Assembly (NCBI RefSeq): GCF_013459645.1
Contig: NZ_CP054861.1
Coordinates: 602,501 to 666,500, forward strand
DNA from: Martelella sp. NC20
Lineage (GTDB): Bacteria > Pseudomonadota > Alphaproteobacteria > Rhizobiales > Rhizobiaceae
DNA length: 64,000 nt
Direction of reading: 5' to 3'
Made by a program: the position numbers and the translations under genes. Of the stretch, positions 1-64,000 are shown piece after piece. Within the stretch, counting starts at the first letter, position 1. Each line of letters starts with the position of its first letter. The notes under the pieces are model-generated. The model saw only the letters and a program-made list of their open reading frames with translations, made no database searches and was not told where the DNA came from.

Positions 1-631
1 CCACTACGTTGAGATTGTGCTCAACCATCAGTATTGTCCTCTTCCGCGCGACATGCAGGATCAGGTCCGCGATACGGTCGATATCCTCCTGGCCCATGCC
101 GGCCATCGGCTCATCAAGCAGCAGCATTTCGGGATCGAGAGCCAGTGTGGTCGCAATCTCGAGCGCCCGTTTACGACCATAGGATAGTTCGCCCGCAGGC
201 GCCGATGCGTATTCGGACAGGCCGACATCGTCGAGCAGTTCGGCCGCCCTGTCGCGGTATCGGTCAAGCACGCGGCGCGATCGCCAGAAATCGAACGAGC
301 CGCCGCGTTCGCGCTGCAGGGCAACGCGAACATTGTCGAGGGCGGACATTTTCGCGAACACCGCAGATATCTGGAACGACCGCACCATACCCAGGCGGGC
401 GACATCCGCAGCCCCGAGGCCGGTGATGTCCCTGCCCTTGTATTTGATCGTGCCGGTGCTCGGCCTGATGAACTTCGTCAACAGATTGAAGCAGGTGGTT
501 TTGCCTGCCCCGTTGGGACCGATGAGGGCGTGGATCGTGCCCTTGCGCACCTTCAGGGTAACGTTGCTGACCGCGAAAAAACCCGAGAATTCCTTTGTGA
601 GCCTTGCGGTCTCGACAAGGTAGTCTGTCAA
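1..631 (-). CDS. Branched-chain amino acid ABC transporter ATP-binding protein (LivG-like), 3' end outside window
   Basis: Nucleotide-binding subunit expected to energise uptake of branched-chain amino acids or related compounds at the inner membrane. Reading the minus strand gives a LivG-type N-terminus followed by Walker A GPNGAGKT, the LivG-typical FQI segment, a signature region LSYGRKR, Walker B LLLLDEP and the switch histidine in VEHN, after which the window ends. I chose the TTG at 629-631 because the family's usual N-terminus starts there and no ATG or GTG lies in frame between it and the upstream stop; the Shine-Dalgarno is weak. It lies 44 bases downstream of the binding-protein gene on the same strand, so the two are probably one operon. 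The C-terminal quarter is not in the window. Specificity is inferred from family and neighbour only. Confidence 0.85.
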   Translation of the reverse strand, partial: MTDYLVETARLTKEFSGFFAVSNVTLKVRKGTIHALIGPNGAGKTTCFNLLTKFIRPSTGTIKYKGRDITGLGAADVARLGMVRSFQISAVFAKMSALDNVRVALQRERGGSFDFWRSRRVLDRYRDRAAELLDDVGLSEYASAPAGELSYGRKRALEIATTLALDPEMLLLDEPMAGMGQEDIDRIADLILHVARKRTILMVEHNLNVV

Positions 632-675
632 TGGACTTGCCCCGCTGCGATTGAGATTGAAACCGACGTCCAGCC

Positions 676-1941
676 CTACTGAGCTGATTTCACGACGAAC
701 GGGCAATCGCTTTCATTCAGCGGACGATAGGCTTCCGATGCAGGGATCGTTTCGACGACGTTATAATAGGCCCAGGGCTTGTCCATTTCCTCAGGGGTCT
801 TCACCTGAACGAGATAGAAGTCATGGATCAGCTTGTTGTCTTCTCGCAATGTTGCGCCGGGCGCGTAGAAGTCGTCCACCGGGGTGGCCCGCATCTGCGC
901 AATAACCTCGTTCGTGTCATCGGAATCGATGGCTGCGGCAGCTTTCAGGTAGTGAAGGACCATGGAATAGACCGCCGCCTGAGGCGCGGTCGGCATGGTG
1001 CCGTTGGCGGCGTAAAAGCGGTCGGCAAATGCCCTGGTCTGATCATTCAGATCCCAATACCAGGCTGTGACGGTGTTGAGGCCCTGCGCGGTTTCCACTC
1101 CCATGGCGTGAGCATCGGAGAGAAACATGAGCTCGGCCACAGGCTTCTGACCACCTGCATCCAGCCCGAACTCCTGCCACTGCTTCATTGAACTCACAAG
1201 CTGACTTCCGGCATTGGCAAAAGCGACCACCTTTGCACCGGAACTCTGCGCCTGCAAAAGAAATGACGCGTAGTCGGCATTGCCGAGAGGGTGGAAAACC
1301 GAACCGACGGTGGTGCCACCAGCCTCGGTCAGAATGGCTTCCGACTCGTTCACCATATTATGACCGAATGCATAGTCGGCGGCGATGAAGAACCAGGTGT
1401 CCTGCCCATCCGAGACCAGCTTCCTGACCGGGCCAGAGACCAGATTATAGCTGTCGTGCAGCCAGGCAAGACCGGTTGGAGAGCACTGACTACCGGTAAT
1501 TTCCGTGGTGCCGACGGCGGCGTAGATCACCAGCTTTTCCTGTTCGCGGGCAAGCGACTGCACTGCCAGCGCGACGGCAGAGTTGCCGATATCGGCAATG
1601 ATGTCCACGCCTTCGGCGTCATACCAGCGCCGTGCAATCTGCACACCGACATCGGCCTTGTTCTGATGATCGGCCGTTACGATTTCCACGTCGAGCGGGC
1701 TTCCGCCCATCGCCTCGAAATCCTCCACGGCCAGCTTGGCCGCCACGACCGAGCCGGGACCGGCAAGATCTGACAGGGGACCTGCCTGGTCATTCAATAT
1801 GCCGATCTTGACGACACCGTCGGAAATCTCGGCGGCCGAAGGCAAGGCCGAGACGCCGAGTACACCAAGCGTCAGGGCGACCGTGGCAAACCACGTGCGT
1901 CGTTTCCGAGATAAATTACCAGAGTTTTTCAAAACACGCAT
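676..1941 (-). CDS. Branched-chain amino acid-type ABC transporter substrate-binding protein
   Basis: Periplasmic binding protein of the Peripla_BP_6/LivJ family, 421 residues. A basic n-region (RKRR) is followed by a hydrophobic stretch and a cleavage-like SAAE near residue 38; the mature part opens VVKIGILNDQAGPLSDLAG, the usual ligand-lobe start. I place the start at the ATG of MRVLKN, preceded by AAGGGG seven bases upstream; in-frame codons further upstream lack a better ribosome site. It is followed by the LivG-like ATPase and preceded, with a 294-base gap, by a leucine-dehydrogenase-family gene, suggesting uptake of a branched-chain amino acid or its analogue. Permease genes are not visible here and may lie left of the window. 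The ligand itself is not shown by sequence. Confidence 0.85.
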   Translation of the reverse strand: MRVLKNSGNLSRKRRTWFATVALTLGVLGVSALPSAAEISDGVVKIGILNDQAGPLSDLAGPGSVVAAKLAVEDFEAMGGSPLDVEIVTADHQNKADVGVQIARRWYDAEGVDIIADIGNSAVALAVQSLAREQEKLVIYAAVGTTEITGSQCSPTGLAWLHDSYNLVSGPVRKLVSDGQDTWFFIAADYAFGHNMVNESEAILTEAGGTTVGSVFHPLGNADYASFLLQAQSSGAKVVAFANAGSQLVSSMKQWQEFGLDAGGQKPVAELMFLSDAHAMGVETAQGLNTVTAWYWDLNDQTRAFADRFYAANGTMPTAPQAAVYSMVLHYLKAAAAIDSDDTNEVIAQMRATPVDDFYAPGATLREDNKLIHDFYLVQVKTPEEMDKPWAYYNVVETIPASEAYRPLNESDCPFVVKSAQ

Positions 1942-2235
1942 ATTATTCCCCTTTTTGCCGCTTGTGCGGTCATTCTCATCCATGCTGAAAGCGGTTGCCG
2001 GAGCCATGGCTGGATTTGTCTATAGTCTTGAGGCTAAAGCCCGATATCAATGTCTGCAAGGGCGGATTTCCAACCTTTTCGGCCACCAATGCCGCCATCA
2101 TCCCAACGCTCTTCGTCAAGCAAGTCAGCCTCGCTTATCGCCAGCAAACGACGTCCGCGAAGCGACGTTGCACCCTTTGAAACGCCTGTGCTTAAGCAAT
2201 GCGTCGATGGGAAAATCCCTCCTTGACGATCAGGA

Positions 2236-3297
2236 TCAAATTTGCCGACCACGCCTGATGATCTCTTCCGCGAGATCCAGAGCGACCCGGTTTGGCGAAA
2301 TGTTCTGATCAGCTGCCGCGTCGAGAACGAATCCCATACGATGCACCAAAGAAGCAAATTTGCCGTCGAGCCAATGCGGGTCGCCGACCTGCCGGATTTC
2401 GGCTGCCACGTTGAGAATGCCCCCGGCGTTGATCAGAAAATCAGGCATATAGGTGATCCCAAGCGCGTGCAGCGCATCGGCATCGGCCTCCCGCTCAAGT
2501 TGATTGTTGGCAGCTCCGGCAACGATCTTCGCCTTGATCTGCGGAATGGAAAGGCGGGTGAGAACGCCGCCCAGCGCGCAAGGCGCATAGACATCACAGT
2601 CCGTGGCATGAAAGCGCTCGAATGAGCCGGGTTTCGCCCCGAAGGCCTCGACCGCACGGTCGCATCTTTTGGCGTCCACATCGGTCACGATCAATTCGGC
2701 GCCGCTTTGCGAAAGCAGCGAACAAAGGCTCCATCCGACATTGCCGATGCCCTGAACGGCGATCCGAACGCCATCGAGCGAGGGAGTGCCGAAGACCTTC
2801 GAACAGGCGACCCTGATCCCTTCGAAAACCCCGCGAGCAGTGATCGGAGACGGGTCTCCGCTTGCATATTGCCCCTGCGAAAGACCGGCCACGAAACGGG
2901 TCTGGGTGTATACGAGTTGCATATCGGCGATGTTCACGCCCACATCTTCAGCGGTGTAGTACTGGCCGCCCAGTTCCTCGACCGCCCGGCCGAAGGCAAG
3001 CATCATGGCGTCGGTCTTTGTCTGACGCTCACCCAGCATGATCACCGCTTTTCCGCCGCCAAGATCGAGACCGGCGATCGCATTCTTGTAGGTCATCCCG
3101 CGCGACAGCCTCAAGGCGTCGCGGAGCCCGTTCTCTTCGTTTTCGTAGCGCCAGACTCGACATCCACCCGCTGCGGGCCCAAGAGCGGTCGAGTGAATGG
3201 CGATGACTGCCCGCAATCCCGAGCCCTCGTCCTCTACGAATACCACCTTCTCGTGATCACGATATTCTGGATGCGCTCGGTAGCCGCTGTTCATCAT
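2236..3297 (-). CDS. Glu/Leu/Phe/Val dehydrogenase family protein (leucine dehydrogenase-like)
   Basis: Predicted NAD-dependent oxidative deaminase of branched-chain or aromatic amino acids, 353 residues, cytoplasmic. The N-terminal domain contains the substrate-binding lysine region MTYKNAIAGL (Lys71) and the catalytic GGGKAVI (Lys83); the Rossmann domain carries VQGIGNVG near residue 185 and the family's GAANNQL segment near 260. Length matches leucine dehydrogenases (about 350-365). It is upstream of, and on the same strand as, a LivJ/LivG-type uptake pair, consistent with amino acid catabolism. Which amino acid is preferred (Leu, Val, Phe) cannot be decided from the motifs visible. Confidence 0.85.
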   Translation of the reverse strand: MMNSGYRAHPEYRDHEKVVFVEDEGSGLRAVIAIHSTALGPAAGGCRVWRYENEENGLRDALRLSRGMTYKNAIAGLDLGGGKAVIMLGERQTKTDAMMLAFGRAVEELGGQYYTAEDVGVNIADMQLVYTQTRFVAGLSQGQYASGDPSPITARGVFEGIRVACSKVFGTPSLDGVRIAVQGIGNVGWSLCSLLSQSGAELIVTDVDAKRCDRAVEAFGAKPGSFERFHATDCDVYAPCALGGVLTRLSIPQIKAKIVAGAANNQLEREADADALHALGITYMPDFLINAGGILNVAAEIRQVGDPHWLDGKFASLVHRMGFVLDAAADQNISPNRVALDLAEEIIRRGRQI

Positions 3298-3717
3298 CTA
3301 TCGACCTTTTCATTCCTCAAAGTTCCATCTACCAGACGCAAATCGGCAAGATTGAGAGCACGCCCCGCGCGTGCCATTACTCCAGGCAGCGGGCGCCAGG
3401 ACAATTCAGGGCTGTTGCCACGGCATCGTCCTGCAGCCGAATGCAGCATTTTTAAGCTGCGAACCGCCCTCGAAACCCAACAAGACAAAGATGAAAATCA
3501 TCCGCCTGAGTTGATCCTGTGCAGGGGTGATCCCATTGGAAACGACGAGTGATCTAGAATGGATTGCTTTCATTGCGTCCCTCTTCGAAAACTCTAATGG
3601 AGAGAGAGCAGAATTTCTGACTTCTTTTTGGGATAAAACTCGATAGATCAAAAAAGTATTTCGTCTAAACTGCGTTTTGCAATCGATCAATCTGCCCTTT
3701 CGCCAACGGGCAAACAA
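3298..3717. other. Non-coding or degenerate stretch
   Basis: About 420 bases between the dehydrogenase start and an IS5-type fragment. Open frames exist on both strands (for instance a 120-codon minus frame reaching 3406-3768), but none shows a recognisable domain, a good ribosome site or conserved-looking composition. The promoter of the dehydrogenase gene should lie in the first part, but I see no convincing -35/-10 pair. Confidence 0.4.
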
Positions 3718-3827
3718 CTGACCGCTATCAAGAAGGCGATCGAGGGTTTCTTCCCCAAACGCAAGCAATGGTGCCGAATAGCATCGCGCTACAACAAGCT
3801 AAATGTAAGCGCCCTCGGCTTCATCCT
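3718..3827 (+). pseudogene. 3' remnant of an IS5-family-like transposase, cut by the IS630 copy
   Basis: The plus-strand frame reads LTAIKKAIEGFFPKRKQW then CRIASRYNKL and SALGFIL, which resembles the conserved C-terminal region of IS5-group transposases (the E...F..K..RRIATRY pattern). The frame runs straight into the IS630 insertion. If the IS630 copy and one TA are removed, the frame continues a few codons and stops at 4992-4994, inside the 3' end of the oppositely oriented ATPase gene. The upstream part of this transposase is unrecognisable. Similarity is judged by eye. Confidence 0.5.
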
Positions 3828-3828
3828 A

Positions 3829-4977
3829 GTGGATTGATCGGATCAAAGGAGTCCGTTGGTTGATTCCCAACCGCTTTGAGATGTGCGAGTCTGCGGCATG
3901 CGCAGCAACATTTCCTTTACGGTATCTCCCGACGACCGGCAGCGATTGAGCGCCATCGTCGCGGCCCCGAACAGCCCACAGAAGCACGTCTGGCGGGCAC
4001 GTATCATCCTTCTGAGCGACGATGGTCTGGGCACCTCGGCGATCATGGCCGAGACCGGCAAGTCGAAAACCTGTGTGTGGCGCTGGCAGGAGCGGTTCAT
4101 GCATGAGGGCGTCGACGGCCTGCTTCATGACCGGTCCCGGCCACCCGGCAAGGCGCCGGTCCCGCCGGAGCGTGTTGCCGAGATCGTCCGCTTGACGCAG
4201 GAACCGCCGCCGCACGAGGCAACACACTGGACGCTGCGCGCCATGGCCAGGGTCGCCGGCATCGCGGCCTCGACGGTTCAGGCGATCTGGAAGGCTCACG
4301 GTCTCAGCCCGCATCGCTGGAGGCAGTTCAAACTCTCCAACGATCCAGCCTTCGCCGAAAAGCTCACCGACATCGTTGGTCTTTATGTCGACCCGCCGGC
4401 CCATGCCGTGGTGCTGTCGGTTGACGAGAAATCACAGATACAGGCTCTCGACAGAACCCAGCCCGGACTGCCGATGAAGAAGGGCCGTGCCGGCACCATG
4501 ACCCACGATTACAAGCGCCACGGCACCACCACTCTGTTTGCCGCGCTCAACGTGCTGGATGGCACGGTCATCGGCCAGAACATGCAGCGCCACCGCCATC
4601 AGGAGTTCATCCGCTTCCTCAACCGCATCGAGCGCGAGGTGCCGCAAGACAAGGCCATCCACGTCATCCTCGACAATTACGCCGTACACAAAAAGGACAA
4701 GGTCCGCGCCTGGCTCGCCCGCCATCCGCGCTGGACCTTCCACTTCACCCCGACATCCTGCTCCTGGCTCAACGCCGTCGAGGGCTTCTTCGCCAAACTC
4801 ACACGGCGAAGGCTCAAATACGGGGTCTTCCATTCCGTCGTCGATCTGCAGGCCGCAATCAACCGTTTCGTGCGCGAATACAATGCTGACTGTCCCAAGC
4901 CATTTGTCTGGAAAGCCGATCCCGAGGACATCATCACCGCACGAAACCGAGGGTTCCAAACGTTGGAATCAAACCAC
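3829..4977 (+). mobile_element. IS630-family insertion sequence, copy 1
   Basis: An 1149-bp element repeated base for base, as far as I compared, at 24852-26000 in the same orientation. Ends are imperfect inverted repeats: left GTGGATTGAT, right (complement) GTGGTTTGAT. It is flanked by the TA duplication at 3827-3828 and 4978-4979, and the reconstructed empty site is CTAG, the preferred target described for IS630. It carries a single transposase gene. Confidence 0.92.
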
Positions 4978-4980
4978 TAG
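3883..4980 (+). CDS. IS630 family transposase
   Basis: Transposase of 365 residues with an N-terminal helix-turn-helix region (about 35-75, ending [10 protein letters not shown]) and a DDE catalytic domain: Asp181 in SVDEKSQ, Asp264 in ILDNYAVH and Glu300 in NAVEGFF, with 35 residues between the last two. The start at 3883 gives MRVCGM; the in-frame ATG at 3898 (MRSNISF) is an equally plausible start. The stop codon TAG is unusual: its T and A are the target-site duplication and its G is host DNA, so the element supplies no stop of its own. All catalytic residues are intact, so it could be active. Confidence 0.93.
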   Translation: MRVCGMRSNISFTVSPDDRQRLSAIVAAPNSPQKHVWRARIILLSDDGLGTSAIMAETGKSKTCVWRWQERFMHEGVDGLLHDRSRPPGKAPVPPERVAEIVRLTQEPPPHEATHWTLRAMARVAGIAASTVQAIWKAHGLSPHRWRQFKLSNDPAFAEKLTDIVGLYVDPPAHAVVLSVDEKSQIQALDRTQPGLPMKKGRAGTMTHDYKRHGTTTLFAALNVLDGTVIGQNMQRHRHQEFIRFLNRIEREVPQDKAIHVILDNYAVHKKDKVRAWLARHPRWTFHFTPTSCSWLNAVEGFFAKLTRRRLKYGVFHSVVDLQAAINRFVREYNADCPKPFVWKADPEDIITARNRGFQTLESNH

Positions 4981-6024
4981 AGTATCCGTTTTAGGCAAAA
5001 CAATCGGGCTGATAGAAAGCGCTTCTAGTCTGTTGGACTTTTCAATCTCATCAATACGAACACAGGCGACCTTCCTTCCATCGTCCATGGTCGAAAGCGG
5101 TGGAAGCGCCTGGGTGCAGGCGTAGCGCGCATATGCGCAGCGTGGCGCGAAAGGGCAGCCGGAGGTGAGAAGGGGGACGGCCGGCGATGCCGCCTGCGCC
5201 GTTTCGTTGCGCAATCTGCGTCGCTCTTTCTGAGCCGCGACGTCAGGAACCGGAACCGAAGCCAGCAAGGCGCGAGTGTAGGGATGCGCGGGATCATTAC
5301 AGACAGCCTCGGCCGGTCCGTCTTCCATCACCCTTCCGCGATAGAGCACGACCACCCGGTCCGAGATATGGCGCACGACAGCCATATTGTGTGAAATGAA
5401 TATGTAACTGACTCCGTCCTTGCGCTGCAGATCGTCCAGCAGGTTCAGCACTTGCGCCTGCACCGAGACATCCAGCGCGCTGACCGCTTCGTCGCAGATA
5501 ACAACCTCCGGGTTCATGATCAGGGCGCGGGCAATGGCGATGCGCTGGCACTGGCCGCCGGAGAATTCCCCTGGATAGCGGTACATCGCCTCCGCTTTCA
5601 GCCCAACCCGCTCCAGTGCCGCAACCACAGCGTTGCGAACCGCGCCGGCGCCAAGATCCGGCTGCGCGACGCTCAGCGGCTCGGCAATCGCGTGACCGAC
5701 AGTTTTGCTGGGGTCGAGGGAACTTGACGGATTCTGGAACACCGCCTGAAGTTTTCCCCTGATCGTACGCCTTTCCTTTCCCGTCAGACCGGTTATATCT
5801 TTGCCGTTCAATATAATGGAGCCGCTTGCGACGGACTGCAGACCGAGGATTGCGGCGCCGATCGTGGTCTTTCCTGAGCCGGACTCTCCGACAATCGACA
5901 CCGTCTTGCCCCGTCGCACTGCAAGGGAAACGTCCGAAACTGCCGTAACCGGAGCCCGCGCAAAACCCCGCGTATAAGTGACCTTCAGATTTTTCACCTC
6001 GAGCACGGCGCGATCGTCAGTCAT
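4969..6024 (-). CDS. Peptide/nickel-type ABC transporter ATP-binding protein (DppF-like), 3' end altered by IS630
   Basis: ATPase of an oligopeptide-type importer. Visible are Walker A GESGSGKT, Q-loop QNPSSSLDP, signature SGGQCQR, Walker B VVICDEA (with Ala rather than Pro after Glu), and the C-terminal oligopeptide-family cysteine region CPFAPRCAYA. I start it at the ATG of MTDDRAV, which overlaps the end of the upstream fusion gene by eight bases (ATGACTGA), the usual coupling in these operons. Its last residues and stop (LVV, TGA) are read from the inverted repeat of the IS630 copy. Removing the IS gives a terminal Leu-Gly-stop, so the insertion changed only the last residues. The tail after VACVRIDE is longer than usual and overlaps an older transposase remnant. 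Confidence 0.88.
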   Translation of the reverse strand: MTDDRAVLEVKNLKVTYTRGFARAPVTAVSDVSLAVRRGKTVSIVGESGSGKTTIGAAILGLQSVASGSIILNGKDITGLTGKERRTIRGKLQAVFQNPSSSLDPSKTVGHAIAEPLSVAQPDLGAGAVRNAVVAALERVGLKAEAMYRYPGEFSGGQCQRIAIARALIMNPEVVICDEAVSALDVSVQAQVLNLLDDLQRKDGVSYIFISHNMAVVRHISDRVVVLYRGRVMEDGPAEAVCNDPAHPYTRALLASVPVPDVAAQKERRRLRNETAQAASPAVPLLTSGCPFAPRCAYARYACTQALPPLSTMDDGRKVACVRIDEIEKSNRLEALSISPIVLPKTDTLVV

Positions 6025-7897
6025 GCCCAGCTTCCTCGCTGTTGCTGGCAACGGCCAGTTCGTCGGCCCGGATGCAACGGACTTCATGGCCGTCACTCCC
6101 GATTACATCTGAAAGCGGTATGGCATCCAGGGTGCAAGCATTCAGTCCGCTGGCGCAGCGGTCATGGAAGTGGCATCCGCGCGGCCATTGCGACGGGGCG
6201 GGGACCATTCCGGGAATTGTGGGCAACTTGGCACCGGGCACGGCTGCGGTCGGGTTGGAGCTAAGCATTGCCCTGGTGTAGGGGTGTGCTGGGTGCATGA
6301 ACAGATCCGCAACCTCGGCAACCTCCACGACCTCTCCCGCATACATGACGGCAACCTTGTCGCAAATATCCGCAACGACGCCCAGGTCATGGGTGATCAA
6401 AATGATCGACGTGCCAGACTCCGCTGCAAGTCGGCGCAGCAGATCGAGGATTTCGCCCTGAATGGTGACGTCCAGCGCGGTCGTCGGCTCATCAGCGATC
6501 AGAACGCGCGGACGACCGGCCAGCGCACATGCGATTGCCACGCGCTGCATCATCCCACCTGAAAGCTGATGTGGGAAACGTGCAGCGGTGTCTTTCGGAT
6601 CCGGCAACCCAACCTGGGTCAGAAGCTCCAGCACGCGCGCCCGGCGCATGCGGCCGCGCAGCTTATCGTGCCTGCCAACCAACTCGCCAAGCTGGCTTTC
6701 GACCCTGAAACACGGATCAAGGGCAACCATCGGGTCTTGTGAGACATAGGCAATTCCGCTGCCCCGGCTGCTAGCCCTGACGCCGCGCGGCGCGCTGTTC
6801 AGCTCTACCTGTCCGAAATGCACCTCGCCATCTATTGCGAAGCCGTCGCCAAGCTGACCGAGGATTGCCGAGGCGGTGACCGACTTGCCGCAACCGCTTT
6901 CGCCCACAATGCCAAGCGTTTCTCCGTCAGCCAGATCGAAAGATACGTTCCGCACCAGCTCCAACCCACGGATCGACGCGGACAGGCCGCGAACGGACAG
7001 GGCGGTCGCCGGGTTCGCCGGGTTCGCCGGTTCTGATCTTGTCGCCGGCTGCGCGGCGATGCCCTCATGCGGCTCGAAGCGCTCCCGGCCAAGTGCCATC
7101 GCATCGCGCAACCCGTCCGCGACCAGCAGCAAGGACATGATGACCAATGTCAGCGTCATACCGCCCGGCAGCATAAGATAGGGTTGCTTTGACAGGACCT
7201 TCTGCGCGTCAGCAACCATGCCACCCCAGCTGGGTTCAGGCGGATTTACGCCCAGGTTGATGTAGTTCAGTCCGCCCTGTACGCCCAGGATGATTGCAGC
7301 AAGCACCGCTGCATTGACAATGATCGGGCCCCAGACGTTCGGCAGCACGTGATCGAAGATGATGCGCAAACGCCCGAGCCCCAGAACGCGTGCGGAAGCG
7401 ATATAGGTTTCCTCGCGCACGGCGCGGGCGGCGGTTCGCGTCACGCGGGTGATATTGGGTGAGGTCAGGACGCCCAGCGTGATCATCCCCAGATGCGAAT
7501 TATTGTCACTGATACCGTAGATCATCAGCATCACGACAATGGCTGGTGTCGCCATGCAAATTTCGGTCACGCGTGAGACTGTGTTGTCGACAAGTCCGCC
7601 GAAATATCCAGCCAGCAGCCCCAGCGCGATGCCGAGTATCAAAGCGATAGCCAGCGCTTCCGCCAATCCGCCAAGGCTGACCCTACCGCCCCACAGCAGC
7701 CGGCTCAGAACATCACGGCCCAGCCTGTCGGTACCCAGCAGGTGTTCGGCGGAAGGGAGCGACAGCGCATTGGTCAGGTTTACGTCCAATGGCCCCTGCG
7801 ACATGAGGCTGGGGCCGATTATGACGGCGAGCACTACAAAAACAAGGCACAGCCCCCCCGCAACGCCGAGGGGCTGGCGCAGGTAACCGCGCATCAA
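6017..7897 (-). CDS. Fused peptide-type ABC permease and ATP-binding protein (DppC-DppD fusion)
   Basis: A single 626-residue frame joins a DppC-type permease (about residues 1-275, several hydrophobic segments, EAA-type loop near 163-185 with ARVLGLG) to a DppD-type ATPase through a Pro/Ala-rich linker near 278-298. The ATPase half has Walker A GESGCGKS, signature LSGGMMQR, Walker B VLIADEP and the family's C-terminal Cys cluster (CHFHDRC). Such fusions are known in this importer family. The first conventional start codons are TTG 7897 and ATG 7894, but the open frame and permease-like sequence continue upstream to about 7975, next to the preceding stop, with no ATG, GTG or TTG there; the real start may be noncanonical. 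DppF-like follows with an 8-base overlap. Confidence 0.88.
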   Translation of the reverse strand: MMRGYLRQPLGVAGGLCLVFVVLAVIIGPSLMSQGPLDVNLTNALSLPSAEHLLGTDRLGRDVLSRLLWGGRVSLGGLAEALAIALILGIALGLLAGYFGGLVDNTVSRVTEICMATPAIVVMLMIYGISDNNSHLGMITLGVLTSPNITRVTRTAARAVREETYIASARVLGLGRLRIIFDHVLPNVWGPIIVNAAVLAAIILGVQGGLNYINLGVNPPEPSWGGMVADAQKVLSKQPYLMLPGGMTLTLVIMSLLLVADGLRDAMALGRERFEPHEGIAAQPATRSEPANPANPATALSVRGLSASIRGLELVRNVSFDLADGETLGIVGESGCGKSVTASAILGQLGDGFAIDGEVHFGQVELNSAPRGVRASSRGSGIAYVSQDPMVALDPCFRVESQLGELVGRHDKLRGRMRRARVLELLTQVGLPDPKDTAARFPHQLSGGMMQRVAIACALAGRPRVLIADEPTTALDVTIQGEILDLLRRLAAESGTSIILITHDLGVVADICDKVAVMYAGEVVEVAEVADLFMHPAHPYTRAMLSSNPTAAVPGAKLPTIPGMVPAPSQWPRGCHFHDRCASGLNACTLDAIPLSDVIGSDGHEVRCIRADELAVASNSEEAGHD

Positions 7898-7971
7898 GCG
7901 AAAGCGCGCTGCAGGTCTGCTTTTGGCGCTTGTGGCCGCTCCTTCGGTCCTGTCTGCGGTAATGGAAATGG

Positions 7972-8913
7972 CTATCTGATCCTTGGGTTGAGGATCGTGG
8001 TGGCAACATCGATGACGACGTTGACCAGCACCACGATGATGGTGAAATAGACGGCGATCCCTTGGACGACCGGCAGGTCAGACGCCAGCGTCGATGCCAG
8101 CGATTGCGAGCCGAGGCCGGGCAATACGAAGATGTTCTCGATCACGACCGACCCGCTGAGCGACCCCACGAAGATGATCCCCATGACGGTGATGACCGGG
8201 GCCGCCGCATTGCGCAGGGCGTGCTTGTAGATGATCGACCGTTCGGATGCTCCGTTTGCGCGCAGGGTGCGGGCCCAGGGGCTGGCGATGGCGACCAGCA
8301 TCTGGTCACGGGTCTGCTTCGCCACCGCCGTGATGCCCCCGAAAGCAAGCGCGATCACGGGAAGAACCAGGGACATGAAGTACCAATAGGGACTGTCATG
8401 AAAGAACACGAAACCCGTTGCGGGAAAGATCGGGATCTGGACCGCCAGGATCGCGATCAGGATCACGGCGAACCAGAAGTTGGGGATCGCGATCCCGAGC
8501 GTCGACACGACATCGACTGACCGGCCCACAAAGCGCCCGCGCGTGGCAGAGAGCACGCCAAGTGCTACGCCCACGATCGAAAATACGATGAGCGATCCGA
8601 AGATCAGCGACAGGCTTACGCCCAGCCGTGGCGCCAGGATTTCACGCACGGACTGCCCGCTGATGTAGGAATTTCCCAGATTGCCCTGAACCGCGTCGCC
8701 GAGCCAGTCGAAATATCGCACAAGCAAAGGCTGATCGAGGCCGAGCTTCCTGTTGAACGCCTGGACGACCTCTTCCGAAGCCTGAAGCCCGAGTATCCCG
8801 CGTGTGATGTTGGACGGGAACAAGCCCTGAAGGAAAAAGGTTATCGTGGGGATCACCAGCAGAAGCACAAGCGAACCGATGAACCTGAAGCCCAGTCCCT
8901 GAAGAATCTTCAT
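7972..8913 (-). CDS. Peptide/nickel-type ABC transporter permease (DppB-like)
   Basis: Inner-membrane permease of about 313 residues with the DppB pattern: first membrane span near residues 8-30, extended periplasmic segment (KLGLDQPLLVRYFDWL), five further spans, and a cytoplasmic EAA loop with RTLRANGASE followed by LRNAAAPVITV. I prefer the start MKILQGL at 8913 because GGGCGGG lies just upstream; an in-frame ATG eight codons earlier (8937) is possible. It sits between the binding-protein gene (55-base gap) and the permease-ATPase fusion, giving a complete SBP-B-C/D-F importer. Substrate is not evident from the permease. Confidence 0.88.
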   Translation of the reverse strand: MKILQGLGFRFIGSLVLLLVIPTITFFLQGLFPSNITRGILGLQASEEVVQAFNRKLGLDQPLLVRYFDWLGDAVQGNLGNSYISGQSVREILAPRLGVSLSLIFGSLIVFSIVGVALGVLSATRGRFVGRSVDVVSTLGIAIPNFWFAVILIAILAVQIPIFPATGFVFFHDSPYWYFMSLVLPVIALAFGGITAVAKQTRDQMLVAIASPWARTLRANGASERSIIYKHALRNAAAPVITVMGIIFVGSLSGSVVIENIFVLPGLGSQSLASTLASDLPVVQGIAVYFTIIVVLVNVVIDVATTILNPRIR

Positions 8914-8968
8914 CGTCCCGCCCTGTACTCCGGCCATCCTATTGGTCGAGAGTGACGTGGTTTTCTGG

Positions 8969-10519
8969 TCACTCGACCGGTTTCCAGTTCGAGGGGTCGG
9001 GCCAGGGATAGGTGGTGAAGTCCAGACCCGTGACGTCGTCGCTCGCGAAGATCAGTGCGTCGACGCTGGCAACCGGCACAAGGAATGCGTTCTCGACCAT
9101 GTAACGCTCGGATGCCTCGGCGGCTGCTACGCCTTCGGGCGTGTCGATGTCGTATTTGCGCTGCTCCACCGCCAGAGAATCCGCTTTCTCATCCACGAAT
9201 TTCGAAAAATTGTACACGGCATCACTGGTCACCAGTTGCTGCGTATCGGTCAGTTGAACGGAGTACTGAAACGTTAGCGTGGTTGCGGGATAGTCGCCTG
9301 AGAAATACATCGGAACATAAGTCGAGAAGCCCTCGCTCGGTTTCAGTGTCACGTCGACGCCGACCGCCTGCCAGTTGGCGGCCATGGCCTGCCCCAGAAG
9401 GTCGCCGCCGGGAACGGCTGGCTGAAGCAACAGATCGAAGGAGAAACCGTCGGGATATCCCGCCTCGGCCAGCAGCGCTTTCGCCTTCTCAGCGTCGTAG
9501 GAATAGAAGCGTTCCAGTTCGGCCACATAACCGCCGATTCCGTCCGGAACGAATTGGGTCGTCGGCGCGCCGTATTCTCCATAGAGGGCCGCGGCAATCC
9601 CGGCGCGATCGATTGCAAAGTTCAGGGCTTGCCGGACACGCACATCCGCCAATGCCGGGACGATGTTGCCGCCAATATCGCCGAGGTATACCCCGACCAT
9701 GGCAGAAGGTGCGCTGAAAATCTTGAGTCCGGCCGCTTCTGCGGCCTCGGCGTCCGTCGCCTGTCCCTCGGCAACCTGCACCTGGCCCGTTCGCAACGAA
9801 GACAGGACGGCATTGCCGTCAGGGATGACCTTGATCACCACTTCATCCCAGTACTGGGCGTCAGGATTCCAATAGTGCGGGTTCTTCACATATACGTACT
9901 GCGATTCGATGATCGTGCGCTCGCTGTCGATCATGTACGGTCCGGCGCCGAAGGTAGCGGTGCCAAGCTTATCCGGGTCGGCCAACCCGCCGGGTGAAAC
10001 GACTGCACCGGCCATGCCGCCCTGGTCCAGACCGTATGGCAGCATAGGATCGAGCGTCGACAGCGTGAGCGTCACCTGAAACGGGCCAGACGCCTCGATC
10101 TTGGAAACATTGGCAAGCCATGCGGTGAATTGGCCCTTCTCCTTATAGCGTTCCAGCCATTCGACCACGCCCTCGGCGGTCAGGTCGGTGCCGTCGCTGA
10201 ATTTTACGCCCTCGCGCAGGTTCATGACGAACGACAGACGGTCCTCGGAATAGGCCCAGTCGAGCGCAAGCCCTGGCTGCGCGGTACCGTCCGGAGCGCG
10301 CCGGATCAACGAAGCGTAAGCGAGATTTGGGTACCAGACACTTGGCAGCCCATTTGCGCTCAGCGTCGGATCAAGCGTTGTCGGCGCGGAACTTGCGGCG
10401 ATCGTCAGGGTCTCCGCGATGCTCTGGGTGGGAAGGCTGGCACCGAGGATGGCAATTATGGCAGCGGCGCCAATGAGCGGAATGGGTCTCGTGCGGCATT
10501 CCGGCAAAGTAAATGTCAT
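8969..10519 (-). CDS. ABC transporter substrate-binding protein, family 5 (peptide/nickel type)
   Basis: Periplasmic solute receptor, 516 residues, SBP_bac_5 family. The N-terminus has a hydrophobic signal (PLIGAAAIIAILGASL) with a cleavage-like SIAET; the mature protein starts LTIAASSAPTTLDP, and the family's characteristic LREGVKFSDGT and VRVRQALNFAIDR segments follow. The ATG at 10519 is preceded by AGGAGGA with four bases between, an excellent site. First transporter gene after the carboxylesterase in a minus-strand operon. The family binds peptides, metals-chelates, opines or sugars; the neighbouring esterase suggests an ester-bearing organic ligand, but that is inference. Confidence 0.88.
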   Translation of the reverse strand: MTFTLPECRTRPIPLIGAAAIIAILGASLPTQSIAETLTIAASSAPTTLDPTLSANGLPSVWYPNLAYASLIRRAPDGTAQPGLALDWAYSEDRLSFVMNLREGVKFSDGTDLTAEGVVEWLERYKEKGQFTAWLANVSKIEASGPFQVTLTLSTLDPMLPYGLDQGGMAGAVVSPGGLADPDKLGTATFGAGPYMIDSERTIIESQYVYVKNPHYWNPDAQYWDEVVIKVIPDGNAVLSSLRTGQVQVAEGQATDAEAAEAAGLKIFSAPSAMVGVYLGDIGGNIVPALADVRVRQALNFAIDRAGIAAALYGEYGAPTTQFVPDGIGGYVAELERFYSYDAEKAKALLAEAGYPDGFSFDLLLQPAVPGGDLLGQAMAANWQAVGVDVTLKPSEGFSTYVPMYFSGDYPATTLTFQYSVQLTDTQQLVTSDAVYNFSKFVDEKADSLAVEQRKYDIDTPEGVAAAEASERYMVENAFLVPVASVDALIFASDDVTGLDFTTYPWPDPSNWKPVE

Positions 10520-10707
10520 CGTGTCCTCCTGTCATGGCGCTGGATAGGAAACGCCCTCTTCCTGGTTATGCGGCCGGCAACACCCTCGTCGGGCCAGACC
10601 AAGTATGGCCGGCGCCCGGAAAGAGCGTCCTTGCAGAAATGCATCAGCCGAAGCCATCCCGGGTGCCAGTCTGCCGATTTCGCCGGAAACGGACCCTCGC
10701 ACCGCGC

Positions 10708-12312
10708 TCATGCGCCGGCGTCCCCCGTTTTTCTCTGTTCGAATTCAGTGCCGAAGATGTTTGACAGGACAGGAGCGGAACTGTCGCGGTGCCGCTCCCA
10801 AAAGTCGAGCCTCTCGGCAAGTCGATCAGTTTTCACGTGTGGTTCGAGATCTGCGATCATGGTTGCGCGTTGACGCGACGCGTAGGCCGGCCAAGTCCCC
10901 AGCGGACCGCTCGGATCGCCGGTTTTGACGAATGCCGCGAGCGCGCTGCTCAGCCCTTTGGCCAGTGCCCGCACCGGCGCATCGCGGACCTCCGACCCCA
11001 GCATATCGGCCACGCCCGTTGCATCGAGATTGTCAAAAAAGAACGGCAGGTCGACGACATGGGCAGCGCCGGTCCGCCCGCCAAGCCCCGGTGATTTCCA
11101 GCCGAATTCATAAACGAAGCCGCGACCACCCGCCGCAGCATGCCTATGGGCGAGGTAACGCACCGGCTCGCCCCATCCATGTTCTGTTGCGATCACGTGT
11201 CCTACGTTTGCAGCATCGCCTCCGACGGCCTTCAACACGGGCGCATAGAGCGCGGCGGCCTCGGACTGTGCATCGGGGTCACGCAGATAAGCAGCAATTG
11301 TCGCTGGCAGAGACCGCTCCGGCGGCGCCCATCCGGTGATCGGGAACAGCCTGTCCTCTTCACTTGTAGAGCCAATCAGGATATCGATGTCACTCCGCTC
11401 GGAGAGCGCGGCGTAGGGATCCGACGCCAACGTAACGCCATCCAGCACAGTGGGAAAGACCCGACGCCCGATGCCGAACATACGCTGCACGGCAAGGATG
11501 CGGAAAATGGAAATGTCGCGAAGCTGGGCCAGCACATCTCCCGCCGGGTCCACCGACAACTGACGCAGGAGGAAATCGGTCGTCTCCCGCGCTTTCCCGA
11601 TTTCAGTCATCATCTCGAGATGTCCGCTTTCCAGGAATACACGGCGAAAAAGGCCGCGTGCGCCGGGTGCAATGAGCAGCGAGGCTACGGAAACTGCCCC
11701 CGCCGAATGCCCGCCGACTGTCACGTGGTCCGGATCTCCACCGAAGGCGGCGATGTTCTGTTGAACCCACTTCAGGGCGAGTGTCTGGTCCTGGATTGCC
11801 TGGTTGCTGTATCGTTCGTCGTAATCGCCAAGGAAGAGCCCGCCAAGATAGCCCAGCCGGTAGTTGACGCTGACAACGACGATACCGTGGTCGCGCGCCA
11901 TGCGAGCGCCATCGGTCCACGAACCGCTGCCCGAACCGCACAGGAATGCGCCGCCGTGGATCCAGAAGAGGACAGGCGCCTTACCGGCAATATCCGGTGT
12001 CCAGATATTCAGATTAAGGCAATCTTCGTCCGACACGCTTTGCGACGCGTAGTAGATAGCCTCGGTCCCGGGAACAGCCATGGGGAGCGGATCGATATCC
12101 TGAGGCGATATCGATCCGAACTGCGATGAATCCACAATACCTTCAGCGACTTCCGCACGTTGAGGCGGCGCAAAGCGAAGCGAGCCAATCGGAGGGGCGC
12201 CATAGCGGACACCACGGAAAATCGAAACGCTATCATCAGTCACGCCAGCGAATGTGCCGCAGGGTGAGGTGGCAATAGGTTGCGTTTCGGAGGCGTGCGC
12301 AGTCGTGGTCAC
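10708..12312 (-). CDS. Type-B carboxylesterase/lipase family protein
   Basis: Serine hydrolase of the alpha/beta-hydrolase fold, about 534 residues. The nucleophile elbow GGHSAGA, the oxyanion segment WIHGGAF, the EDCLNLN motif, the acidic residue region STSEED and the histidine in GAAHVVDLPF make a complete type-B catalytic set. No signal peptide is evident, so a cytoplasmic location is likely. I start it at the GTG of 12312 because GAGAGG precedes it by nine bases; another GTG lies 13 codons upstream (12351). It heads the minus-strand operon with the family-5 importer, so it probably hydrolyses an imported ester, amide or carbamate; the compound is not identifiable. Confidence 0.85.
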   Translation of the reverse strand: MTTTAHASETQPIATSPCGTFAGVTDDSVSIFRGVRYGAPPIGSLRFAPPQRAEVAEGIVDSSQFGSISPQDIDPLPMAVPGTEAIYYASQSVSDEDCLNLNIWTPDIAGKAPVLFWIHGGAFLCGSGSGSWTDGARMARDHGIVVVSVNYRLGYLGGLFLGDYDERYSNQAIQDQTLALKWVQQNIAAFGGDPDHVTVGGHSAGAVSVASLLIAPGARGLFRRVFLESGHLEMMTEIGKARETTDFLLRQLSVDPAGDVLAQLRDISIFRILAVQRMFGIGRRVFPTVLDGVTLASDPYAALSERSDIDILIGSTSEEDRLFPITGWAPPERSLPATIAAYLRDPDAQSEAAALYAPVLKAVGGDAANVGHVIATEHGWGEPVRYLAHRHAAAGGRGFVYEFGWKSPGLGGRTGAAHVVDLPFFFDNLDATGVADMLGSEVRDAPVRALAKGLSSALAAFVKTGDPSGPLGTWPAYASRQRATMIADLEPHVKTDRLAERLDFWERHRDSSAPVLSNIFGTEFEQRKTGDAGA

Positions 12313-12762
12313 CTTCCGGTTCCTCTCTTCCCGATGGCCGGTCGGCGCCACTTTTTAACGTGACCTTGCCGAGTAGGCCTTTGCTGAAATGTTAGGCTAG
12401 AGAACTCCGAAATGTCCGCAAGGGCGTATTCCCCTCAATTTCAGACAACTAGCGCTTCGGTTCTGTTATTTCATCCGTTGAGCTTGCATACACAAAAAGG
12501 CTGATAGAAAATTGCCGCCATGGGCGCTGCTGTAACGCCGTTCAAGCTGGCGTTCTTTTTGAGCGCGGCGTTCAGAAGCAAGTGGCCTGCCCGCCCACGG
12601 AGTGACAGAGCGGGCAATCGCATCCGAGGAGGCGGTGCAATTCCGGGGGCGTATTGGTCAGAGGCGTTTGCTGAGTTTCGCCGAAGCGAGCTTTGTTCCC
12701 CTATCAAATGGCTTGGAAAACTTGCGATTAAATGCAGGGCGGCAACCTGGATCTGACGCTAG
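12313..12762. other. Intergenic stretch without a recognisable gene
   Basis: About 450 bases separating the minus-strand esterase operon from the regulator. Short open frames on both strands (12471-12707 minus, 12520-12756 plus) look like chance frames. A GGCTGATAGAAA string at about 12499 also occurs near 5008, close to insertion-sequence debris, so part of this stretch may be a decayed mobile element. The esterase operon promoter should lie near 12350-12450, but I cannot point to it. Confidence 0.35.
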
Positions 12763-13575
12763 TCACGCTTGCTGCCCGTAGACGACGATCCGAATATCCG
12801 GCCGACCTTCGTAGAGGAGTACGCTCAGGTCGTAGCGCTTCCAGCCAGCGCCGGCGCGCAACTCCTTCATAGTATTGCCGATACGGACGACCTCGGGGTC
12901 TTTCCACCAGTCTCGCGCGGTGGGGAATTCGTCCATCACCTTGTCGAGGAGACAGCGAAGGATCGGGTCCTTCCCGGTTGTGAGGTAGTCGTGCCGGGCT
13001 TTGAGAAACATCTGTCGCGCCGAGCGCTCCCAATCTCGGACAATATTCCGATAGGCTTCGCAAAAGAACACGATCCCGAGCATGTTCGGATCGGGCTCGC
13101 GCAAGGCCGGGAACAGCCGTTCGGCCTCGTCGTTGAACGCCAGCACGTCCCACCGCAGATTCAGGATGTAGGCCGCATTTGGCAGGGCAGTAATCATCGC
13201 GACAAGGGCGGTAGGGACATCGGACCGCTCCACCACGCGCGGCTTGAGATCGCGTCCAGCAAGCGCGTAGAGATGCTCTTGCTCCGCGCGTTCAAGCTTC
13301 AGCCCCCGAACAAGGCGAGCGAGAAAATCGTCCGACACATGGATGTCACGCCCCTGCTCAAACCAAGTGTACCAAGTCAGTCCGACACCGGCGAGCGTTG
13401 CGACTTCCTCGCGCCGCAGACCCTTCGTCCGACGCCGCCCGCTGTCCCGCAGGCCGAGCTTTTCCGGTGAAGCGCGCTCCCGGCAGTACCTTACGAAATC
13501 GGACAATTCCTGACGCTCAGGAACGCGGGACAGTCTTGTCGAGTTCAATGTTCTCTCCTGAAGACCCATCACCAT
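12763..13575 (-). CDS. Helix-turn-helix transcriptional regulator with MmyB-like ligand domain
   Basis: Transcription factor of the XRE/MmyB type, 270 residues as drawn. An N-terminal HTH domain (about 25-100) shows the hallmark RRRTKGLRREEVATLAGVG and WFEQGRDIHVS; residues from about 115 onward form the MmyB-type PAS-like domain (LRWDVLAFNDEAERLF). Start is uncertain: ATG at 13575 and 13569 lack a clear ribosome site, while TTG at 13548 has AGGAG a few bases upstream. It is divergent from an oxidoreductase gene 72 bases away, and a perfect 12-bp palindrome lies between them, so it probably controls the three plus-strand oxidoreductase genes and itself. Confidence 0.85.
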   Translation of the reverse strand: MVMGLQERTLNSTRLSRVPERQELSDFVRYCRERASPEKLGLRDSGRRRTKGLRREEVATLAGVGLTWYTWFEQGRDIHVSDDFLARLVRGLKLERAEQEHLYALAGRDLKPRVVERSDVPTALVAMITALPNAAYILNLRWDVLAFNDEAERLFPALREPDPNMLGIVFFCEAYRNIVRDWERSARQMFLKARHDYLTTGKDPILRCLLDKVMDEFPTARDWWKDPEVVRIGNTMKELRAGAGWKRYDLSVLLYEGRPDIRIVVYGQQA

Positions 13576-13614
13576 AGCAACAGGATAAAAGTCATATAGT
13601 AACAGAATAACATG

Positions 13615-13626
13615 AACGATATCGTT
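13615..13626. promoter_or_regulatory. Palindromic operator candidate AACGATATCGTT
   Basis: A perfect 12-bp palindrome in the short divergent region between the MmyB-type regulator and the oxidoreductase genes, 22 bases before the oxidoreductase start. Position and symmetry suggest the regulator's binding site; binding is not shown. Confidence 0.4.
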
Positions 13627-13647
13627 TTCGCAAACAGGAGAAAGCGC

Positions 13648-14517
13648 ATGTCGGCATCAGTCATTGGACTTGGGCAGATCGGTTCGGCGATCGTCCCGCG
13701 TTTGCTGTCTCTCGGGGAAAAAGTAATCGTCTGGAACCGCTCCAGGACCGCCATCGACAAGCTCATCAGGCCTGGGGTGATCCCGGCGTCCGATATTTCG
13801 GACGCATTCGCCGCCGATATCGTCCTGTCCGCACTTTTCGATGACGAGGCGGTTCGTTCGGTGTTCACCCCGGCACGACTTGAACGGGCTTCCGACCTTG
13901 GATCGCTGCACGTTTGCCTCTCCACCGTCAGTCCGGATTTGACGGAAGAGCTGGCAAGTCTGCACGCGTCACTTGGGGTGGGCTATCTTGCGGCGCCGCT
14001 CTTCGGCCGTCCTGAGGCGGTCGCGCGCGGTGAGGCCAACATCTGTGTCGCGGGCGGTGAGGCCGCCATCGAGAGGGCCCGGCCTTATCTGGAATGCTTC
14101 GGGCGTGTCTGGAGGGTCGGCGTGGAGCCGCGGCAGGCCAGCGTCGCGAAGCTTTGCGGGAACTTCATGATCGGGGCCGCGATCGAGGCCATGGCGGAAG
14201 CGGCAGGGCTCGTCCGTGCCACGGACGGCGACGCCGGCGCATTCATGTCATTAATGACGAATACCCTGTTCTCTTCTCCGGTCTACCGCAACTATGCCGC
14301 CTCCGTCCTTGGGGCCAGTCCCCTTCAGCCAAGCGGCCTGGCGCTGCCAATGAAGGACATGTCGCTTTTGTCCGCCGTCTCCAGAAACGCGTCCGTTCCG
14401 ACGAAGGTCCTGGACGCGCTGCGCGAAAGCCTGTCCAGCGCCGATGCCGTCGGTTTCGGACATCAAGATTGGTCTGTTGCGTTGGGAAATGCAGCCCGAC
14501 GCGCGGTCTCCGCCTAA
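13648..14517 (+). CDS. NAD(P)-binding 6-phosphogluconate/3-hydroxyisobutyrate dehydrogenase family protein
   Basis: Predicted beta-hydroxyacid dehydrogenase-like reductase, 289 residues. It opens with SVIGLGQIGSAIV, a GxGxxG dinucleotide site, followed by VWNRSR where NADP-preferring members have Asn-Arg; the substrate lobe holds KLCGNFMIGAAIEAMAEA, matching the family's catalytic K..NN segment with Gly-Asn. Start chosen at the ATG preceded by AGGAG eight bases upstream; an upstream in-frame ATG (13612) would overlap the palindrome. It begins an operon with two MDR-type reductases 31 and 20 bases apart. Related proteins include imine reductases, so C=N or C=O reduction is possible; substrate unknown. 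Confidence 0.82.
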   Translation: MSASVIGLGQIGSAIVPRLLSLGEKVIVWNRSRTAIDKLIRPGVIPASDISDAFAADIVLSALFDDEAVRSVFTPARLERASDLGSLHVCLSTVSPDLTEELASLHASLGVGYLAAPLFGRPEAVARGEANICVAGGEAAIERARPYLECFGRVWRVGVEPRQASVAKLCGNFMIGAAIEAMAEAAGLVRATDGDAGAFMSLMTNTLFSSPVYRNYAASVLGASPLQPSGLALPMKDMSLLSAVSRNASVPTKVLDALRESLSSADAVGFGHQDWSVALGNAARRAVSA

Positions 14518-14547
14518 CCACAAATCAGCAATAGTGAGAATGTCGCA

Positions 14548-15549
14548 ATGCAAGCAGCCTATTATGACCGGCAGGGCACTGCCGACGAAGTCCTCGTCGT
14601 CGGAAACCTCCCGGACCCTGAACCGGGACACGGTGAAGTGAGAGTCAGGATCATCTACTCCGGGCTTAATCCCACAGACGTCAAGGCAAGGTCTGGCTTC
14701 GCGGGCATGCCGATGGCCTTTCCGCGCATCGTCCCCCATCACGATGGTGCAGGGACGATCGACAAGGTCGGCGCTGGCGTTTCTGAGAGCAGGATCGGTG
14801 AACGTGTCTGGATATCGCGCGCCCAGTTCGGTCGCGCATTCGGGACAGCCGCCGAATATTCGGTTGTGCCTGCCGATCTGGCCGTTTCTCTACCCGCAAA
14901 TGCGTCATTCCAAACGGGGGCCTCCCTTGGCATCGCGGCGCTGACAGCACACAGGTGCCTCTTTGCCGACGGCGATGTTCACGGCCTGCGGGTGCTTGTT
15001 CAGGGCGGCGGCGGCGCCGTCGGTGCCGCCGCGATCCTGCTGGCGAAATGGGCGGGGGCCTGGGTCTCAGCTACCGTCAGCCGTCCGGAACAGGAAAGGA
15101 TCGCTCGCGAGACGGGGGCCGACCTCGTTATCAACAGACATGCGGATGACATCCCCGCCAAAATCAGAAGCGCCACAGGCGGTATCGGCGTCGACCGGAT
15201 CGTCGACGTCGACCTCGCCCACAACATCGACGTCGATCTGGCATGTTTGGCAACGAACGGCACTGTAGCGGCATATGCCACAGAGGATCCGTCAGCCACT
15301 CTCACAATGCCGTTCAGAAGCACGATGATGGGAAGCCACGTACTCCGCTTCGTCTTCCTTCCCTCAATTCCGGAGGATGCTATACGGCTCGCGGTGAAAG
15401 ACGTGACCGCCTGCCTGTCCGCCGGCGCCCACACCCCCCATATCGGAATGGAGCTCCCTCTTGACCAGATCCACAAGGCTCACGCAGCCCAGAAATCGGC
15501 AACGGTAGTCGGCAAGATTCTCCTTCGAACTGCAAGCTCGAATGACTGA
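14548..15549 (+). CDS. NADPH:quinone reductase-like, zinc-independent MDR family oxidoreductase
   Basis: Medium-chain dehydrogenase/reductase of the zeta-crystallin/quinone oxidoreductase group, 333 residues. N-terminal GroES-like domain with SGLNPTDVKARSG, then a Rossmann domain with VLVQGGGGAVGAAAI (nucleotide loop) and ATVSRPEQERIARETGADLVI. The structural and catalytic zinc cysteines of alcohol dehydrogenases are absent. Second gene of the plus-strand oxidoreductase operon, followed 19 bases later by a broken relative. Likely reduces quinones or enones with NADPH; the physiological substrate is not indicated. Confidence 0.85.
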   Translation: MQAAYYDRQGTADEVLVVGNLPDPEPGHGEVRVRIIYSGLNPTDVKARSGFAGMPMAFPRIVPHHDGAGTIDKVGAGVSESRIGERVWISRAQFGRAFGTAAEYSVVPADLAVSLPANASFQTGASLGIAALTAHRCLFADGDVHGLRVLVQGGGGAVGAAAILLAKWAGAWVSATVSRPEQERIARETGADLVINRHADDIPAKIRSATGGIGVDRIVDVDLAHNIDVDLACLATNGTVAAYATEDPSATLTMPFRSTMMGSHVLRFVFLPSIPEDAIRLAVKDVTACLSAGAHTPHIGMELPLDQIHKAHAAQKSATVVGKILLRTASSND

Positions 15550-15568
15550 CGCCAAGAGAGGACAGAAC

Positions 15569-16587
15569 ATGGAACGATCATTAGCGGCTTGGCAGAAGGC
15601 TGTCGGAATTCCTCTCGAAATCGGCGAGGTCGAAACGCCACCACCCGGCCCGGAGGAGATCCTCGTCCGCAACCGCGCGATCGCGATCAATCCCGTTGAC
15701 TGGATCCTCCAGGAAACTCCAATCTTTCCATGGCTCGACTACCCGACAATTCTTGGAAGCGACGTTTCCGGCGAGGTCGTCGCGGTCGGAAGCAACGTGG
15801 ACAGGTTCAAGGTCGGAGATCGGGTGCTGGGGCAGTCGGTCGGCGCAACAACCAATAGCCCTTCCCATGGAGCCTTCCAGACGCACACCCTCATCCTTGA
15901 GAATATGGCGTCGCAGCTCCCTCCGAGTCTCTCCTTCACGGAGGCGGCCGTCCTGCCGCTGGGGTTGGGGACGGCCGCATGTGGCCTGTTCGAGGTCGAT
16001 CATCTCGCTTTGCGACACCCGACGCTGACGCCTCAGCCGACAGGCGAGGCGATCCTCGTCTGGGGCGGTTCGTCGAGCGTCGGATGCAATGCGATCCAGC
16101 TCGCTGTCGCCGCGGGATATCGGTGTGTCACGACCGCTTCTGCGAGCAACATGAAGCTGGTTGAAGAGCTGGGGCCAGCGCCGTCTTCGACCATTCCGAT
16201 CCGCAAGTCGTCGATCGCGTAGTGCGCGCTCTTGAGGGAAAGGCATTCGCTGGAGCGCTGCACGCCACCGGGAATATGCATCAGTGTTTCGAAGCTGTCA
16301 ACCGGTCTGGTGGCCGCCAATTCGTGTCGACCACGCTCCCGGCACCTGAAAATAGACCGGCTGGAGTGGAGACGAAATTGATCTTCGGAACCAGCCTCAA
16401 GGATAATGAGGTGAGCCGAGCGGTCTATGCGGACTTCCTTCCGGAAACTTTGGCGGCTGGTAGATTTCGCTGCGCTCCCGCCGCCCATGTGATTGGTCAA
16501 GGCCTGGAAAGCCTTCAAGCCGCACTCGAGGCGCACAAACGAGGAGTCTCGGCAGCGAAGATTGTCGTGGTTCTCGGCGAGAACTAG
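15569..16587 (+). pseudogene. MDR family oxidoreductase, disrupted by a one-base frameshift
   Basis: A second MDR reductase. The first frame (ATG 15569, GAGAGG upstream) codes for the GroES-like domain with INPVDWILQ, the Rossmann start ILVWGGSSSVG and KLVEELG, then runs into unrelated residues and a stop at 16220-16222. From the G-run at 16171-16174 a shifted frame gives AVFDHSDPQVVDRVVRALEG and continues with the normal C-terminal half to 16587. Adding one G to the run joins both halves, so a single-base loss (or a sequencing error) is the simplest explanation. Intact, it would be about 340 residues. Confidence 0.8.
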
Positions 16588-16631
16588 AGCCTGCTTTGCA
16601 AGGCGAAACTGGCTGCGAAGGCCTGCCGGAT

Positions 16632-16838
16632 TCAGCCTTCGCGTTTCCACACCCGGGCTGGCTGTCCCTTCATTGTTGCCCCCGACTGAACCAGGACCCG
16701 GCTCACTGATGCTTCCGGCAGTTTTGCTGCAACCAACCCCTTCCGGGCCAGCAGCGCGTAATCCGTGAAGCTGAAATAGAAGGACAGCAAAAGTGGGACG
16801 ATGGAGGTGACGCCGATCAACACGAAGCCCGCCGGCAA
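16632..16838 (-). pseudogene. Fragment resembling a sugar ABC permease N-terminus
   Basis: The minus-strand frame begins PAGFVLIGVTSIVPLLLSF then YFSFTDYALL, which closely resembles the first membrane span of MalF/UgpA-type permeases; after about 35 residues the similarity stops and the frame continues in unrelated sequence. No ATG is at the start (TTG) and no companion transporter genes are nearby, so this is best read as a remnant. Confidence 0.4.
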
Positions 16839-17174
16839 GCCCCTTTCACCTGAGCATGTCGTCCCGCTTCGTGGGCGAAATGCCCTATTGGCGTTAACTT
16901 TTGCCAGCTCTCTTGGTCATGTCCGATTGGCGGAAGGATACTGATGGCCGGAAACTGAAACGAAAACCGAGCCAAAACCTCCGTTAGGAAAAGCGCCCAA
17001 GCGCTCCGGAAAACTCTGACGACGGGCACGACCAGTAAACTATTGTGTTTGCGCAGTATTTGATCGGCATACGCTACAAACAGAACAGCGTAAGAATTCG
17101 TCGTATCAGTGTAGCTGGTTGCAGGGATCAGGGGAAGAGAGAGCATTACCCCTCACTGACCCCTTTGCGTGGCC
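16839..17174. other. Intergenic stretch without a recognisable gene
   Basis: About 336 bases between the permease remnant and the end of the cobalt transporter gene. A 109-codon minus frame (16817-17146) shows no family features. I see no convincing terminator for the nitrile hydratase operon here. Confidence 0.35.
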
Positions 17175-17927
17175 TCAGGCGTGGTGCTGATCGCGCAACC
17201 TCCCGAGAAAGGCGGCACTCAGCGGACCGAGCAACAGCCAGAAGACAAGGCTGGTGCCGAGAGCAACCAAAATGAAGCGCTGCTCCAGCGCCGCCGGGGC
17301 AAGAGAGACCTCTCCAGCCGCCGGTTGCGGGGCGCCGATCAAATGCGGAGCCACGATCAGTGCAAACGCGGCGACATAAGCCCACCACTCACGCCTCAAT
17401 AGCGAGAGCCCGATGCCACCCGCGGTCGCCACCGCCGTGACAATCCACCATGCCTGTCGTGCAAGCAGCGGACCGGCTGCCGATCCCGGAAGCTCCGGTG
17501 GCAGACCGATCGACGGCATCAGCATGACCGAGGTGAATGCCGCCAGTCCCCACACAATTCCCTCTCGAGCGCTTACCTGCGTGCCGCGCAGCGACATCAG
17601 GGCCGTCAGCACGATGGCAAAACCGATCCCGATGAGAATATTGGCACCGGCCGTATAGAAAAACCTTTCGGCGCCGTCGGCCGGCGCCCAGGCCTCTTCG
17701 TCGTGAGAGTGCCCGGCCGCGGACTGGTGATCGACGGCGACCGCGTCATGCTGATGTTCGACGCCATACTGATGCACAACCTCCGACGCCGCCGGCTCGG
17801 CGGTTTCATACGCCTCCCCCTGGAGGATAAGCGGCGTCGTTCCAAAGATCTGGATGCCGGTCACCACCAGCCCGGCCAAAAGGCCGGACAGCGCGGATGC
17901 GAAAATGATCGATCGCAAGGTGTGCAT
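17175..17927 (-). CDS. cbtA: CbtA family cobalt transporter subunit
   Basis: Predicted inner-membrane cobalt uptake protein, 250 residues. The first span (SIIFASALSGLLAGLVVTG) is followed by the CbtA-typical QIFGTTPLILQGE region, a periplasmic His/Asp-rich loop (HQHDAVAVDH, GHSHDEE) suited to metal capture, and four more hydrophobic segments. I start it at the ATG preceded by AGGAG about eight bases upstream. It follows cbtB by 11 bases, at the 3' end of the nitrile hydratase operon. CbtAB pairs are usually tied to cobalamin synthesis; here the neighbour is a cobalt-type nitrile hydratase, so the metal is likely supplied to that enzyme. Confidence 0.88.
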   Translation of the reverse strand: MHTLRSIIFASALSGLLAGLVVTGIQIFGTTPLILQGEAYETAEPAASEVVHQYGVEHQHDAVAVDHQSAAGHSHDEEAWAPADGAERFFYTAGANILIGIGFAIVLTALMSLRGTQVSAREGIVWGLAAFTSVMLMPSIGLPPELPGSAAGPLLARQAWWIVTAVATAGGIGLSLLRREWWAYVAAFALIVAPHLIGAPQPAAGEVSLAPAALEQRFILVALGTSLVFWLLLGPLSAAFLGRLRDQHHA

Positions 17928-17938
17928 CTTACCTGCTC

Positions 17939-18136
17939 CTAGTGGCAAGGAAACGCGTAGGCGTGACGCGCGTCGTGGGCGGCATTATGCGCGACCGAAA
18001 GCGGGGAGAACCCCACCATGCCCACAATGAACAGGCCGAATGCCAGTGAAATCGTCGCCTGGATGTGGCGGGAAGTGGACGAACTGGTAGCGATCTGGCC
18101 CTGGGCCAGCCTGGATGTCGAAATTTCTGCGGTCAT
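17939..18136 (-). CDS. cbtB: CbtB family cobalt transporter small subunit
   Basis: A 65-residue single-span protein. The span (ATISLAFGLFIVGMVGF) is followed by the family's His-rich C-terminus HNAAHDARHAYAFPCH, thought to bind cobalt. The ATG at 18136 has AGGAGA six bases upstream. Immediately upstream of cbtA with an 11-base gap, and downstream of the nitrile hydratase activator, so translated from the same message. In other genomes cbtBA often sits under a cobalamin riboswitch; no such element is seen here, which fits its use for nitrile hydratase instead. Confidence 0.88.
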   Translation of the reverse strand: MTAEISTSRLAQGQIATSSSTSRHIQATISLAFGLFIVGMVGFSPLSVAHNAAHDARHAYAFPCH

Positions 18137-18224
18137 CGGATCTCTCCTGTGATTTGCTGATCTGGCGACGGGGCAGACCCTCACCCGGAATCGATGGATC
18201 CGGGGCAGGCGCCACGCCGTGAAA

Positions 18225-18701
18225 TTAATGCGATAGTCGTTGCGCCGGTGCACGGCAGGCCTTGTCTACCGTAAGGGGCTTAGCGCTGGCTTCGCCATGG
18301 CTGTGTGAATGGCCGTGATCATGATGATGATCGTGGTCATGTTGGTGACCATTCAGCACCAGCGGTTCGCCAAACCCGCGGTGTTCATCGGCGTGGCGCC
18401 ATTCTTCCTTGCGCGCGATGAGTTCGTCAAATGTTGACAGACCCTTGTCGTTCACCAGGTTTTCCAATGCCGCCAGCCACTGGTTGTAGTAGATCGTGTT
18501 GTAGTCGCTGGAACCGTAGTCCTTTCCAAGGTCGATCTCAGCGCTCAGGTAGTTGACCCATTCGCGCCACTGGAAAAAACCTTTTTCGTGCAGGGCAAGA
18601 ACAATACTGAAGGCCGTTAGTTGCCACGGCTCTGCAAATACGGGCCCCTCCTCGTTGCGGGGCAAATTCGGAATTTCTCGAAATTGCAGTTTCTCATCCA
18701 T
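18225..18701 (-). CDS. Nitrile hydratase accessory protein (activator / cobalt chaperone) with His-rich tail
   Basis: Homologue of the P14K/NhlE-type nitrile hydratase activators, 158 residues. The core (about 15-110) shows the activator pattern FAEPWQLTAFSIVLALHEKG and FQWREWVNYLSAEI, itself related to the N-terminal part of nitrile hydratase beta. The C-terminal tail holds a dense metal-binding run (HQHDHDHHHDHGHSHSH). In Co-type enzymes such proteins load cobalt and promote cysteine oxidation by subunit swapping. ATG at 18701 has AAAGGAGA upstream. It lies between the beta C-terminal gene (44-base gap) and cbtB, which fits a role in receiving imported cobalt. Confidence 0.85.
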   Translation of the reverse strand: MDEKLQFREIPNLPRNEEGPVFAEPWQLTAFSIVLALHEKGFFQWREWVNYLSAEIDLGKDYGSSDYNTIYYNQWLAALENLVNDKGLSTFDELIARKEEWRHADEHRGFGEPLVLNGHQHDHDHHHDHGHSHSHGEASAKPLTVDKACRAPAQRLSH

Positions 18702-18745
18702 CGATATCTCCTTTCCCTGGCATCTTGCGGGTATCGAAACCCGGA

Positions 18746-19099
18746 TCAGGCGTGCCGCATGTAGTCGTCCCAGATGTCAGCATACAGCCGGTCGGACGGA
18801 TGTCCGGCATCACCCCAGACTTCCTGCGCCGTGAACGTAACCGTATATACGTGCTGCGGCTTGGGTCCCTTCCTGTGGGCGCTGGTGTCGGGAAACACGA
18901 ACACACCATGATCGAATGTTACAGTTCCGACCTTGCCCTTGATGTAGGACGGCAGGCGATTATGCGTTGGCGCGTTAACCTCCAGAACGACGACTTTGTC
19001 GCCTTCTTTGAACTTGGCAGGGATGGGCTCGTCGACGCGTGCCGGATCACCAGTTGCAAGGACGATAGGCATCATTTCGACTGTTACCTTGGTAATCAT
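18746..19099 (-). CDS. Nitrile hydratase beta subunit, C-terminal half as a separate protein
   Basis: A 117-residue protein matching the SH3-like C-terminal domain of nitrile hydratase beta: FKEGDKVVVL, then HNRLPSYIKGKVG where the Arg corresponds to the second conserved Arg that contacts the oxidised metal-site cysteines, and YTVTFTAQEVWGD near the end. Its ATG overlaps the stop of the N-terminal half gene by ATGA, so the two halves are translationally coupled. This split is known from toyocamycin nitrile hydratase and from thiocyanate hydrolase, so the arrangement is not by itself a frameshift. Confidence 0.85.
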   Translation of the reverse strand: MITKVTVEMMPIVLATGDPARVDEPIPAKFKEGDKVVVLEVNAPTHNRLPSYIKGKVGTVTFDHGVFVFPDTSAHRKGPKPQHVYTVTFTAQEVWGDAGHPSDRLYADIWDDYMRHA

Positions 19100-19410
19100 G
19101 CCACCTTCTCCTTCATAAGCTGCCTGTGACGCGCATCAACTTCCTCACGGGTGACTACACCCACGTCGATGCAATTCTGCTCCACCGTGCAAAGCCATTT
19201 TTCGTAATAGCTTGACAGCAGGTAATGCGCGGGTTTCATCGTCTCAATGGGACGCCTGAACTGATCTACGTTGAAGACCCCCGCACCAAAACAGGCGATC
19301 ATCATTGCAAGCATCCGGCTTTCCCACTCCTCGTGGAAATATGGCTCATTCTGTTCGACGACAACGGGCCCAAAACCGTGCTTACCGCCGATATCGTGAA
19401 TTCCGTTCAT
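19096..19410 (-). CDS. Nitrile hydratase beta subunit, N-terminal half as a separate protein
   Basis: A 104-residue protein beginning MNGIHDIGGKHGFG, the signature start of nitrile hydratase beta subunits, and carrying Arg52 in FNVDQFRR at the position of the catalytically important beta Arg52. Typical beta subunits are about 220 residues; this gene plus the next (117 residues) together make that length. The ATG at 19410 follows AAAGGAAGGGG. It lies 15 bases downstream of alpha. The order alpha, beta-N, beta-C differs from common alpha/beta or beta/alpha two-gene operons and makes a three-subunit enzyme likely. Confidence 0.87.
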   Translation of the reverse strand: MNGIHDIGGKHGFGPVVVEQNEPYFHEEWESRMLAMMIACFGAGVFNVDQFRRPIETMKPAHYLLSSYYEKWLCTVEQNCIDVGVVTREEVDARHRQLMKEKVA

Positions 19411-19425
19411 CTAATTCCCCTTCCT

Positions 19426-20031
19426 TTATTTTCCCGGCGCCAGTGCCAGACCGGTGCCAATCATAGAATCGCGTGTGACCAGTTCGGCCAGTTGAGACTC
19501 GCTGAAATTTTCGGTTCCGGCGGGACGCATCGGCATGACCAGGTAGCGTAACTCGGCAGTGCTGTCCCAGACGCGAACTTCCACGTCATCAGCTATCTCG
19601 AGGCCAAATTCCCGCAGCACCGCGCGGGGCTCGATCACGACGCGAGCCCGGTACGGAGCCGACTTAAACCAGATCGGGGGAAGTCCGAGGGTTGGCCACG
19701 GGTAGCAGGAGCACAGGGTGCAAACGACGACATTGTGAACGGTCGGCGTGTTCTCGATCACGACCATATTCTCACCCTGCACACCCGAGTAGCCCAGGCT
19801 CTTGATCGCTGCTGAACCGTCTTTCATGAGCCACTTTTTGTATTCGGGGTCGACCCAGGCCTTGGCAATCACCTTCGCGCCGTTCTTCGGCCCGATTCGG
19901 GTTTCGAAGGCTTCGACAAGCAGGTCGAGCGATTTCGGGTCAATCGCCCCCTTTTCCGCTAAAAGGGATTCCAGGGCTTTCACTCTCAGACCAACATCGG
20001 GAATGAGAACATTCTCTTGCGCTTGTGCCAT
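19426..20031 (-). CDS. Nitrile hydratase alpha subunit, cobalt type
   Basis: Catalytic metal-binding subunit, 201 residues, converting nitriles to amides (or, in the related thiocyanate hydrolase, thiocyanate to carbonyl sulfide and ammonia). The metal claw is [11 protein letters not shown], with Cys104, Cys107 and Cys109; Thr105 at the variable position marks the non-corrin cobalt class (iron enzymes have Ser). Flanking segments [15 protein letters not shown] and the [13 protein letters not shown] region are family hallmarks. The ATG at 20031 follows AAGGAGG. Cobalt type agrees with the cbtBA genes in the same operon. Separation of nitrile hydratase from thiocyanate hydrolase is not possible from motifs alone, though the amide sensor and formamidase next door favour nitrile/amide. 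Confidence 0.92.
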
Positions 20032-20082
20032 TTTATGCCTCCTTGAGGTTTTGGCTGCTTAATTCAGGTTCTGCCGATCGGG

Positions 20083-20613
20083 TTATGCGGTTGCGGCTTC
20101 CGGCTTGGTCAGGAAGGCCGCGAACTTGGCGGACGCGAAACCGAACAATGCCCCGAGCCACATGGAAATCGGAACCACGATCACCGCGTTGTCCAGGCTG
20201 ACCGATGTCATAACGCCGAGATCCAGCTTGCCCTGAGTTTGTAGGAGAAACGCGAAAGTGCAAGCATATCCGTATGTAGTGCCGGGCACTGAAACGAGCG
20301 CCGGAATCTGCGAGGACATGATGTAGAAGACAACGGTTATCAGGACGACCACTCCCGCCCAGACATTGGGCGTCAACACATCGCTGAGCGGGATTGTCAG
20401 GATCATCAGGGCGCCGACCCAGCCGACGACCGATCCGAAAAGGTTGGAAATCATCGTGCTCTTCAGGGCGGCGGCGTCACCGCCGGAATGAAAAAAACAA
20501 GCCCATGCCACGAAGGCGGCCCACACCAGAATCGTGCCCGCCGTAAGAAAGAACCAGGTGCAGACCGCACCAAGAATTCCCACACTCAAAGCTGTCGCCA
20601 GTACCGTTCCCAT
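20083..20613 (-). CDS. DUF1097 family inner membrane protein
   Basis: A 176-residue membrane protein with about five to six hydrophobic segments, resembling the DUF1097/YcdZ family (VWAAFVAWACFFHSGG and the central GYACTFAFLL). First gene of the nitrile hydratase operon; ATG at 20613 with AGGGGAG just upstream. It starts 18 bases after the leader's terminator, so it is the first gene exposed to antitermination. In the Pseudomonas amidase operon the membrane protein AmiS occupies a comparable place; a channel for nitriles, amides or ammonia is therefore a fair guess, but the family has no established function that I can apply. Confidence 0.75.
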   Translation of the reverse strand: MGTVLATALSVGILGAVCTWFFLTAGTILVWAAFVAWACFFHSGGDAAALKSTMISNLFGSVVGWVGALMILTIPLSDVLTPNVWAGVVVLITVVFYIMSSQIPALVSVPGTTYGYACTFAFLLQTQGKLDLGVMTSVSLDNAVIVVPISMWLGALFGFASAKFAAFLTKPEAATA

Positions 20614-20630
20614 CGATCTCCCCTATGACC

Positions 20631-20669
20631 AAAAAAAAAGCCCAACCGCTGTTGCCAGCGATTGGGCTT
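20631..20669 (-). terminator. Intrinsic terminator in the leader of the nitrile hydratase operon
   Basis: On the minus strand, AAGCCCAA-CGCTG pairs with CAGCG-TTGGGCTT around a GCAA loop (one mismatch or wobble), followed by nine T residues. It ends only 18 bases before the first gene of the operon and after the promoter, so it must act as an attenuator, not as the end of another gene. Confidence 0.85.
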
Positions 20670-20679
20670 CGTTGCCTAA
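20662..20679 (-). promoter_or_regulatory. Alternative hairpin (candidate AmiR/ANTAR antitermination site)
   Basis: The minus-strand leader can fold TTAGGC-AACGAA-GCCCAA: six-base loop AACGAA with A at position 1 and G at position 4, the identities required in ANTAR target RNAs. Its 3' arm GCCCAA is also the 5' arm of the terminator, so the two structures exclude each other. A matching upstream (first) hairpin with the same loop rule was not found. Confidence 0.55.
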
Positions 20680-20765
20680 CTTGCGCGGCGCCTGAGTGGT
20701 GCCCTGCAAATCTATTTTCCCGAAAAACCGCCGCTTAAGTGCGACCTCTTCGGATTGAATGAATC

Positions 20766-20795
20766 ATCATAGATACAGGAATTGTGAATTGTCAA
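20766..20795 (-). promoter_or_regulatory. Sigma70-type promoter of the nitrile hydratase operon
   Basis: Reading the minus strand, TTGACA (20795-20790) and TATGAT (20771-20766) are separated by 18 bases in an AT-rich stretch. Transcription would start near 20758 and give a leader of about 145 bases containing the two competing hairpins. Confidence 0.65.
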
Positions 20796-20892
20796 TGAGG
20801 ACAGAATAAATTTTTATATAACGCTATCACTCTGTAATAACATATGATTTTACTAGGCCAATGACTGGCAGAGACATGGATGCAGGAATTCA

Positions 20893-21198
20893 ATGCCCCA
20901 CCCGGAGTTCCGCTGGCGCGCTGAAATTAATGCGATCGAGTTCCGACCCTGCGGACATCGGGGCAGTTGCGTGGTGCACAAACTCGCAATCAGAACGATC
21001 GTGGGATTCAGCCCTGACGCACAAGACTGCCTGGCATTTTCGCGGTCCCACTCCGACGCCCTGGTTCGCGCCGCGTCGGCCAAGATCGCCGATGGGCACA
21101 TCCCCGTCGACAAAAGCTTCAATCTAAACAGCCGCGAGATCAGGGCCGCGATTTCGCGGTCGCCAAGGAAAAGTGACGCCGGTAAAACATGCAGTTGA
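20893..21198 (+). CDS. Small hypothetical protein (101 residues)
   Basis: An open frame with ATG preceded by AGGAA five bases upstream, between the two divergent operons. The sequence looks protein-like: MPHPEFRWRAEINAIEFRPC, a middle CVVHKLAIRTIVG and a C-terminal ASAKIADGHIPVDKSFNLN then REIRAAI. The C-terminal A..K...G......LN..DIR pattern recalls DUF1488-type small proteins, but I cannot assign it. It reads in the same direction as amiC and ends at a 15-bp palindrome (21191-21205), so it may share the amiC transcript and be affected by the same regulation. It could also be a chance frame. Confidence 0.45.
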   Translation: MPHPEFRWRAEINAIEFRPCGHRGSCVVHKLAIRTIVGFSPDAQDCLAFSRSHSDALVRAASAKIADGHIPVDKSFNLNSREIRAAISRSPRKSDAGKTCS

Positions 21199-21301
21199 CA
21201 ACTGCGGCGAATTGAGAAACCATGATTCGAACTTTCGACCAAGCAATGGCTTGGGAGTGGCGAGACACAAATAGGGTGGCGCGGCATCTGCCGGTCACTG
21301 C

Positions 21302-21347
21302 GGCGATGAAGCCCTGAAGGCCGGAAGGCCTTTGGGGCTTTTTGTTT
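21302..21347 (+). promoter_or_regulatory. amiC leader: terminator with competing hairpin
   Basis: GAAGCCCTGAAGGCC pairs with GGCCTTTGGGGCTTT around a GGAA loop, followed by TGTTTT: an intrinsic terminator (21308-21347) only 26 bases before the AmiC gene. Its 5' arm also forms GGC-GATGAA-GCC (21302-21313), the same shape and near-same sequence as the hairpin before the nitrile hydratase operon (shared pattern GGCRAYGAAGCCC). Loop position 4 is G, but position 1 is G instead of A. Confidence 0.6.
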
Positions 21348-21373
21348 TGCTGGTGTATTGGGACGAAGCGGAG

Positions 21374-22573
21374 ATGCATACACGGACAAAGATGCCGAAG
21401 ATCGAAATCGGAGTGCTTTTTTCGACCAGCGGACCCTACAGCGCGGTGGGCGTTGAGATGCTTGCCGGGGCATTGATGGGGATCGAAGAAGTCAACCGGT
21501 CAGGCGAATTCGAGTTCGAACTGGCGCCGACGATCAGGGATCCTGGTGGCGATGCGGTCAGTTATGCCACGTTAGGCAGGGAGATATTGAGTCTCGGAGC
21601 CGTAAAACACGTGATCGGCTGCTACACTTCCTGGAGCAGGAAGGAAATCATACCGGTCATCGAGAAATACGACGCGCTGCTTTGGTATCCCTCGCACTAC
21701 GAAGGGTTCGAGAGCTGCGCCAACACGATATATATCGGCGCCCCACCCAACCAGCACATCGTTCCGCTGGCCCGCTACATGATCCAGAACCACGGCGCAA
21801 ACGCCTATTGCTGCGGCTCCAATTACATCTGGCCGTGGGAAAACAACCGCGTCATGCGTGCCATGTTGAATGCGGCAGGCGGCGATGTGCTGGCGGAGAA
21901 ATACCTGCCCATCGGCTCAACAGATGTCGATGGGTTCTTCGATGACATAAGACGGATGAAGCCGGACTTCATCTTCAATACGCTGATCGGCGAATCCAGC
22001 TACGAGTTCTTCAGGAAATACCATGAGGTGGGCCTCTCTGATCCCACCTTCCGGCCAGAGACCACCCCCATTGTAAGCTGCAGCCTTTCGGAACCCGAAT
22101 TGCTTCAGATCGGCGGTTTGGCGGCGGTTGGTCACATCGCCTCCAGCGTCTATTTCGAAACGATCGACAGTCAAGTCAACCGCAGTTTCATCCAGCGCTA
22201 CAGAAATCGCTTCGGTTCGGGTCGGGTCACTTCAGCTGACGCTGAGGCTTCCTACAATTCCGTGACCTTGCTCGCGCAGGCGATACATCGGGCCGGCAGC
22301 GCGGAAATCGACGCGGTGCGCGGTGCATTGTCTGCCATCACTCTGGATGCGCCACAGGGTCCGATCTGGGTCGATCCCGACAACAATCATTGCTACCTGA
22401 CACCGCGCCTGGCGCGATCGGCCAAGAATGCGAGCTTCGATATTCTGGAAACCGAATCGGCGCCGGTCAAACCGGATCCCTACCTATTGTCCCTGCGTCA
22501 GCCGGTAGCCAACGACCCGCTCGACATCTCGACCGGGTTCAGGTCAACCTCGCTTCCGGTGAGCTGGCAATGA
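21374..22573 (+). CDS. amiC: AmiC-type amide-binding sensor (Peripla_BP_6 fold), negative regulator
   Basis: Resembles Pseudomonas AmiC throughout, about 399 residues: IGVLFSTSGPYSAVG at the start, VIGCYTSWSRKEIIPV, LLWYPSHYEGFE, IYIGAPPNQH and near the C-terminus DAPQGPIWVDPDNNH and KPDPYLL. No signal peptide is present, so it acts in the cytoplasm, as AmiC does, holding AmiR inactive until a short amide binds. I start it at the ATG of MHTRTKMPK; MPKIEIG at 21392 is the alternative. It overlaps amiR by ATGA. The gene begins downstream of a terminator with a competing hairpin, suggesting that the system controls its own synthesis. Confidence 0.88.
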   Translation: MHTRTKMPKIEIGVLFSTSGPYSAVGVEMLAGALMGIEEVNRSGEFEFELAPTIRDPGGDAVSYATLGREILSLGAVKHVIGCYTSWSRKEIIPVIEKYDALLWYPSHYEGFESCANTIYIGAPPNQHIVPLARYMIQNHGANAYCCGSNYIWPWENNRVMRAMLNAAGGDVLAEKYLPIGSTDVDGFFDDIRRMKPDFIFNTLIGESSYEFFRKYHEVGLSDPTFRPETTPIVSCSLSEPELLQIGGLAAVGHIASSVYFETIDSQVNRSFIQRYRNRFGSGRVTSADAEASYNSVTLLAQAIHRAGSAEIDAVRGALSAITLDAPQGPIWVDPDNNHCYLTPRLARSAKNASFDILETESAPVKPDPYLLSLRQPVANDPLDISTGFRSTSLPVSWQ

Positions 22574-23214
22574 GAACCCATTTGCCGAATTTCTCATCGC
22601 TGAAGGCCCTGATACTTCTCACCAGGGACGCCAACCGGGACAATTTGCAGGCCCAGCTTAAGCGCCTGAACCTCGAGGTCGACGTCCAGTGGCCTCCGAT
22701 TCCTAGCACCGAACACCTGCACCATGTCGTCTTTTTCGACGTGGACCGGGGTTATGATGGCATGTTCAACTGGCCTGCTGGCGAGCCGCCCGTTCCGCTG
22801 ATAGCGATTGTTGGTTCCGAGGCACCAGGCCGGCTTGAATGGGCGCTGAGCCAGAAACCATCTTCCCATCTGCTGAAGCCGATCGGATCGAGCGGCGTGT
22901 TCCATGCACTCTTCGTGGCGTTCTCGAATTTCGCGGAGTCCGCCCGCGCGAGAGTCGAGATCGAAGAACTGAACGAGCGCATCAGGTGTCGCCCAATTGT
23001 CGTGCGCACCATCCTCAAATTGATGGAGGTGCACGAAATAGGAGACGACGAGGCATTCAGGTTTTTACGCGACCTCAGCATGAAACAGCAGATGAGTATC
23101 GAGGAGATGAGCCACGAAATTCTGTCAAAATCTGAATTGAATATCAGCAATACCCAGAATTCGTTGCCGCCGAGGTTACGAAACGGGCCGGAAACATCGA
23201 CCCGAATGAAATAG
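22570..23214 (+). CDS. amiR: AmiR-type ANTAR-domain transcription antiterminator
   Basis: A 214-residue RNA-binding regulator. Residues 8-125 form a receiver-like domain (LKALILLTRD, HHVVFFDVDRG, SSHLLKPIG) without the usual phosphoacceptor arrangement, as in AmiR; residues about 140-195 form the coiled helix and ANTAR domain (IEELNERI, RTILKLMEVH, FLRDLSMKQQMSIEEMSHEIL). In Pseudomonas the AmiC-AmiR complex releases AmiR when amide binds, and AmiR then prevents termination in the leader of the amidase operon. Start overlaps amiC by four bases. The last 25 residues look unlike a family C-terminus, while another frame here looks protein-like, so a frameshift near 23133-23157 is possible. Confidence 0.88.
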   Translation: MRTHLPNFSSLKALILLTRDANRDNLQAQLKRLNLEVDVQWPPIPSTEHLHHVVFFDVDRGYDGMFNWPAGEPPVPLIAIVGSEAPGRLEWALSQKPSSHLLKPIGSSGVFHALFVAFSNFAESARARVEIEELNERIRCRPIVVRTILKLMEVHEIGDDEAFRFLRDLSMKQQMSIEEMSHEILSKSELNISNTQNSLPPRLRNGPETSTRMK

Positions 23215-23306
23215 CGAAACTGGCTGAACAGGAACTTCAGCCCACAGCGTACGCGCTGCGGGAGGGGAAGATCTGTGCCCTAAAGGAGGAAAGCAATGAA
23301 CAATAA
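23136..23306 (+). other. Protein-like alternative frame overlapping the end of amiR
   Basis: From 23136 a second frame is open and reads EYQQYPEFVAAEVTKRAG, NIDPNEIAKLAEQEL and ALREGKICALKEE, ending at a TAA (23304-23306) that overlaps the formamidase ATG. The composition is natural and the stop is placed as expected for operon coupling. Either the true AmiR C-terminus lies in this frame (one frameshift near 23133) or a small separate gene is here. It has no start codon with a ribosome site that I can see. Confidence 0.35.
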
Positions 23307-24336
23307 TCCAACAACTCGAGTCATTACCCCGTTTCCTCATGAGTGGATCGCTGGCTCACTTCTTGCCCGACGCAGCGTCGCCGGAGGCGCCGGTACCCAT
23401 ACGCATCATCTGTCCGAGGAAGTACAGGGCACCTATCACTACACGATGGGTCCATATTCCGATCCAGTCCTGCATGTTAAGCCGGGCGATCGGATTGTCG
23501 TCGAGACGCGCGACGCGTTCGAAGGCGCAATTAAGAGTGAGAGCGACAAGCCCAAGGATAAATTGCGCATGCCGTTTCTCAATCCACAAAACGGGCCGAT
23601 AATGGTCGAAGGCGCTGAGAAGGGCGACGCACTGGCCGTCTATATCGAATCAATGGTGCCGCGTGGCGAGAACCCACTGGGCACTTGCTGCATGATCGAA
23701 GAGTTTGGCGCTCTTACCGGCACAGCCTATACGGCGACCCTGAATGATCCGCTGCCCGAGATTGTACGCAAGATCCACCTGGACGAAAGCCATGTTTATT
23801 GGAGCGACAGGATCACTCTACCCTACAAACCGCATATCGGTACTCTGAGCTGTTCTCCTGAGATAGATTCAATAAATTCGCTAACGCCCGACAATCACGG
23901 CGGCAATATGGACCTGCCCGACATGGGGCCGGGCACGGTCACCTATTTACCTGTTCGTTCGCCCGGCGCGCGTCTGTTCATCGGCGACGCGCATGCCTGC
24001 CAGGGAGACGGAGAGGTTTGTGGCGTGGCGGTCGAGTTTCCGACCACAACCACAATCAGGGTCGACCTGATCAAAGGTTGGACGATCGACTGGCCACGCA
24101 TGGAGACATCTGAACTGATCATGGGTATTGGCAGCGCTCGCCCACTTGAGGACGCCACCCGCATCGCCTATCGCGAACTTATCCGCTGGATGGTTGCCGA
24201 TTACGGATTCGAAAAGTGGGATGCCTACATGCTGCTCAGCCAGTGCGGGATCGTCCGGCTGGGCAACTTTGTCGATCCCAAATACACGGTTGGAGCAGCG
24301 GTGCGCAAACGCCTCATTGCGGAGCAAGCCAATTGA
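23296..24336 (+). CDS. Formamidase/acetamidase family hydrolase
   Basis: Amide hydrolase of the FmdA/AmdA family, 346 residues, releasing ammonia from short amides in the cytoplasm. Family segments include THTHHLSEEVQGTYHYTMGP, KPGDRIVVETRDAFEGAI, a GPIMVEGAEKGD loop and the metal/catalytic stretch SPGARLFIGDAHACQGDGEVCG. The ATG has a near-perfect AAAGGAGG nine bases upstream. It is 81 bases after amiR on the same strand and completes the pathway begun by nitrile hydratase: nitrile to amide to acid and ammonia. Length is a little under the roughly 400 residues of some members but typical of the short subgroup. Confidence 0.88.
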   Translation: MNNNPTTRVITPFPHEWIAGSLLARRSVAGGAGTHTHHLSEEVQGTYHYTMGPYSDPVLHVKPGDRIVVETRDAFEGAIKSESDKPKDKLRMPFLNPQNGPIMVEGAEKGDALAVYIESMVPRGENPLGTCCMIEEFGALTGTAYTATLNDPLPEIVRKIHLDESHVYWSDRITLPYKPHIGTLSCSPEIDSINSLTPDNHGGNMDLPDMGPGTVTYLPVRSPGARLFIGDAHACQGDGEVCGVAVEFPTTTTIRVDLIKGWTIDWPRMETSELIMGIGSARPLEDATRIAYRELIRWMVADYGFEKWDAYMLLSQCGIVRLGNFVDPKYTVGAAVRKRLIAEQAN

Positions 24337-24360
24337 TGAATCAGGTTCCGCAGGGCGACG

Positions 24361-24480
24361 TGTCAACGGCGGAGTAAAAGTCGGCCATTGGGCTGCGCAA
24401 AAGTCGGCCACCTGGCACTGCAATCGGAGAACATCCGGAGGGTGTAGCCCCACCGGAGTTTTCCGATTGCAGAGTCAACG
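24361..24480 (+). mobile_element. Remnant of an IS21-family element end
   Basis: Starts TGTCAACGGCGGAGTAAAAG and carries two spaced copies of AAAAGTCGGCCA, the multiple terminal repeats typical of IS21-family ends. It continues into an inverted repeat (GCAATCGGA ... TCCGATTGC, 24419-24470). No istA or istB follows, so only the end remains. Confidence 0.55.
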
Positions 24481-24603
24481 GTCTTATCGGTGAGGGTTTG
24501 CGGCTTTTCATGCCCGGCTTTCCGCCAGTCGGCAGCTGTCGCCGTTCATTTCGAGGATGTGGACTGAGCTACTCCCCATCGATTGGACAGGATCTGGCTT
24601 AAA

Positions 24604-24785
24604 CTAAGCCGCTCTTTGCACCTGCTGATCGGGGTTGGTTGTTTCATTTCGTAGCCAATAGACCACGGCAGGCAGTCTGCCACCAAGGGCTGAGTGTGGG
24701 CGTTGGTGGTTGTAGAAGGCCACAGCAATCGCGTCTGGCAGCTCTCTATGATCGCCGACGCGATAGCCGGTCCGTGGATGTCGCT
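24604..24785 (-). pseudogene. C-terminal remnant of an IS3-family transposase (OrfB)
   Basis: The minus frame reads LPDAIAVAFYNHQRPHSALG then GRLPAVVYWL and ends QVQRAA with TAG at 24604-24606. The YNHQRPHSALG motif is the hallmark C-terminus of IS3-group integrase-type transposases. Everything upstream is missing; it abuts the end of the IS5-family element. Confidence 0.75.
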
Positions 24786-24851
24786 GAGAGTCGGTCCAGA
24801 AAGTTATTCTTTATGAACAAATCCTTCGTAGCATGAGGCGTATAGACGCTA

Positions 24852-26000
24852 GTGGATTGATCGGATCAAAGGAGTCCGTTGGTTGATTCCCAACCGCTTT
24901 GAGATGTGCGAGTCTGCGGCATGCGCAGCAACATTTCCTTTACGGTATCTCCCGACGACCGGCAGCGATTGAGCGCCATCGTCGCGGCCCCGAACAGCCC
25001 ACAGAAGCACGTCTGGCGGGCACGTATCATCCTTCTGAGCGACGATGGTCTGGGCACCTCGGCGATCATGGCCGAGACCGGCAAGTCGAAAACCTGTGTG
25101 TGGCGCTGGCAGGAGCGGTTCATGCATGAGGGCGTCGACGGCCTGCTTCATGACCGGTCCCGGCCACCCGGCAAGGCGCCGGTCCCGCCGGAGCGTGTTG
25201 CCGAGATCGTCCGCTTGACGCAGGAACCGCCGCCGCACGAGGCAACACACTGGACGCTGCGCGCCATGGCCAGGGTCGCCGGCATCGCGGCCTCGACGGT
25301 TCAGGCGATCTGGAAGGCTCACGGTCTCAGCCCGCATCGCTGGAGGCAGTTCAAACTCTCCAACGATCCAGCCTTCGCCGAAAAGCTCACCGACATCGTT
25401 GGTCTTTATGTCGACCCGCCGGCCCATGCCGTGGTGCTGTCGGTTGACGAGAAATCACAGATACAGGCTCTCGACAGAACCCAGCCCGGACTGCCGATGA
25501 AGAAGGGCCGTGCCGGCACCATGACCCACGATTACAAGCGCCACGGCACCACCACTCTGTTTGCCGCGCTCAACGTGCTGGATGGCACGGTCATCGGCCA
25601 GAACATGCAGCGCCACCGCCATCAGGAGTTCATCCGCTTCCTCAACCGCATCGAGCGCGAGGTGCCGCAAGACAAGGCCATCCACGTCATCCTCGACAAT
25701 TACGCCGTACACAAAAAGGACAAGGTCCGCGCCTGGCTCGCCCGCCATCCGCGCTGGACCTTCCACTTCACCCCGACATCCTGCTCCTGGCTCAACGCCG
25801 TCGAGGGCTTCTTCGCCAAACTCACACGGCGAAGGCTCAAATACGGGGTCTTCCATTCCGTCGTCGATCTGCAGGCCGCAATCAACCGTTTCGTGCGCGA
25901 ATACAATGCTGACTGTCCCAAGCCATTTGTCTGGAAAGCCGATCCCGAGGACATCATCACCGCACGAAACCGAGGGTTCCAAACGTTGGAATCAAACCAC
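24852..26000 (+). mobile_element. IS630-family insertion sequence, copy 2
   Basis: Same 1149-bp element as at 3829-4977, same orientation, offset exactly 21023 bases. TA duplications lie at 24850-24851 and 26001-26002; the empty site is again CTAG. It is inserted in the 3' part of an IS5-family transposase gene. With copy 1 it brackets about 20 kb of catabolic genes. Confidence 0.92.
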
Positions 26001-26003
26001 TAG
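24906..26003 (+). CDS. IS630 family transposase (second copy)
   Basis: Identical in translation to the copy at 3883-4980: 365 residues, DDE residues Asp181, Asp264 and Glu300, N-terminal helix-turn-helix. Here too the stop codon is TAG made from the duplicated TA plus a host G. Identity of both copies suggests recent transposition or gene conversion. Expression from its own promoter is not evident. Confidence 0.93.
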
Positions 26004-26974
26004 CTTGAGAAAGGCGAGCGAATTGCGCGACAGGTTCTCGAAATCCTTGGCCAGCCTGCGGCATCGACCCAGCCATGCGAACGTTCGTTCGACCACCCAG
26101 CGCCTCGGTAGAACCTCAAACCCCTTGGCGGTGTCGGATCGCTTGACGATCGCGACGCCAAGTTCGGGCATGGCTTTCTTCTGCCCTTGGCGAGGACAGG
26201 TTCCTGATAGCCGCCGTCGCGATCCTGGATGTCGGGACCAGCACGTGCAGCAACAACCCTACCGTATCGACGAGGATATGGCGCTTCTTGCCTTTGACCT
26301 TCTTCCCCGCATCATACCCGCATGGGTCGATGCAACGCCCCCTTTTTCCGCGCCTTTGACGCTCTGGCTATCGATGATTGCCGCCGTGGCCTCGCGCGCC
26401 ATCGCCCCACGGCATTTCACGTACAGTTCCCGGTGAATACGGCCCAGCGTGCCATCCCGGTTCCACAGGTCAAAATAGCTGAAAAGCGTGCTTTTCGGCG
26501 GCAGGTCCTTCGGCACGGCTCGCCATCGGCAGCCCGTGCTGAGAACATAAAGCAGGCCGTTGATAACCTCGCGCGCATCGACCTCACGCCTGCGACCGCC
26601 ACGCTTGGCAGGAGGGATCAAAGGCTCGACCAGCGCCCATTCCACATCAGTAATGTCGCTCGAATAGCGCAGACCATCCCGATTGTATTTCCCGCGGTTC
26701 GCCTTCGTCCACATCGCTTCCATGCCCTCATCGAACCACTTCAACTGCATGGAATCACAACTGATTCATATCATTCAACTTCTTTGTGGACCGACACTAA
26801 GATCATAAAGGATGGTCAGGTTCGTCCTCTTTTACTAGATGGCGGCTGAAATCTCGGGCGCGGGCTAAAAACAGTCTTGCCCTCTTCATTATGCTTCGGT
26901 AGCCCTTTGAGGCAAGGGCGCGCGGCGCACCGGTCAACTTCTACCGGCGCGCGCTCTCGAAAAGCGGGGTTTTG

Positions 26975-27952
26975 ATGATCCATCTCTACAAGATCGGAGG
27001 GGCGAAGACGCCGATGTCTTCCACCGGCTCGCCCGAGCCGCTTGATGATGACGTGATCTGGATCGACATGCTCGATCCGACCGAAGACGACATGCGCCAG
27101 ATCGAATCGCGTCTCGGCGTGGTGCTGCCGACCCGCGAAACGCTGAAGGATATCGAGCCGTCGAGCCGCTATTATACCGATGGCGATGCCGTCTACATGA
27201 CCGCCTCGATCGTCATGAATGTGGATTTCGGCCTCGCCCACCTCACCGATATCGGCTTCATCCTCGCCCAGGGCCGGCTGATCACCATCCGCCATGCCGA
27301 ACCGAAACCGTTCTTCCTGTTTGCAGCCGACATGAAGCGGCTCGAGGTCGCCCCCGGACAGGGCGCCAAGGTTCTGGCCTATCTGCTCGACACGATCGTC
27401 GACCGCACGGCCGAAATCCTGGAACTGGCGGTCGCCAAGGTCGACAATATCTCGATCGCCGTCTTCGGCGAGGGCGCGCGCGGACGCAGACGCCCGCCGG
27501 CGGAACTGGAGGAGCGCCTGATCGAGATTTCAACCTATCACCGCCTCGTCAGCAAGACCCGCGACAGCCTGACCACGCTGTCGCGCCTTGCGACCTACGT
27601 GCAGACCCTGCGCCGGGTCCGCGACGACAAGGCGACCAAGGATCTCTGCCGGATCGTTTCCCACGACATCCAGTCCCTGTCCGAGCATGCGGGTTTCGTC
27701 GCTTCCAATATCTCTTTCCTGCTCGACTCCTCGCTCGGCTTGATCAACCTCGAACAGAACAACATCATGAAGCTGTTTTCGGTGGTCTCGGTCGTATTCG
27801 CGCCGCCGATGCTGATTGCCGGCATCTACGGCATGAATTTCGACCGCATGCCGGAACTGCACTGGTCCTGGGGCTATCCGGCAGCCCTCGGCTTCATGTT
27901 TCTGACCGGGGCCCTGGCGGTCTACTGGCTGCGCAGGCGCGGCTGGCTTTGA
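26975..27952 (+). CDS. corA: CorA family magnesium/divalent cation transporter
   Basis: Inner-membrane Mg2+ (or Co2+/Ni2+) channel, 325 residues. Long N-terminal cytoplasmic domain with heptad-rich helices (about 130-260), then the first pore helix, the family signature YGMNFDRMPEL near residue 285 and a second span near 300-318 ending in a basic C-terminus (RRRGWL). I use the ATG at 26975; a TTG just before it is less likely. First core gene to the right of the IS cluster, followed by the F0 operon. The relation to cobalt use in the nitrile hydratase island is probably accidental. Confidence 0.92.
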   Translation: MIHLYKIGGAKTPMSSTGSPEPLDDDVIWIDMLDPTEDDMRQIESRLGVVLPTRETLKDIEPSSRYYTDGDAVYMTASIVMNVDFGLAHLTDIGFILAQGRLITIRHAEPKPFFLFAADMKRLEVAPGQGAKVLAYLLDTIVDRTAEILELAVAKVDNISIAVFGEGARGRRRPPAELEERLIEISTYHRLVSKTRDSLTTLSRLATYVQTLRRVRDDKATKDLCRIVSHDIQSLSEHAGFVASNISFLLDSSLGLINLEQNNIMKLFSVVSVVFAPPMLIAGIYGMNFDRMPELHWSWGYPAALGFMFLTGALAVYWLRRRGWL

Positions 27953-28137
27953 GTGTGAAAATCCGGCATTTCTGATAGCGAAATCAGCTATTTGCGTGCC
28001 GCTGCATTGCAGGCACACCTCGGCTTGACTAGCATTGGCGGGAAAACTATGGTGCGCATCACTTGACCGGGCCTTTCTGCCGCTTTAGCGCGTGGCCGGA
28101 GCCTTCCTGACGGGAGCGCGCCCAAGGAGGGGATGTC

Positions 28138-28479
28138 ATGGCAGAGGACGGACGGGAAGACCTGGAAGCCCGCCGCAAGCGGCTGGAAACAGAGCTCGGT
28201 TCGCGGCGCAAGGACGAGGTCTCCGAACAGGCAAAGACAGCGGCCTCCGCCAAGGACCGCAAGGAAATGTCGAAGGGGCTGAAGCTTTCAAGCGAATTCA
28301 TGGCGGCAATTTTCGTCGGATTCATGATCGGCTATCTGCTTGATCGCTTCGCCGGGACAGGTCCTTGGGGATTGATTGCATTTATTCTCCTCGGATTTGG
28401 CGCCGGGGTATTGAATGTACTGCGCTCCGTGGGTTATGTGGCGGAGCCGGAAGACCGTCTGAAGAAAGACGGCGAGTAA
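28138..28479 (+). CDS. atpI: ATP synthase protein I
   Basis: Small membrane protein (113 residues) with a charged N-terminal half and two hydrophobic spans (FMAAIFVGFMIGYLLDRF and LIAFILLGFGAGVLNVL). AtpI helps c-ring assembly or Mg2+ supply. The ATG has AAGGAGGGG upstream. First gene of atpI-B-E-F'-F, the F0 half that in alphaproteobacteria is separated from the F1 operon. Confidence 0.9.
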   Translation: MAEDGREDLEARRKRLETELGSRRKDEVSEQAKTAASAKDRKEMSKGLKLSSEFMAAIFVGFMIGYLLDRFAGTGPWGLIAFILLGFGAGVLNVLRSVGYVAEPEDRLKKDGE

Positions 28480-28537
28480 AGTTTTGGTTGCCGGGCGCTG
28501 AACGGGGCTGCAGGCAGGGCGAGAAGAGAGAGACCAG

Positions 28538-29290
28538 GTGGCAAACGATCCGACCCATCAATTTCAGATTAGCAGCATTGTGCCGATCAATGTCGGCGGG
28601 CTGGACCTGTCCTTCACCAATGCTTCGCTGTTCATGGTGATTTCCGCTGGCGCCGCTGGGGGCTTCCTTTATCTGGCCACCGCCAAGCGCGGCCTCATTC
28701 CCTCGCGCACCCAGTCGATTGCCGAGCTTCTCTATGAATTCGTGGCCTCGATGCTCCGGGAGGGCGCGGGAACCAAGGGCATGGTGTTCTTCCCGTTCGT
28801 GCTGACGCTGTTCATGTTCCTGCTGACGGCGAACCTGATCGGCATGTTCCCCTATTTCTTCTCCGTCACCAGCCAGATTGTCGTGACGTTCTCGCTGGCG
28901 CTGATGGTGATGGGCGTTGTCGTCGGCTACGGGCTCTACAAGCACGGCATCCATTTCTTCAAGATATTCGTGCCCTCCGGGGTGCCGGCGGCGCTGCTGC
29001 CGCTGGTGACGCTGATCGAGATCGTTTCGTTTCTCTCGCGTCCCGTCAGCCTTTCCGTCCGTCTTTTCGCCAATATGCTGGCCGGCCACATCACGCTCAA
29101 AGTTTTCGCCGGCTTCGTGGTCTCGCTGAGCGCGATCGGCACGATCGGCACCGGCGGCGCAATCCTGCCGCTCGCCATGACCGTGGCGCTGACGGCGCTG
29201 GAATTCCTGGTGGCCTTCCTGCAGGCCTATGTGTTTGCAGTCTTGACCTGCATGTATCTCAACGACGCCGTCAACGCGGGCGATCACTAG
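28538..29290 (+). CDS. atpB: F0F1 ATP synthase subunit a
   Basis: Proton-channel subunit, 250 residues, about five to six membrane spans. The fourth-helix region [19 protein letters not shown] contains the essential arginine (SVRLFAN), and the last helix reads [22 protein letters not shown] with the conserved Gln. Starts with GTG at 28538, after a purine-rich GAGAGAGA. Belongs to the housekeeping H+ ATP synthase; compare the second a subunit at 55737-56432. Confidence 0.94.
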
Positions 29291-29378
29291 GATAGAAAAG
29301 TCGCCGGCTTCGTCTGGACAGGCGGAACCGGCATCGCTATTAAGCCGCAACAACCCAATTCTTCTAAGGAGTTCTCAT

Positions 29379-29606
29379 ATGGAAGCGGAAGCAGCAAAGT
29401 TCATCGGCGCCGGTATTGCCTGCCTTGGCATGGGTGCAACCTCCATGGGCCTCGGCCGCATCTTCGGTGATTACCTCACCGGCGCGCTGCGCAACCCGTC
29501 CGCCGCCGACAGCCAGTTCGGCCGTCTGGTTTTCGGCTTCGCCGTTACCGAAGCGCTCGGCATCTTCTCGCTGCTCGTTGCCCTGCTCCTGCTCTTCGCC
29601 GTTTGA
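29379..29606 (+). CDS. atpE: F0F1 ATP synthase subunit c
   Basis: Proteolipid of the rotor ring, 75 residues, two helices joined by the polar loop GALRNPSAADSQ. The ion-carrying carboxylate is Glu58 in VTEALGIF; the Ser/Thr that would follow Glu in Na+-binding c subunits is absent, consistent with H+ specificity. ATG is preceded by AAGGAG. Sits between atpB and the two b-type subunits. Confidence 0.95.
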   Translation: MEAEAAKFIGAGIACLGMGATSMGLGRIFGDYLTGALRNPSAADSQFGRLVFGFAVTEALGIFSLLVALLLLFAV

Positions 29607-29693
29607 TTGATTGAACGGTCCGACTTTCGGTTGCGGCGTCTGGCCTGAGGCCGGCGCCGCGCCTCTTGTTGTCGAAGACCCTTGGAGGTGAGC

Positions 29694-30278
29694 ATGTTTG
29701 TGACCCCGGCTCTGGCCCAGACGTCGCATGGTGCAGAAGAACAGCACACGGAAACCACGCTGGCCCAAGCGGAGCAGCACGAACAGCAGGTGTTCCCGCC
29801 CTTCGATTTTGCGACCTTCCCGTCGCAGATCCTGTGGCTGGCCATCACGTTCGGTCTCTTCTATCTGGTGATGAAGAAGGTGATCGTTCCCCGCGTCGGC
29901 TCCATTCTGGAAGACCGTCACGACCGGATCGCCCAGGACCTCGACGAGGCGGAGCGCCTGCGCGGCGAGGCCGATGCCGCGATCAGGGCCTATGAAAAGG
30001 AACTCGCCGAAGCCCGCAACGAGGCCCGCAGCATTTCCGCCGCCGCCGCCGACAAGGCGCGCGCCGAAGCAGAAGCCGAACGCGAGCAGCTCGAGGCCGA
30101 GCTTGGCAAGAAGCTTGCGACCGCCAATGAGCGCATCGCCGCGGTTCGTAATGAAGCGCTTCAGGAAGTCGGCGGCATCGCCGAGGAAACAGCCGCTTTG
30201 ATCGTTACCCACCTGATTGGCGGCCGTGTCGCCAAGGGCGATGTCGAAAGCGCGGTTTCAACCGTCAGGGAAGGCTGA
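29694..30278 (+). CDS. F0F1 ATP synthase subunit b'
   Basis: Peripheral stalk subunit b' found in alphaproteobacteria and phototrophs, 194 residues. One N-terminal span ([20 protein letters not shown]) follows a Gln/Glu-rich leader, and residues 75-165 are a long Glu/Ala/Arg coiled coil. I use the ATG after GGAGGTGAG; a TTG four codons earlier is in frame. Paired with atpF four bases downstream. Confidence 0.92.
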
Positions 30279-30282
30279 ACCC

Positions 30283-30768
30283 ATGTCTCTTGATGCAACA
30301 TTTTACGCGTTTGTCGGTCTGATCCTGTTCTTCATCGTCGTGGCCTATTTCAAGGTGCCCGGCATTCTGCTGCGCTCGCTTGATTCGCGCGCCGACGAAA
30401 TTCGCGGAGAGCTGGCGGAAGCCAAGCGTCTGCGCGAGGAAGCCCAGCACGTGCTTGCCGATTATCAGCGCAAGCGCCGCGAGGCCGAGGAAGAGGCCAA
30501 GGATATCGTGGCCGCCGCCGAGCGCGAGGCAAAGGCGATCAAGGAAGAAGCCCGCCGCAAGACGGAAGAATATGTCGAGCGCCGGACCGCCTTCTCCGAA
30601 CAGAAGATCCGCCAGGCCGAGCAGGAGGCCGTCGCCGCCGTGCGCGGTGCGGCCGTCGACGTCGCCATCGATGCGGCGCGTATCGTTCTGGAAAAGAAGG
30701 CGACGCCCGCCGTTCGCTCCAAGCTGTTCTCGCAGTCGGTCGACGCGGTCAAATCCCGCCTCAACTGA
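30283..30768 (+). CDS. atpF: F0F1 ATP synthase subunit b
   Basis: Stator subunit, 161 residues: one span at residues 5-24 (FYAFVGLILFFIVVAYFKV) and a coiled coil of Glu, Arg, Lys and Ala to the end. The ATG lies four bases after the b' stop. Last gene of the F0 operon; a clear intrinsic terminator follows 29 bases later. Confidence 0.93.
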   Translation: MSLDATFYAFVGLILFFIVVAYFKVPGILLRSLDSRADEIRGELAEAKRLREEAQHVLADYQRKRREAEEEAKDIVAAAEREAKAIKEEARRKTEEYVERRTAFSEQKIRQAEQEAVAAVRGAAVDVAIDAARIVLEKKATPAVRSKLFSQSVDAVKSRLN

Positions 30769-30796
30769 TCCGGCCGGTTTCGAAGTGAAAGTCATT

Positions 30797-30827
30797 GGCA
30801 AGCGTTCCGGCGCTTGCCGTTTTTGTT
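30797..30827 (+). terminator. Intrinsic terminator after the F0 operon
   Basis: GGCAAGCG pairs perfectly with CGCTTGCC around TTCCGG, followed by GTTTTTGTTT. It closes the atpI-B-E-F'-F transcript before folD. Confidence 0.88.
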
Positions 30828-30877
30828 TCTGGCGTCCGGTTGGATGACCTGACGCGCCGCAGAAGGTGGTTTCAGAC

Positions 30878-31777
30878 ATGGCAAAGCGGATAGACGGCAA
30901 GGCGATCGCCGCCGAGGTGATCGCAAAGGTCACGGCGGCGAGTTCAGCGCTCAAGGCGGAAAAGGGCGTCGTGCCGGGACTGGCGGTCGTCATCGTCGGC
31001 GATGATCCCGCAAGCCACACCTATGTCGCCGCCAAGGGCAGACGCGCGAAGGAATGCGGTTTTCACTCCGTCCAGATCACCCTGCCCGCGGAAACCGGCC
31101 AGGAGGAACTGGAACAGGTGGTCCGCGAGCTCAACGACGATCCGACGATCCATGGCATTCTGGTGCAGTTGCCCCTGCCCGCGCACCTCGATGAGTTCCC
31201 CGTCATCCAGCTCATCCGTCCCGAAAAGGACGTCGACGGACTGTCGATCGTCAATGCCGGAAAACTCGCGCTCGGCGATACCAGGACGGGACTGATTTCC
31301 TGCACGCCGGCGGGCGCGATGGTGCTGATCCGCTCGATCCACGGAAGCGATCTCTCCGGCCTCAACGCCGTCGTGATCGGCCGCTCGAACCTGTTCGGCA
31401 AGCCGATGGGACAATTGCTGCTTCAGGCCAATGCGACGGTGACCATGGCCCATTCGCGCACCGCGAACCTTGCCGATATCTGCAGCCGCGCCGACATCCT
31501 GATCGCCGCCACCGGCCGGGCCGAAATGGTGAAGGCCGATTGGGTGAAGCCGGGCGCAACCGTGATCGACGTCGGCATAACCCGGATACCGGCGCCGGAA
31601 CGCGGCGAGGGCAAAACCCGTCTGATCGGCGATGTCGATTATGCCGCTGTCGAAAAGATCGCCGGCGCCATCACGCCCGTGCCTGGCGGCGTGGGCCCGA
31701 TGACGATCACCATGCTGATGGCCAACACCGTGACCGCCGCCTGCCGCGACAGCGGCATGACCGTACCGGATTTCTGA
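30878..31777 (+). CDS. folD: Bifunctional methylenetetrahydrofolate dehydrogenase/cyclohydrolase
   Basis: Cytoplasmic one-carbon enzyme, 299 residues, interconverting methylene-, methenyl- and formyl-tetrahydrofolate with NADP. Motifs: [11 protein letters not shown] with the catalytic lysine, GILVQLPLP, the cofactor loop [14 protein letters not shown], and the C-terminal [15 protein letters not shown] start it at MAKRIDG, with AAGGTGG upstream; an in-frame start four codons earlier is less likely. Stands alone between the F0 terminator and a convergent small gene. Confidence 0.94.
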
Positions 31778-31828
31778 GGCGACGGCCGCGCCCTGCGCGT
31801 TGCAAGCGCCGGCCTTACCGAAAGGGTT

Positions 31829-32071
31829 TTAGCTGAAAGCCTTGAACGTCACCAGGGTGAACGTGTCCTTCACGCCTTCGATCGTTTGCAGACTGCTGGT
31901 AACGAAATGACCGATATCGGCGTCCTTGGCGAGATAGAACTTCGCGAGCAGATCGTAATCGCCGGAAGTCGAATAGATTTCCGAGGTTTCCTCAAGCGTG
32001 CGCACCACCAGATCCGCGACATCATAGGCCTGTCCGGGATGGCATTTGAACTGAACGAATATCGTCTGCAT
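31829..32071 (-). CDS. Stand-alone Lrp/AsnC ligand-binding (RAM) domain protein
   Basis: An 80-residue protein equal to the effector domain of Lrp/AsnC regulators without their HTH: MQTIFVQFKCHPGQAYDVAD, the central TSGDYDLLAKFYL and C-terminal VKDTFTLVTFKAF. Such single-domain proteins occur widely in alphaproteobacteria and may modulate full-length Lrp proteins or bind amino acids. Convergent with folD. The role is unknown. Confidence 0.85.
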   Translation of the reverse strand: MQTIFVQFKCHPGQAYDVADLVVRTLEETSEIYSTSGDYDLLAKFYLAKDADIGHFVTSSLQTIEGVKDTFTLVTFKAFS

Positions 32072-32235
32072 CGGCTGTATCGATCCTCTTTACGCGTCAT
32101 CGTCGCATCGCAGCTTCGTGTATAACATCAGCCGGCGGACGGAAGCCAGATACTTCAATGAGAGTCATTGACTACCACAAAAATAAAACTTAATTCCGTT
32201 ATGTGTTATTTCTGCTCTCGGGAGCTCCGAAACCT

Positions 32236-32264
32236 TTCCGGGAAAAGTGGATACCGGTTTTCGG
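32236..32264. repeat. Dispersed AAAACCGG-type intergenic repeat, copy A
   Basis: TTCCGGGAAAAGTGG then ATACCGGTTTTCGG. Inverse-oriented relatives occur at 40992-41023 and 52241-52270 (GAAAAACCGGATTCCACTT). It lies in the 361-base gap 32072-32432, where I see no gene; the gabD promoter must be in its right part. Confidence 0.65.
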
Positions 32265-32432
32265 TCCGGAGGCACGAGAGAGCATCGAAGACAGGGCATT
32301 AGATGCTCTTCAAACTGGCGTGACCAGAATTTTAGTTTGGCGAATGAAACAGCCGGTCTATATGCATTGTGAGCGTCGCCCGCGGCATTGCAACGACGGA
32401 ACGGCATGTGAAGGAAACAGGGAGTTAGCATC

Positions 32433-33917
32433 ATGGCCATCGCAAAAGCGTTATCGGACAAACTCAAGAAGACGGACCTTGCCGAGACCCGCGCCTATAT
32501 CGCCGGCGAGTGGCGCGACAAGGTCGCAAGCGGCAAGACCTTCGATGTCGTGAACCCGGCGACGGGCGATGTGATCGCCACCCTGCCCGACTGCGGCAAA
32601 GACGAGGTCGAGGAAGCAGTCGCGGCCGCCTACGAGGCGCAGAAGGCCTGGGCGAAGAAAACCGGCAAGGAGCGCGCCGCAATCCTGCGCAAGCTCTACG
32701 ATCTGATGGTCGAAAATGCCGATGATCTGGCGGTCATCCTGACTGCGGAAATGGGCAAGCCGCTTGCCGAGGCGCGCGGGGAAGTCCTCTACGGCGCGGC
32801 CTATATCGAATGGTTCGGTGAAGAGGCCAAGCGCGCCTATGGCGATATCATTCCCGGTCATCAGGCCGACAAGCGGATCATGGTCATCCGCCAGCCGGTC
32901 GGCGTCGTCGGCGCGATCACCCCGTGGAACTTCCCCAATGCGATGCTTGCCCGCAAGATGGCCCCGGCGCTTGCCGCCGGCTGCTCGATCGTGTCCAAGC
33001 CGGCCCAGCAGACGCCGCTTTCGGCGCTCTCCATGGCGCTGCTGGCCGAGCGGGCCGGACTGCCGAAAGGCCTGCTCTCGGTCGTGACCTCCACCAGTTC
33101 GTCCACCGTCGGCAAGGTCTTCAGCGAGGACGATCGGGTCCGCAAGATCACCTTCACCGGCTCCACCGAGGTCGGCCGGATTCTGATGCGCCAGGGCGCC
33201 GACCAGATCAAGAAGATGGGTCTCGAACTCGGCGGCAATGCGCCGTTCATCGTGTTTGACGACGCCGATCTCGATGCCGCCGTCGAAGGCGCGATCGCCT
33301 CCAAATTCCGCAATGCCGGGCAGACCTGCGTTTGCGCCAACCGGCTTTATGTGCAGGCGGGCGTCTATGATGAATTCGCCGAAAAGCTCTCCAGACGCGT
33401 TGCCGGTCTCAAGGTCGGCGGCGGCATGGAAGAAGGCGTCGAGATCGGCCCGATGATCGAAAAGGCGGCTGTCGAGAAGGTCGAGGACCATATCGCCGAC
33501 GCCACCGCCAAGGGCGCGTCGATCAAGCTCGGCGGCAAGCCGCATGAGCGCGGCGGCCTGTTCTTCCAGCCGACGGTTCTGACCGGCGTAACGCCCGACA
33601 TGAAGTGCGCGCGCGAGGAAACCTTCGGTCCGGTGGCCCCGCTGTTCAAGTTCGACAGCGAGGACGAAGTCGTCGCCATGGCCAATGACACCGAGTTCGG
33701 CCTCGCCTCCTATTTCTTCTCGCGCGACGTGGCCAAGATCTTCCGGGTCGCCGAAGCGCTGGAATACGGCATTGTCGGCGTCAATACCGGCCTGGTCTCC
33801 ACCGAGGTCGCCCCCTTTGGCGGCGTCAAGCAGTCCGGTCTCGGCCGCGAGGGCTCCAAATACGGTCTCGATGACTATACCGAACTGAAATACATCTGCC
33901 TCGGCGGCATCGCCTGA
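32433..33917 (+). CDS. gabD: NADP-dependent succinate-semialdehyde dehydrogenase
   Basis: Aldehyde dehydrogenase, 494 residues, oxidising succinate semialdehyde to succinate at the end of the GABA shunt. Conserved features: AITPWNFPNAM, VSKPAQQTPLSAL (NADP-type), FTGSTEVGR, the general base in ELGGNAPFIVF and the nucleophile in NAGQTCVCANR; the C-terminus FGGVKQSGLGREGS is typical of GabD. A second Cys two residues after the nucleophile is usual for this group. Monocistronic as far as visible; an AAGGAAAC lies before the ATG. Confidence 0.92.
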   Translation: MAIAKALSDKLKKTDLAETRAYIAGEWRDKVASGKTFDVVNPATGDVIATLPDCGKDEVEEAVAAAYEAQKAWAKKTGKERAAILRKLYDLMVENADDLAVILTAEMGKPLAEARGEVLYGAAYIEWFGEEAKRAYGDIIPGHQADKRIMVIRQPVGVVGAITPWNFPNAMLARKMAPALAAGCSIVSKPAQQTPLSALSMALLAERAGLPKGLLSVVTSTSSSTVGKVFSEDDRVRKITFTGSTEVGRILMRQGADQIKKMGLELGGNAPFIVFDDADLDAAVEGAIASKFRNAGQTCVCANRLYVQAGVYDEFAEKLSRRVAGLKVGGGMEEGVEIGPMIEKAAVEKVEDHIADATAKGASIKLGGKPHERGGLFFQPTVLTGVTPDMKCAREETFGPVAPLFKFDSEDEVVAMANDTEFGLASYFFSRDVAKIFRVAEALEYGIVGVNTGLVSTEVAPFGGVKQSGLGREGSKYGLDDYTELKYICLGGIA

Positions 33918-33949
33918 AGGCGAGCCACGCTCTCGAGAGGTTGCTGATA

Positions 33950-34045
33950 CTTCTCGGGAGTCATGCTCGTGCTTGACACGAGCATCCAGGCCACGCGGAA
34001 AACGCCGCATGGACCCTCGGGTCAAGCCCGAGGGTGACCCGGTCT
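33950..34045. repeat. Alphaproteobacterial intergenic palindromic repeat
   Basis: Contains CTCGTGCTTGACACGAG (stem CTCGTG/CACGAG) and then CCCTCGGGTCAAGCCCGAGGG (arms CCCTCGGG and CCCGAGGG around a TCAAG loop), a familiar REP-like pair in alphaproteobacterial genomes. Located in the 190-base gap between the convergent gabD and pxpC genes, where it may also help end both transcripts. Confidence 0.7.
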
Positions 34046-34107
34046 GAGGATAGTTCTGGCGACCAGCCAAAGGAGAGCAACACTTCCCTTTCGCTCACCT
34101 GCTGAAC

Positions 34108-35046
34108 TCAACCCGGCGTTGCGATCGAGCGGAGCGCCGTTTCGATCCGCTCGCGTTCCGCCAGAAGCCGCGCCTCGGCCTCGTCCTGGCCGATGCGGAC
34201 GAAGTGGAACGGTTTGCCGGTCGGCATCTGCGAAAACCGCGGCAGGTCGGCCGAAATCACCGTGGCGATCTTGGGATAGCCGCCGGTCGTCTGCCGCTCC
34301 GCCGTCAGCACCGTGGCAATACCCGAGCCCGGAACCTGTATCGAGCCCGCGGGGGTCGCATCGGAGATGATGTCGTGGCCGCCCGCGGCGCGCAGGAACG
34401 GCCCGTCGAGCAGGCTCGCCATCCGGTCGCGGCGGCCGGAAACGGAAAACGGCTCGGTGAGAAGCAGCGCCCAGGCATGGGCGTCGAAGCGGTCGTCCTG
34501 CGGCCCGGCGACGATCCGGATCGGGCCTTGCGGATAATGGAAAATCGCCGTCAGTCTTTGCGGCGGGCCGGGTTCGCTGTCCCCGAGCGGCAGCACATCG
34601 CCATCGGCCAGCACCCTGCCCTCAAACCCGCCCATCGCGTTTCGGACATGGGTGGCGCGCGAGCCGAGCAGTTCCGGCACGGCAATGCCGCCGGAAAAGG
34701 CGACATAGCCCCAGACCGCGCCCCTCATCGGACCGATCTCGAGCGTTTCACCCGGCCTGAGCGCGTGGCTTTCCCAAAGCGGCATGGCGCGCCCGTTGAT
34801 CGTCATCGCTGCGGCCCCGCCGGTGACGGCCACCATGCAGGGCGCGGTGACGCGGTAGCTGCCGCCGAACTGGGCGAATTCCAGCGCCGCCACCCCGTCC
34901 CCGTTGCCGACAAGCGCCTGCGCAATGCGGAACGCGGCCGCGTCCATCGGCCCCGACGGCGAGACCCCGGCGGCAAGATAGAAGTTGCGCGGCCTTGCCT
35001 GGACCGAGACCATGAGCCCTGCCCTGACGACTTCCAGCGTGTTCAT
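34108..35046 (-). CDS. pxpC: 5-oxoprolinase subunit C-like (biotin-dependent carboxyltransferase family)
   Basis: 312 residues, PxpC/KipA-type carboxylase-C domain: DAAAFRIAQALVGNGDGVAALEF near the N-terminus, GYVAFSGGIAVPELLGSRATH in the middle and TTGGYPKIATVISADL towards the end. With PxpA and PxpB it cleaves 5-oxoproline using ATP. Start overlaps the pxpB stop by ATGA. No pxpA (LamB/YcsF) is in the window near it, so either PxpA is encoded elsewhere or the pair serves another amide or lactam. Confidence 0.87.
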   Translation of the reverse strand: MNTLEVVRAGLMVSVQARPRNFYLAAGVSPSGPMDAAAFRIAQALVGNGDGVAALEFAQFGGSYRVTAPCMVAVTGGAAAMTINGRAMPLWESHALRPGETLEIGPMRGAVWGYVAFSGGIAVPELLGSRATHVRNAMGGFEGRVLADGDVLPLGDSEPGPPQRLTAIFHYPQGPIRIVAGPQDDRFDAHAWALLLTEPFSVSGRRDRMASLLDGPFLRAAGGHDIISDATPAGSIQVPGSGIATVLTAERQTTGGYPKIATVISADLPRFSQMPTGKPFHFVRIGQDEAEARLLAERERIETALRSIATPG

Positions 35047-35753
35047 GCCGCCTCCACGATCGTCTCGCCCGCCGCCGCGCGGCGTTCCAGCGCCGCCATC
35101 TCATCGGCACCGATTTCGAAAAACCGGATCAGGTCGCCGGCACGGAAGAACGAGGGTTCGGCGCGCTCCGGATCGAACAGGCGAAGCGGTGTTCGTCCGA
35201 TATAGCGCCAGCCGCTCGGGCCGGAAACCGAGTTGATCGCCGCCTGCGCGCCGCCAATACCGACCGCGCCGGCAGCCACCTTCTGGCGCGGCACGGCGAG
35301 ACGGGGCGTGTGCAACGCCTCCGGCAGACCGCCGAGATAGGTAAAGCCCGGCGCAAACCCGATCATGTAGACCCGATAGCTGGCTGCGGTGTGAAGCGCG
35401 ATCACCTCTTCGGGGCTTATGCCCTTCATATCGGCAAGGTCTGCGAGATCGAGCGCGTCATCGCCCTGATAACAGACCGGCACCCGGAAATGGCGGGCGA
35501 CGGCCTCCCCGCCTTCGCCGGTATGTTCGAGCCGTTCGTAAAGCAGCGGCACCAGTTGAGCCCCGCGAATGACGGCGGGATCGTAACAGACAAGCAGCGA
35601 ACGGTAGGCCGGGACGGTCTCGACAATGCCCGCCACCGGCCGCGCCTTCAGGCTGAAGGCGAGCGCGATCACGCGGGCATTGACGGCCTCGTCAATCGTA
35701 TCGGCAAATTCCACGGTCACAGCCTGGTCGCCGGCCGGCTTGATCGTCACCAC
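35043..35753 (-). CDS. pxpB: 5-oxoprolinase subunit B-like (carboxyltransferase family, PxpB/KipI)
   Basis: 236 residues. N-terminal GDQAVTVEFADTID, a central VPVCYQGDDALDLADLAD, the conserved YMIGFAPGFTYLGGLPE and the C-terminal GPSGWRYIGRTPLRLFDP are PxpB hallmarks. Located 53 bases after an epimerase gene and overlapping pxpC by four bases; the minus-strand order is SDR, epimerase, pxpB, pxpC. The unusual company of two sugar/hydroxyacid-type oxidoreductases suggests a pathway beyond simple 5-oxoproline recycling. Confidence 0.87.
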   Translation of the reverse strand: MVTIKPAGDQAVTVEFADTIDEAVNARVIALAFSLKARPVAGIVETVPAYRSLLVCYDPAVIRGAQLVPLLYERLEHTGEGGEAVARHFRVPVCYQGDDALDLADLADMKGISPEEVIALHTAASYRVYMIGFAPGFTYLGGLPEALHTPRLAVPRQKVAAGAVGIGGAQAAINSVSGPSGWRYIGRTPLRLFDPERAEPSFFRAGDLIRFFEIGADEMAALERRAAAGETIVEAA

Positions 35754-35806
35754 AGTCCCGTCGCTCCCGAATGGCGCCCGCGCCTGCGGACGGCCCGTTC
35801 AGGCTA

Positions 35807-36718
35807 TCAGCTTTCGACGGTTTCGCGAAACGCCTCGATCGTCCGCCGTGTCCCCTCCACAAGCGAGACGGCAGGCCATGCGCCCAGGAAGGCGCGCAGC
35901 GGCCCGTTGTCCATGGTCTCCGGCACGGCGCGCGGATTGTTCGCAACGGTGATGGCAGCGCCGGGCACGACCGCGCGGATCGCGTCGGCCACATCGTCCA
36001 TCGAACCGAGTTCGGTCGTCAAGTCGCTGATCACCGGTTCGTTTGCAGGCTTGTCGAGACAACGCAGGAAGATCTCCGTCACCTCGTCGACATGCTGGAA
36101 ACACATCTTGCCGGAAAACGGCAATTCATAAGCGTCGCCCCGGGCCGCCGCCTGCATGGCCCTCGTGATTGCCGCGGTCTCGCCGCTGGTGCGGCCGGGA
36201 CCATAGACCACATTCGGCCGAAGCCCGACCGAGCCAAGCCCGTGATCGAGGAAATAGACCTTCGATATCTCCTCGCAGCAATGCTTGAAAACGCCATAGA
36301 GATTGGCCGGCGAGGCGAGCGCCCCGCGCGGCCGGGCGGCGAGCGAACTGGCGTAGACGACGCGGTCTATGCCCGCCTTCACCGCAGCCTCGAGAATATT
36401 GATGTGGCCGATGACATTGACCTGCGCGCCAAGCACCGGGTTGGCCCGGCAGGCCGGAATAACAAGAGCCGCCAGATGCAGGATGGCATCGATCCCGAAA
36501 TCAGCGATCACCGCCTCGATCGCGCTCGGCTGGGTGATATCGCCCTCAATATAGGAGACGCCCGGCAGACGGGCTTCCTCAGGCGGCGGATTGAGATCCA
36601 ACACGACCACCTGGTCGCCGCGTTCGGCAAGCGCGTCGGTCAACGCCTGCCCCAGAAACCCGGAACCGCCGCTGACCAGCACCGTCAGCGGCGTGCGCAG
36701 CACATCCTGCCCGCTCAT
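35807..36718 (-). CDS. NAD-dependent epimerase/dehydratase family protein
   Basis: Extended SDR, 303 residues. Nucleotide site VLVSGGSGFLGQAL, VVLDLNPPP at the end of beta 2 (Asp favours NAD), the catalytic YGVFK (Tyr/Lys), and RPNVVYGPGR. Family members include UDP-sugar epimerases, uronate and D-erythronate dehydrogenases. Its ATG overlaps the preceding SDR stop by four bases. Being divergent from tctCBA suggests action on an imported carboxylate or sugar acid; the substrate is not evident. Confidence 0.85.
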   Translation of the reverse strand: MSGQDVLRTPLTVLVSGGSGFLGQALTDALAERGDQVVVLDLNPPPEEARLPGVSYIEGDITQPSAIEAVIADFGIDAILHLAALVIPACRANPVLGAQVNVIGHINILEAAVKAGIDRVVYASSLAARPRGALASPANLYGVFKHCCEEISKVYFLDHGLGSVGLRPNVVYGPGRTSGETAAITRAMQAAARGDAYELPFSGKMCFQHVDEVTEIFLRCLDKPANEPVISDLTTELGSMDDVADAIRAVVPGAAITVANNPRAVPETMDNGPLRAFLGAWPAVSLVEGTRRTIEAFRETVES

Positions 36719-37482
36719 GATGCCATCCCCTGCCCGCCATTGACGTCCATCAACTGGCCGGTGATGAAACCGGCCTCGTCGGAAGCGAAGAAAGCGACGG
36801 CGGCGGCGACATCCTCGACCCGGCCGTTGCGGCGCACGGGAATGCTCTCGACCGTCTTCCGCCGTTCCTCCGGCGACATCCGCTCGCTCAACAGCCTTTC
36901 GACCCGCGGCGTCAGGATCGCGCCGGGGCAGACGGCGTTGCAGGTGATGCCGTGGGGACCGAATTCCTGCGCCATCTGCAACGTCATCGACTGGATCGCG
37001 CCCTTGGCGGCTACATAATTGGCCCCGGTGAACAGGCTGCCGTAGCGCCCCGCCTTGGAGCCGAGATTGATCACCCGGCCGAAACCACCCTTGACCATGC
37101 CCGGCAGAACAAGGCGGCTGACGCGCACGGCGGCGGTGACATTGAGCGCCATGACCCGCTCCCAGTCGTCATCGCTTTCCTCCAGAAACGCCTTCGGCGT
37201 GTGCAGCGATCCGCCGGCATTGTTGACCAGAATATCGAACGTCATGCCCTTTTCCGCAAATTCCGCCATCATCCGGGCGATATCGTCGCCGTCGGTCAGA
37301 TCGCCGGCAATGAAGATGGCATCGCGGAACGCCGGCATCTCGCGCGCCTTGTCGATCGCCTCCGGGCTGCGGTCGATGATGCCGATCCGCGCGCCCTCGG
37401 CGGCGAGCCTCGCGGCGATCGCGGCGCCGAGCCCGTCCGCAGCGCCGGTAACCAGCGCGGTTCTGCCCTTCACGCGTTCCAT
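36715..37482 (-). CDS. SDR family oxidoreductase
   Basis: Classical short-chain dehydrogenase, 255 residues. TGAADGLGAAIA (cofactor loop), DRSPE (NAD-type Asp), NNAGG, catalytic Ser in NLGSKAGRYG and YVAAKGA (Tyr/Lys), and the C-terminal GFITGQLMDVNGGQGM. I start it at 37482 because AAGGGAGGAAAT lies directly upstream; the open frame continues further but that part is not SDR-like. First gene of the four-gene minus operon, divergent from tctC across a 148-base region with an operator-like inverted repeat. Confidence 0.87.
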   Translation of the reverse strand: MERVKGRTALVTGAADGLGAAIAARLAAEGARIGIIDRSPEAIDKAREMPAFRDAIFIAGDLTDGDDIARMMAEFAEKGMTFDILVNNAGGSLHTPKAFLEESDDDWERVMALNVTAAVRVSRLVLPGMVKGGFGRVINLGSKAGRYGSLFTGANYVAAKGAIQSMTLQMAQEFGPHGITCNAVCPGAILTPRVERLLSERMSPEERRKTVESIPVRRNGRVEDVAAAVAFFASDEAGFITGQLMDVNGGQGMAS

Positions 37483-37518
37483 ATTTCCTCCCTTCGGTCT
37501 TCCCCGCTGAATGAGGGA

Positions 37519-37550
37519 TTGACCCTTATTAAAAATGGTACATAATACCA
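37519..37550 (+). promoter_or_regulatory. tct promoter with overlapping inverted-repeat operator
   Basis: Plus-strand TTGACC (37519-37524) and TAATAC (37543-37548) are 18 bases apart. The inverted repeat TGGTA-CATAA-TACCA (37536-37550) covers the -10 box, a layout for repression; TGGT/ACCA arms are common for GntR/FadR-type regulators, though no such gene is nearby. It may serve both divergent operons. Confidence 0.5.
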
Positions 37551-37630
37551 CTATGCAGAACTTTTGACATTCTGCCAACGGTTTTTGCAAAAGCTCCTGA
37601 CGGAGCGCGCGAATATTTGGGAGGAGCAAC

Positions 37631-38605
37631 ATGATGAAATCAACCAAGGGGGCCGCGGGCCGCCTCGTATCGGTAATCGCAGTCGCTGCGACCTTTGTCA
37701 CCCTGACAGGCGCCGCCGAGGCCCAGTCCAACCGTCCGGTCACCATCGTCGTGCCATTTGCAGCCGGCGGCGGCACCGACATCACCACCCGCGCCATGCA
37801 AGAGGGTATGGCCACGTCACTGGGCGTCAATGTCGCGGTCAAGAACACGGCAGGCGCCGGCGGCACCATCGGCGTCGGCGAGGTCGCCCGCGCCAGGGCG
37901 GATGGCACCACGCTCGGCATGGCGCCGGTGGGCCCGCTGACCACGCAGCCGCATCTGCGCAAGCTGCCCTATGACGTCGACAGTTTCGATTATATCTGCC
38001 TTGCCTATTCCGCACCGACGGTGATCGCGGTCAGGCAGGACTCGCCTTTCAACAACCTCGAAGACCTCGTCAAATTTGCCAAGGAGAACCCGGAAGAGGT
38101 GACGTTCGCGGTGCAGGCGATCGGCTCGATCCCGCATATCGCGGGCCTCGCTCTGGAAGACGCATCCGGCATCAAGATGACCTATCTGCCGGTTGACGGC
38201 GACGGCCCGGCGCTCAAGGCGCTGCTTGACGGCACCGCCGACGTGTTCATTCCGCATGTCTCGTTCTTCACCAGCAATTCCGAGCAGCTCAAGTCTCTGG
38301 CGCTGCTCGCCAAGGAAAAGCTGGCCGAACAGCCCGACCTGGCCACCGCGGCCGAGCAGGGCTACGACCTCGATTTCCCGATCTGGGGCGGCCTCGTCGC
38401 GCCGGCCGGGCTTGAGGATGCCGATGTGACCCGGCTCGACACAGCCTGCAAGGCGGCGATCGATTCCGCACCGTTCCAGGCGCAGATGGAAAACCTGAAA
38501 CAGCCCTCCGCCTATATGAATTCGGCTGATTTCGGCGCTTTCGTGCACGAGAAGTACGAAACCAACCGCAAACTGCTCGAAAAGGCCGGTCTTCTGGCAA
38601 ACTGA
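37631..38605 (+). CDS. Tripartite tricarboxylate transporter substrate-binding protein (TctC/Bug family)
   Basis: Periplasmic receptor, 324 residues. Signal peptide (RLVSVIAVAATFVTLTGAAEAQ) then RPVTIVVPFAAGGGTDITTR, the TctC hallmark, and ADGTTLGMAP; the C-terminal lobe includes FPIWGGLVAPAG. Strong GGGAGGA upstream of two adjacent ATGs. First gene of tctCBA; a 30-bp perfect palindrome separates it from tctB, which may favour higher expression of the receptor. Ligand unknown (carboxylates such as citrate or aromatic acids are typical). Confidence 0.9.
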   Translation: MMKSTKGAAGRLVSVIAVAATFVTLTGAAEAQSNRPVTIVVPFAAGGGTDITTRAMQEGMATSLGVNVAVKNTAGAGGTIGVGEVARARADGTTLGMAPVGPLTTQPHLRKLPYDVDSFDYICLAYSAPTVIAVRQDSPFNNLEDLVKFAKENPEEVTFAVQAIGSIPHIAGLALEDASGIKMTYLPVDGDGPALKALLDGTADVFIPHVSFFTSNSEQLKSLALLAKEKLAEQPDLATAAEQGYDLDFPIWGGLVAPAGLEDADVTRLDTACKAAIDSAPFQAQMENLKQPSAYMNSADFGAFVHEKYETNRKLLEKAGLLAN

Positions 38606-38611
38606 CGATCC

Positions 38612-38641
38612 GACGGCTGCCGTGCCGGCACGGCAGCCGTC
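38612..38641. repeat. Perfect 30-bp palindrome between tctC and tctB
   Basis: GACGGCTGCCGTGCC and its exact complement GGCACGGCAGCCGTC, seven bases after the tctC stop. No T-run follows, so it is more likely an mRNA stem-loop protecting the tctC part of the message, or a partial terminator, than a full stop. Confidence 0.7.
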
Positions 38642-38759
38642 CCGATCAACCCGCAGTTTCTGAACAACACGGAATAAGCTACTTGTCATCTTGAGAACCC
38701 GGCTGGTCCCGCTCCTGCCGGCATTATCTTTGTCACGCCGAAACGGGCTTGGAGGAAGC

Positions 38760-39260
38760 ATGACCGACCGGGAGATCAGCGACGGCAAGGTATCACTGGC
38801 AGCACGCGTGACGGAGGCGGCGGTCATCGGCGCGCTCGCGCTCGTCGTCCTTGTCTTCTTCATCCAGACCTTCGAGGAAATCAGCGCCTTTGCCAGGGCG
38901 AGCCAAGGCAGGGGGCCGTTCTTCTTTCCGCGTTTCGTTCTCGGCGTGATGGCGGTGCTGCTCGCGCTTCTCATGTTCCTGTTGCCGGGCGTGCGCCACC
39001 GGGGCACGGAACTGCCCGCCCTCCGGCCGTCGCTTCGCATGCTGGCCCTGATGGCGGCAACGGCGGGGTATTGCGCCGCGATGCCGGTGATCGGGTTTCT
39101 TGCCTCCAGCATTGTCTTCGCGATCGCCGTGCCCGCCATTCTGGGCCGGCGCGACATTCTCCTGCTCGCCGCTGTCGCTGCCAGCTATTCGCTCGCCGTC
39201 TGGTTCCTGTTCGAGCGGGTCTTCCTGATCCTGCTGCCGGGCTTTTCCTGGCCGTGGTAA
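38760..39260 (+). CDS. Tripartite tricarboxylate transporter small membrane subunit (TctB)
   Basis: 166 residues with four hydrophobic segments (about 18-38, 55-77, 88-108, 120-160) and the family's GRGPFFFPRFVLGVMAVL region. ATG at 38760 follows GGAGGAAGC. Lies 30 bases before tctA. Low sequence conservation is normal for TctB; assignment rests on topology and position. Confidence 0.85.
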   Translation: MTDREISDGKVSLAARVTEAAVIGALALVVLVFFIQTFEEISAFARASQGRGPFFFPRFVLGVMAVLLALLMFLLPGVRHRGTELPALRPSLRMLALMAATAGYCAAMPVIGFLASSIVFAIAVPAILGRRDILLLAAVAASYSLAVWFLFERVFLILLPGFSWPW

Positions 39261-39290
39261 CCCTCATCAACCGATAACCGGGGACATTTC

Positions 39291-40775
39291 ATGGATCTCA
39301 TTGTCTCGGCCGCAACCCAGATCGCGACACCGCTCACGCTTCTTGCCATCATCGCCGGAACGCTGGTCGGCGTGATCGTCGGCGTCTTGCCGGGGCTCGG
39401 CTCGGTGATCGGGCTGACAATGGTGCTGCCCTTTACCTTCTCCATGCCGCAGATCCCGGCGATCGCGCTGATGCTCGGCGTCTATTGCGGCTCGGTCTAT
39501 GGCGGCTCGATCACCGCGATCGTGCTCAACACGCCCGGCACGCCCCAATCCGCGGCAACCGCGCTCGAAGGCTTCCCGATGGCGCAGCGCGGCGAGGCCG
39601 ATCTCGCGATCGGCTGGGTGACGACCGCCTCCACCTTCGGCGGGCTGTTCTCGGTGCTGGTGTTCGTGCTGGCGGGCCCCTCGCTTGCCGCCTTTTCCCT
39701 GCAATTCACGCCGATCGAATATTTCGCGCTCGGCCTGTTCGCGATGACCTGCATCGCCGGCGTTTCCTCCGGCAATCTATTGAAGGGACTGACCGCCGGC
39801 GCGTTCGGCGTGTTGCTTGCGACCGTCGGCAATGACCCGGTCACCGGCGATCTGCGCTTTACCTTCGACAGTTTCCAGCTTTCCGCCGGCATCGGCCTCA
39901 TTCCCGTGATCGTCGGCCTGTTCGCGTTTTCCGAGATGTTCATGCGGGTTCTGACGATCGATCGCGACGGACCGCCGCCCGAACAGATGCGGGTCGGCTT
40001 CCGCATGCCGCCATGGTCTCAGTGGAAGAGCCGGCTCGGCATGCTGCTGCGCGGGTCCATAATCGGCTCCTTCGTCGGCGCGTTGCCGGGCACGGGCGCG
40101 GCGACCGCCGCCTTCATCGCATATTCGGAGGCCCGCCGTGCGTCCAAGCGCAAGGACAATTTCGGCCATGGCGAGCCCGACGGCCTGGTTGCCTGCGAAA
40201 GCGCCAACAATGCGGTCACGGGCTCGGCGCTGGTGCCGACGCTTTCGCTCGGCATTCCCGGAGACCCGGTGACCGCCGTGATGCTCGGCGCGCTGGTGGT
40301 CCAGGGGATTGCGCCGGGCCCCCAGCTTTTCGCCAATCATCTCGATCTGATCTATGCGATCTTCTTCTGCCTGATCATCGTCAATCTGGCGATGTTTGCG
40401 ATCGGCGCGCTCGGCGCCTCGCTGTTTACCCGCGTGTTGCGTATTCCTGAACCGATCCTGATCGGGCTGATCCTGATCATCGCCACCGTCGGCGCCTATG
40501 GCGTCAATGGCAATCCGTTCGATGTCTGGGTCGCCTTTATCGCGGGCGTTGCCGGCGTGGTGCTGCGCCATTTCCGCTTTCCGGTGGCCCCGATCGTGAT
40601 CGGCATGGTGCTGCAACCGACCATCGAAATGTCGCTGCGCCAGGGCCTGATCCTGACCCATGGCAATTTCTGGGCCTTTTTCGAACGGCCGATCGCCGCC
40701 CTCCTGTTCACCATCACCGCGCTCACGCTCTGCTGGCCGCTGCTGCGGAAAGGGCTTGCACGGCTTGAACGCTGA
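39291..40775 (+). CDS. Tripartite tricarboxylate transporter permease (TctA)
   Basis: Large permease, 494 residues, about eleven to twelve spans. The family signatures are present: GVIVGVLPGLGSVIGLTMVL, GVYCGSVYGGSITAIVLNTP, GTPQSAATALEGFPM, and in the second half GALPGTGAATAAFIAY and SALVPTLSLGIPGDPVTAVM. Last gene of tctCBA. Together with the SDR/epimerase operon it probably brings in the carboxylate those enzymes use; that link is inferred from divergence only. Confidence 0.93.
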   Translation: MDLIVSAATQIATPLTLLAIIAGTLVGVIVGVLPGLGSVIGLTMVLPFTFSMPQIPAIALMLGVYCGSVYGGSITAIVLNTPGTPQSAATALEGFPMAQRGEADLAIGWVTTASTFGGLFSVLVFVLAGPSLAAFSLQFTPIEYFALGLFAMTCIAGVSSGNLLKGLTAGAFGVLLATVGNDPVTGDLRFTFDSFQLSAGIGLIPVIVGLFAFSEMFMRVLTIDRDGPPPEQMRVGFRMPPWSQWKSRLGMLLRGSIIGSFVGALPGTGAATAAFIAYSEARRASKRKDNFGHGEPDGLVACESANNAVTGSALVPTLSLGIPGDPVTAVMLGALVVQGIAPGPQLFANHLDLIYAIFFCLIIVNLAMFAIGALGASLFTRVLRIPEPILIGLILIIATVGAYGVNGNPFDVWVAFIAGVAGVVLRHFRFPVAPIVIGMVLQPTIEMSLRQGLILTHGNFWAFFERPIAALLFTITALTLCWPLLRKGLARLER

Positions 40776-40930
40776 CATCCCGGGAGCGAGCGCCAGCCAA
40801 TGTGGCGCCGGTTGACCTGCGGGCAATGGCGACGAGGCGAAGCCCGACGCCACCCGTCAGTCCTTGACGCGCATGTCTTCGGGAACGCCAGGCCTTCGAT
40901 CACGATATCGACGGTTGCTTCCCCGATTCT

Positions 40931-41023
40931 TAGAGTCTGTCAGGTTCAAATCGAACCAGACAGACTCTAGATTTATTTGTTTTCGTTTGTCTTTTCGGGA
41001 AAACCGGATTCCACTTTTCCCTG
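40931..41023. repeat. Hairpin plus dispersed AAAACCGG-type repeat, copy B
   Basis: TAGAGTCTGTC (40931-40941) is the complement of GACAGACTCTA (40959-40969), with inner GGTTC/GAACC pairing. From 40992 follows TTTTCGGGAAAACCGGATTC then CACTTTTCCCTGA, related to the repeats at 32236 and 52241. Its right border coincides with the point where the histidine kinase fragment loses its sequence. Confidence 0.65.
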
Positions 41024-41029
41024 ACAAAC

Positions 41030-41500
41030 TCTAGAAACACCTTGGCCTCGCCGCCATAACGGACCTCGTTTTCGATGAGATTGCGGATGGCGCGGCGCAG
41101 CGAATCCGGTCGGCAGCGATAAACCGTCTTCTCGCTCTCGATATAGGTTACCGGATGGTCGATATCCGCGTGATCCTCGCAGATGCTGCCGACACGGGCA
41201 TCGAAATCGATCGCGCGCGTCTTTTCGTCAACCGACTGACCGCGCGCGAATTCGACCGCAGCCTCTGTCGTGCCCTGCAATTCGTCAATCGTCGCCAGCA
41301 TCTTCCGCCGGGTCGTGCTGTTCTCGACAAGTTCTGTCCGCAAGCGCAGCGAGGTCAGCGGGGTGCGCAGGTCATGGCCGATCGCGGCCAGCATCCTGGT
41401 GCGGTCTTCCACGAAACGCCTGAGGCGATCCTGCATCCTGTTGAAGGCTTCGGCGGTTCGTCTGATTTCCTCGGGACCGTTTTCGGCAACGCGTCGACGG
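41030..41500 (-). pseudogene. Sensor histidine kinase fragment (EnvZ-like)
   Basis: The minus frame (open 41628-40930) contains the end of a HAMP region (ENGPEEIRRTAEAFNRMQDR), the dimerisation/phosphoacceptor helix LAAIGHDLRTPLTSLRL and the first part of the ATPase domain (RAIRNLIENEVRYGG), then runs into repeat sequence. The sensor domain, membrane spans and the ATP-binding G boxes are missing, and residues before ENGPEE look unrelated. Clearly a relic; no partner response regulator is near. Confidence 0.8.
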
Positions 41501-41768
41501 CACCATTGCTCAGGCTGCCCCTTCCTGCGATGACGAGAGCACAGCGGTCCTCTCATGAGCCCCCAGAATAGGATCTCGGCCGGTTGGCGAAGGCTGCCTG
41601 TAACGACAAAATCAGGTGTCCGAAACAAGGAGCGCTCCCCATCGCGCTCATCGGCGTGGCCGCGAGAAACGCTGCCCGATTCTCCGGCAATCGATCTCCA
41701 TCAGAAACCGCTTGGAACAGCATTCCCTTATTGACCCTTGTAACTGACAGAAAATCGCCCTATTGTCA

Positions 41769-41813
41769 TCAAACGTTCATTTTCAATGGCTAAATGTCTT
41801 CAAACGTACATTT
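41769..41813 (+). promoter_or_regulatory. Two direct repeats TCAAACGTNCATTT before the ABC operon
   Basis: TCAAACGTTCATTT (41769-41782) and TCAAACGTACATTT (41800-41813) differ at one base and start 31 bases apart, about three helical turns, ending 30 bases before the binding-protein start. This is the pattern of a tandem operator, possibly for the DeoR regulator encoded downstream. Confidence 0.5.
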
Positions 41814-41843
41814 ATGTCGTTTCAGGTACAAAGGAGAACGAAG

Positions 41844-42851
41844 ATGAAGAAATTTGGGTTTTGGACGCTTGGTGCGCTCACCGGCGCGCTGATCTCGAGC
41901 GCTGCCTTCGCCGAGACGATCACCGTTTATACCTCTTATGAAGAAGACGAAGCGGCAGCTTTCCTTGAAAAGGCCAAGGACGCTCTTCCCGATATCGACG
42001 TGAACATGCTGCGGCTTTCCACCGGCGATCTCGCGGCCCGCATCATCGCCGAAAAGGCCAATCCGCAGCATGATGTCCTGTGGGGTTTCGCCATCACCTC
42101 CATGGTGAACCCGCAGATCGAGGAAACGCTGGAAGCCTATGAGCCGAAGGGCATCGATACCGTTCCCCCGCAGTTCCGCGACCCCGACAACAAATGGTTT
42201 GCCGTCACCGGTTACATGGCGGCGCTTTGCGTCAACAATGAACGCCTCAAGGACAAGGGACTGGAAATGCCGACCTCGTGGGCGGACCTGACGGACCCTG
42301 CCTTCGCCGACGAGATCGTCATGCCCAATCCGGCAAGTTCGGGCACCGGCTATATCCAGATCGACTCGCTTCTCCAGATGATGGGCGAAGACGAGGGCTG
42401 GAGCTTCCTCGACAAGCTCGACAAGAATGTCGCGCAGTACATCAAGTCCGGTTCCAGGCCGTGCAATGTCGCCTCGATGGGCGAATACACCGTCGGCGCT
42501 TCCTATGCGATGCGCGCCATCAAGAATATCGAGGAAGGCTACCCGATCACGATGGTCGTGCCGTCCGAGGGCGCCGGCAACGAGCTCGAGGGCAACGCGC
42601 TCATCGCCTCCTCCAAGCACAAGGATGCAGCCAAGCTCTTCCTCGACTGGACGCTCAGCCCGGAAGCGGCCAATGCCTATTACGACTGGAAGACGATCGT
42701 GACCGTTCCGGGCGGCGATGTGCCCGAGCGCTTCCTCTCCGCAGGCCTGCCCGAGGACGTTCCGGCTGCCCTGTTCCCGGTCGACTTCCGCGCCGCGGCG
42801 GAAGACCGCACGGAGATCGTCAATACGTGGCAGGAGCGCTACGAGCGCTAA
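41844..42851 (+). CDS. ABC transporter substrate-binding protein, putative 2-aminoethylphosphonate/ferric/hexose-phosphate type
   Basis: Periplasmic binding protein, 335 residues, family 1/6 (FbpA-like fold). Signal peptide (FWTLGALTGALISSAAFAE), then ITVYTSYEEDEAAAFLEKAK; later DVLWGFAITSMVNP, WFAVTGYMAALCVNNERL and PANPASSGTGY-like NPASSGTGYIQIDS. The ATG has AAAGGAGA upstream. It heads an operon with one ATPase, one double-length permease and a HAD phosphatase. In databases such sets are commonly called putative 2-aminoethylphosphonate importers, but relatives carry ferric iron or sugar phosphates (AfuABC). The downstream phosphatase favours an organophosphate. Confidence 0.8.
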   Translation: MKKFGFWTLGALTGALISSAAFAETITVYTSYEEDEAAAFLEKAKDALPDIDVNMLRLSTGDLAARIIAEKANPQHDVLWGFAITSMVNPQIEETLEAYEPKGIDTVPPQFRDPDNKWFAVTGYMAALCVNNERLKDKGLEMPTSWADLTDPAFADEIVMPNPASSGTGYIQIDSLLQMMGEDEGWSFLDKLDKNVAQYIKSGSRPCNVASMGEYTVGASYAMRAIKNIEEGYPITMVVPSEGAGNELEGNALIASSKHKDAAKLFLDWTLSPEAANAYYDWKTIVTVPGGDVPERFLSAGLPEDVPAALFPVDFRAAAEDRTEIVNTWQERYER

Positions 42852-43039
42852 ATTCGCCAGCCGACAACGCAGCCGGCGGGCGGTCATGTCCGCCGGCGCT
42901 TGCTTCCAGACTGCATTTCGGCGGGGGCAGCTTCGGCTGACCTGCTCCGTCCCTAGTTCTTACGTGCGTCCGGAGGAAACCGGCCTCCATTTCCCGGACC
43001 CGCGCCAGCTAGCAAACCCGCATCAGGAGAAGACGCGCG

Positions 43040-44089
43040 ATGGACCTTTCGATCCGCAATCTTGTCAAGCGCTTCGACAGGCTGACAGCACTCGACAACG
43101 TCACGCTCGATGTGCCGCACGGAAACTTCGTCTGCTTTCTCGGCCCGTCGGGCTGCGGAAAGACCACGCTGTTGCGCGTCATCGCCGGGCTTGAGGAAGC
43201 CGATGAAGGCACCATTCAGCTCGGCGGCGAGGACCTGACGACGGTGCCCACGCGGGCGCGCAATTTCGGCGTCGTTTTCCAGTCCTATTCGCTGTTTCCC
43301 AACATGACGGCGGCGCGCAATGTCGGCTACGGGCTCGAATGCAGGCGCTGGGACAAGGCCAAGATCGGCAGCCGCGTCGATGAAATGCTCGATCTGGTTC
43401 ACCTTGCCGATCATCGCGCCAAACTGCCGGCCCAGATGTCGGGCGGGCAGCAGCAGCGCATCGCGCTGGCCCGCGCGCTGGCGCCCGATCCGTCCCTGCT
43501 TCTGCTCGACGAGCCGCTGTCGGCCCTCGACGCCAAGGTCCGCGAGGAACTGCGCGTCGAGATCCGCGCCCTGCAGCAGCGTCTCAACCTGACCACGATC
43601 ATGGTCACCCACGATCAGGAAGAGGCGCTGGCGATGGCGGATGTCATCGTCGTCATGAACAAGGGCGCGATCGAGCAGATCGGCTCCCCGCGCGAACTCT
43701 ATGCCGACCCGAAGACGACCTTCGTTGCCGATTTCATCGGGCGCATGAACATATTGGCACTGGACGAGCATGACCGCGGAAACCCGAGTTTCGGCGGCGT
43801 CTCGCTCAAGGTCGCGGATATCGGGAAAGCCACGGATAACGCCAGGGCCCTCGGCATTCGTCCTGAAATGATCTCGCTGACCGATGCCGAAAGCCTCGGC
43901 GACAACATTCTGCCCGCAACCGTCAGCGGCGTCACCTATCTCGGCAATATCACCCGGATCGAGACCGTCACCGATGCACAGCCGGACACGCCGATCACCA
44001 TTGAACTGCATGGGGCGAGCGCGGTTCCCGGGATGGGAGAACGCCTTGGCATCGTCATCCCGGCCGAGGCCCTGAGGGTGCTTTCATGA
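43040..44089 (+). CDS. ABC transporter ATP-binding protein, PhnT2/AfuC-like
   Basis: 349 residues. Walker A GPSGCGKTT, Q-loop VVFQSYSLFPNMTAA, signature MSGGQQQRIALARAL, Walker B LLLLDEPLSALD and switch MVTHDQEE; residues from about 240 form a TOBE-like regulatory domain (ALGIRPEMISL). It follows the binding protein after 188 bases and overlaps the permease by ATGA. The 188-base gap before it may hold a processing or attenuation site, but no clear hairpin stands out. Confidence 0.9.
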   Translation: MDLSIRNLVKRFDRLTALDNVTLDVPHGNFVCFLGPSGCGKTTLLRVIAGLEEADEGTIQLGGEDLTTVPTRARNFGVVFQSYSLFPNMTAARNVGYGLECRRWDKAKIGSRVDEMLDLVHLADHRAKLPAQMSGGQQQRIALARALAPDPSLLLLDEPLSALDAKVREELRVEIRALQQRLNLTTIMVTHDQEEALAMADVIVVMNKGAIEQIGSPRELYADPKTTFVADFIGRMNILALDEHDRGNPSFGGVSLKVADIGKATDNARALGIRPEMISLTDAESLGDNILPATVSGVTYLGNITRIETVTDAQPDTPITIELHGASAVPGMGERLGIVIPAEALRVLS

Positions 44090-45768
44090 GCGACGCCGCA
44101 CGGACCGCAAACCGCCCGGCGCGCGGCGCGGATATAGCCGACCGCGCCAGCATCTGGGCGATGACGCTGTTCGTCGCAGCCCTTCTCGTCATCTTCCTGC
44201 TGTTGCCGTTGCTGGGCATTCTGATGCGCAGCCTGGAGACCCCCGACGGTCTCGGCCTCGGCAATTTCATCTCCACCTTCTCGGCCATGCGTTTCTGGCG
44301 GCTTGTCGGCGACAGCATTCTGGTATCGCTGACTTCCACCCTGCTGGTGGTGGTCGTGGCCTATGGCTATGCCTACGCGCTTCAACGCGCGATCATTCCG
44401 GGAAAATGGCTGCTGCGGATCGTGGTTCTGGTGCCGCTGTTTGCGCCCTCGCTGGTTCAGGCGCAGGGCCTCATCCTGCTGCTGGGGCGCAACGGCATCC
44501 TCAACCGCTATCTCGGTTTCGATCTGGATATCTACGGCTTCTGGGGCGTGGCGATCGCCAACGCGCTCTATGCCTTTCCCTATGCCTTCCTGATCCTGTC
44601 GGCGGCACTCGCCGTGGCGGATGCGCGGATCTACGAAAGCGCGGAAGCGCTCGGCGCCGGGCCATTGCGCATTTTCCGCGACGTCACGCTGCCAGCGACC
44701 CGCTACGGGCTGGCCGCCACCCTGTTCATCGTGTTCATGCTGGCAATCACCGATTTCGGCAATCCGATGGTGATCGGCGGCGATTTCAACGTGCTGGCGA
44801 CCGAGGTCTACAATCAGGTCATCGGCCAGGCCCAGTTCGGCCTCGGCGCGGTCATCGGCGTAGCCCTTCTGGTGCCCGCCATGTTTGCCAAGCTGATCGA
44901 AAAGCGGCTGACGGCCCGCCAGCACGCGCTTGTGACCGAGCAATCCCGGCCCCTGACGGTAAGACCCTCAGCGCGTCGCGACCTGTTGTTTTCGCTCTAT
45001 GCCTATGCAGTCGCGGGCCTCGTTCTCTGCGTGGTCGGCATCGTCGTGTTCGCCAGCTTCGTGCATCTGTGGCCCTATAATATGAGCTTCACGCTGCGCC
45101 ATTACCGGTTCGATGTCCAGAACGGCACGGATCCGCTCTGGAACAGCGTTTTTGTCGCTTTTGCAACCGCCATTGTCGGCATCGTCGTCACCGGCCTCGG
45201 CGCCATCGTCGTGCACAAGTTCAAGACCGCGCTCACGGGACCGCTCTCCTTTCTGGCAATCCTGCCGGCCGCGGTGCCCGGCATCGTGCTCGGGCTTGGC
45301 TACATTCTGGTCTTCAATTCCCCGGCCAATCCGCTCAATTTCCTTTACGGAACCTTTGCGCTGATCATCATTCTCGAGGTCTATTACAACCACGCCCACG
45401 CCTTCCTGATCTCATCGACCAGCCTGAAGCAGATCGGCGCGACATTCGATGAAGCATCGACGACGCTCGGCGGCTCCTCGATGACGACGTTGCGCAAGGT
45501 CACGCTGCCGCTGATATGGCCGACGCTGCTGGGCGTCGGCGTATTCTACTTCATGCGCTCGATGGTCTCGCTTTCGGCGGTGATCTTCCTGGTCACCCCG
45601 TCCACCCAGCTCGCTTCCGTCTCGGTTCTGCAATTGTCCGATCGCGGCGCGCTCAATCAGGCCGCAGCCTTCTCGGTCTGCATCATGGGGATCGTGGTGC
45701 TCTGCCTGATCGTCGTGCGTACGCTGATGTGGCTGGCCGGCGTCAGAAACGTCAATCTCATTCGATAA
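44086..45768 (+). CDS. ABC transporter permease, fused double-domain type
   Basis: 560 residues with two homologous permease halves, each about six spans and an EAA-type loop: first EALGAGPLRIFRDVTLPATR near 188-207, second EASTTLGGSSMTTLRKVTLPL near 450-470. One polypeptide thus forms the whole channel, as in FbpB, AfuB and the putative 2-aminoethylphosphonate permeases. Overlaps the ATPase gene by four bases and is followed by the HAD phosphatase after 14 bases. Confidence 0.9.
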   Translation: MSDAARTANRPARGADIADRASIWAMTLFVAALLVIFLLLPLLGILMRSLETPDGLGLGNFISTFSAMRFWRLVGDSILVSLTSTLLVVVVAYGYAYALQRAIIPGKWLLRIVVLVPLFAPSLVQAQGLILLLGRNGILNRYLGFDLDIYGFWGVAIANALYAFPYAFLILSAALAVADARIYESAEALGAGPLRIFRDVTLPATRYGLAATLFIVFMLAITDFGNPMVIGGDFNVLATEVYNQVIGQAQFGLGAVIGVALLVPAMFAKLIEKRLTARQHALVTEQSRPLTVRPSARRDLLFSLYAYAVAGLVLCVVGIVVFASFVHLWPYNMSFTLRHYRFDVQNGTDPLWNSVFVAFATAIVGIVVTGLGAIVVHKFKTALTGPLSFLAILPAAVPGIVLGLGYILVFNSPANPLNFLYGTFALIIILEVYYNHAHAFLISSTSLKQIGATFDEASTTLGGSSMTTLRKVTLPLIWPTLLGVGVFYFMRSMVSLSAVIFLVTPSTQLASVSVLQLSDRGALNQAAAFSVCIMGIVVLCLIVVRTLMWLAGVRNVNLIR

Positions 45769-45782
45769 GAGCGGAAAACGCC

Positions 45783-46511
45783 ATGCCTTCATCTCCCATC
45801 AAAGCCATCCTTTTCGACAAGGATGGCACCCTGCTCGATTACCAGCGCACCTGGGCGCCCCTCAACCGGGCGGCGGCAGATCTTGCCGCTGTCGGCGATC
45901 CGGCGCTTGCCGCGCATTTTCTGCGCGTGGGGGGAATGGACCCGGATAGCGGGCAGACATCGTCCAACAGCCTGCTGGCGGCCGGAAATACCGATGAAAT
46001 CGCCAGAGCCTGGATCGAGGCCGGCGCGCGTTTCAGCGTCAGCGAACTGACCGCCGCGCTCGACAGGCTCTTTACCGCCGCCGTGTCGGACGCCGTGCCG
46101 GTGACCAATCTCGTCAACCTTTTTCGCGATCTGCATGAACGCGGCTTCAGGCTCGGCATCGCCAGCAGCGACAGCCAGTCGGCAATCGAGGGGCTGGTGG
46201 AGCGTCTGTCGCTTGCGCCATGGATCGATTTCATCGCCGGCTATGACAGCGGCTACGGCATCAAGCCGGAACCGGGCATGTTGCTGGCGTTCTGCGAGGC
46301 GATGGGGGTCGCGCCCTCGCAAACCGCCGTTGTCGGCGACAATCCGCATGACATGAACATGGCGATTTCGGGCGGGGCCGGCCTCAGGGTCGGCGTGCTG
46401 ACGGGAACGGGAACGCGCGACGTGCTGCAGCCTCTCTGCGATGTCTGCCTTCCGGGAATCCAGATGCTCGCGACCGACATATTTAAAGATATACCGGCTT
46501 CCGGGCCATGA
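45783..46511 (+). CDS. HAD family hydrolase (phosphoglycolate phosphatase-like)
   Basis: 242 residues, haloacid dehalogenase superfamily. Motif I ILFDKDGTLLDY (nucleophile and acid Asp), motif II LGIASSDS, motif III lysine in GIKPEPGM and motif IV VVGDNPHDMNMA, plus a helical cap between residues 17 and 120. Last gene of the ABC operon. It likely removes phosphate from the imported compound or a derivative; phosphonoacetaldehyde hydrolase seems less likely because its lysine-bearing cap motif is not obvious. Confidence 0.87.
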   Translation: MPSSPIKAILFDKDGTLLDYQRTWAPLNRAAADLAAVGDPALAAHFLRVGGMDPDSGQTSSNSLLAAGNTDEIARAWIEAGARFSVSELTAALDRLFTAAVSDAVPVTNLVNLFRDLHERGFRLGIASSDSQSAIEGLVERLSLAPWIDFIAGYDSGYGIKPEPGMLLAFCEAMGVAPSQTAVVGDNPHDMNMAISGGAGLRVGVLTGTGTRDVLQPLCDVCLPGIQMLATDIFKDIPASGP

Positions 46512-46555
46512 GACGGGGAGCGGAAAATCAGGCGGCGGCGCGCGTCAACCGCGTG

Positions 46556-47332
46556 TCAGCAAACGATATCGACGCCGTTTTCATCCAGAAGACGGCGGAT
46601 TTCCCCTTCCGGCATCGTGTCGGTGACAAGGGTGTTCACATCGGTGATCGAGCCCAGCCGCACCATGGCGCGCTTGCCGAATTTGCTGCTGTCCACGGCC
46701 AGAACCGTGCGGCCCGATTGCGCCATGGCCGCCGTCGCGACAACGCTTTCTGCATGGTCGTCGTCGCAAAGATCGCCGTCATTGTCGATGCCGCTCACCG
46801 AAATAATCGCGCTGTCGAACTTGAAGTTCCGGATGAATTCGGGCGTCTCTTCCTGAAAGATGCCGCCATGGATGGGACGGACGAAACCGCCGGGCACGGC
46901 CAGCGTGAAATTGGTATTCTCGTTCAGGATCGTCGCGACCCGCAGGCTGTAGGTCAGAACCCTCAGATGATTGCGGCGCGACAGCGCGCGGGCGATCGCC
47001 TCGCATGTGGTGCCGGAATCGATGAAGATCGAGGCGCCATCGGGTACCAGCTCGGCAACCAGCTCGCCGATGCGCTGCTTTTCCGCGGAATTGTCGACGC
47101 GCCGCCGCCGGTAGACGGTTTCCTCCAGAGGACCGACAAGAACCGCGCCGCCGTGAAGGCGGCGCACGCGACCGGCCTTTTCAAGCGCCAGGATATCGCG
47201 CCGCGCCGTCTGCGTGGTGACCGTGAAGAACTCGGAAATCTCTTCCACGGAGATATAGAAGTTCTTTTCCATCAGGCGCAATATCGATGACTGACGGCTC
47301 TCTTTCTTTCTTTCTTCGCCGTTATTTTCCAC
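46556..47332 (-). CDS. DeoR/GlpR family transcriptional regulator
   Basis: 258 residues. N-terminal winged HTH (RQSSILRLMEKNFYISVEEI, TVTTQTARRDILALEKAGRV, RRLHGGAV) and a C-terminal DeoR sensor domain with the phospho-sugar-binding IFIDSGTTCEAIA and VAVDSSKFGKRA. DeoR regulators usually sense phosphorylated sugars or polyols. Convergent with the HAD gene and divergent from the autotransporter gene (191 bases), so it may control the ABC operon, itself and possibly the autotransporter. Confidence 0.9.
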   Translation of the reverse strand: MENNGEERKKESRQSSILRLMEKNFYISVEEISEFFTVTTQTARRDILALEKAGRVRRLHGGAVLVGPLEETVYRRRRVDNSAEKQRIGELVAELVPDGASIFIDSGTTCEAIARALSRRNHLRVLTYSLRVATILNENTNFTLAVPGGFVRPIHGGIFQEETPEFIRNFKFDSAIISVSGIDNDGDLCDDDHAESVVATAAMAQSGRTVLAVDSSKFGKRAMVRLGSITDVNTLVTDTMPEGEIRRLLDENGVDIVC

Positions 47333-47523
47333 GTCCGCGCCACCTCCAGCACCATTTTCGATTCCGTGCCCCCTTTTTGAAACACCGGGCGCGTGTACGC
47401 AAGAAATCTATAAAAATGTTGTAAATATGACATATACGGGGGTTATGTGTCGGTTTGGAAACATGTTAACCTGACGACGCAAATCAAAATTTCATAGCGT
47501 TCCGATTACGAAAGGAATACCCG

Positions 47524-50500
47524 ATGAATGGTATCATTCAGCGGCTGGGAAGCCGCGCGCAGATTTCAGGGAAGATGCTCGGCCTTCTCAGTGGCGTTTC
47601 TCTGCTGGCCGTGACCGCTGCCCCGGCTCAGGCCGAAGACAACGCGCTGCGCATTATTTCACTGAATACCTGGGGGGCCCGAACGCTCATTCCCGAAGCG
47701 GCCGACCTGCTGTCGTCGGGCAATTACGATTTCATCACCATTCAGGAGTATCACAACAGCTACGGCATCGACATTCAGGACAAGATGGCCGATCTCGGCG
47801 CGGGCGATTACGCGCTCCACTTCAAGGGCGACACCGGACTGGCATGGCGCGACAAGACCATCGTTGATTTCAGCAATACCGACGAACCGGCTCATGTGGT
47901 TGTCGGCGGCGAAAACGGTCGCCCGCAGACGATTATCGCGACGGAACATCTCGATTACCGCGATGATCCCTTTCTCCACCGCAACCGCGAAGCCCACGAA
48001 CTGAACGACTGGGCGGCGAGCAAAGCCAGCCCCATCATCATGACAGGGGACTTCAACGCGGGTGACATCTCCGAGCGCGGACTGCTGGAAGTGGTTCAGC
48101 AGGAATTTATGATGAAGCGCGCGCGTGAGACCGGCAATGAGGACCACAAGGCCTGGGCGCTGCAATATGTCGCGCGCAATCACGCCGTCGGTTCGGAAAA
48201 ATACGCCGCCGCCGAAGCCTATATCAACCGCAAGACCAATACCGCGCCGGAGGGCCTGTTCACCGACGAGACCTATCCTGTGGCGGGCAACACGCCCTAC
48301 ACGATGAACCTTCTCAAGAAGCAATATCAGATCCTGCAAAACCCCGAGGATCGCGAGCGCTTCGCGCCCCACAAGCTGGCCGATGGCAGCACGACATGGC
48401 CGAGCGTGGAAGAAGATGACGAGGCCTTCAAATGGCCGTCCTGGGGACGCACCCAGATCGACCATTTCATCGCGTCCCGGCCTTACGCCAAATGGTGGGA
48501 ACTGACGGATGCGGCAGACGACCCCTATGTCGGCGGCGTTCTCGATCAGGAACTGAGCACGACGGAAGACGGCACGGCGCTCTCCGACCACGAGCCGCTT
48601 GCCCATGAAATACGCTGGCGGGGTCCCGGCGTCGAGGAAATCAACGACGGAAGCGGCAAGGTCCGGCTGGTCTTCGATGCGCAAACGCGCGATTCCGCCA
48701 AGCGCGCCGGTGAATTCAGGCTGTCGCGCAACAACCACCGCACCGATGTCTATCTCGGCCAGCTTTCCGATGAAAACGGCCGGCCGATCTACGCGCAGGC
48801 GCCGGAAGTCTCCGAAGACCGGCTCGGCTTCCTGCTGGCCAACGCGGTTTACGACCGCCACGATCCCGAAGCCTTCCAGGACGAACTCGCCCTTTATGTG
48901 CCCACGGAGCAGCAGGCGGTTTATGCCGGATATCTCGATCGGCTGACGGACACCTCCAATCCGGAATTCTTCCGCAACGTGATCCAGGACTATTTCGACA
49001 CGCATCGCGACGAATTCCCCGGCATCAACGGCATCGGCGACATGAGCTGGCAGCAATGGGGCGACATCCTCATGGACTATGTCGATGAGGACCTCGCCTT
49101 CCAGACCAAGCCTGAAAACCCGGCATGGGACGAGCTTGTGGCAACCCTCGGTCTCGATGACCCCGCCATCCGCGCCGCCCTCAGCCAGCAGACCGGGCTC
49201 GATTTCGAAAACGACCCCTTCGCGCCCCTCAAGCTGGCGCTCGACTGCGCCGACGCGCAGCATCTCTCGCTTCAGGGCGCACGCGCGCTTTGCGTGGATG
49301 ATCATGAACGTTTCCGCGACATCGTCGTGACGGCCGGCAAGACCGTGGCCATCGACGAGAGCGCCGCACTCGGTTCCACAGACGGCCTGATCACGCTCGA
49401 TAATGGCGGTATCCGCACCGCCGGACCGGACGATGACTGGGCGCAGTGGACGGGTCCGATCACTGAGATCGACAAGGCCATCCGTTTTGACGGCCGGGGC
49501 TGGATCGATGTCTCCCACCCGACGGTTCCCGTCACCGCCCTGAAGGCATTCTCCGGCGACGGCACGTTTGAAAAGCGCGGACAGGGCACCTTGCTTCTGA
49601 CGGCCGACAGTTCCGCCTTTGCCGGCAATACGCTCGTCAACCAGGGCAAGCTGCTGGTGGGCGACGAAAACGGCGTCGGCGCGCTGGGCGGCAGCATGAC
49701 CGTCAATGACGGCGCTATTCTGGGCGGCTCCGGCACGATCGGCTCCGGCGCCGGGTCGCTGGTCGCAATCGCTTCGGGCGGAACGCTGTCGCCCGGCAAT
49801 TCCATCGGAATGCTCACAATCGACGGCGACCTTTCCTTCGCCTCCGGCTCGATTTTTGCGGTAGAAGTCGACCCGGAAAGCGGCCGCAGCGATGCCGTTA
49901 CGGTGACCGGCAAGGCCTCTCTGGGCGGGACGCTCGCGCATGTCGGCTTTGACGGGATCTACGATCCGCGCTCGACCTACACCATCCTCTCGGCCGGGCA
50001 GATCGAAGGCGAATTTGCAAGCGTCACTTCCGATTTCGCGTTCCTGACGCCCGACTTTATCTACGGCACGGGAGAAATCGCCCTCAAACTTCAGCGCAAT
50101 GACCGGGATTTCGCATCGCTGGCTGAAACCGCCAATCAGGCGGCTGTGGCCGGGAGCATCGAGACGATCGGCTTTACCGCCGGAAACGCGCTCTATGATG
50201 CGATTGTCGTGCTGCCGGACGATGGCGATTTCATCCGCAACAGCTTCGATCAGCTCTCGGGCGAGATCCATGCCTCGGTAAAATCGGCGCTGATCGAGGA
50301 AAGCGGCATCGTCCGCGGCGCTGAAGCCGATCGCCTCCGTTCCGCCTTCGGTACGGTCGGTGCATCCGAAGCGCCGGTGCTGGCCTATGGGCCTGACGGC
50401 GCAAACCTTGCCGCGCCCGATCAGGCGGACGGCATCGCCGGCTGGGGCAATGCCTTCGGTTCGTGGAACCACTTCGACGGCAACGCCAATGCTGCCAGCC

Positions 50501-51252
50501 TCGATAGTGCGACCGGCGGCCTGCTGCTGGGCGCCGACATCCCGGTCTTCGAAAACTGGCGCGTCGGCGCGCTCGCCGGTTACAGCCATTCGAGCTTCGA
50601 CAGCGACGACCGCGCGTCGTCCGGTTCAAGCGAGAACTATTCGCTCGGCCTCTATGCCGGCTCGCAATGGGGCGGGCTTGGCTTCCGCTCGGGTCTCGCC
50701 TACACGTGGCACCAGATCGACACCAGTCGCTCGGTGTTCATCCCGGGTCTGTCGAATGCGCTCGACAGCAGCTATGACGCCGGCACCTTCCAGGCATTCG
50801 GAGAACTTGGCTATCAGTTCGATCTCTCGGGCGCTGAGCTGGAGCCGTTCGCCAACCTTGCCTATGTCAATCTCGATACGGACGGGTATCAGGAGACCGG
50901 CGGCGCGGCGGCACTCAGCGGCGCCGACGGCAGCTCCGACACGACCTTCACCACCGTGGGGCTTCGGGTTTCATCGGACTTCATGCTGGGCCAGACACGG
51001 ACAAAGGCAAGCGGAATGATCGGCTGGCGTCACGCCTTCGGCGATACCACGCCGTTCGCCACGCAGGCCTTTGCGGGTTCGACGCCGTTCACCATTACCG
51101 GCGTCGCCGTTGCCGAGAATGCCGCCGTTGTCGAAGCCGGGCTCGATTTCAACCTGTCGGATACCGCCACCCTCGGCGTTTCCTACCAGGGCCAGTTCGG
51201 CGACGACGTCACCTACAACGGCGTGAATGCCCGGCTTCAGGTGAAATTCTGA
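47524..51252 (+). CDS. Autotransporter with endonuclease/exonuclease/phosphatase passenger domain
   Basis: 1242-residue surface or secreted protein. Signal peptide to about residue 37 (SGVSLLAVTAAPAQAED). Residues 42-365 form an EEP-fold phosphoesterase with complete catalytic set: Asn48 (SLNTWG), Glu75 (IQEYHN), His142 (TEHLDY), Asp176/Asn178 (GDFNAG), Asp313 (QIDHF), Asp355/His356 (LSDHEP). Residues 366-630 are unassigned; 640-740 show autotransporter repeats (GTFEKRGQGTLLLTADSSAF, GGTLSPGNSIGMLTI). About 965-1242 is the beta-barrel, ending in Phe. AAAGGAA precedes the ATG. Possible substrates are nucleic acids, phospholipids or phosphodiesters; the adjacent organophosphate-type importer would fit scavenging. 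Confidence 0.9.
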   Translation: MNGIIQRLGSRAQISGKMLGLLSGVSLLAVTAAPAQAEDNALRIISLNTWGARTLIPEAADLLSSGNYDFITIQEYHNSYGIDIQDKMADLGAGDYALHFKGDTGLAWRDKTIVDFSNTDEPAHVVVGGENGRPQTIIATEHLDYRDDPFLHRNREAHELNDWAASKASPIIMTGDFNAGDISERGLLEVVQQEFMMKRARETGNEDHKAWALQYVARNHAVGSEKYAAAEAYINRKTNTAPEGLFTDETYPVAGNTPYTMNLLKKQYQILQNPEDRERFAPHKLADGSTTWPSVEEDDEAFKWPSWGRTQIDHFIASRPYAKWWELTDAADDPYVGGVLDQELSTTEDGTALSDHEPLAHEIRWRGPGVEEINDGSGKVRLVFDAQTRDSAKRAGEFRLSRNNHRTDVYLGQLSDENGRPIYAQAPEVSEDRLGFLLANAVYDRHDPEAFQDELALYVPTEQQAVYAGYLDRLTDTSNPEFFRNVIQDYFDTHRDEFPGINGIGDMSWQQWGDILMDYVDEDLAFQTKPENPAWDELVATLGLDDPAIRAALSQQTGLDFENDPFAPLKLALDCADAQHLSLQGARALCVDDHERFRDIVVTAGKTVAIDESAALGSTDGLITLDNGGIRTAGPDDDWAQWTGPITEIDKAIRFDGRGWIDVSHPTVPVTALKAFSGDGTFEKRGQGTLLLTADSSAFAGNTLVNQGKLLVGDENGVGALGGSMTVNDGAILGGSGTIGSGAGSLVAIASGGTLSPGNSIGMLTIDGDLSFASGSIFAVEVDPESGRSDAVTVTGKASLGGTLAHVGFDGIYDPRSTYTILSAGQIEGEFASVTSDFAFLTPDFIYGTGEIALKLQRNDRDFASLAETANQAAVAGSIETIGFTAGNALYDAIVVLPDDGDFIRNSFDQLSGEIHASVKSALIEESGIVRGAEADRLRSAFGTVGASEAPVLAYGPDGANLAAPDQADGIAGWGNAFGSWNHFDGNANAASLDSATGGLLLGADIPVFENWRVGALAGYSHSSFDSDDRASSGSSENYSLGLYAGSQWGGLGFRSGLAYTWHQIDTSRSVFIPGLSNALDSSYDAGTFQAFGELGYQFDLSGAELEPFANLAYVNLDTDGYQETGGAAALSGADGSSDTTFTTVGLRVSSDFMLGQTRTKASGMIGWRHAFGDTTPFATQAFAGSTPFTITGVAVAENAAVVEAGLDFNLSDTATLGVSYQGQFGDDVTYNGVNARLQVKF

Positions 51253-51266
51253 TCGCAAGGAGCAAA

Positions 51267-51299
51267 AGTCGCGGGCGGGAGCCATTCCCGCCCGCGACT
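51267..51299 (+). terminator. Strong hairpin after the autotransporter gene
   Basis: AGTCGCGGGCGGGA pairs perfectly with TCCCGCCCGCGACT (14 base pairs) 14 bases after the stop. The usual T-run is missing, so it is a probable but atypical terminator. Confidence 0.6.
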
Positions 51300-51635
51300 G
51301 TGACAGACGAGATGCATGCCAGCGGGCGTTGAACGACAGCGACAAGCTTGCTTCGCCTGCGCGGCGCGCTGCTTCCACAGATAGCGGATCGGCACCGTCC
51401 CGACGAAACCGCGGAAGGCGCCAACCGGATGGTTGGGTGTTCTGGCCACGACCTCGACCAACTGCGAGAGCGTGATCTGCTCCTCGAATTCTCGTCGGGA
51501 TATCGCCTCACACGATAGTTGCCGGGCAGTGCGCTGCCGATGATCTCCCTCTGGCGGCTTTCGAACTGGCAGCATGTCAACACGGCCCGTTCGAGTGCGT
51601 TCGGCGTAGGTCGCGGCCCGTGACGCCCTGCACGA
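51300..51635. other. Degenerate stretch, no assignable gene
   Basis: On the minus strand two frames look partly protein-like: LTCCQFESRQREIIGSALPG (near 51580-51500) and, shifted, EEQITLSQLVEVVARTPNHP with VGAFRGFVGTVPIRYLW (near 51490-51370). One frameshift would join them. I do not recognise the family. It lies next to a decayed istB and is probably a relic. Confidence 0.35.
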
Positions 51636-52150
51636 TCATCCTGACAGCTCCGATTCCGTCCATTCGTCGAAGGGCAGATTGCTGGTAATCACGGTGGCGC
51701 CCCGTTCGTAGCGCTGAGAGAACAGCTCGAACAGCAATTCCGCACCGGTTTTCGACAGCGGCACGAACCCCAACTCGTCGATGATCAGCAGCTTGTATCC
51801 TGCCATTTGCTTTTGAAGCCGGATGAGACGCCGTTCGTCACGCGCTTCAATCATCTCGCTGACCATGGCGGCGGCTGTGGTGAAGCCGACGGACAGGCCC
51901 TTCTGGCAGGCTGAAAGGCCTAGGGCGAGCGCTATGTGCGTCTTGCCGGTTCCGCTGGGGCCGAGAGCAATGACGTTCTCGCGACGCTCGATCCACTCGC
52001 AACGTGTCAGTTCCAGAACCTGCGTTCGGTGCGGCACTCGGACCGGTGGCGTGCTCACGCCTCACTGTTCAGCTCGGGTATGGCGTCGAAGTCGAAGCTG
52101 TCGAGGCTTTTGACGACCGGGGATCTGGCTGTCTTGATACGGCGCTCTAA
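51636..52150 (-). pseudogene. istB remnant (IS21-family ATPase helper)
   Basis: The minus frame from about 52030 gives QVLELTRCEWIERRENVIAL, Walker A GPSGTGKTH, LIIDELGFVPLSKTGAELLF and ITSNLPFDEWTE, all IstB hallmarks. The N-terminal piece (ARSPVVKSLDSFDFDAIPEL) is in another frame (to about 52060) and ends at a stop, and the C-terminal part after FDEWTE is missing. No istA accompanies it. A broken copy with at least one frameshift and a 3' truncation. Confidence 0.8.
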
Positions 52151-52164
52151 CTTACCGAATCTAC

Positions 52165-52270
52165 GCATCGTGCTTTCCGAAGATCGATTCCGATTTTCGG
52201 GCCGATGCGCTAGATTCTTTATTTTTACGCGTCGGGTTAACGAAAAACCGGATTCCACTTATTCTCCCGA
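52165..52270. repeat. Dispersed Hyphomicrobiales-type repeat, copy C
   Basis: GCATCGTGCTTTCCGAAGAT to CCGATTTTCGGGCCGATGC (52165-52209, imperfect inverted repeat with GCATCG/CGATGC arms), then GAAAAACCGGATTCCACTT (from about 52242), related to the copies at 32236 and 40992. It directly abuts the end of the N-ATPase operon. Confidence 0.6.
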
Positions 52271-52272
52271 CC

Positions 52273-53184
52273 CTAACTGCGCTGACGGGAATCATCGTCG
52301 TCGTGCCGTTTGGTTCGATGCGACTTCAGCGCCTCGAAACCGGTGATCACATCGAGCAGTTCGGTGGTGATCTCGCTCTGCCGCAGCTGACGCATTTCGC
52401 CGGCCAGTTCCTCGCGTCGGTCATCGATAGCACGTTCGGCCTGCTGCATGCGCGCCAGGCGCGCGGCGTTCTCGGTAACCAGCGCCTCGGCTGCGGCGAG
52501 GTAGAGTTCGGTGAACAGGAAGCTGCGGACAAGCGCGGCAAGCATACGCCCGGGCGGCAGGGAAAAACTCGGCAGGCTGCGCGACGCCCAGGGGCGATCC
52601 GCCAACGCCCCGGTCATGGCCGGATCGAGAGGCAGGAGCCTGCGCGTGACCGGCGCCTGCCGGCCGTGCTCGACCCGCTGCATGAACACCAGCGACACGG
52701 TGATGCCGGCATCGCCCTTGGCGCCCCGGATATCGTCGAGCAGGGTGATCAGGCGCCCGGCAAGCCGGCCCAGCCCGTCGACATTCGCCGGCGGCAGGAG
52801 CGCGGCATCGGAAGCAATGCCCTGCCCCGCGAGCGCATCCTCCATCTGGGCGCCGATGCAGATCACGCGCGCCGGGGCGTCGTCGCCGCGCAGCACCTCG
52901 CCCGCCAGCACCTCGTTGTAATTGCCGCAAAGCCCGTGATCGGAGCCGAAGGCGATCGTGATCCGCTCTCCCGCGACGTCGGGGACCGGCGGCAACGCGC
53001 CGTGCGCGGCGATGAAGGCGTGCAGCCCGTCAAGGACCGTGGCGCGATAGGCCTCGATGGCGCGGGCGGCCTGCTCGTAGGGGGCGGCGTTGATCGCCGA
53101 CACCGTCTTCATCGTGCGCACGATGCCGCGAATGCTGCGCATGGTCTCGGCGCGGCGCGTCAGGCGTTCAAGTGTCTGCGTCAT
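52273..53184 (-). CDS. atpG: N-ATPase gamma subunit
   Basis: Rotor shaft of a second, Na+-type F-ATPase, 303 residues. N-terminal helix [20 protein letters not shown] and [15 protein letters not shown], central [13 protein letters not shown] (the conserved GSDxGLCG), and C-terminal helix with [17 protein letters not shown]. Start overlaps the alpha gene by 17 bases. Last gene of atpDCQRBEFAG; its stop is next to a dispersed repeat. More divergent than housekeeping gamma subunits, as usual for N-ATPases. Confidence 0.9.
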
Positions 53185-54697
53185 CGGCTTTTCCCATCGC
53201 TTCGACGGCCTCGCGCGCCCTTGCCGTCACCGCGGCGCGCACCTCGTCAGTCAGGGGCTCGTCTGCCGCGATGCTTGCTGCGAGGCCGACGTCATCGTCG
53301 CGGACGACATGACGGATCGCCTCCATCGCGCGCAACGTCCGGGTCTCGTCCAACCCGTCCAGCAGACCGTCGATCGCGGCGATGAGGATGGCGAGCTGTT
53401 CGGCCGCCGGCATCGGATCACGCTCGGGTTGGCGCAGCGCAGCGCGCACCGCGGCCCCGCGCGCCAGCCGCGCTCGCGTGTCCTCGTCCAGCCGCGTGCC
53501 GAAGCGGGCGAAATCCTCCAGCTCCTCGAACTGCGAAAGCGTGACGCGCAGATTGCCCGCGACCTCGCGAAAGGCGCGGGCCTGCGCCTTGCCGCCGACG
53601 CGGCTGACCGACACGCCCAGATCGACCGCCGGAAACTGGTTACGCCGGACGAGGCGCGGCGAGAGGTAGATCTGCCCGTCGGTGATCGAGATCAGATTGG
53701 TCGGGATATAGGCCGAGAGGTTCTCGGCCTGCGTCTCGACAACCGGCAAGGCGGTGATCGACCCCCGCCCCTCGCCGAACTGACCCGCGCGCTCCAGAAG
53801 CCGGGCATGAATGAAAAAGATATCTCCGGGAAAGGCTTCGCGTCCCGGCGGACGGCGCAGAAGCAGGGACAGCTCGCGATAGGCGCGGGCGTGATGGGTC
53901 AGGTCGTCCAGCACCAGCAACACATCGCGCCCCTTGGCCGCGAAGGCTTCGGCCATCGACATCGCGGCATAGGGCGCGACATAGACCAGACCGGGCGCGT
54001 CCTCGTCGCCCGCCGCCACGATGACGGTGCGCGCCATCATGCCGCCCTCGCGGATCGCGCCGATGACCTTGGCGACAGCATCGCCGCGCTGGCCGATGGC
54101 GCAATAGATGCAGTGCACGCCGGTATCGCGCTGATTGAGGATCGCATCCACCGCGATCGAGGTCTTGCCGGTCTGCCGGTCGCCGATGATCAGCTCGCGC
54201 TGGCCCATGCCCACGGGGACTGCCGCGTCCACTGCCTTCAGCCCGGTGGCAAGCGGTCGCGACACCGCCCGCCGGTCGAGAATACCCGCCGCCGGCCACT
54301 CGATGGGCCGGTGATGGCTCGCCTCGAGCGGCCCCTGACCGTCACGCGGCCGGCCGATCGCATCGACCACCCGCCCCAGAAGCGGCGCGCCGACGGGCAC
54401 GCTGACGACCCGGCGGGTGCGGCGCACGGTCTCTCCCGGCACCACGTGGTCCGTGGGGCCAAGCAGAACGACGCCCAGTCGATCCGGCTCCAGATCGAAC
54501 ACGATGCCCTTCACGCCTGAGGCGAATTCCAGCACCTCGTCAGCCAGCGCCGAGCCAAGACCGGTGACGATAGCGACGCCGTCGGCGGCTTCCTCCAGGC
54601 GGCCCATCTCGCTCACGCGCGGGAGCGGCGAGGGCGTATCCAGGAGTTTCCGGATCAGATCGGCCGCACCGGTTTCGGGAGCGCCTTCATTCGGCAT
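53168..54697 (-). CDS. atpA: N-ATPase alpha subunit
   Basis: 509 residues. Non-catalytic nucleotide-binding subunit: Walker [10 protein letters not shown], the conserved [16 protein letters not shown] [33 protein letters not shown], and the region [19 protein letters not shown]. Overlaps the upstream atpF by 11 bases and the downstream atpG by 17, giving tight coupling. Belongs to the atpDCQRBEFAG order that defines N-ATPases, distinct from the housekeeping synthase whose F0 genes are at 28-31 kb. Confidence 0.93.
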
Positions 54698-55445
54698 CGC
54701 GCGCTCCCCCGGCCGGAAGGTCGTCCATGGCCTCGTCCAGCATCGCTTCGAGGTCCTCGAGATAATCGCCGATCGTCCAGTCCACCTGCGCGCTGCCCAG
54801 TTTCAGGCTCAGTCCCGGCGATCGGGCGCGGTCGGTCTCGAAACTCAGGACGGCGCCCGGGGCGAGGGTATTCAGCGCATCGCGCAGGCGGGCGCGCACA
54901 TCCTCGGGCAACGGATCGCGTGTCAGGGCCACCGCCTGTTGCGGTTCGCCATGCAACCGGTCGGCCACCTCGGGCAGGCGCGCGACGGCGCGGGCGACGA
55001 TGCGGCTCTCCAGCGTCTCGTCCGCCAGGTCGGTCAACGCCTTCCGGGTCAGCGACAAAAGCGCCTCGGCTCCGGATTTCTGCAACTCGGTCCGGTAGGC
55101 GCGCGCATCCTCGGCGCGCTGCGCGGCACGCTCGGCCTGTTCGTGATCGATCTTCTTGCGGGCCTCGGCCAGCATCTCGCGGCGTTCCTTCTCGGCCTCC
55201 TGCCGGGCGGTTTCCAATGCTTCGGCACGGCCGGCCTGCAGAGCCTCGATCCGGGTTTCGTACTCGGCCTTCTGCTTTTGCGCCGCCGCCTCGACCCGCG
55301 CGGCTTCACCCATGCGCGAGGCGATCTCGCTCTCGCGCGCGTCGATCCCGTCAAGGATGGGCCGGTACAGGAACCGTTTGAGCAGCCAGACGAGGACCAG
55401 GAAATTGCCGATCTGCGCGCCGACCGTGATCCAGTCGATCGACAT
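54687..55445 (-). CDS. atpF: N-ATPase subunit b with delta-like C-terminal region
   Basis: 252 residues, longer than usual b subunits (about 160). One N-terminal span ([20 protein letters not shown]), a long coiled coil (about 30-130), then a folded tail: [20 protein letters not shown] and [20 protein letters not shown], which resembles the C-terminal part of delta subunits (gain-of-contact region ending in D-S/TI-x-x-xL). The operon has no atpH, so this tail may replace delta. Four bases separate it from atpE. Confidence 0.88.
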
Positions 55446-55449
55446 GACG

Positions 55450-55740
55450 TCAGCCCCCGGCCCCTTGCGCCGCCGCCTCGAGCGCCGCGTTCCAGAACGG
55501 GTTGGCGAACAGCAGGATCATGGCGACGACGAAACAATAGATGGCCGTCGATTCGATCATCGCGAGACTGACGAACAGCGTCCGCGACAGGGTCGAGGCG
55601 GCATCGGGCTGCTGCGCGATGGCGCTGAGAGCGGTCGAGGCGGCGCGCCCCTCGCCCAGAGCCGGTCCGAGCGCGCCGAACGAAACCGTCAAGCCGGCGG
55701 TCAGGATCGAGATGAAGGCGATGATGGAAAGGTCAGTCAT
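55450..55740 (-). CDS. atpE: N-ATPase subunit c, Na+-binding type
   Basis: 96-residue proteolipid with two helices. Aligned on the Ilyobacter tartaricus c subunit, the Na+ ligand positions are occupied: Glu30 (GPALGEG, in place of Gln32), Met61 (Val63, backbone contact), Glu63, Ser64, Thr65 and Tyr68 (MIESTAIY). The loop reads IAQQPDA. Two carboxylates (Glu30, Glu63) per hairpin are typical of N-ATPases. The start overlaps nothing; atpB upstream overlaps it by four bases. Confidence 0.92.
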   Translation of the reverse strand: MTDLSIIAFISILTAGLTVSFGALGPALGEGRAASTALSAIAQQPDAASTLSRTLFVSLAMIESTAIYCFVVAMILLFANPFWNAALEAAAQGAGG

Positions 55741-56432
55741 GGCATGTCCTTTTTGTCGTCGGGAGCATCGGGCACGGCGGTGGCCGAGGAAATGTAGACG
55801 GTCGCGAGAACGGCGAAGATATAGGCCTGGATGACGCCCGTCAGCAGGCCCAGCATGTCCATGACCACCGGAAAGAAGAACGGCGCGATCGACAGCAGGA
55901 TGGCGGCGATGACCGCGCCGCTCATGATGTTGCCGTAAAGGCGGATGGCGAGCGAAACGCCGCGTGACGCCTCGCTTATGACGTTGAAGGGCAGCATGAT
56001 GATCGAAGGCTCGGCATAGGTCTTCAGGTAGCCGCCAAGGCCGCGGCTGCCGATGCCGAAGACGGGGACCGCCACCAGCACGGAGATCGCCAGCGCCACC
56101 GTGGTCGAAAGCGACGCGGTCGGCGTGTCGAAACCGGGCACGACCATCAGAAGGTTCGCGGTCACGATGAACAGGAACAGCGTGCCGACGAAATAGAGGA
56201 TGCGCGGATCGCGCCGCTGTGTCACCTCGGCGATCTGGCCGACGATGCCGCTCACCACAACCTCAAGCGCGGTGCGCCAGCGGTTCGGCGGCACATCCGG
56301 GCGCAGATTGCGGGTGATCAGGGCCGACAGGGCGGTGATGAGCGCCATGATGATCCATGTATTGACGATCGTGGCGTTGATGCCGATGCCGAAAACGGTG
56401 AAGACGATCGTGTCGTCGGGCGTCAGTTGCAT
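55737..56432 (-). CDS. atpB: N-ATPase subunit a
   Basis: 231 residues, about five spans. The essential arginine is in SRGVSLAIRLYGNIMSG, and the last helix reads LGLLTGVIQAYIFAVLATVYIS with the conserved Gln. Compared with the housekeeping a subunit in this window it is shorter and quite different in sequence. Overlaps atpE (ATGA) and atpR (10 bases). Confidence 0.92.
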   Translation of the reverse strand: MQLTPDDTIVFTVFGIGINATIVNTWIIMALITALSALITRNLRPDVPPNRWRTALEVVVSGIVGQIAEVTQRRDPRILYFVGTLFLFIVTANLLMVVPGFDTPTASLSTTVALAISVLVAVPVFGIGSRGLGGYLKTYAEPSIIMLPFNVISEASRGVSLAIRLYGNIMSGAVIAAILLSIAPFFFPVVMDMLGLLTGVIQAYIFAVLATVYISSATAVPDAPDDKKDMP

Positions 56433-56731
56433 GTCGGGGCCTCACGCGCTTCGGTGGCGCGCACCACCGCCACGACCAGCGTTCGCGTGATGACAAAGCC
56501 AAGGGCGAAGGCGGCCAGCGCCTGCGCCCCAAGCCCCGCGACCCACCAGCCGAGCCCGAGCAAAGCGGCCATGCGCAGCGCGGCGCTGACAAACAGCGCC
56601 AAAGCCGGACGCGAGCCGCGCAGGGCAAATCGTATGCCGAGCGCCAGACCGGCCAGAAACAGGCCTGCCGCCCCGGCTCCGGCCAGCAGGCCGGGCAAGA
56701 GCAATGTCCAGTCAAGAGCGATCATTTCCAT
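56423..56731 (-). CDS. atpR: N-ATPase accessory membrane protein AtpR
   Basis: 102 residues with three hydrophobic segments (LLLPGLLAGAGAAGLFLAGLAL, SAALRMAALLGLGWWVAGL, ALAAFALGFVITRTLVVAVV). AtpR is found only in N-ATPase operons between atpQ and atpB and is thought to help c-ring or a-subunit assembly. Assignment rests on position, size and topology. Confidence 0.85.
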   Translation of the reverse strand: MEMIALDWTLLLPGLLAGAGAAGLFLAGLALGIRFALRGSRPALALFVSAALRMAALLGLGWWVAGLGAQALAAFALGFVITRTLVVAVVRATEAREAPTCN

Positions 56732-57004
56732 TCCCTTCCTTCACAATCCAGCCCCAGGCGATGAACGCGCCGACAACCACGCCGCCAAGCAGAAGCGCCA
56801 GCGTCCAGGAAAACCCCTGCGGCGCCACGCGATCCAGCCAGAGCCCCAGAAGCGCGCCTCCCACCGTGGGCACGGCGATGGACCACCCTATCATGCCGAA
56901 CGTTCCGAAGCCGCGCAGCGGGCTCGGTCCGGGGTTGTCGCGCGCCTGCTTCATCCGGCCGGCGCGGCGTCCGATCTCGCTGGTGGAGCGGTCGTCCTCT
57001 TCGT

Positions 57005-57008
<4 letters not shown>
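56712..57008 (-). CDS. atpQ: N-ATPase accessory protein AtpQ (AtpI/AtpZ-like)
   Basis: 98 residues with an acidic/basic N-terminus and two spans (FGTFGMIGWSIAVPTVGGAL, LGLWLDRV; then WTLALLLGGVVVGAFIAWGW), the AtpZ/I pattern including the GxxxGxxLD turn. The ATG overlaps the atpC stop by ATGA, which fixes this start within a longer open frame. Specific to the atpDCQRBEFAG arrangement. Confidence 0.86.
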
Positions 57009-59617
<2,609 letters not shown>

Positions 59618-59632
59618 GGTTCTTTCCTTTTG

Positions 59633-60547
59633 TCAGCTTGTATCGGCAATGATGCGGGTGCCGGCCCGCTTCTCCAGAATGGCGGTGGCCTGATCGAGTC
59701 TTCCGATCCCGGCCAACCCGCCATGGCTCGCGAAATCCGCCGCGGCCCTGATCTTCGGCCCCATCGACCCGGCTGGCAAGTCGAGCGCACGGGCCTCGTC
59801 GGGCGTGAGCGCGGCAATCGCCGCCGCGCCGTCGCTGCCGAACCCCTGGTAGACTGCGTCGACGTCGGTCAAAAGCAGCAGCGCATCGGCGCCGAGTTCC
59901 CGCGCCAGAAGCGCGCTGGCCGCATCCTTGTCGATCACCGCCTCAATGCCGGTCATGCTGCCATCGGGCAAGCGTAGCACAGGAATGCCGCCGCCGCCCG
60001 TGCAGATCACGATCACGCCTTGATCCAGCAGCAGCCGCAGCACCCGGATATCCGGTATCTCCTTCGGCGCGGGCGAAGGCACGACCCGTCGCCACTTGTC
60101 GCCATCCTGCGCGATGGTCCAGCCTGCGGCCCTGGCGCGCGTCTCGGCCTCGTCGCGGTCATAGACCGGCCCGATGAACTTGGTGGGCTTGCCGAAGGCC
60201 GGGTCGCGCCCATCCACGACCACCTGCGTCAACAGCGTGGCAACCGGCTTCCCATGATCCAGCGCGTTTTCGAGCTCCTGCTCGATCATGTAGCCGATCA
60301 TGCCGCCGGTCTCGGCGCCCAGAACGTCGAGCGGATAGGCCTCGTCCGGTTTGTAGGCCGCGCCCTGCAACGCCAGTAGCCCCACCTGCGGGCCGTTGCC
60401 ATGGGTAACGACCAGCCGGTGCCCCGCCCGGACGATGTGGGCCAGCGCATGTGCCGCATCGCGGACATTGGCGCGCTGGTTTTCCGCCGTCAGCGGCTCT
60501 CCCCGTTTCAGCAGCGCATTGCCGCCAAGTGCTGCCACGACAAGCAT
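59633..60547 (-). CDS. arcC: Carbamate kinase
   Basis: 304 residues. Transfers phosphate from carbamoyl phosphate to ADP, the ATP-forming step of the arginine deiminase pathway. Motifs: [14 protein letters not shown] at the N-terminus, [49 protein letters not shown] and [12 protein letters not shown] start at the ATG that has GGAGG just upstream within the end of arcB; the arcB stop is two bases before it. Catabolic operon arcDABC. Confidence 0.94.
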
Positions 60548-60549
60548 GC

Positions 60550-61551
60550 TCAACCTCCCAGCGTGGCGACCAGAACCGCCTTGATGGTGTGCATCCGGTT
60601 TTCCGCCTGGTCGAAAACGATCGAGGCGGGGCTTTCGAACACCTCTTCGGTGACCTCCATCGCATCGAGACCGAACTGTTCCAGGATATCCTTGCCGACG
60701 CTCGTGTCGGTATTATGGAAGGCAGGCAGGCAATGCATGAATTTCGTGCGCGGATTGCCGGTCTTTTCCATGACCTGTCTCGTGACCTGGTAGGGCTTGA
60801 GAAGATCGATGCGTTCGGCCCATTTCTCCTTGCCCTCGCCCATGGACACCCAGACATCGGTGTAGAGGAAATCGGCACCGCTGACCGCCTCGTCCACATC
60901 CTGCGTCAGGGTGATCCGCGCACCGGTTTGGGCCGCAACCTCTTCGGCCTCCTTGCGGATTTCCGCCGTGGGCCACAGGCTTTCCGGCGCGCAAAGCCGC
61001 ACGTCCATGCCCATCTTGGCCCCGCCGATCAGCAGGCTGTCGCCCATATTGTTGCCCGCATCCCCCATGAAGCAATAGGCGACCTCGCGCAGATGCTTTT
61101 CGGAATGTTCCTGCATGGTCAGGAAATCGGCGAGGATCTGTGTCGGGTGGAACTCGTCCGTCAGCCCGTTATAGACCGGTACGCCCGACCATTTGGCGAG
61201 CGTCTGCACCACCTCCTGCCCGAAGCCGCGATACTCGATCGCATCATAGACGCGGCCGAGCACCCGGGCGGTGTCCTTGACGGTTTCCTTGTGGCCCATA
61301 TGGTTTCCCGAGGGGCCGAGATAGGTGACGGTCGCCCCCTGATCATGCGCCGCGACCTCGAAGCCGACACGGGTTCGGGTGCTGTCCTTCTCGAATATCA
61401 GCGCGATTTCCTTGCCCTTGAGCGTCGGCACCTCGGTGCCTGCGTATTTGGCGGACTTCAGGTCGGCCGCAAGCTTGAGAAGGAAGGCGATCTCCTGCGG
61501 AGTGAAATCGCGCAGGGTCAGAAAATGACGGTTTTTCAGATTGTAGGCCAT
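60550..61551 (-). CDS. arcB: Ornithine carbamoyltransferase, catabolic
   Basis: 333 residues. Carbamoyl phosphate site [27 protein letters not shown], and the ornithine/catalytic [10 protein letters not shown]. Length and company (arcA, arcC) indicate the catabolic direction, phosphorolysis of citrulline to ornithine and carbamoyl phosphate. Lies 12 bases after arcA and its end carries the arcC ribosome site. Confidence 0.94.
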
Positions 61552-61563
61552 ATGGTTAGCTCC

Positions 61564-62820
61564 TCAGACCGGATCGCGCATTGTCGGGCAGGACATGCAG
61601 CGGCTGCCGCCGCGCCCGCGCCCGAGTTCCGCGCCGGGCAGTTCGATCACCTCGATGCCCTCGGCGCGGAGCGCCGCATTGGTGTCGTCGTTGCGGTCAT
61701 AGCCCATGACCAGCCCGGGCCGCAGCGCCAGCACGTTGTTGCCGTCGTTCCACTGCTCGCGCGACTGCTCGAACGGATCGCTGCCGCCGGTGGGCACGAC
61801 CTTCAGCCGCTTGAAACCCATCGCGTCGGCCACGACCTCGAACAGCGGGCGGGTATCATGGCGCATGTCGATCGGCTTGCCGCCCTCGCCCGGATGCAGA
61901 TCGTAACATGTCATCTCGTCAGCAACCTCCTTGAAACTGGTCACGACATCGCCGCCGCAGAAGGTGAAGACCGTGTCGAGATGCATCGCGGAACGCTCCT
62001 TCGGCATCTGGCAGGCGATCACCCGCTCGGCGCGGCCCTGGCTGAACAGCGCCTCGGCCAGAAGTCCCACGGCCTGCGGCGAGGTCCGTTCCCCCATGCC
62101 GACCAGGACCAGACCGTTGCCAACCGGCATCTGGTCGCCGCCCTCAAGCGTTGCAAGTCCGTGATCGGCCAGCGGATCGCCCCAGATCACCTCGACCTTG
62201 CCCGCGAATTTCGGATGGAACCGATAGATTGCCGCGGTCAGCAGGGTTTCGGGGCGGCGCGCCTGCCAATACATCGGGTTCAGCGTGACGCCGCCATAGA
62301 TCCACGCCGAGTTGTCACGGGTGAACAGGAAATTCGGCAGGGGCGGCAGAATGAAACCGTGATAGCCCAGATAGCTGCCGAACATGCCTTTGGCCTCGAA
62401 CGGAAGGTCCGCGACCGTCAGTCCGCCGATCAGATATTCCGCAAGCGTGGCGCCCGAAAGCGTATCCATCCAGTCCCGCAGCTCCCGCTGCATGCCGATC
62501 CCCACATGCGTTGCCGAAATGCGGTGGTCGAGCACCCATTTGCGGGCCTCGGGGTTTTCCAGCACCTCGGCCAGCATCGCCCCGGTTTCCAGCACCTCGA
62601 CGCCCTCGCCGCGCATCGCCTCGGCAAAGGCGTCATGGTCCTTCTGCGCCTGCTTAACCCAGAACACGTCGTCGAACAGCAGTTGCTCGCAATTGTCCGG
62701 CGTGAGCCGCCGGTGCGCCAGACCGGGGCGGCAGATGATGACCTGCCGCAATCTGCCGCTTTCGGAATGGACTCCAAGTTCATGACTGGTCACAACGGAC
62801 CTCTCTTTCATAATATTCAT
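61564..62820 (-). CDS. arcA: Arginine deiminase
   Basis: 418 residues, converting arginine to citrulline and ammonia. Conserved guanidine-group pieces: [53 protein letters not shown], and the catalytic Cys in GGSRCMSCP. The ATG overlaps the transporter stop by ATGA; a second ATG three codons on is possible. First enzyme gene of arcDABC. Confidence 0.95.
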
Positions 62821-64000
62821 AATATTGCGCCAATACTCAGCACGACCGAGATGAACACCAGCAGGATCAGCATCAGCGGCCAGATAAAGACAATCCAGCG
62901 GTCATAGGACACCCGCCCGATTGCAAGCCCGCCAATAACCACGGCGAAGGTCGGATTTATCAGGTTCACCAGCCCGTTGGCTGACTGGTAGGCCGTGACC
63001 ACGAGGTCGCGGCCGACGTCGGCGAAATCGGCGAGCGGCGCCAGAATTGGCATCGACAGCACAGCCAGGCCGGAAGAGGACGGAACGAAGAAGCTCATGC
63101 CGACCTCGATCCAGAACATCAGGTTGATGAAGGCCAGATTGCCGAGCCCGCCGAGCGTCTGTTCGGCGCCGTGCAGGATCGTGTCGGAAATCAGCCCCTG
63201 TTCCATGATGACGACGATTCCGCGCGCCAGCCCGACCACGAGCGCAACGCCCAGAAGGTCACGCGCGCCGTCCACGAAATTGCCGGTGAGCTGCTTTTCC
63301 CCCTGCCGCGCCACCAGTCCGATGACGATGGCCGATCCGAAGAACAGCGCGCTCATCTTCGCCATCCACCAGCCCTGGCTGGAGACGCCCCAGATCATCA
63401 CCGCGAAGGTGGCAGCGAAAATCACCAGAACGACCTTCTGAATGCCGCTCAGCGCCACGGCGTCCGCTTCGCCGGTCCTGTCCTGAAGGAAGACCCTTTT
63501 GTGCGCCTCGATTTGCTTGGCTACGACCGAGCGCGAGGGATCGGCCTTGACCCGGTACGCATAGCGCATGACATAGGCAGCGCAGATCACCAGACCGCCC
63601 AAGAGGATCACCAGCCGCAGGGTCAACCCGTCGGTGAAGGGCATGCTTGCCGCGTTGGAGGCGATGACGGTGGCGAAGGGGTTGATCGTCGACCCGAGCA
63701 CGCCGATACCCGCGCCGATCAGGATGATCGCGACGCCTGTTACGGCATCATAGCCCGCGGCGATCATGACCGGGATCAGGATCGCATAGAAGGCCAGCGT
63801 CTCCTCGGCCATGCCGTAGGTGGTGCCCCCCAGCGCGAAAAGGCCCATCATGATCGGAATGATCCATATCTGGTGCCCCTTCATCGCGGACATCGCCGTT
63901 CTGATCCCGGTGTCTATCGCGCCGGTGGCATTCACCACGCCGAGGAAGCCGCCCAGAAACAGGACGAAAAGCGCCACGTCGATGGCGTTGGCCACATAGC
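62817..64000 (-). CDS. YfcC/ArcD-type arginine-ornithine antiporter family membrane protein, 5' end outside window
   Basis: At least 393 residues with about ten hydrophobic segments. Family segments: [41 protein letters not shown], and the re-entrant-like [20 protein letters not shown] and [20 protein letters not shown], typical of the YfcC/DcuC-type (IT superfamily) carriers. Immediately upstream of arcA with a four-base overlap, so it should exchange arginine for ornithine. The N-terminus lies beyond the right end of the window. Confidence 0.85.

Follow-up and report, generated by a model that had tools for sequence, protein, structure and literature searches.

A nitrile hydratase island in Martelella sp. 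NC20 with a common candidate AmiR-binding element in the leaders of two divergent operons

Analysis of a 64,000-nucleotide stretch of the Martelella sp. NC20 genome (the window) revealed two divergent operons at 17175–24336, in agreement with the initial annotation; all ten genes lie at the coordinates it had claimed and each scores at or above its Pfam cut-off. The minus-strand operon runs in the order DUF1097, nitrile hydratase alpha, a split beta subunit (N, then C), activator, CbtB and CbtA, and the plus-strand operon comprises AmiC, AmiR and an acetamidase/formamidase-family enzyme. By their predicted products, these are genes for the conversion of nitrile to amide and of amide to acid, together with a proposed cobalt importer. 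The features are as follows.

17130..24360, no strand: island limits common to a second genome, L001 (95–97% identity, flanks unrelated)
17175..17924, minus: CbtA, proposed cobalt transporter subunit (PF09490, TIGR02458)
17939..18133, minus: CbtB, proposed cobalt transporter subunit (PF09489, TIGR02459)
18225..18701, minus: nitrile hydratase activator or accessory protein with a His-rich C-terminus (TIGR03889, 73.3 bits, cut-off 46)
18746..19099, minus: C-terminal half of nitrile hydratase beta as a separate protein (PF02211, 106 bits)
19096..19410, minus: N-terminal half of nitrile hydratase beta as a separate protein (PF21006, 126.5 bits)
19426..20031, minus: nitrile hydratase alpha, cobalt type, VCTLCSCY (PF02979, 294.6 bits; TIGR01323; 3qxe, Co-type)
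20083..20613, minus: DUF1097 protein, first gene of the operon (PF06496, 96.3 bits)
20637..20670, minus: leader intrinsic terminator, 15 pairs, overlapping P2
20665..20676, minus: leader hairpin P2, candidate AmiR site GGC-AACGAA-GCC (model R1, 21.7 bits, second match)
20678..20712, minus: leader upstream hairpin P1, not a canonical hexaloop (RNA fold)
20766..20795, minus: promoter-like TTGACA-18-TATGAT of the DUF1097–nitrile hydratase operon (11 of 12 consensus matches)
21275..21299, plus: leader upstream hairpin P1, tetraloop (RNA fold)
21302..21313, plus: leader hairpin P2, candidate AmiR site GGC-GATGAA-GCC (model R1, 27.7 bits, E 3.4e-4, top match)
21308..21341, plus: leader intrinsic terminator, 15 pairs, overlapping P2
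21374..22573, plus: AmiC-like putative cytoplasmic amide sensor (PF13433, Peripla_BP_5, 404 bits; 1pea, 229.7 bits)
22570..23214, plus: AmiR, pseudo-receiver AmiR_N plus ANTAR (Pfam), its start overlapping the amiC stop
23296..24336, plus: acetamidase/formamidase-family amide hydrolase (PF03069, FmdA_AmdA; 5ubu, 564.7 bits)

The nitrile hydratase has the alpha motif CTLCSC, a beta subunit and an activator, as expected of the cobalt type, for which a CTLCSC-type alpha motif is described (PMC2667541, in part). The activator is assigned to NHase_beta_N in Pfam and to the accessory proteins in NCBIfam, and a DUF1097 gene is present also in another nitrile hydratase locus (L111). The last gene of the plus operon had been called a formamidase; the family assignment holds, but the name itself is too precise because the protein reaches 73.8 with the NCBIfam formamidase model, for which the cut-off is 500, and 'acetamidase/formamidase family' is the only label that the similarity supports.

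The earlier description of AmiC as cytoplasmic and strongly similar to known AmiC is borne out: judged by eye, the protein is without a hydrophobic leader peptide, and it matches Pseudomonas aeruginosa AmiC (1pea) at 229.7 bits. It matches 8tg1, named 'Extracellular ligand-binding receptor', more strongly (281.3 bits); its assignment as AmiC depends on similarity together with the presence of AmiR as partner and the lack of a signal peptide. The receiver-like and ANTAR domains ascribed to AmiR are likewise found (AmiR_N, 46.4 bits; ANTAR, 38.5 bits), and the protein matches 1qo0 chain D. The amiC and amiR genes overlap, as is looked for in an AmiC–AmiR antitermination system. An F, an R and an M in AmiR are spaced like Tyr164, Arg168 and Met172 of EutV, matched by eye with EutV outside the alignment; these EutV residues contact RNA (PMC8934654, in part). 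Besides AmiC, AmiR is the sole regulator among the ten genes, where an NhlC/NhlD-type MarR/ArsR-like partner was not found.

Strong intrinsic terminators are present in both leaders, at 20670–20637 (minus) and 21308–21341 (plus), as had been claimed; the region 20500–21450 holds seven terminator-like sites, compared with 1.3 expected in shuffles. The minus-leader terminator lies downstream of the promoter-like site and ends 23 bases ahead of the ATG of the first gene. The promoter-like site, a consensus match only, is the sole one in the same region, with 0.6 expected in shuffles. The sequence GGC-RAYGAA-GCCC is common to the two leaders in the same register relative to the terminator. When the nascent RNA is cut off at the end of P2, the P2 pairs have predicted probabilities of 0.97–0.99 (minus) and 0.91–0.92 (plus); the full-length leaders are predicted to fold as the terminator (−59.1 and −59.3 kcal/mol; −50.0 and −52.6 kcal/mol with P2 forced). 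The nucleotides at the 5' base of the terminator also make up the 3' arm of P2, so the terminator cannot close beside its U-run with P2 formed; sequence and folding thus make the two mutually exclusive in both leaders. The genes, the terminators, the element common to the leaders and the incompatibility of this element with the terminator can all be recognised in the DNA sequence itself.

The minus P2 has the features looked for in an ANTAR target, namely at least three pairs, a hexaloop with A1 and G4, and overlap with the terminator. The plus P2 loop has G4, but its position 1 is G rather than A. No A1/G4 hexaloop other than P2 occurs in 20665–20770 (minus) or 21201–21313 (plus), and we therefore take the canonical second hairpin (P1) to be missing from both leaders. 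The upstream hairpins predicted by folding have loops of five bases (minus) and four bases (plus); in L001, the stem arms of the minus P1 are the same and its loop differs. The minimal ANTAR motif has been described as a single hexaloop (PMC8934654, in part). Riboswitch control of the cobalt genes was considered and rejected: nothing in the window attained the gathering score of an Rfam family, and a relaxed scan of 20560–21400 was also negative, returning one weak antisense-RNA match on the other strand (19.3 bits, cut-off 50).

Of 39 amiC leaders read in relatives, 32 contain a GGC-(six-base loop)-GCC hairpin, the 3' arm of which usually doubles as the terminator 5' arm; the other seven (L079, L088, L105, L107, L109, L124 and L125) were taken as without P2. 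A covariance model, R1 (alignment A2), was built from 27 of the 32, none of them from the window or from the near-identical relative L001. Omitted were L116 and L126, in which the script found no T-run, L119, which has no clear terminator, and L104 and L085, which have long terminators. The loop G is at position 5 in 21 of the training leaders and at position 4 in four; in the window it is at position 4. A canonical second hexaloop is present further upstream in L116 and L127, and no model of P1 was built because the MAFFT alignment, inspected by eye, misplaced its stems.

In an unfiltered scan of the 64 kb, R1 ranked the plus leader first (27.7 bits) and the minus leader second (21.7 bits), the next match scoring 13.6 bits. 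This supports the proposal of a single AmiC–AmiR pair acting on the two operons by way of their leader RNAs, since a model derived from other genomes places the two leaders at the top. With R2, a terminator-only version of R1, the plus leader scored 21.2 bits and the minus leader 15.2 bits, the latter falling to third behind a terminator at 11646–11685 that is absent from the R1 match list. The hairpin part of R1 thus adds 6.5 bits to each leader and lifts the minus leader above the other window terminator. When the GGC and loop were scored at 4292 GCC-anchored sites, the minus P2 was equalled or exceeded by nine (itself included) and the plus P2 by 13. The motif GGC[AG]N5GC[CT] stands at the 5' base of 14 of 103 strict terminators from 57 non-repeated loci and the window: 11 are AmiR-linked leaders, two are the window leaders and one lies inside an ABC gene in L122, so that outside the AmiR-linked and window cases the motif occurs at one terminator in 90.

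Across ANTAR/AmiR loci, R1 matched 36 of 43, made up of the 27 training loci and nine of the 16 others, and all nine of the latter matches head an AmiR-linked operon (L104, L085, L116, L088, L107, L109, L124 and L125 are among these loci). R1 found no match in L065, L079, L105, L119, L121, L122 and L126. Consistent linkage of AmiR homologues to unrelated leaders, which the initial annotation had named as contrary evidence, is accordingly not the pattern seen. In L107 and L109, an amidase operon headed by an R1-type leader diverges from amiC–amiR in the layout of the window, where the nitrile hydratase operon occupies the place of the divergent amidase operon. The closest relative of AmiR and the hydrolase, L065 (51% and 82% identity), has no nitrile hydratase nearby and no recognised leader, and its AmiC match covers a 258-residue part only.

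In 41 nitrile hydratase stretches, representing 35 distinct places (L036/L110, L037/L111, L038/L112, L039/L113, L040/L114 and L062/L120 were fetched twice), R1 gave nothing above 17.3 bits; for 23 of these places the sequence extends no more than 1.5 kb to either side, and a more distant leader would have escaped the search. Two of the 11 matches lie upstream on the hydratase strand: one in L099, within an ABC gene at a distance of 4 kb (17.3 bits), and one in L114 at 2.5 kb (11.8 bits). A prefiltered whole-genome search scored 150 out of 10127 first-look candidates and listed four matches, with the plus leader at the top and the minus leader not among them. With 24.2 bits, a terminator following a gene that we take, by eye, to be thrS outscored the minus leader. 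The bare motif GGCRAYGAAGCC occurs 50 times across the 6.1-Mb genome (26 forward, 24 reverse; two and two for the reversed control pattern), and because it is not specific it was used as evidence only with terminator context.

The whole island recurs in L001 at 95–97% identity between different flanks, and in this comparison dN/dS is below 0.5 for every one of the ten genes (0.10 for nitrile hydratase alpha). P2 is kept in both L001 leaders, the plus-leader copy differing by a single change in its loop. The L001 minus leader, in which the terminator arm is one base short, scores 17.4 bits with R1 (E 0.23), and the −10 box of that operon is TAGGAT. In Martelella, transposase copies identical over 1155 bp flank the segment on both sides; we assume the element to be IS630. 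Linkage, defined as an AmiR match no more than 30 kb from nitrile hydratase alpha on the same contig, was found in none of three overlapping genome samples besides the window's own, although draft contig breaks could hide cases. Counted by hand, and with the own genome included, both genes are present in 15 of 101 relatives (E 1e-3), five of 385 genomes of the class sample (E 1e-20) and 18 of 398 of the phylum sample (E 1e-8 and 1e-20). Outside these samples there are at least two linked cases, L001 and, in another layout, the Klebsiella plasmid L124; 40 of 236 and 60 of 179 plasmid records were looked at for both genes. The search for the same neighbourhood in other genomes that had been suggested thus succeeded for L001, met a differing layout in L124 and drew a blank in the three samples. 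We conclude that the arrangement is real and rare.

Overall, we regard antitermination of both operons by AmiR, induced by the amide product, as the best explanation and a probable one. AmiR might instead control its own amiC–amiR–hydrolase operon only, the hydratase leader terminator being constitutive or under another factor. The weaker R1 match of the minus leader (21.7 against 27.7 bits, and 17.4 in L001) would suit this account, as would Klebsiella L124, where an amidase–nitrile hydratase adjoins the AmiC–AmiR operon and the sole strong leader match precedes a transporter operon. We nevertheless judge it unlikely, given that the minus leader has the plus leader's GGC-RAYGAA-GCCC in the same register to the terminator, that nine of the 4292 GCC-anchored sites, itself included, equal or exceed its score, and that the Rfam scans yielded nothing beyond the weak opposite-strand match.

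That the minus hairpin is a plain, unregulated upstream terminator, an older transcript end or an insulator resembling the plus leader by chance, seems to us highly improbable: it lies between the promoter-like element and the first gene, its hairpin part brings the 6.5 bits that raise it over the other window terminator, and the motif is so scarce at terminators beyond the 11 AmiR-linked and two window cases (one in 90). These points outweigh the observations that terminators starting with GCCC score already in the terminator-only model (15.2 bits) and that a plain terminator elsewhere in the genome reached 24.2 bits with R1. Equally small is the likelihood that insertion sequences have recently brought together, by chance, two operons without functional coupling. 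The identical transposase copies on both sides and the lack of linkage elsewhere in the three samples point in that direction, but L001, where the flanks are unrelated, has kept the operons together and under purifying selection, and the leader element is in both.

Under amide-induced antitermination, the island would be a portable nitrile-to-acid cassette. Amide binding, AmiR release, RNA binding and read-through are modelled here on the AmiC/AmiR and EutV families. Without amide, AmiR would be kept inactive by AmiC, and transcription of either operon would mostly end at the leader terminator. Amide, from nitrile hydration or from outside, would bind AmiC and free AmiR to bind the P2 hexaloop hairpin (GGC-RAYGAA-GCC) of each nascent leader; with P2 bound, the terminator would be unable to close beside the U-run, and polymerase would read through. 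From the minus promoter this would raise nitrile hydratase, activator and CbtBA importer together, and from the other promoter AmiC, AmiR and the amide hydrolase. Since both leaders carry a stop signal that AmiC–AmiR should switch off, the amide product would turn on its own pathway, and since the hydrolase removes the inducer, the signal would then end. More tentatively, and with rather less than even confidence, we suggest that one AmiC–AmiR RNA switch over cobalt enzyme, activator and importer makes metal uptake follow the reaction product rather than a metal sensor or riboswitch and gives a self-amplifying, self-ending pulse, that the cassette moves whole, and that an ANTAR target placed before a new operon has extended an amide regulon upstream to nitriles.

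If this is so, ANTAR antitermination extends from amide hydrolysis to nitrile hydration and metal supply, and the signal, acting through an RNA switch, is the amide product and not the nitrile. The hairpin common to the island and to the relatives' amiC leaders is a sharp prediction of the AmiR recognition target. Nitrile hydratase is an industrial biocatalyst (PMC6941271, in part), and there could therefore be a use for a self-contained cassette that responds to amide and increases cobalt import as well. A Bacillus antiterminator has been used as an expression tool (PMC9604022, in part).

The island shares the order hydratase, activator, CbtB, CbtA with the amidase–nitrile hydratase–CbtB–CbtA clusters of Aminobacter MSH1 pUSP2 and Pantoea pPag2, the former also having two SH3-like genes instead of beta; no ANTAR gene is annotated in those stretches and they give no strong R1 leader match. 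With the amiC–amiR–ABC transporter–AmdA operons of Alphaproteobacteria and with FmdA–urea-type ABC–AmiC–AmiR operons it shares AmiC, AmiR, the hydrolase family and the leader element, whereas those operons include an ABC transporter and, Klebsiella L124 excepted, no nitrile hydratase in the stretches read. In Rhodococcus, a cobalt nitrile hydratase is under AmiC-like control with an amide inducer, and a cobalt transporter adjoins the hydratase. This NhlC/NhlD-type control was reportedly described by Komeda and co-workers in 1996. The suggestion that the island's arrangement is undescribed has therefore to be narrowed: AmiC-like control of a cobalt hydratase beside a transporter is known, while none of the open-licence literature matches listed (titles and starts of abstracts) describes ANTAR or antitermination control of a nitrile hydratase. 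In L132 (R. rhodochrous BX2), L133, L101, L123 and L111, the neighbours of the hydratase include a substrate-binding-type protein and a MarR or ArsR regulator; the AmiC-like proteins of L101, L111, L123 and L132 are 24–27% identical to that of the window, and that of L133 gave no match to it at E 1e-5. The partner in NhlC/NhlD-type control is of a DNA-binding family, whereas that in the island belongs to the ANTAR RNA-binding family. The AmiC–AmiR system comprises an amide-sensing AmiC, an AmiR with pseudo-receiver and ANTAR domains, and a leader terminator overlapping a hexaloop hairpin (PMC3369931, in part). The island resembles it, as far as that account extends, in its putative amide sensor, its AmiR domains and the terminator/hexaloop overlap; it differs in that its leaders are without the second A1/G4 hexaloop and in carrying the leader on two divergent operons, one of them encoding a cobalt nitrile hydratase with its proposed importer.

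The island consists of two divergent operons, each preceded by a leader with a terminator, as the initial annotation had claimed in proposing that AmiC–AmiR antitermination controls both. Window positions are as follows.

20613 down to 17175, minus strand: operon of DUF1097, nitrile hydratase alpha, beta N-half, beta C-half, activator, CbtB and CbtA
21374–24336, plus strand: operon of AmiC, AmiR and an acetamidase/formamidase-family enzyme
20795–20766, minus strand: promoter-like TTGACA-18-TATGAT, facing the minus operon
20676–20665, minus strand: P2, candidate AmiR site, GGC-AACGAA-GCC
20670–20637, minus strand: leader terminator, 15 pairs, 23 bases 5′ of the DUF1097 ATG
21302–21313, plus strand: P2, candidate AmiR site, GGC-GATGAA-GCC
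21308–21341, plus strand: leader terminator, 15 pairs, 32 bases 5′ of the amiC ATG

In both leaders, an upstream GGC offers the terminator's 5′ base an alternative partner, and their pairing would form the three-pair hairpin P2 with its six-base loop. RNA folding gives P2 a pair probability of 0.91–0.99 in nascent RNA ending at P2, and the full-length leaders favour the terminator over P2 by 9.1 (minus) and 6.7 (plus) kcal/mol. Known ANTAR targets are described as paired hexaloop hairpins with A1 and G4 in the loop, the second inside the terminator (PMC3369931, PMC8164766); a later structure makes a single hexaloop the minimal site (PMC8934654). No second A1/G4 hexaloop besides P2 is present in either window leader. 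AmiR itself aligns with Pseudomonas aeruginosa AmiR (1qo0, chain D) and with the putative antiterminator 1s8n, and has F, R and M, matched by eye, at the spacing of Tyr164, Arg168 and Met172 of EutV, which are RNA contacts (PMC8934654).

Matches to AmiR (any ANTAR-like protein, E 0.001) occur in 42 of 101 related genomes, own genome counted, and the surroundings of the better ones were read over up to 20 kb. Most lie in amiC–amiR operons that include an ABC transporter; many of these also encode a hydrolase of AmdA or FmdA type. A GGC-N6-GCC hairpin, taken as P2, is present in 32 of 39 amiC-type leaders, mostly at the 5′ base of the terminator. R1, a covariance model whose structure is given by the terminator pairs, was built from 27 of these leaders, none of them from the window or from L001, a near-identical relative of the island. 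All 27 have GGC and GCC arms, which is no independent finding because the arms were a selection criterion; the loop bases are independent, with A (23) or G (4) at position 1 and G at position 5 in 21 leaders and at position 4 in four. The window leaders have their loop G at position 4, as do seven (L116–L119, L125–L127) of the ten loci with FmdA of at least 60% identity and a loop that was read, the others being L108, L109 and L124. With G at position 5 in most of the other leaders, the G4 and G5 loops may be two dialects of recognition that follow the AmiR clades.

When the window was scanned without filters, R1 ranked the plus leader first (27.7 bits, E 3.4e-4) and the minus leader second (21.7 bits, E 0.0071) among 24 matches with E up to 10, these E-values being rough; the third match reached 13.6 bits. 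With the hairpin columns removed (model R2), the plus leader scores 21.2 bits and the minus leader 15.2 bits, the latter now third behind a terminator at 11646–11685 that is not among the R1 matches. The score of GGC arm plus loop at GCC-followed sites is equalled or exceeded by 9/4292 for the minus site and 13/4292 for the plus site, each itself included. Of the 103 strict terminators in 1.06 Mb (57 loci without repeats, and the window), 14 have GGC[AG]N5GC[CT] at their 5′ base; 11 of these belong to AmiR-linked leaders, two to the window leaders, and one lies within an ABC gene.

Applied to 43 ANTAR/AmiR loci at E up to 1, R1 gave one match each in 36: all 27 that had supplied training leaders, and nine of the other 16, where the match always heads an AmiR-linked operon. 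The match in L088 falls within the annotated start of an amiC-like gene, yet ahead of its matched part. L107 and L109 have the match 27 and 35 bases 5′ of a gene with the amidase signature, opposite in strand to amiC–amiR. The operon that it heads is divergent from amiC–amiR and includes transporter genes and, in L109, FmdA; this is the window layout, with an amidase in place of nitrile hydratase. R1 finds nothing strong ahead of the hydratase in 41 nitrile hydratase stretches, which represent 35 distinct places; the best score, 17.3 bits, is within an ABC gene. Counting against the reading of the leaders as AmiR targets, a plain terminator in the own genome, downstream of what we take to be thrS, scores 24.2 bits, and the L001 minus leader reaches only 17.4 bits. 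The window minus leader is also missing from the own-genome matches listed, possibly a result of scoring just 150 of 10127 candidates. A second AmiR of the own genome (41% identity; G000:C1:1573234-1573779, L079) adjoins an ABC transporter and has no R1 match at E up to 1.

Every gene of both operons reaches a Pfam cut-off. The plus-operon hydrolase, a formamidase in the initial annotation, falls far short of the NCBIfam formamidase model (73.8 against a cut-off of 500); only the acetamidase/formamidase family is supported, and its nearest solved structure is 5ubu, a putative acetamidase/formamidase. AmiC aligns with 1pea, whose amide-contact residues it partly keeps (GCYTS for GCYMS, WYPSH for CYPTP and NYIWP for DYIYP), so that its ligand is probably a small amide, though perhaps not acetamide. 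The hydratase alpha subunit, whose nearest solved structure is the Co-type enzyme 3qxe, contains CTLCSC, the cobalt motif given in PMC2667541. Beta is encoded by two overlapping genes (19096–19410 and 18746–19099, minus strand), a split of the same kind as on Aminobacter MSH1 pUSP2. Intergenic gaps in the minus operon, from ORF coordinates with CbtB counted from the ATG at 18133 and CbtA from 17924, are 51, 15, −4, 44, 91 and 14 bases. DUF1097 occurs together with nitrile hydratase and CbtBA both in the window (20083–20613, minus) and in locus L111 (3044–3664, minus), whose regulators differ, and is a candidate nitrile/amide or cobalt membrane partner; among the literature matches listed, none has the family as its subject by title. 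The region between AmiR and the hydrolase holds an open stretch in a different frame (23136–23306, plus), which reads ...QYPEFVAAEVTKRAGNIDPNEIAKLAEQELQPTAYALREGKICALKEESNEQ; its L001 counterpart is 85% identical over 48 residues, the other compared loci gave no match, and the stretch is possibly what is left of a lost gene.

L001 is a contig from a MAG with the title Rhodospirillum sp. and is 95–97% identical to 17130–24360 with different flanks on both sides; dN/dS is 0.08–0.47 for genes of both operons. Between its two leaders lies about 1.2 kb of additional DNA, judged from the open frame probably an insertion sequence. In the window, two transposase copies at 3826–4980 and 24849–26003, in direct orientation and without a difference over 1155 bases, flank the island; from their Pfam domains they are presumably of IS630 type. 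The roughly 20 kb between them, possibly a composite transposon, holds a peptide-type ABC transporter, carboxylesterase, oxidoreductase domains and the nitrile island. No hydratase match was found in the 12 same-genus genomes searched. Given the L001 identity with different flanks, the bracketing transposases and this absence, the island reads as a horizontally acquired cassette.

In Rhodococcus J1, a cobalt nitrile hydratase is under AmiC-like control with amide as inducer. The view that the window arrangement is undescribed must therefore be narrowed: AmiC-like control of such an enzyme is known, and it is the version with an RNA-binding partner that none of the literature matches listed describes for a nitrile hydratase module. 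The Klebsiella plasmid NZ_CP065459 (L124, 1982–14877) carries amidase, nitrile hydratase and a CbiM-type transporter beside urea-type ABC genes, FmdA, AmiC and AmiR, with IS1 between; a strong AmiR leader match lies solely ahead of the transporter operon. In neighbourhoods of the Rhodococcus kind (L132, L101, L123, L111, L133), hydratase and activator have as neighbours a substrate-binding-type protein and a regulator of MarR or ArsR type, with cobalt transporter and amidase in four of the five (L132, L101, L123, L111) and neither within the stretch read of L133. L111 shares the window operon content (split beta, activator, CbtB, CbtA and DUF1097) and adds an amidase, but its regulators are an AmiC-like protein and a MarR gene, as against AmiC and AmiR in the window. 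The same enzyme module thus stands beside two kinds of regulator, DNA-binding in L111 and RNA-binding in the window.
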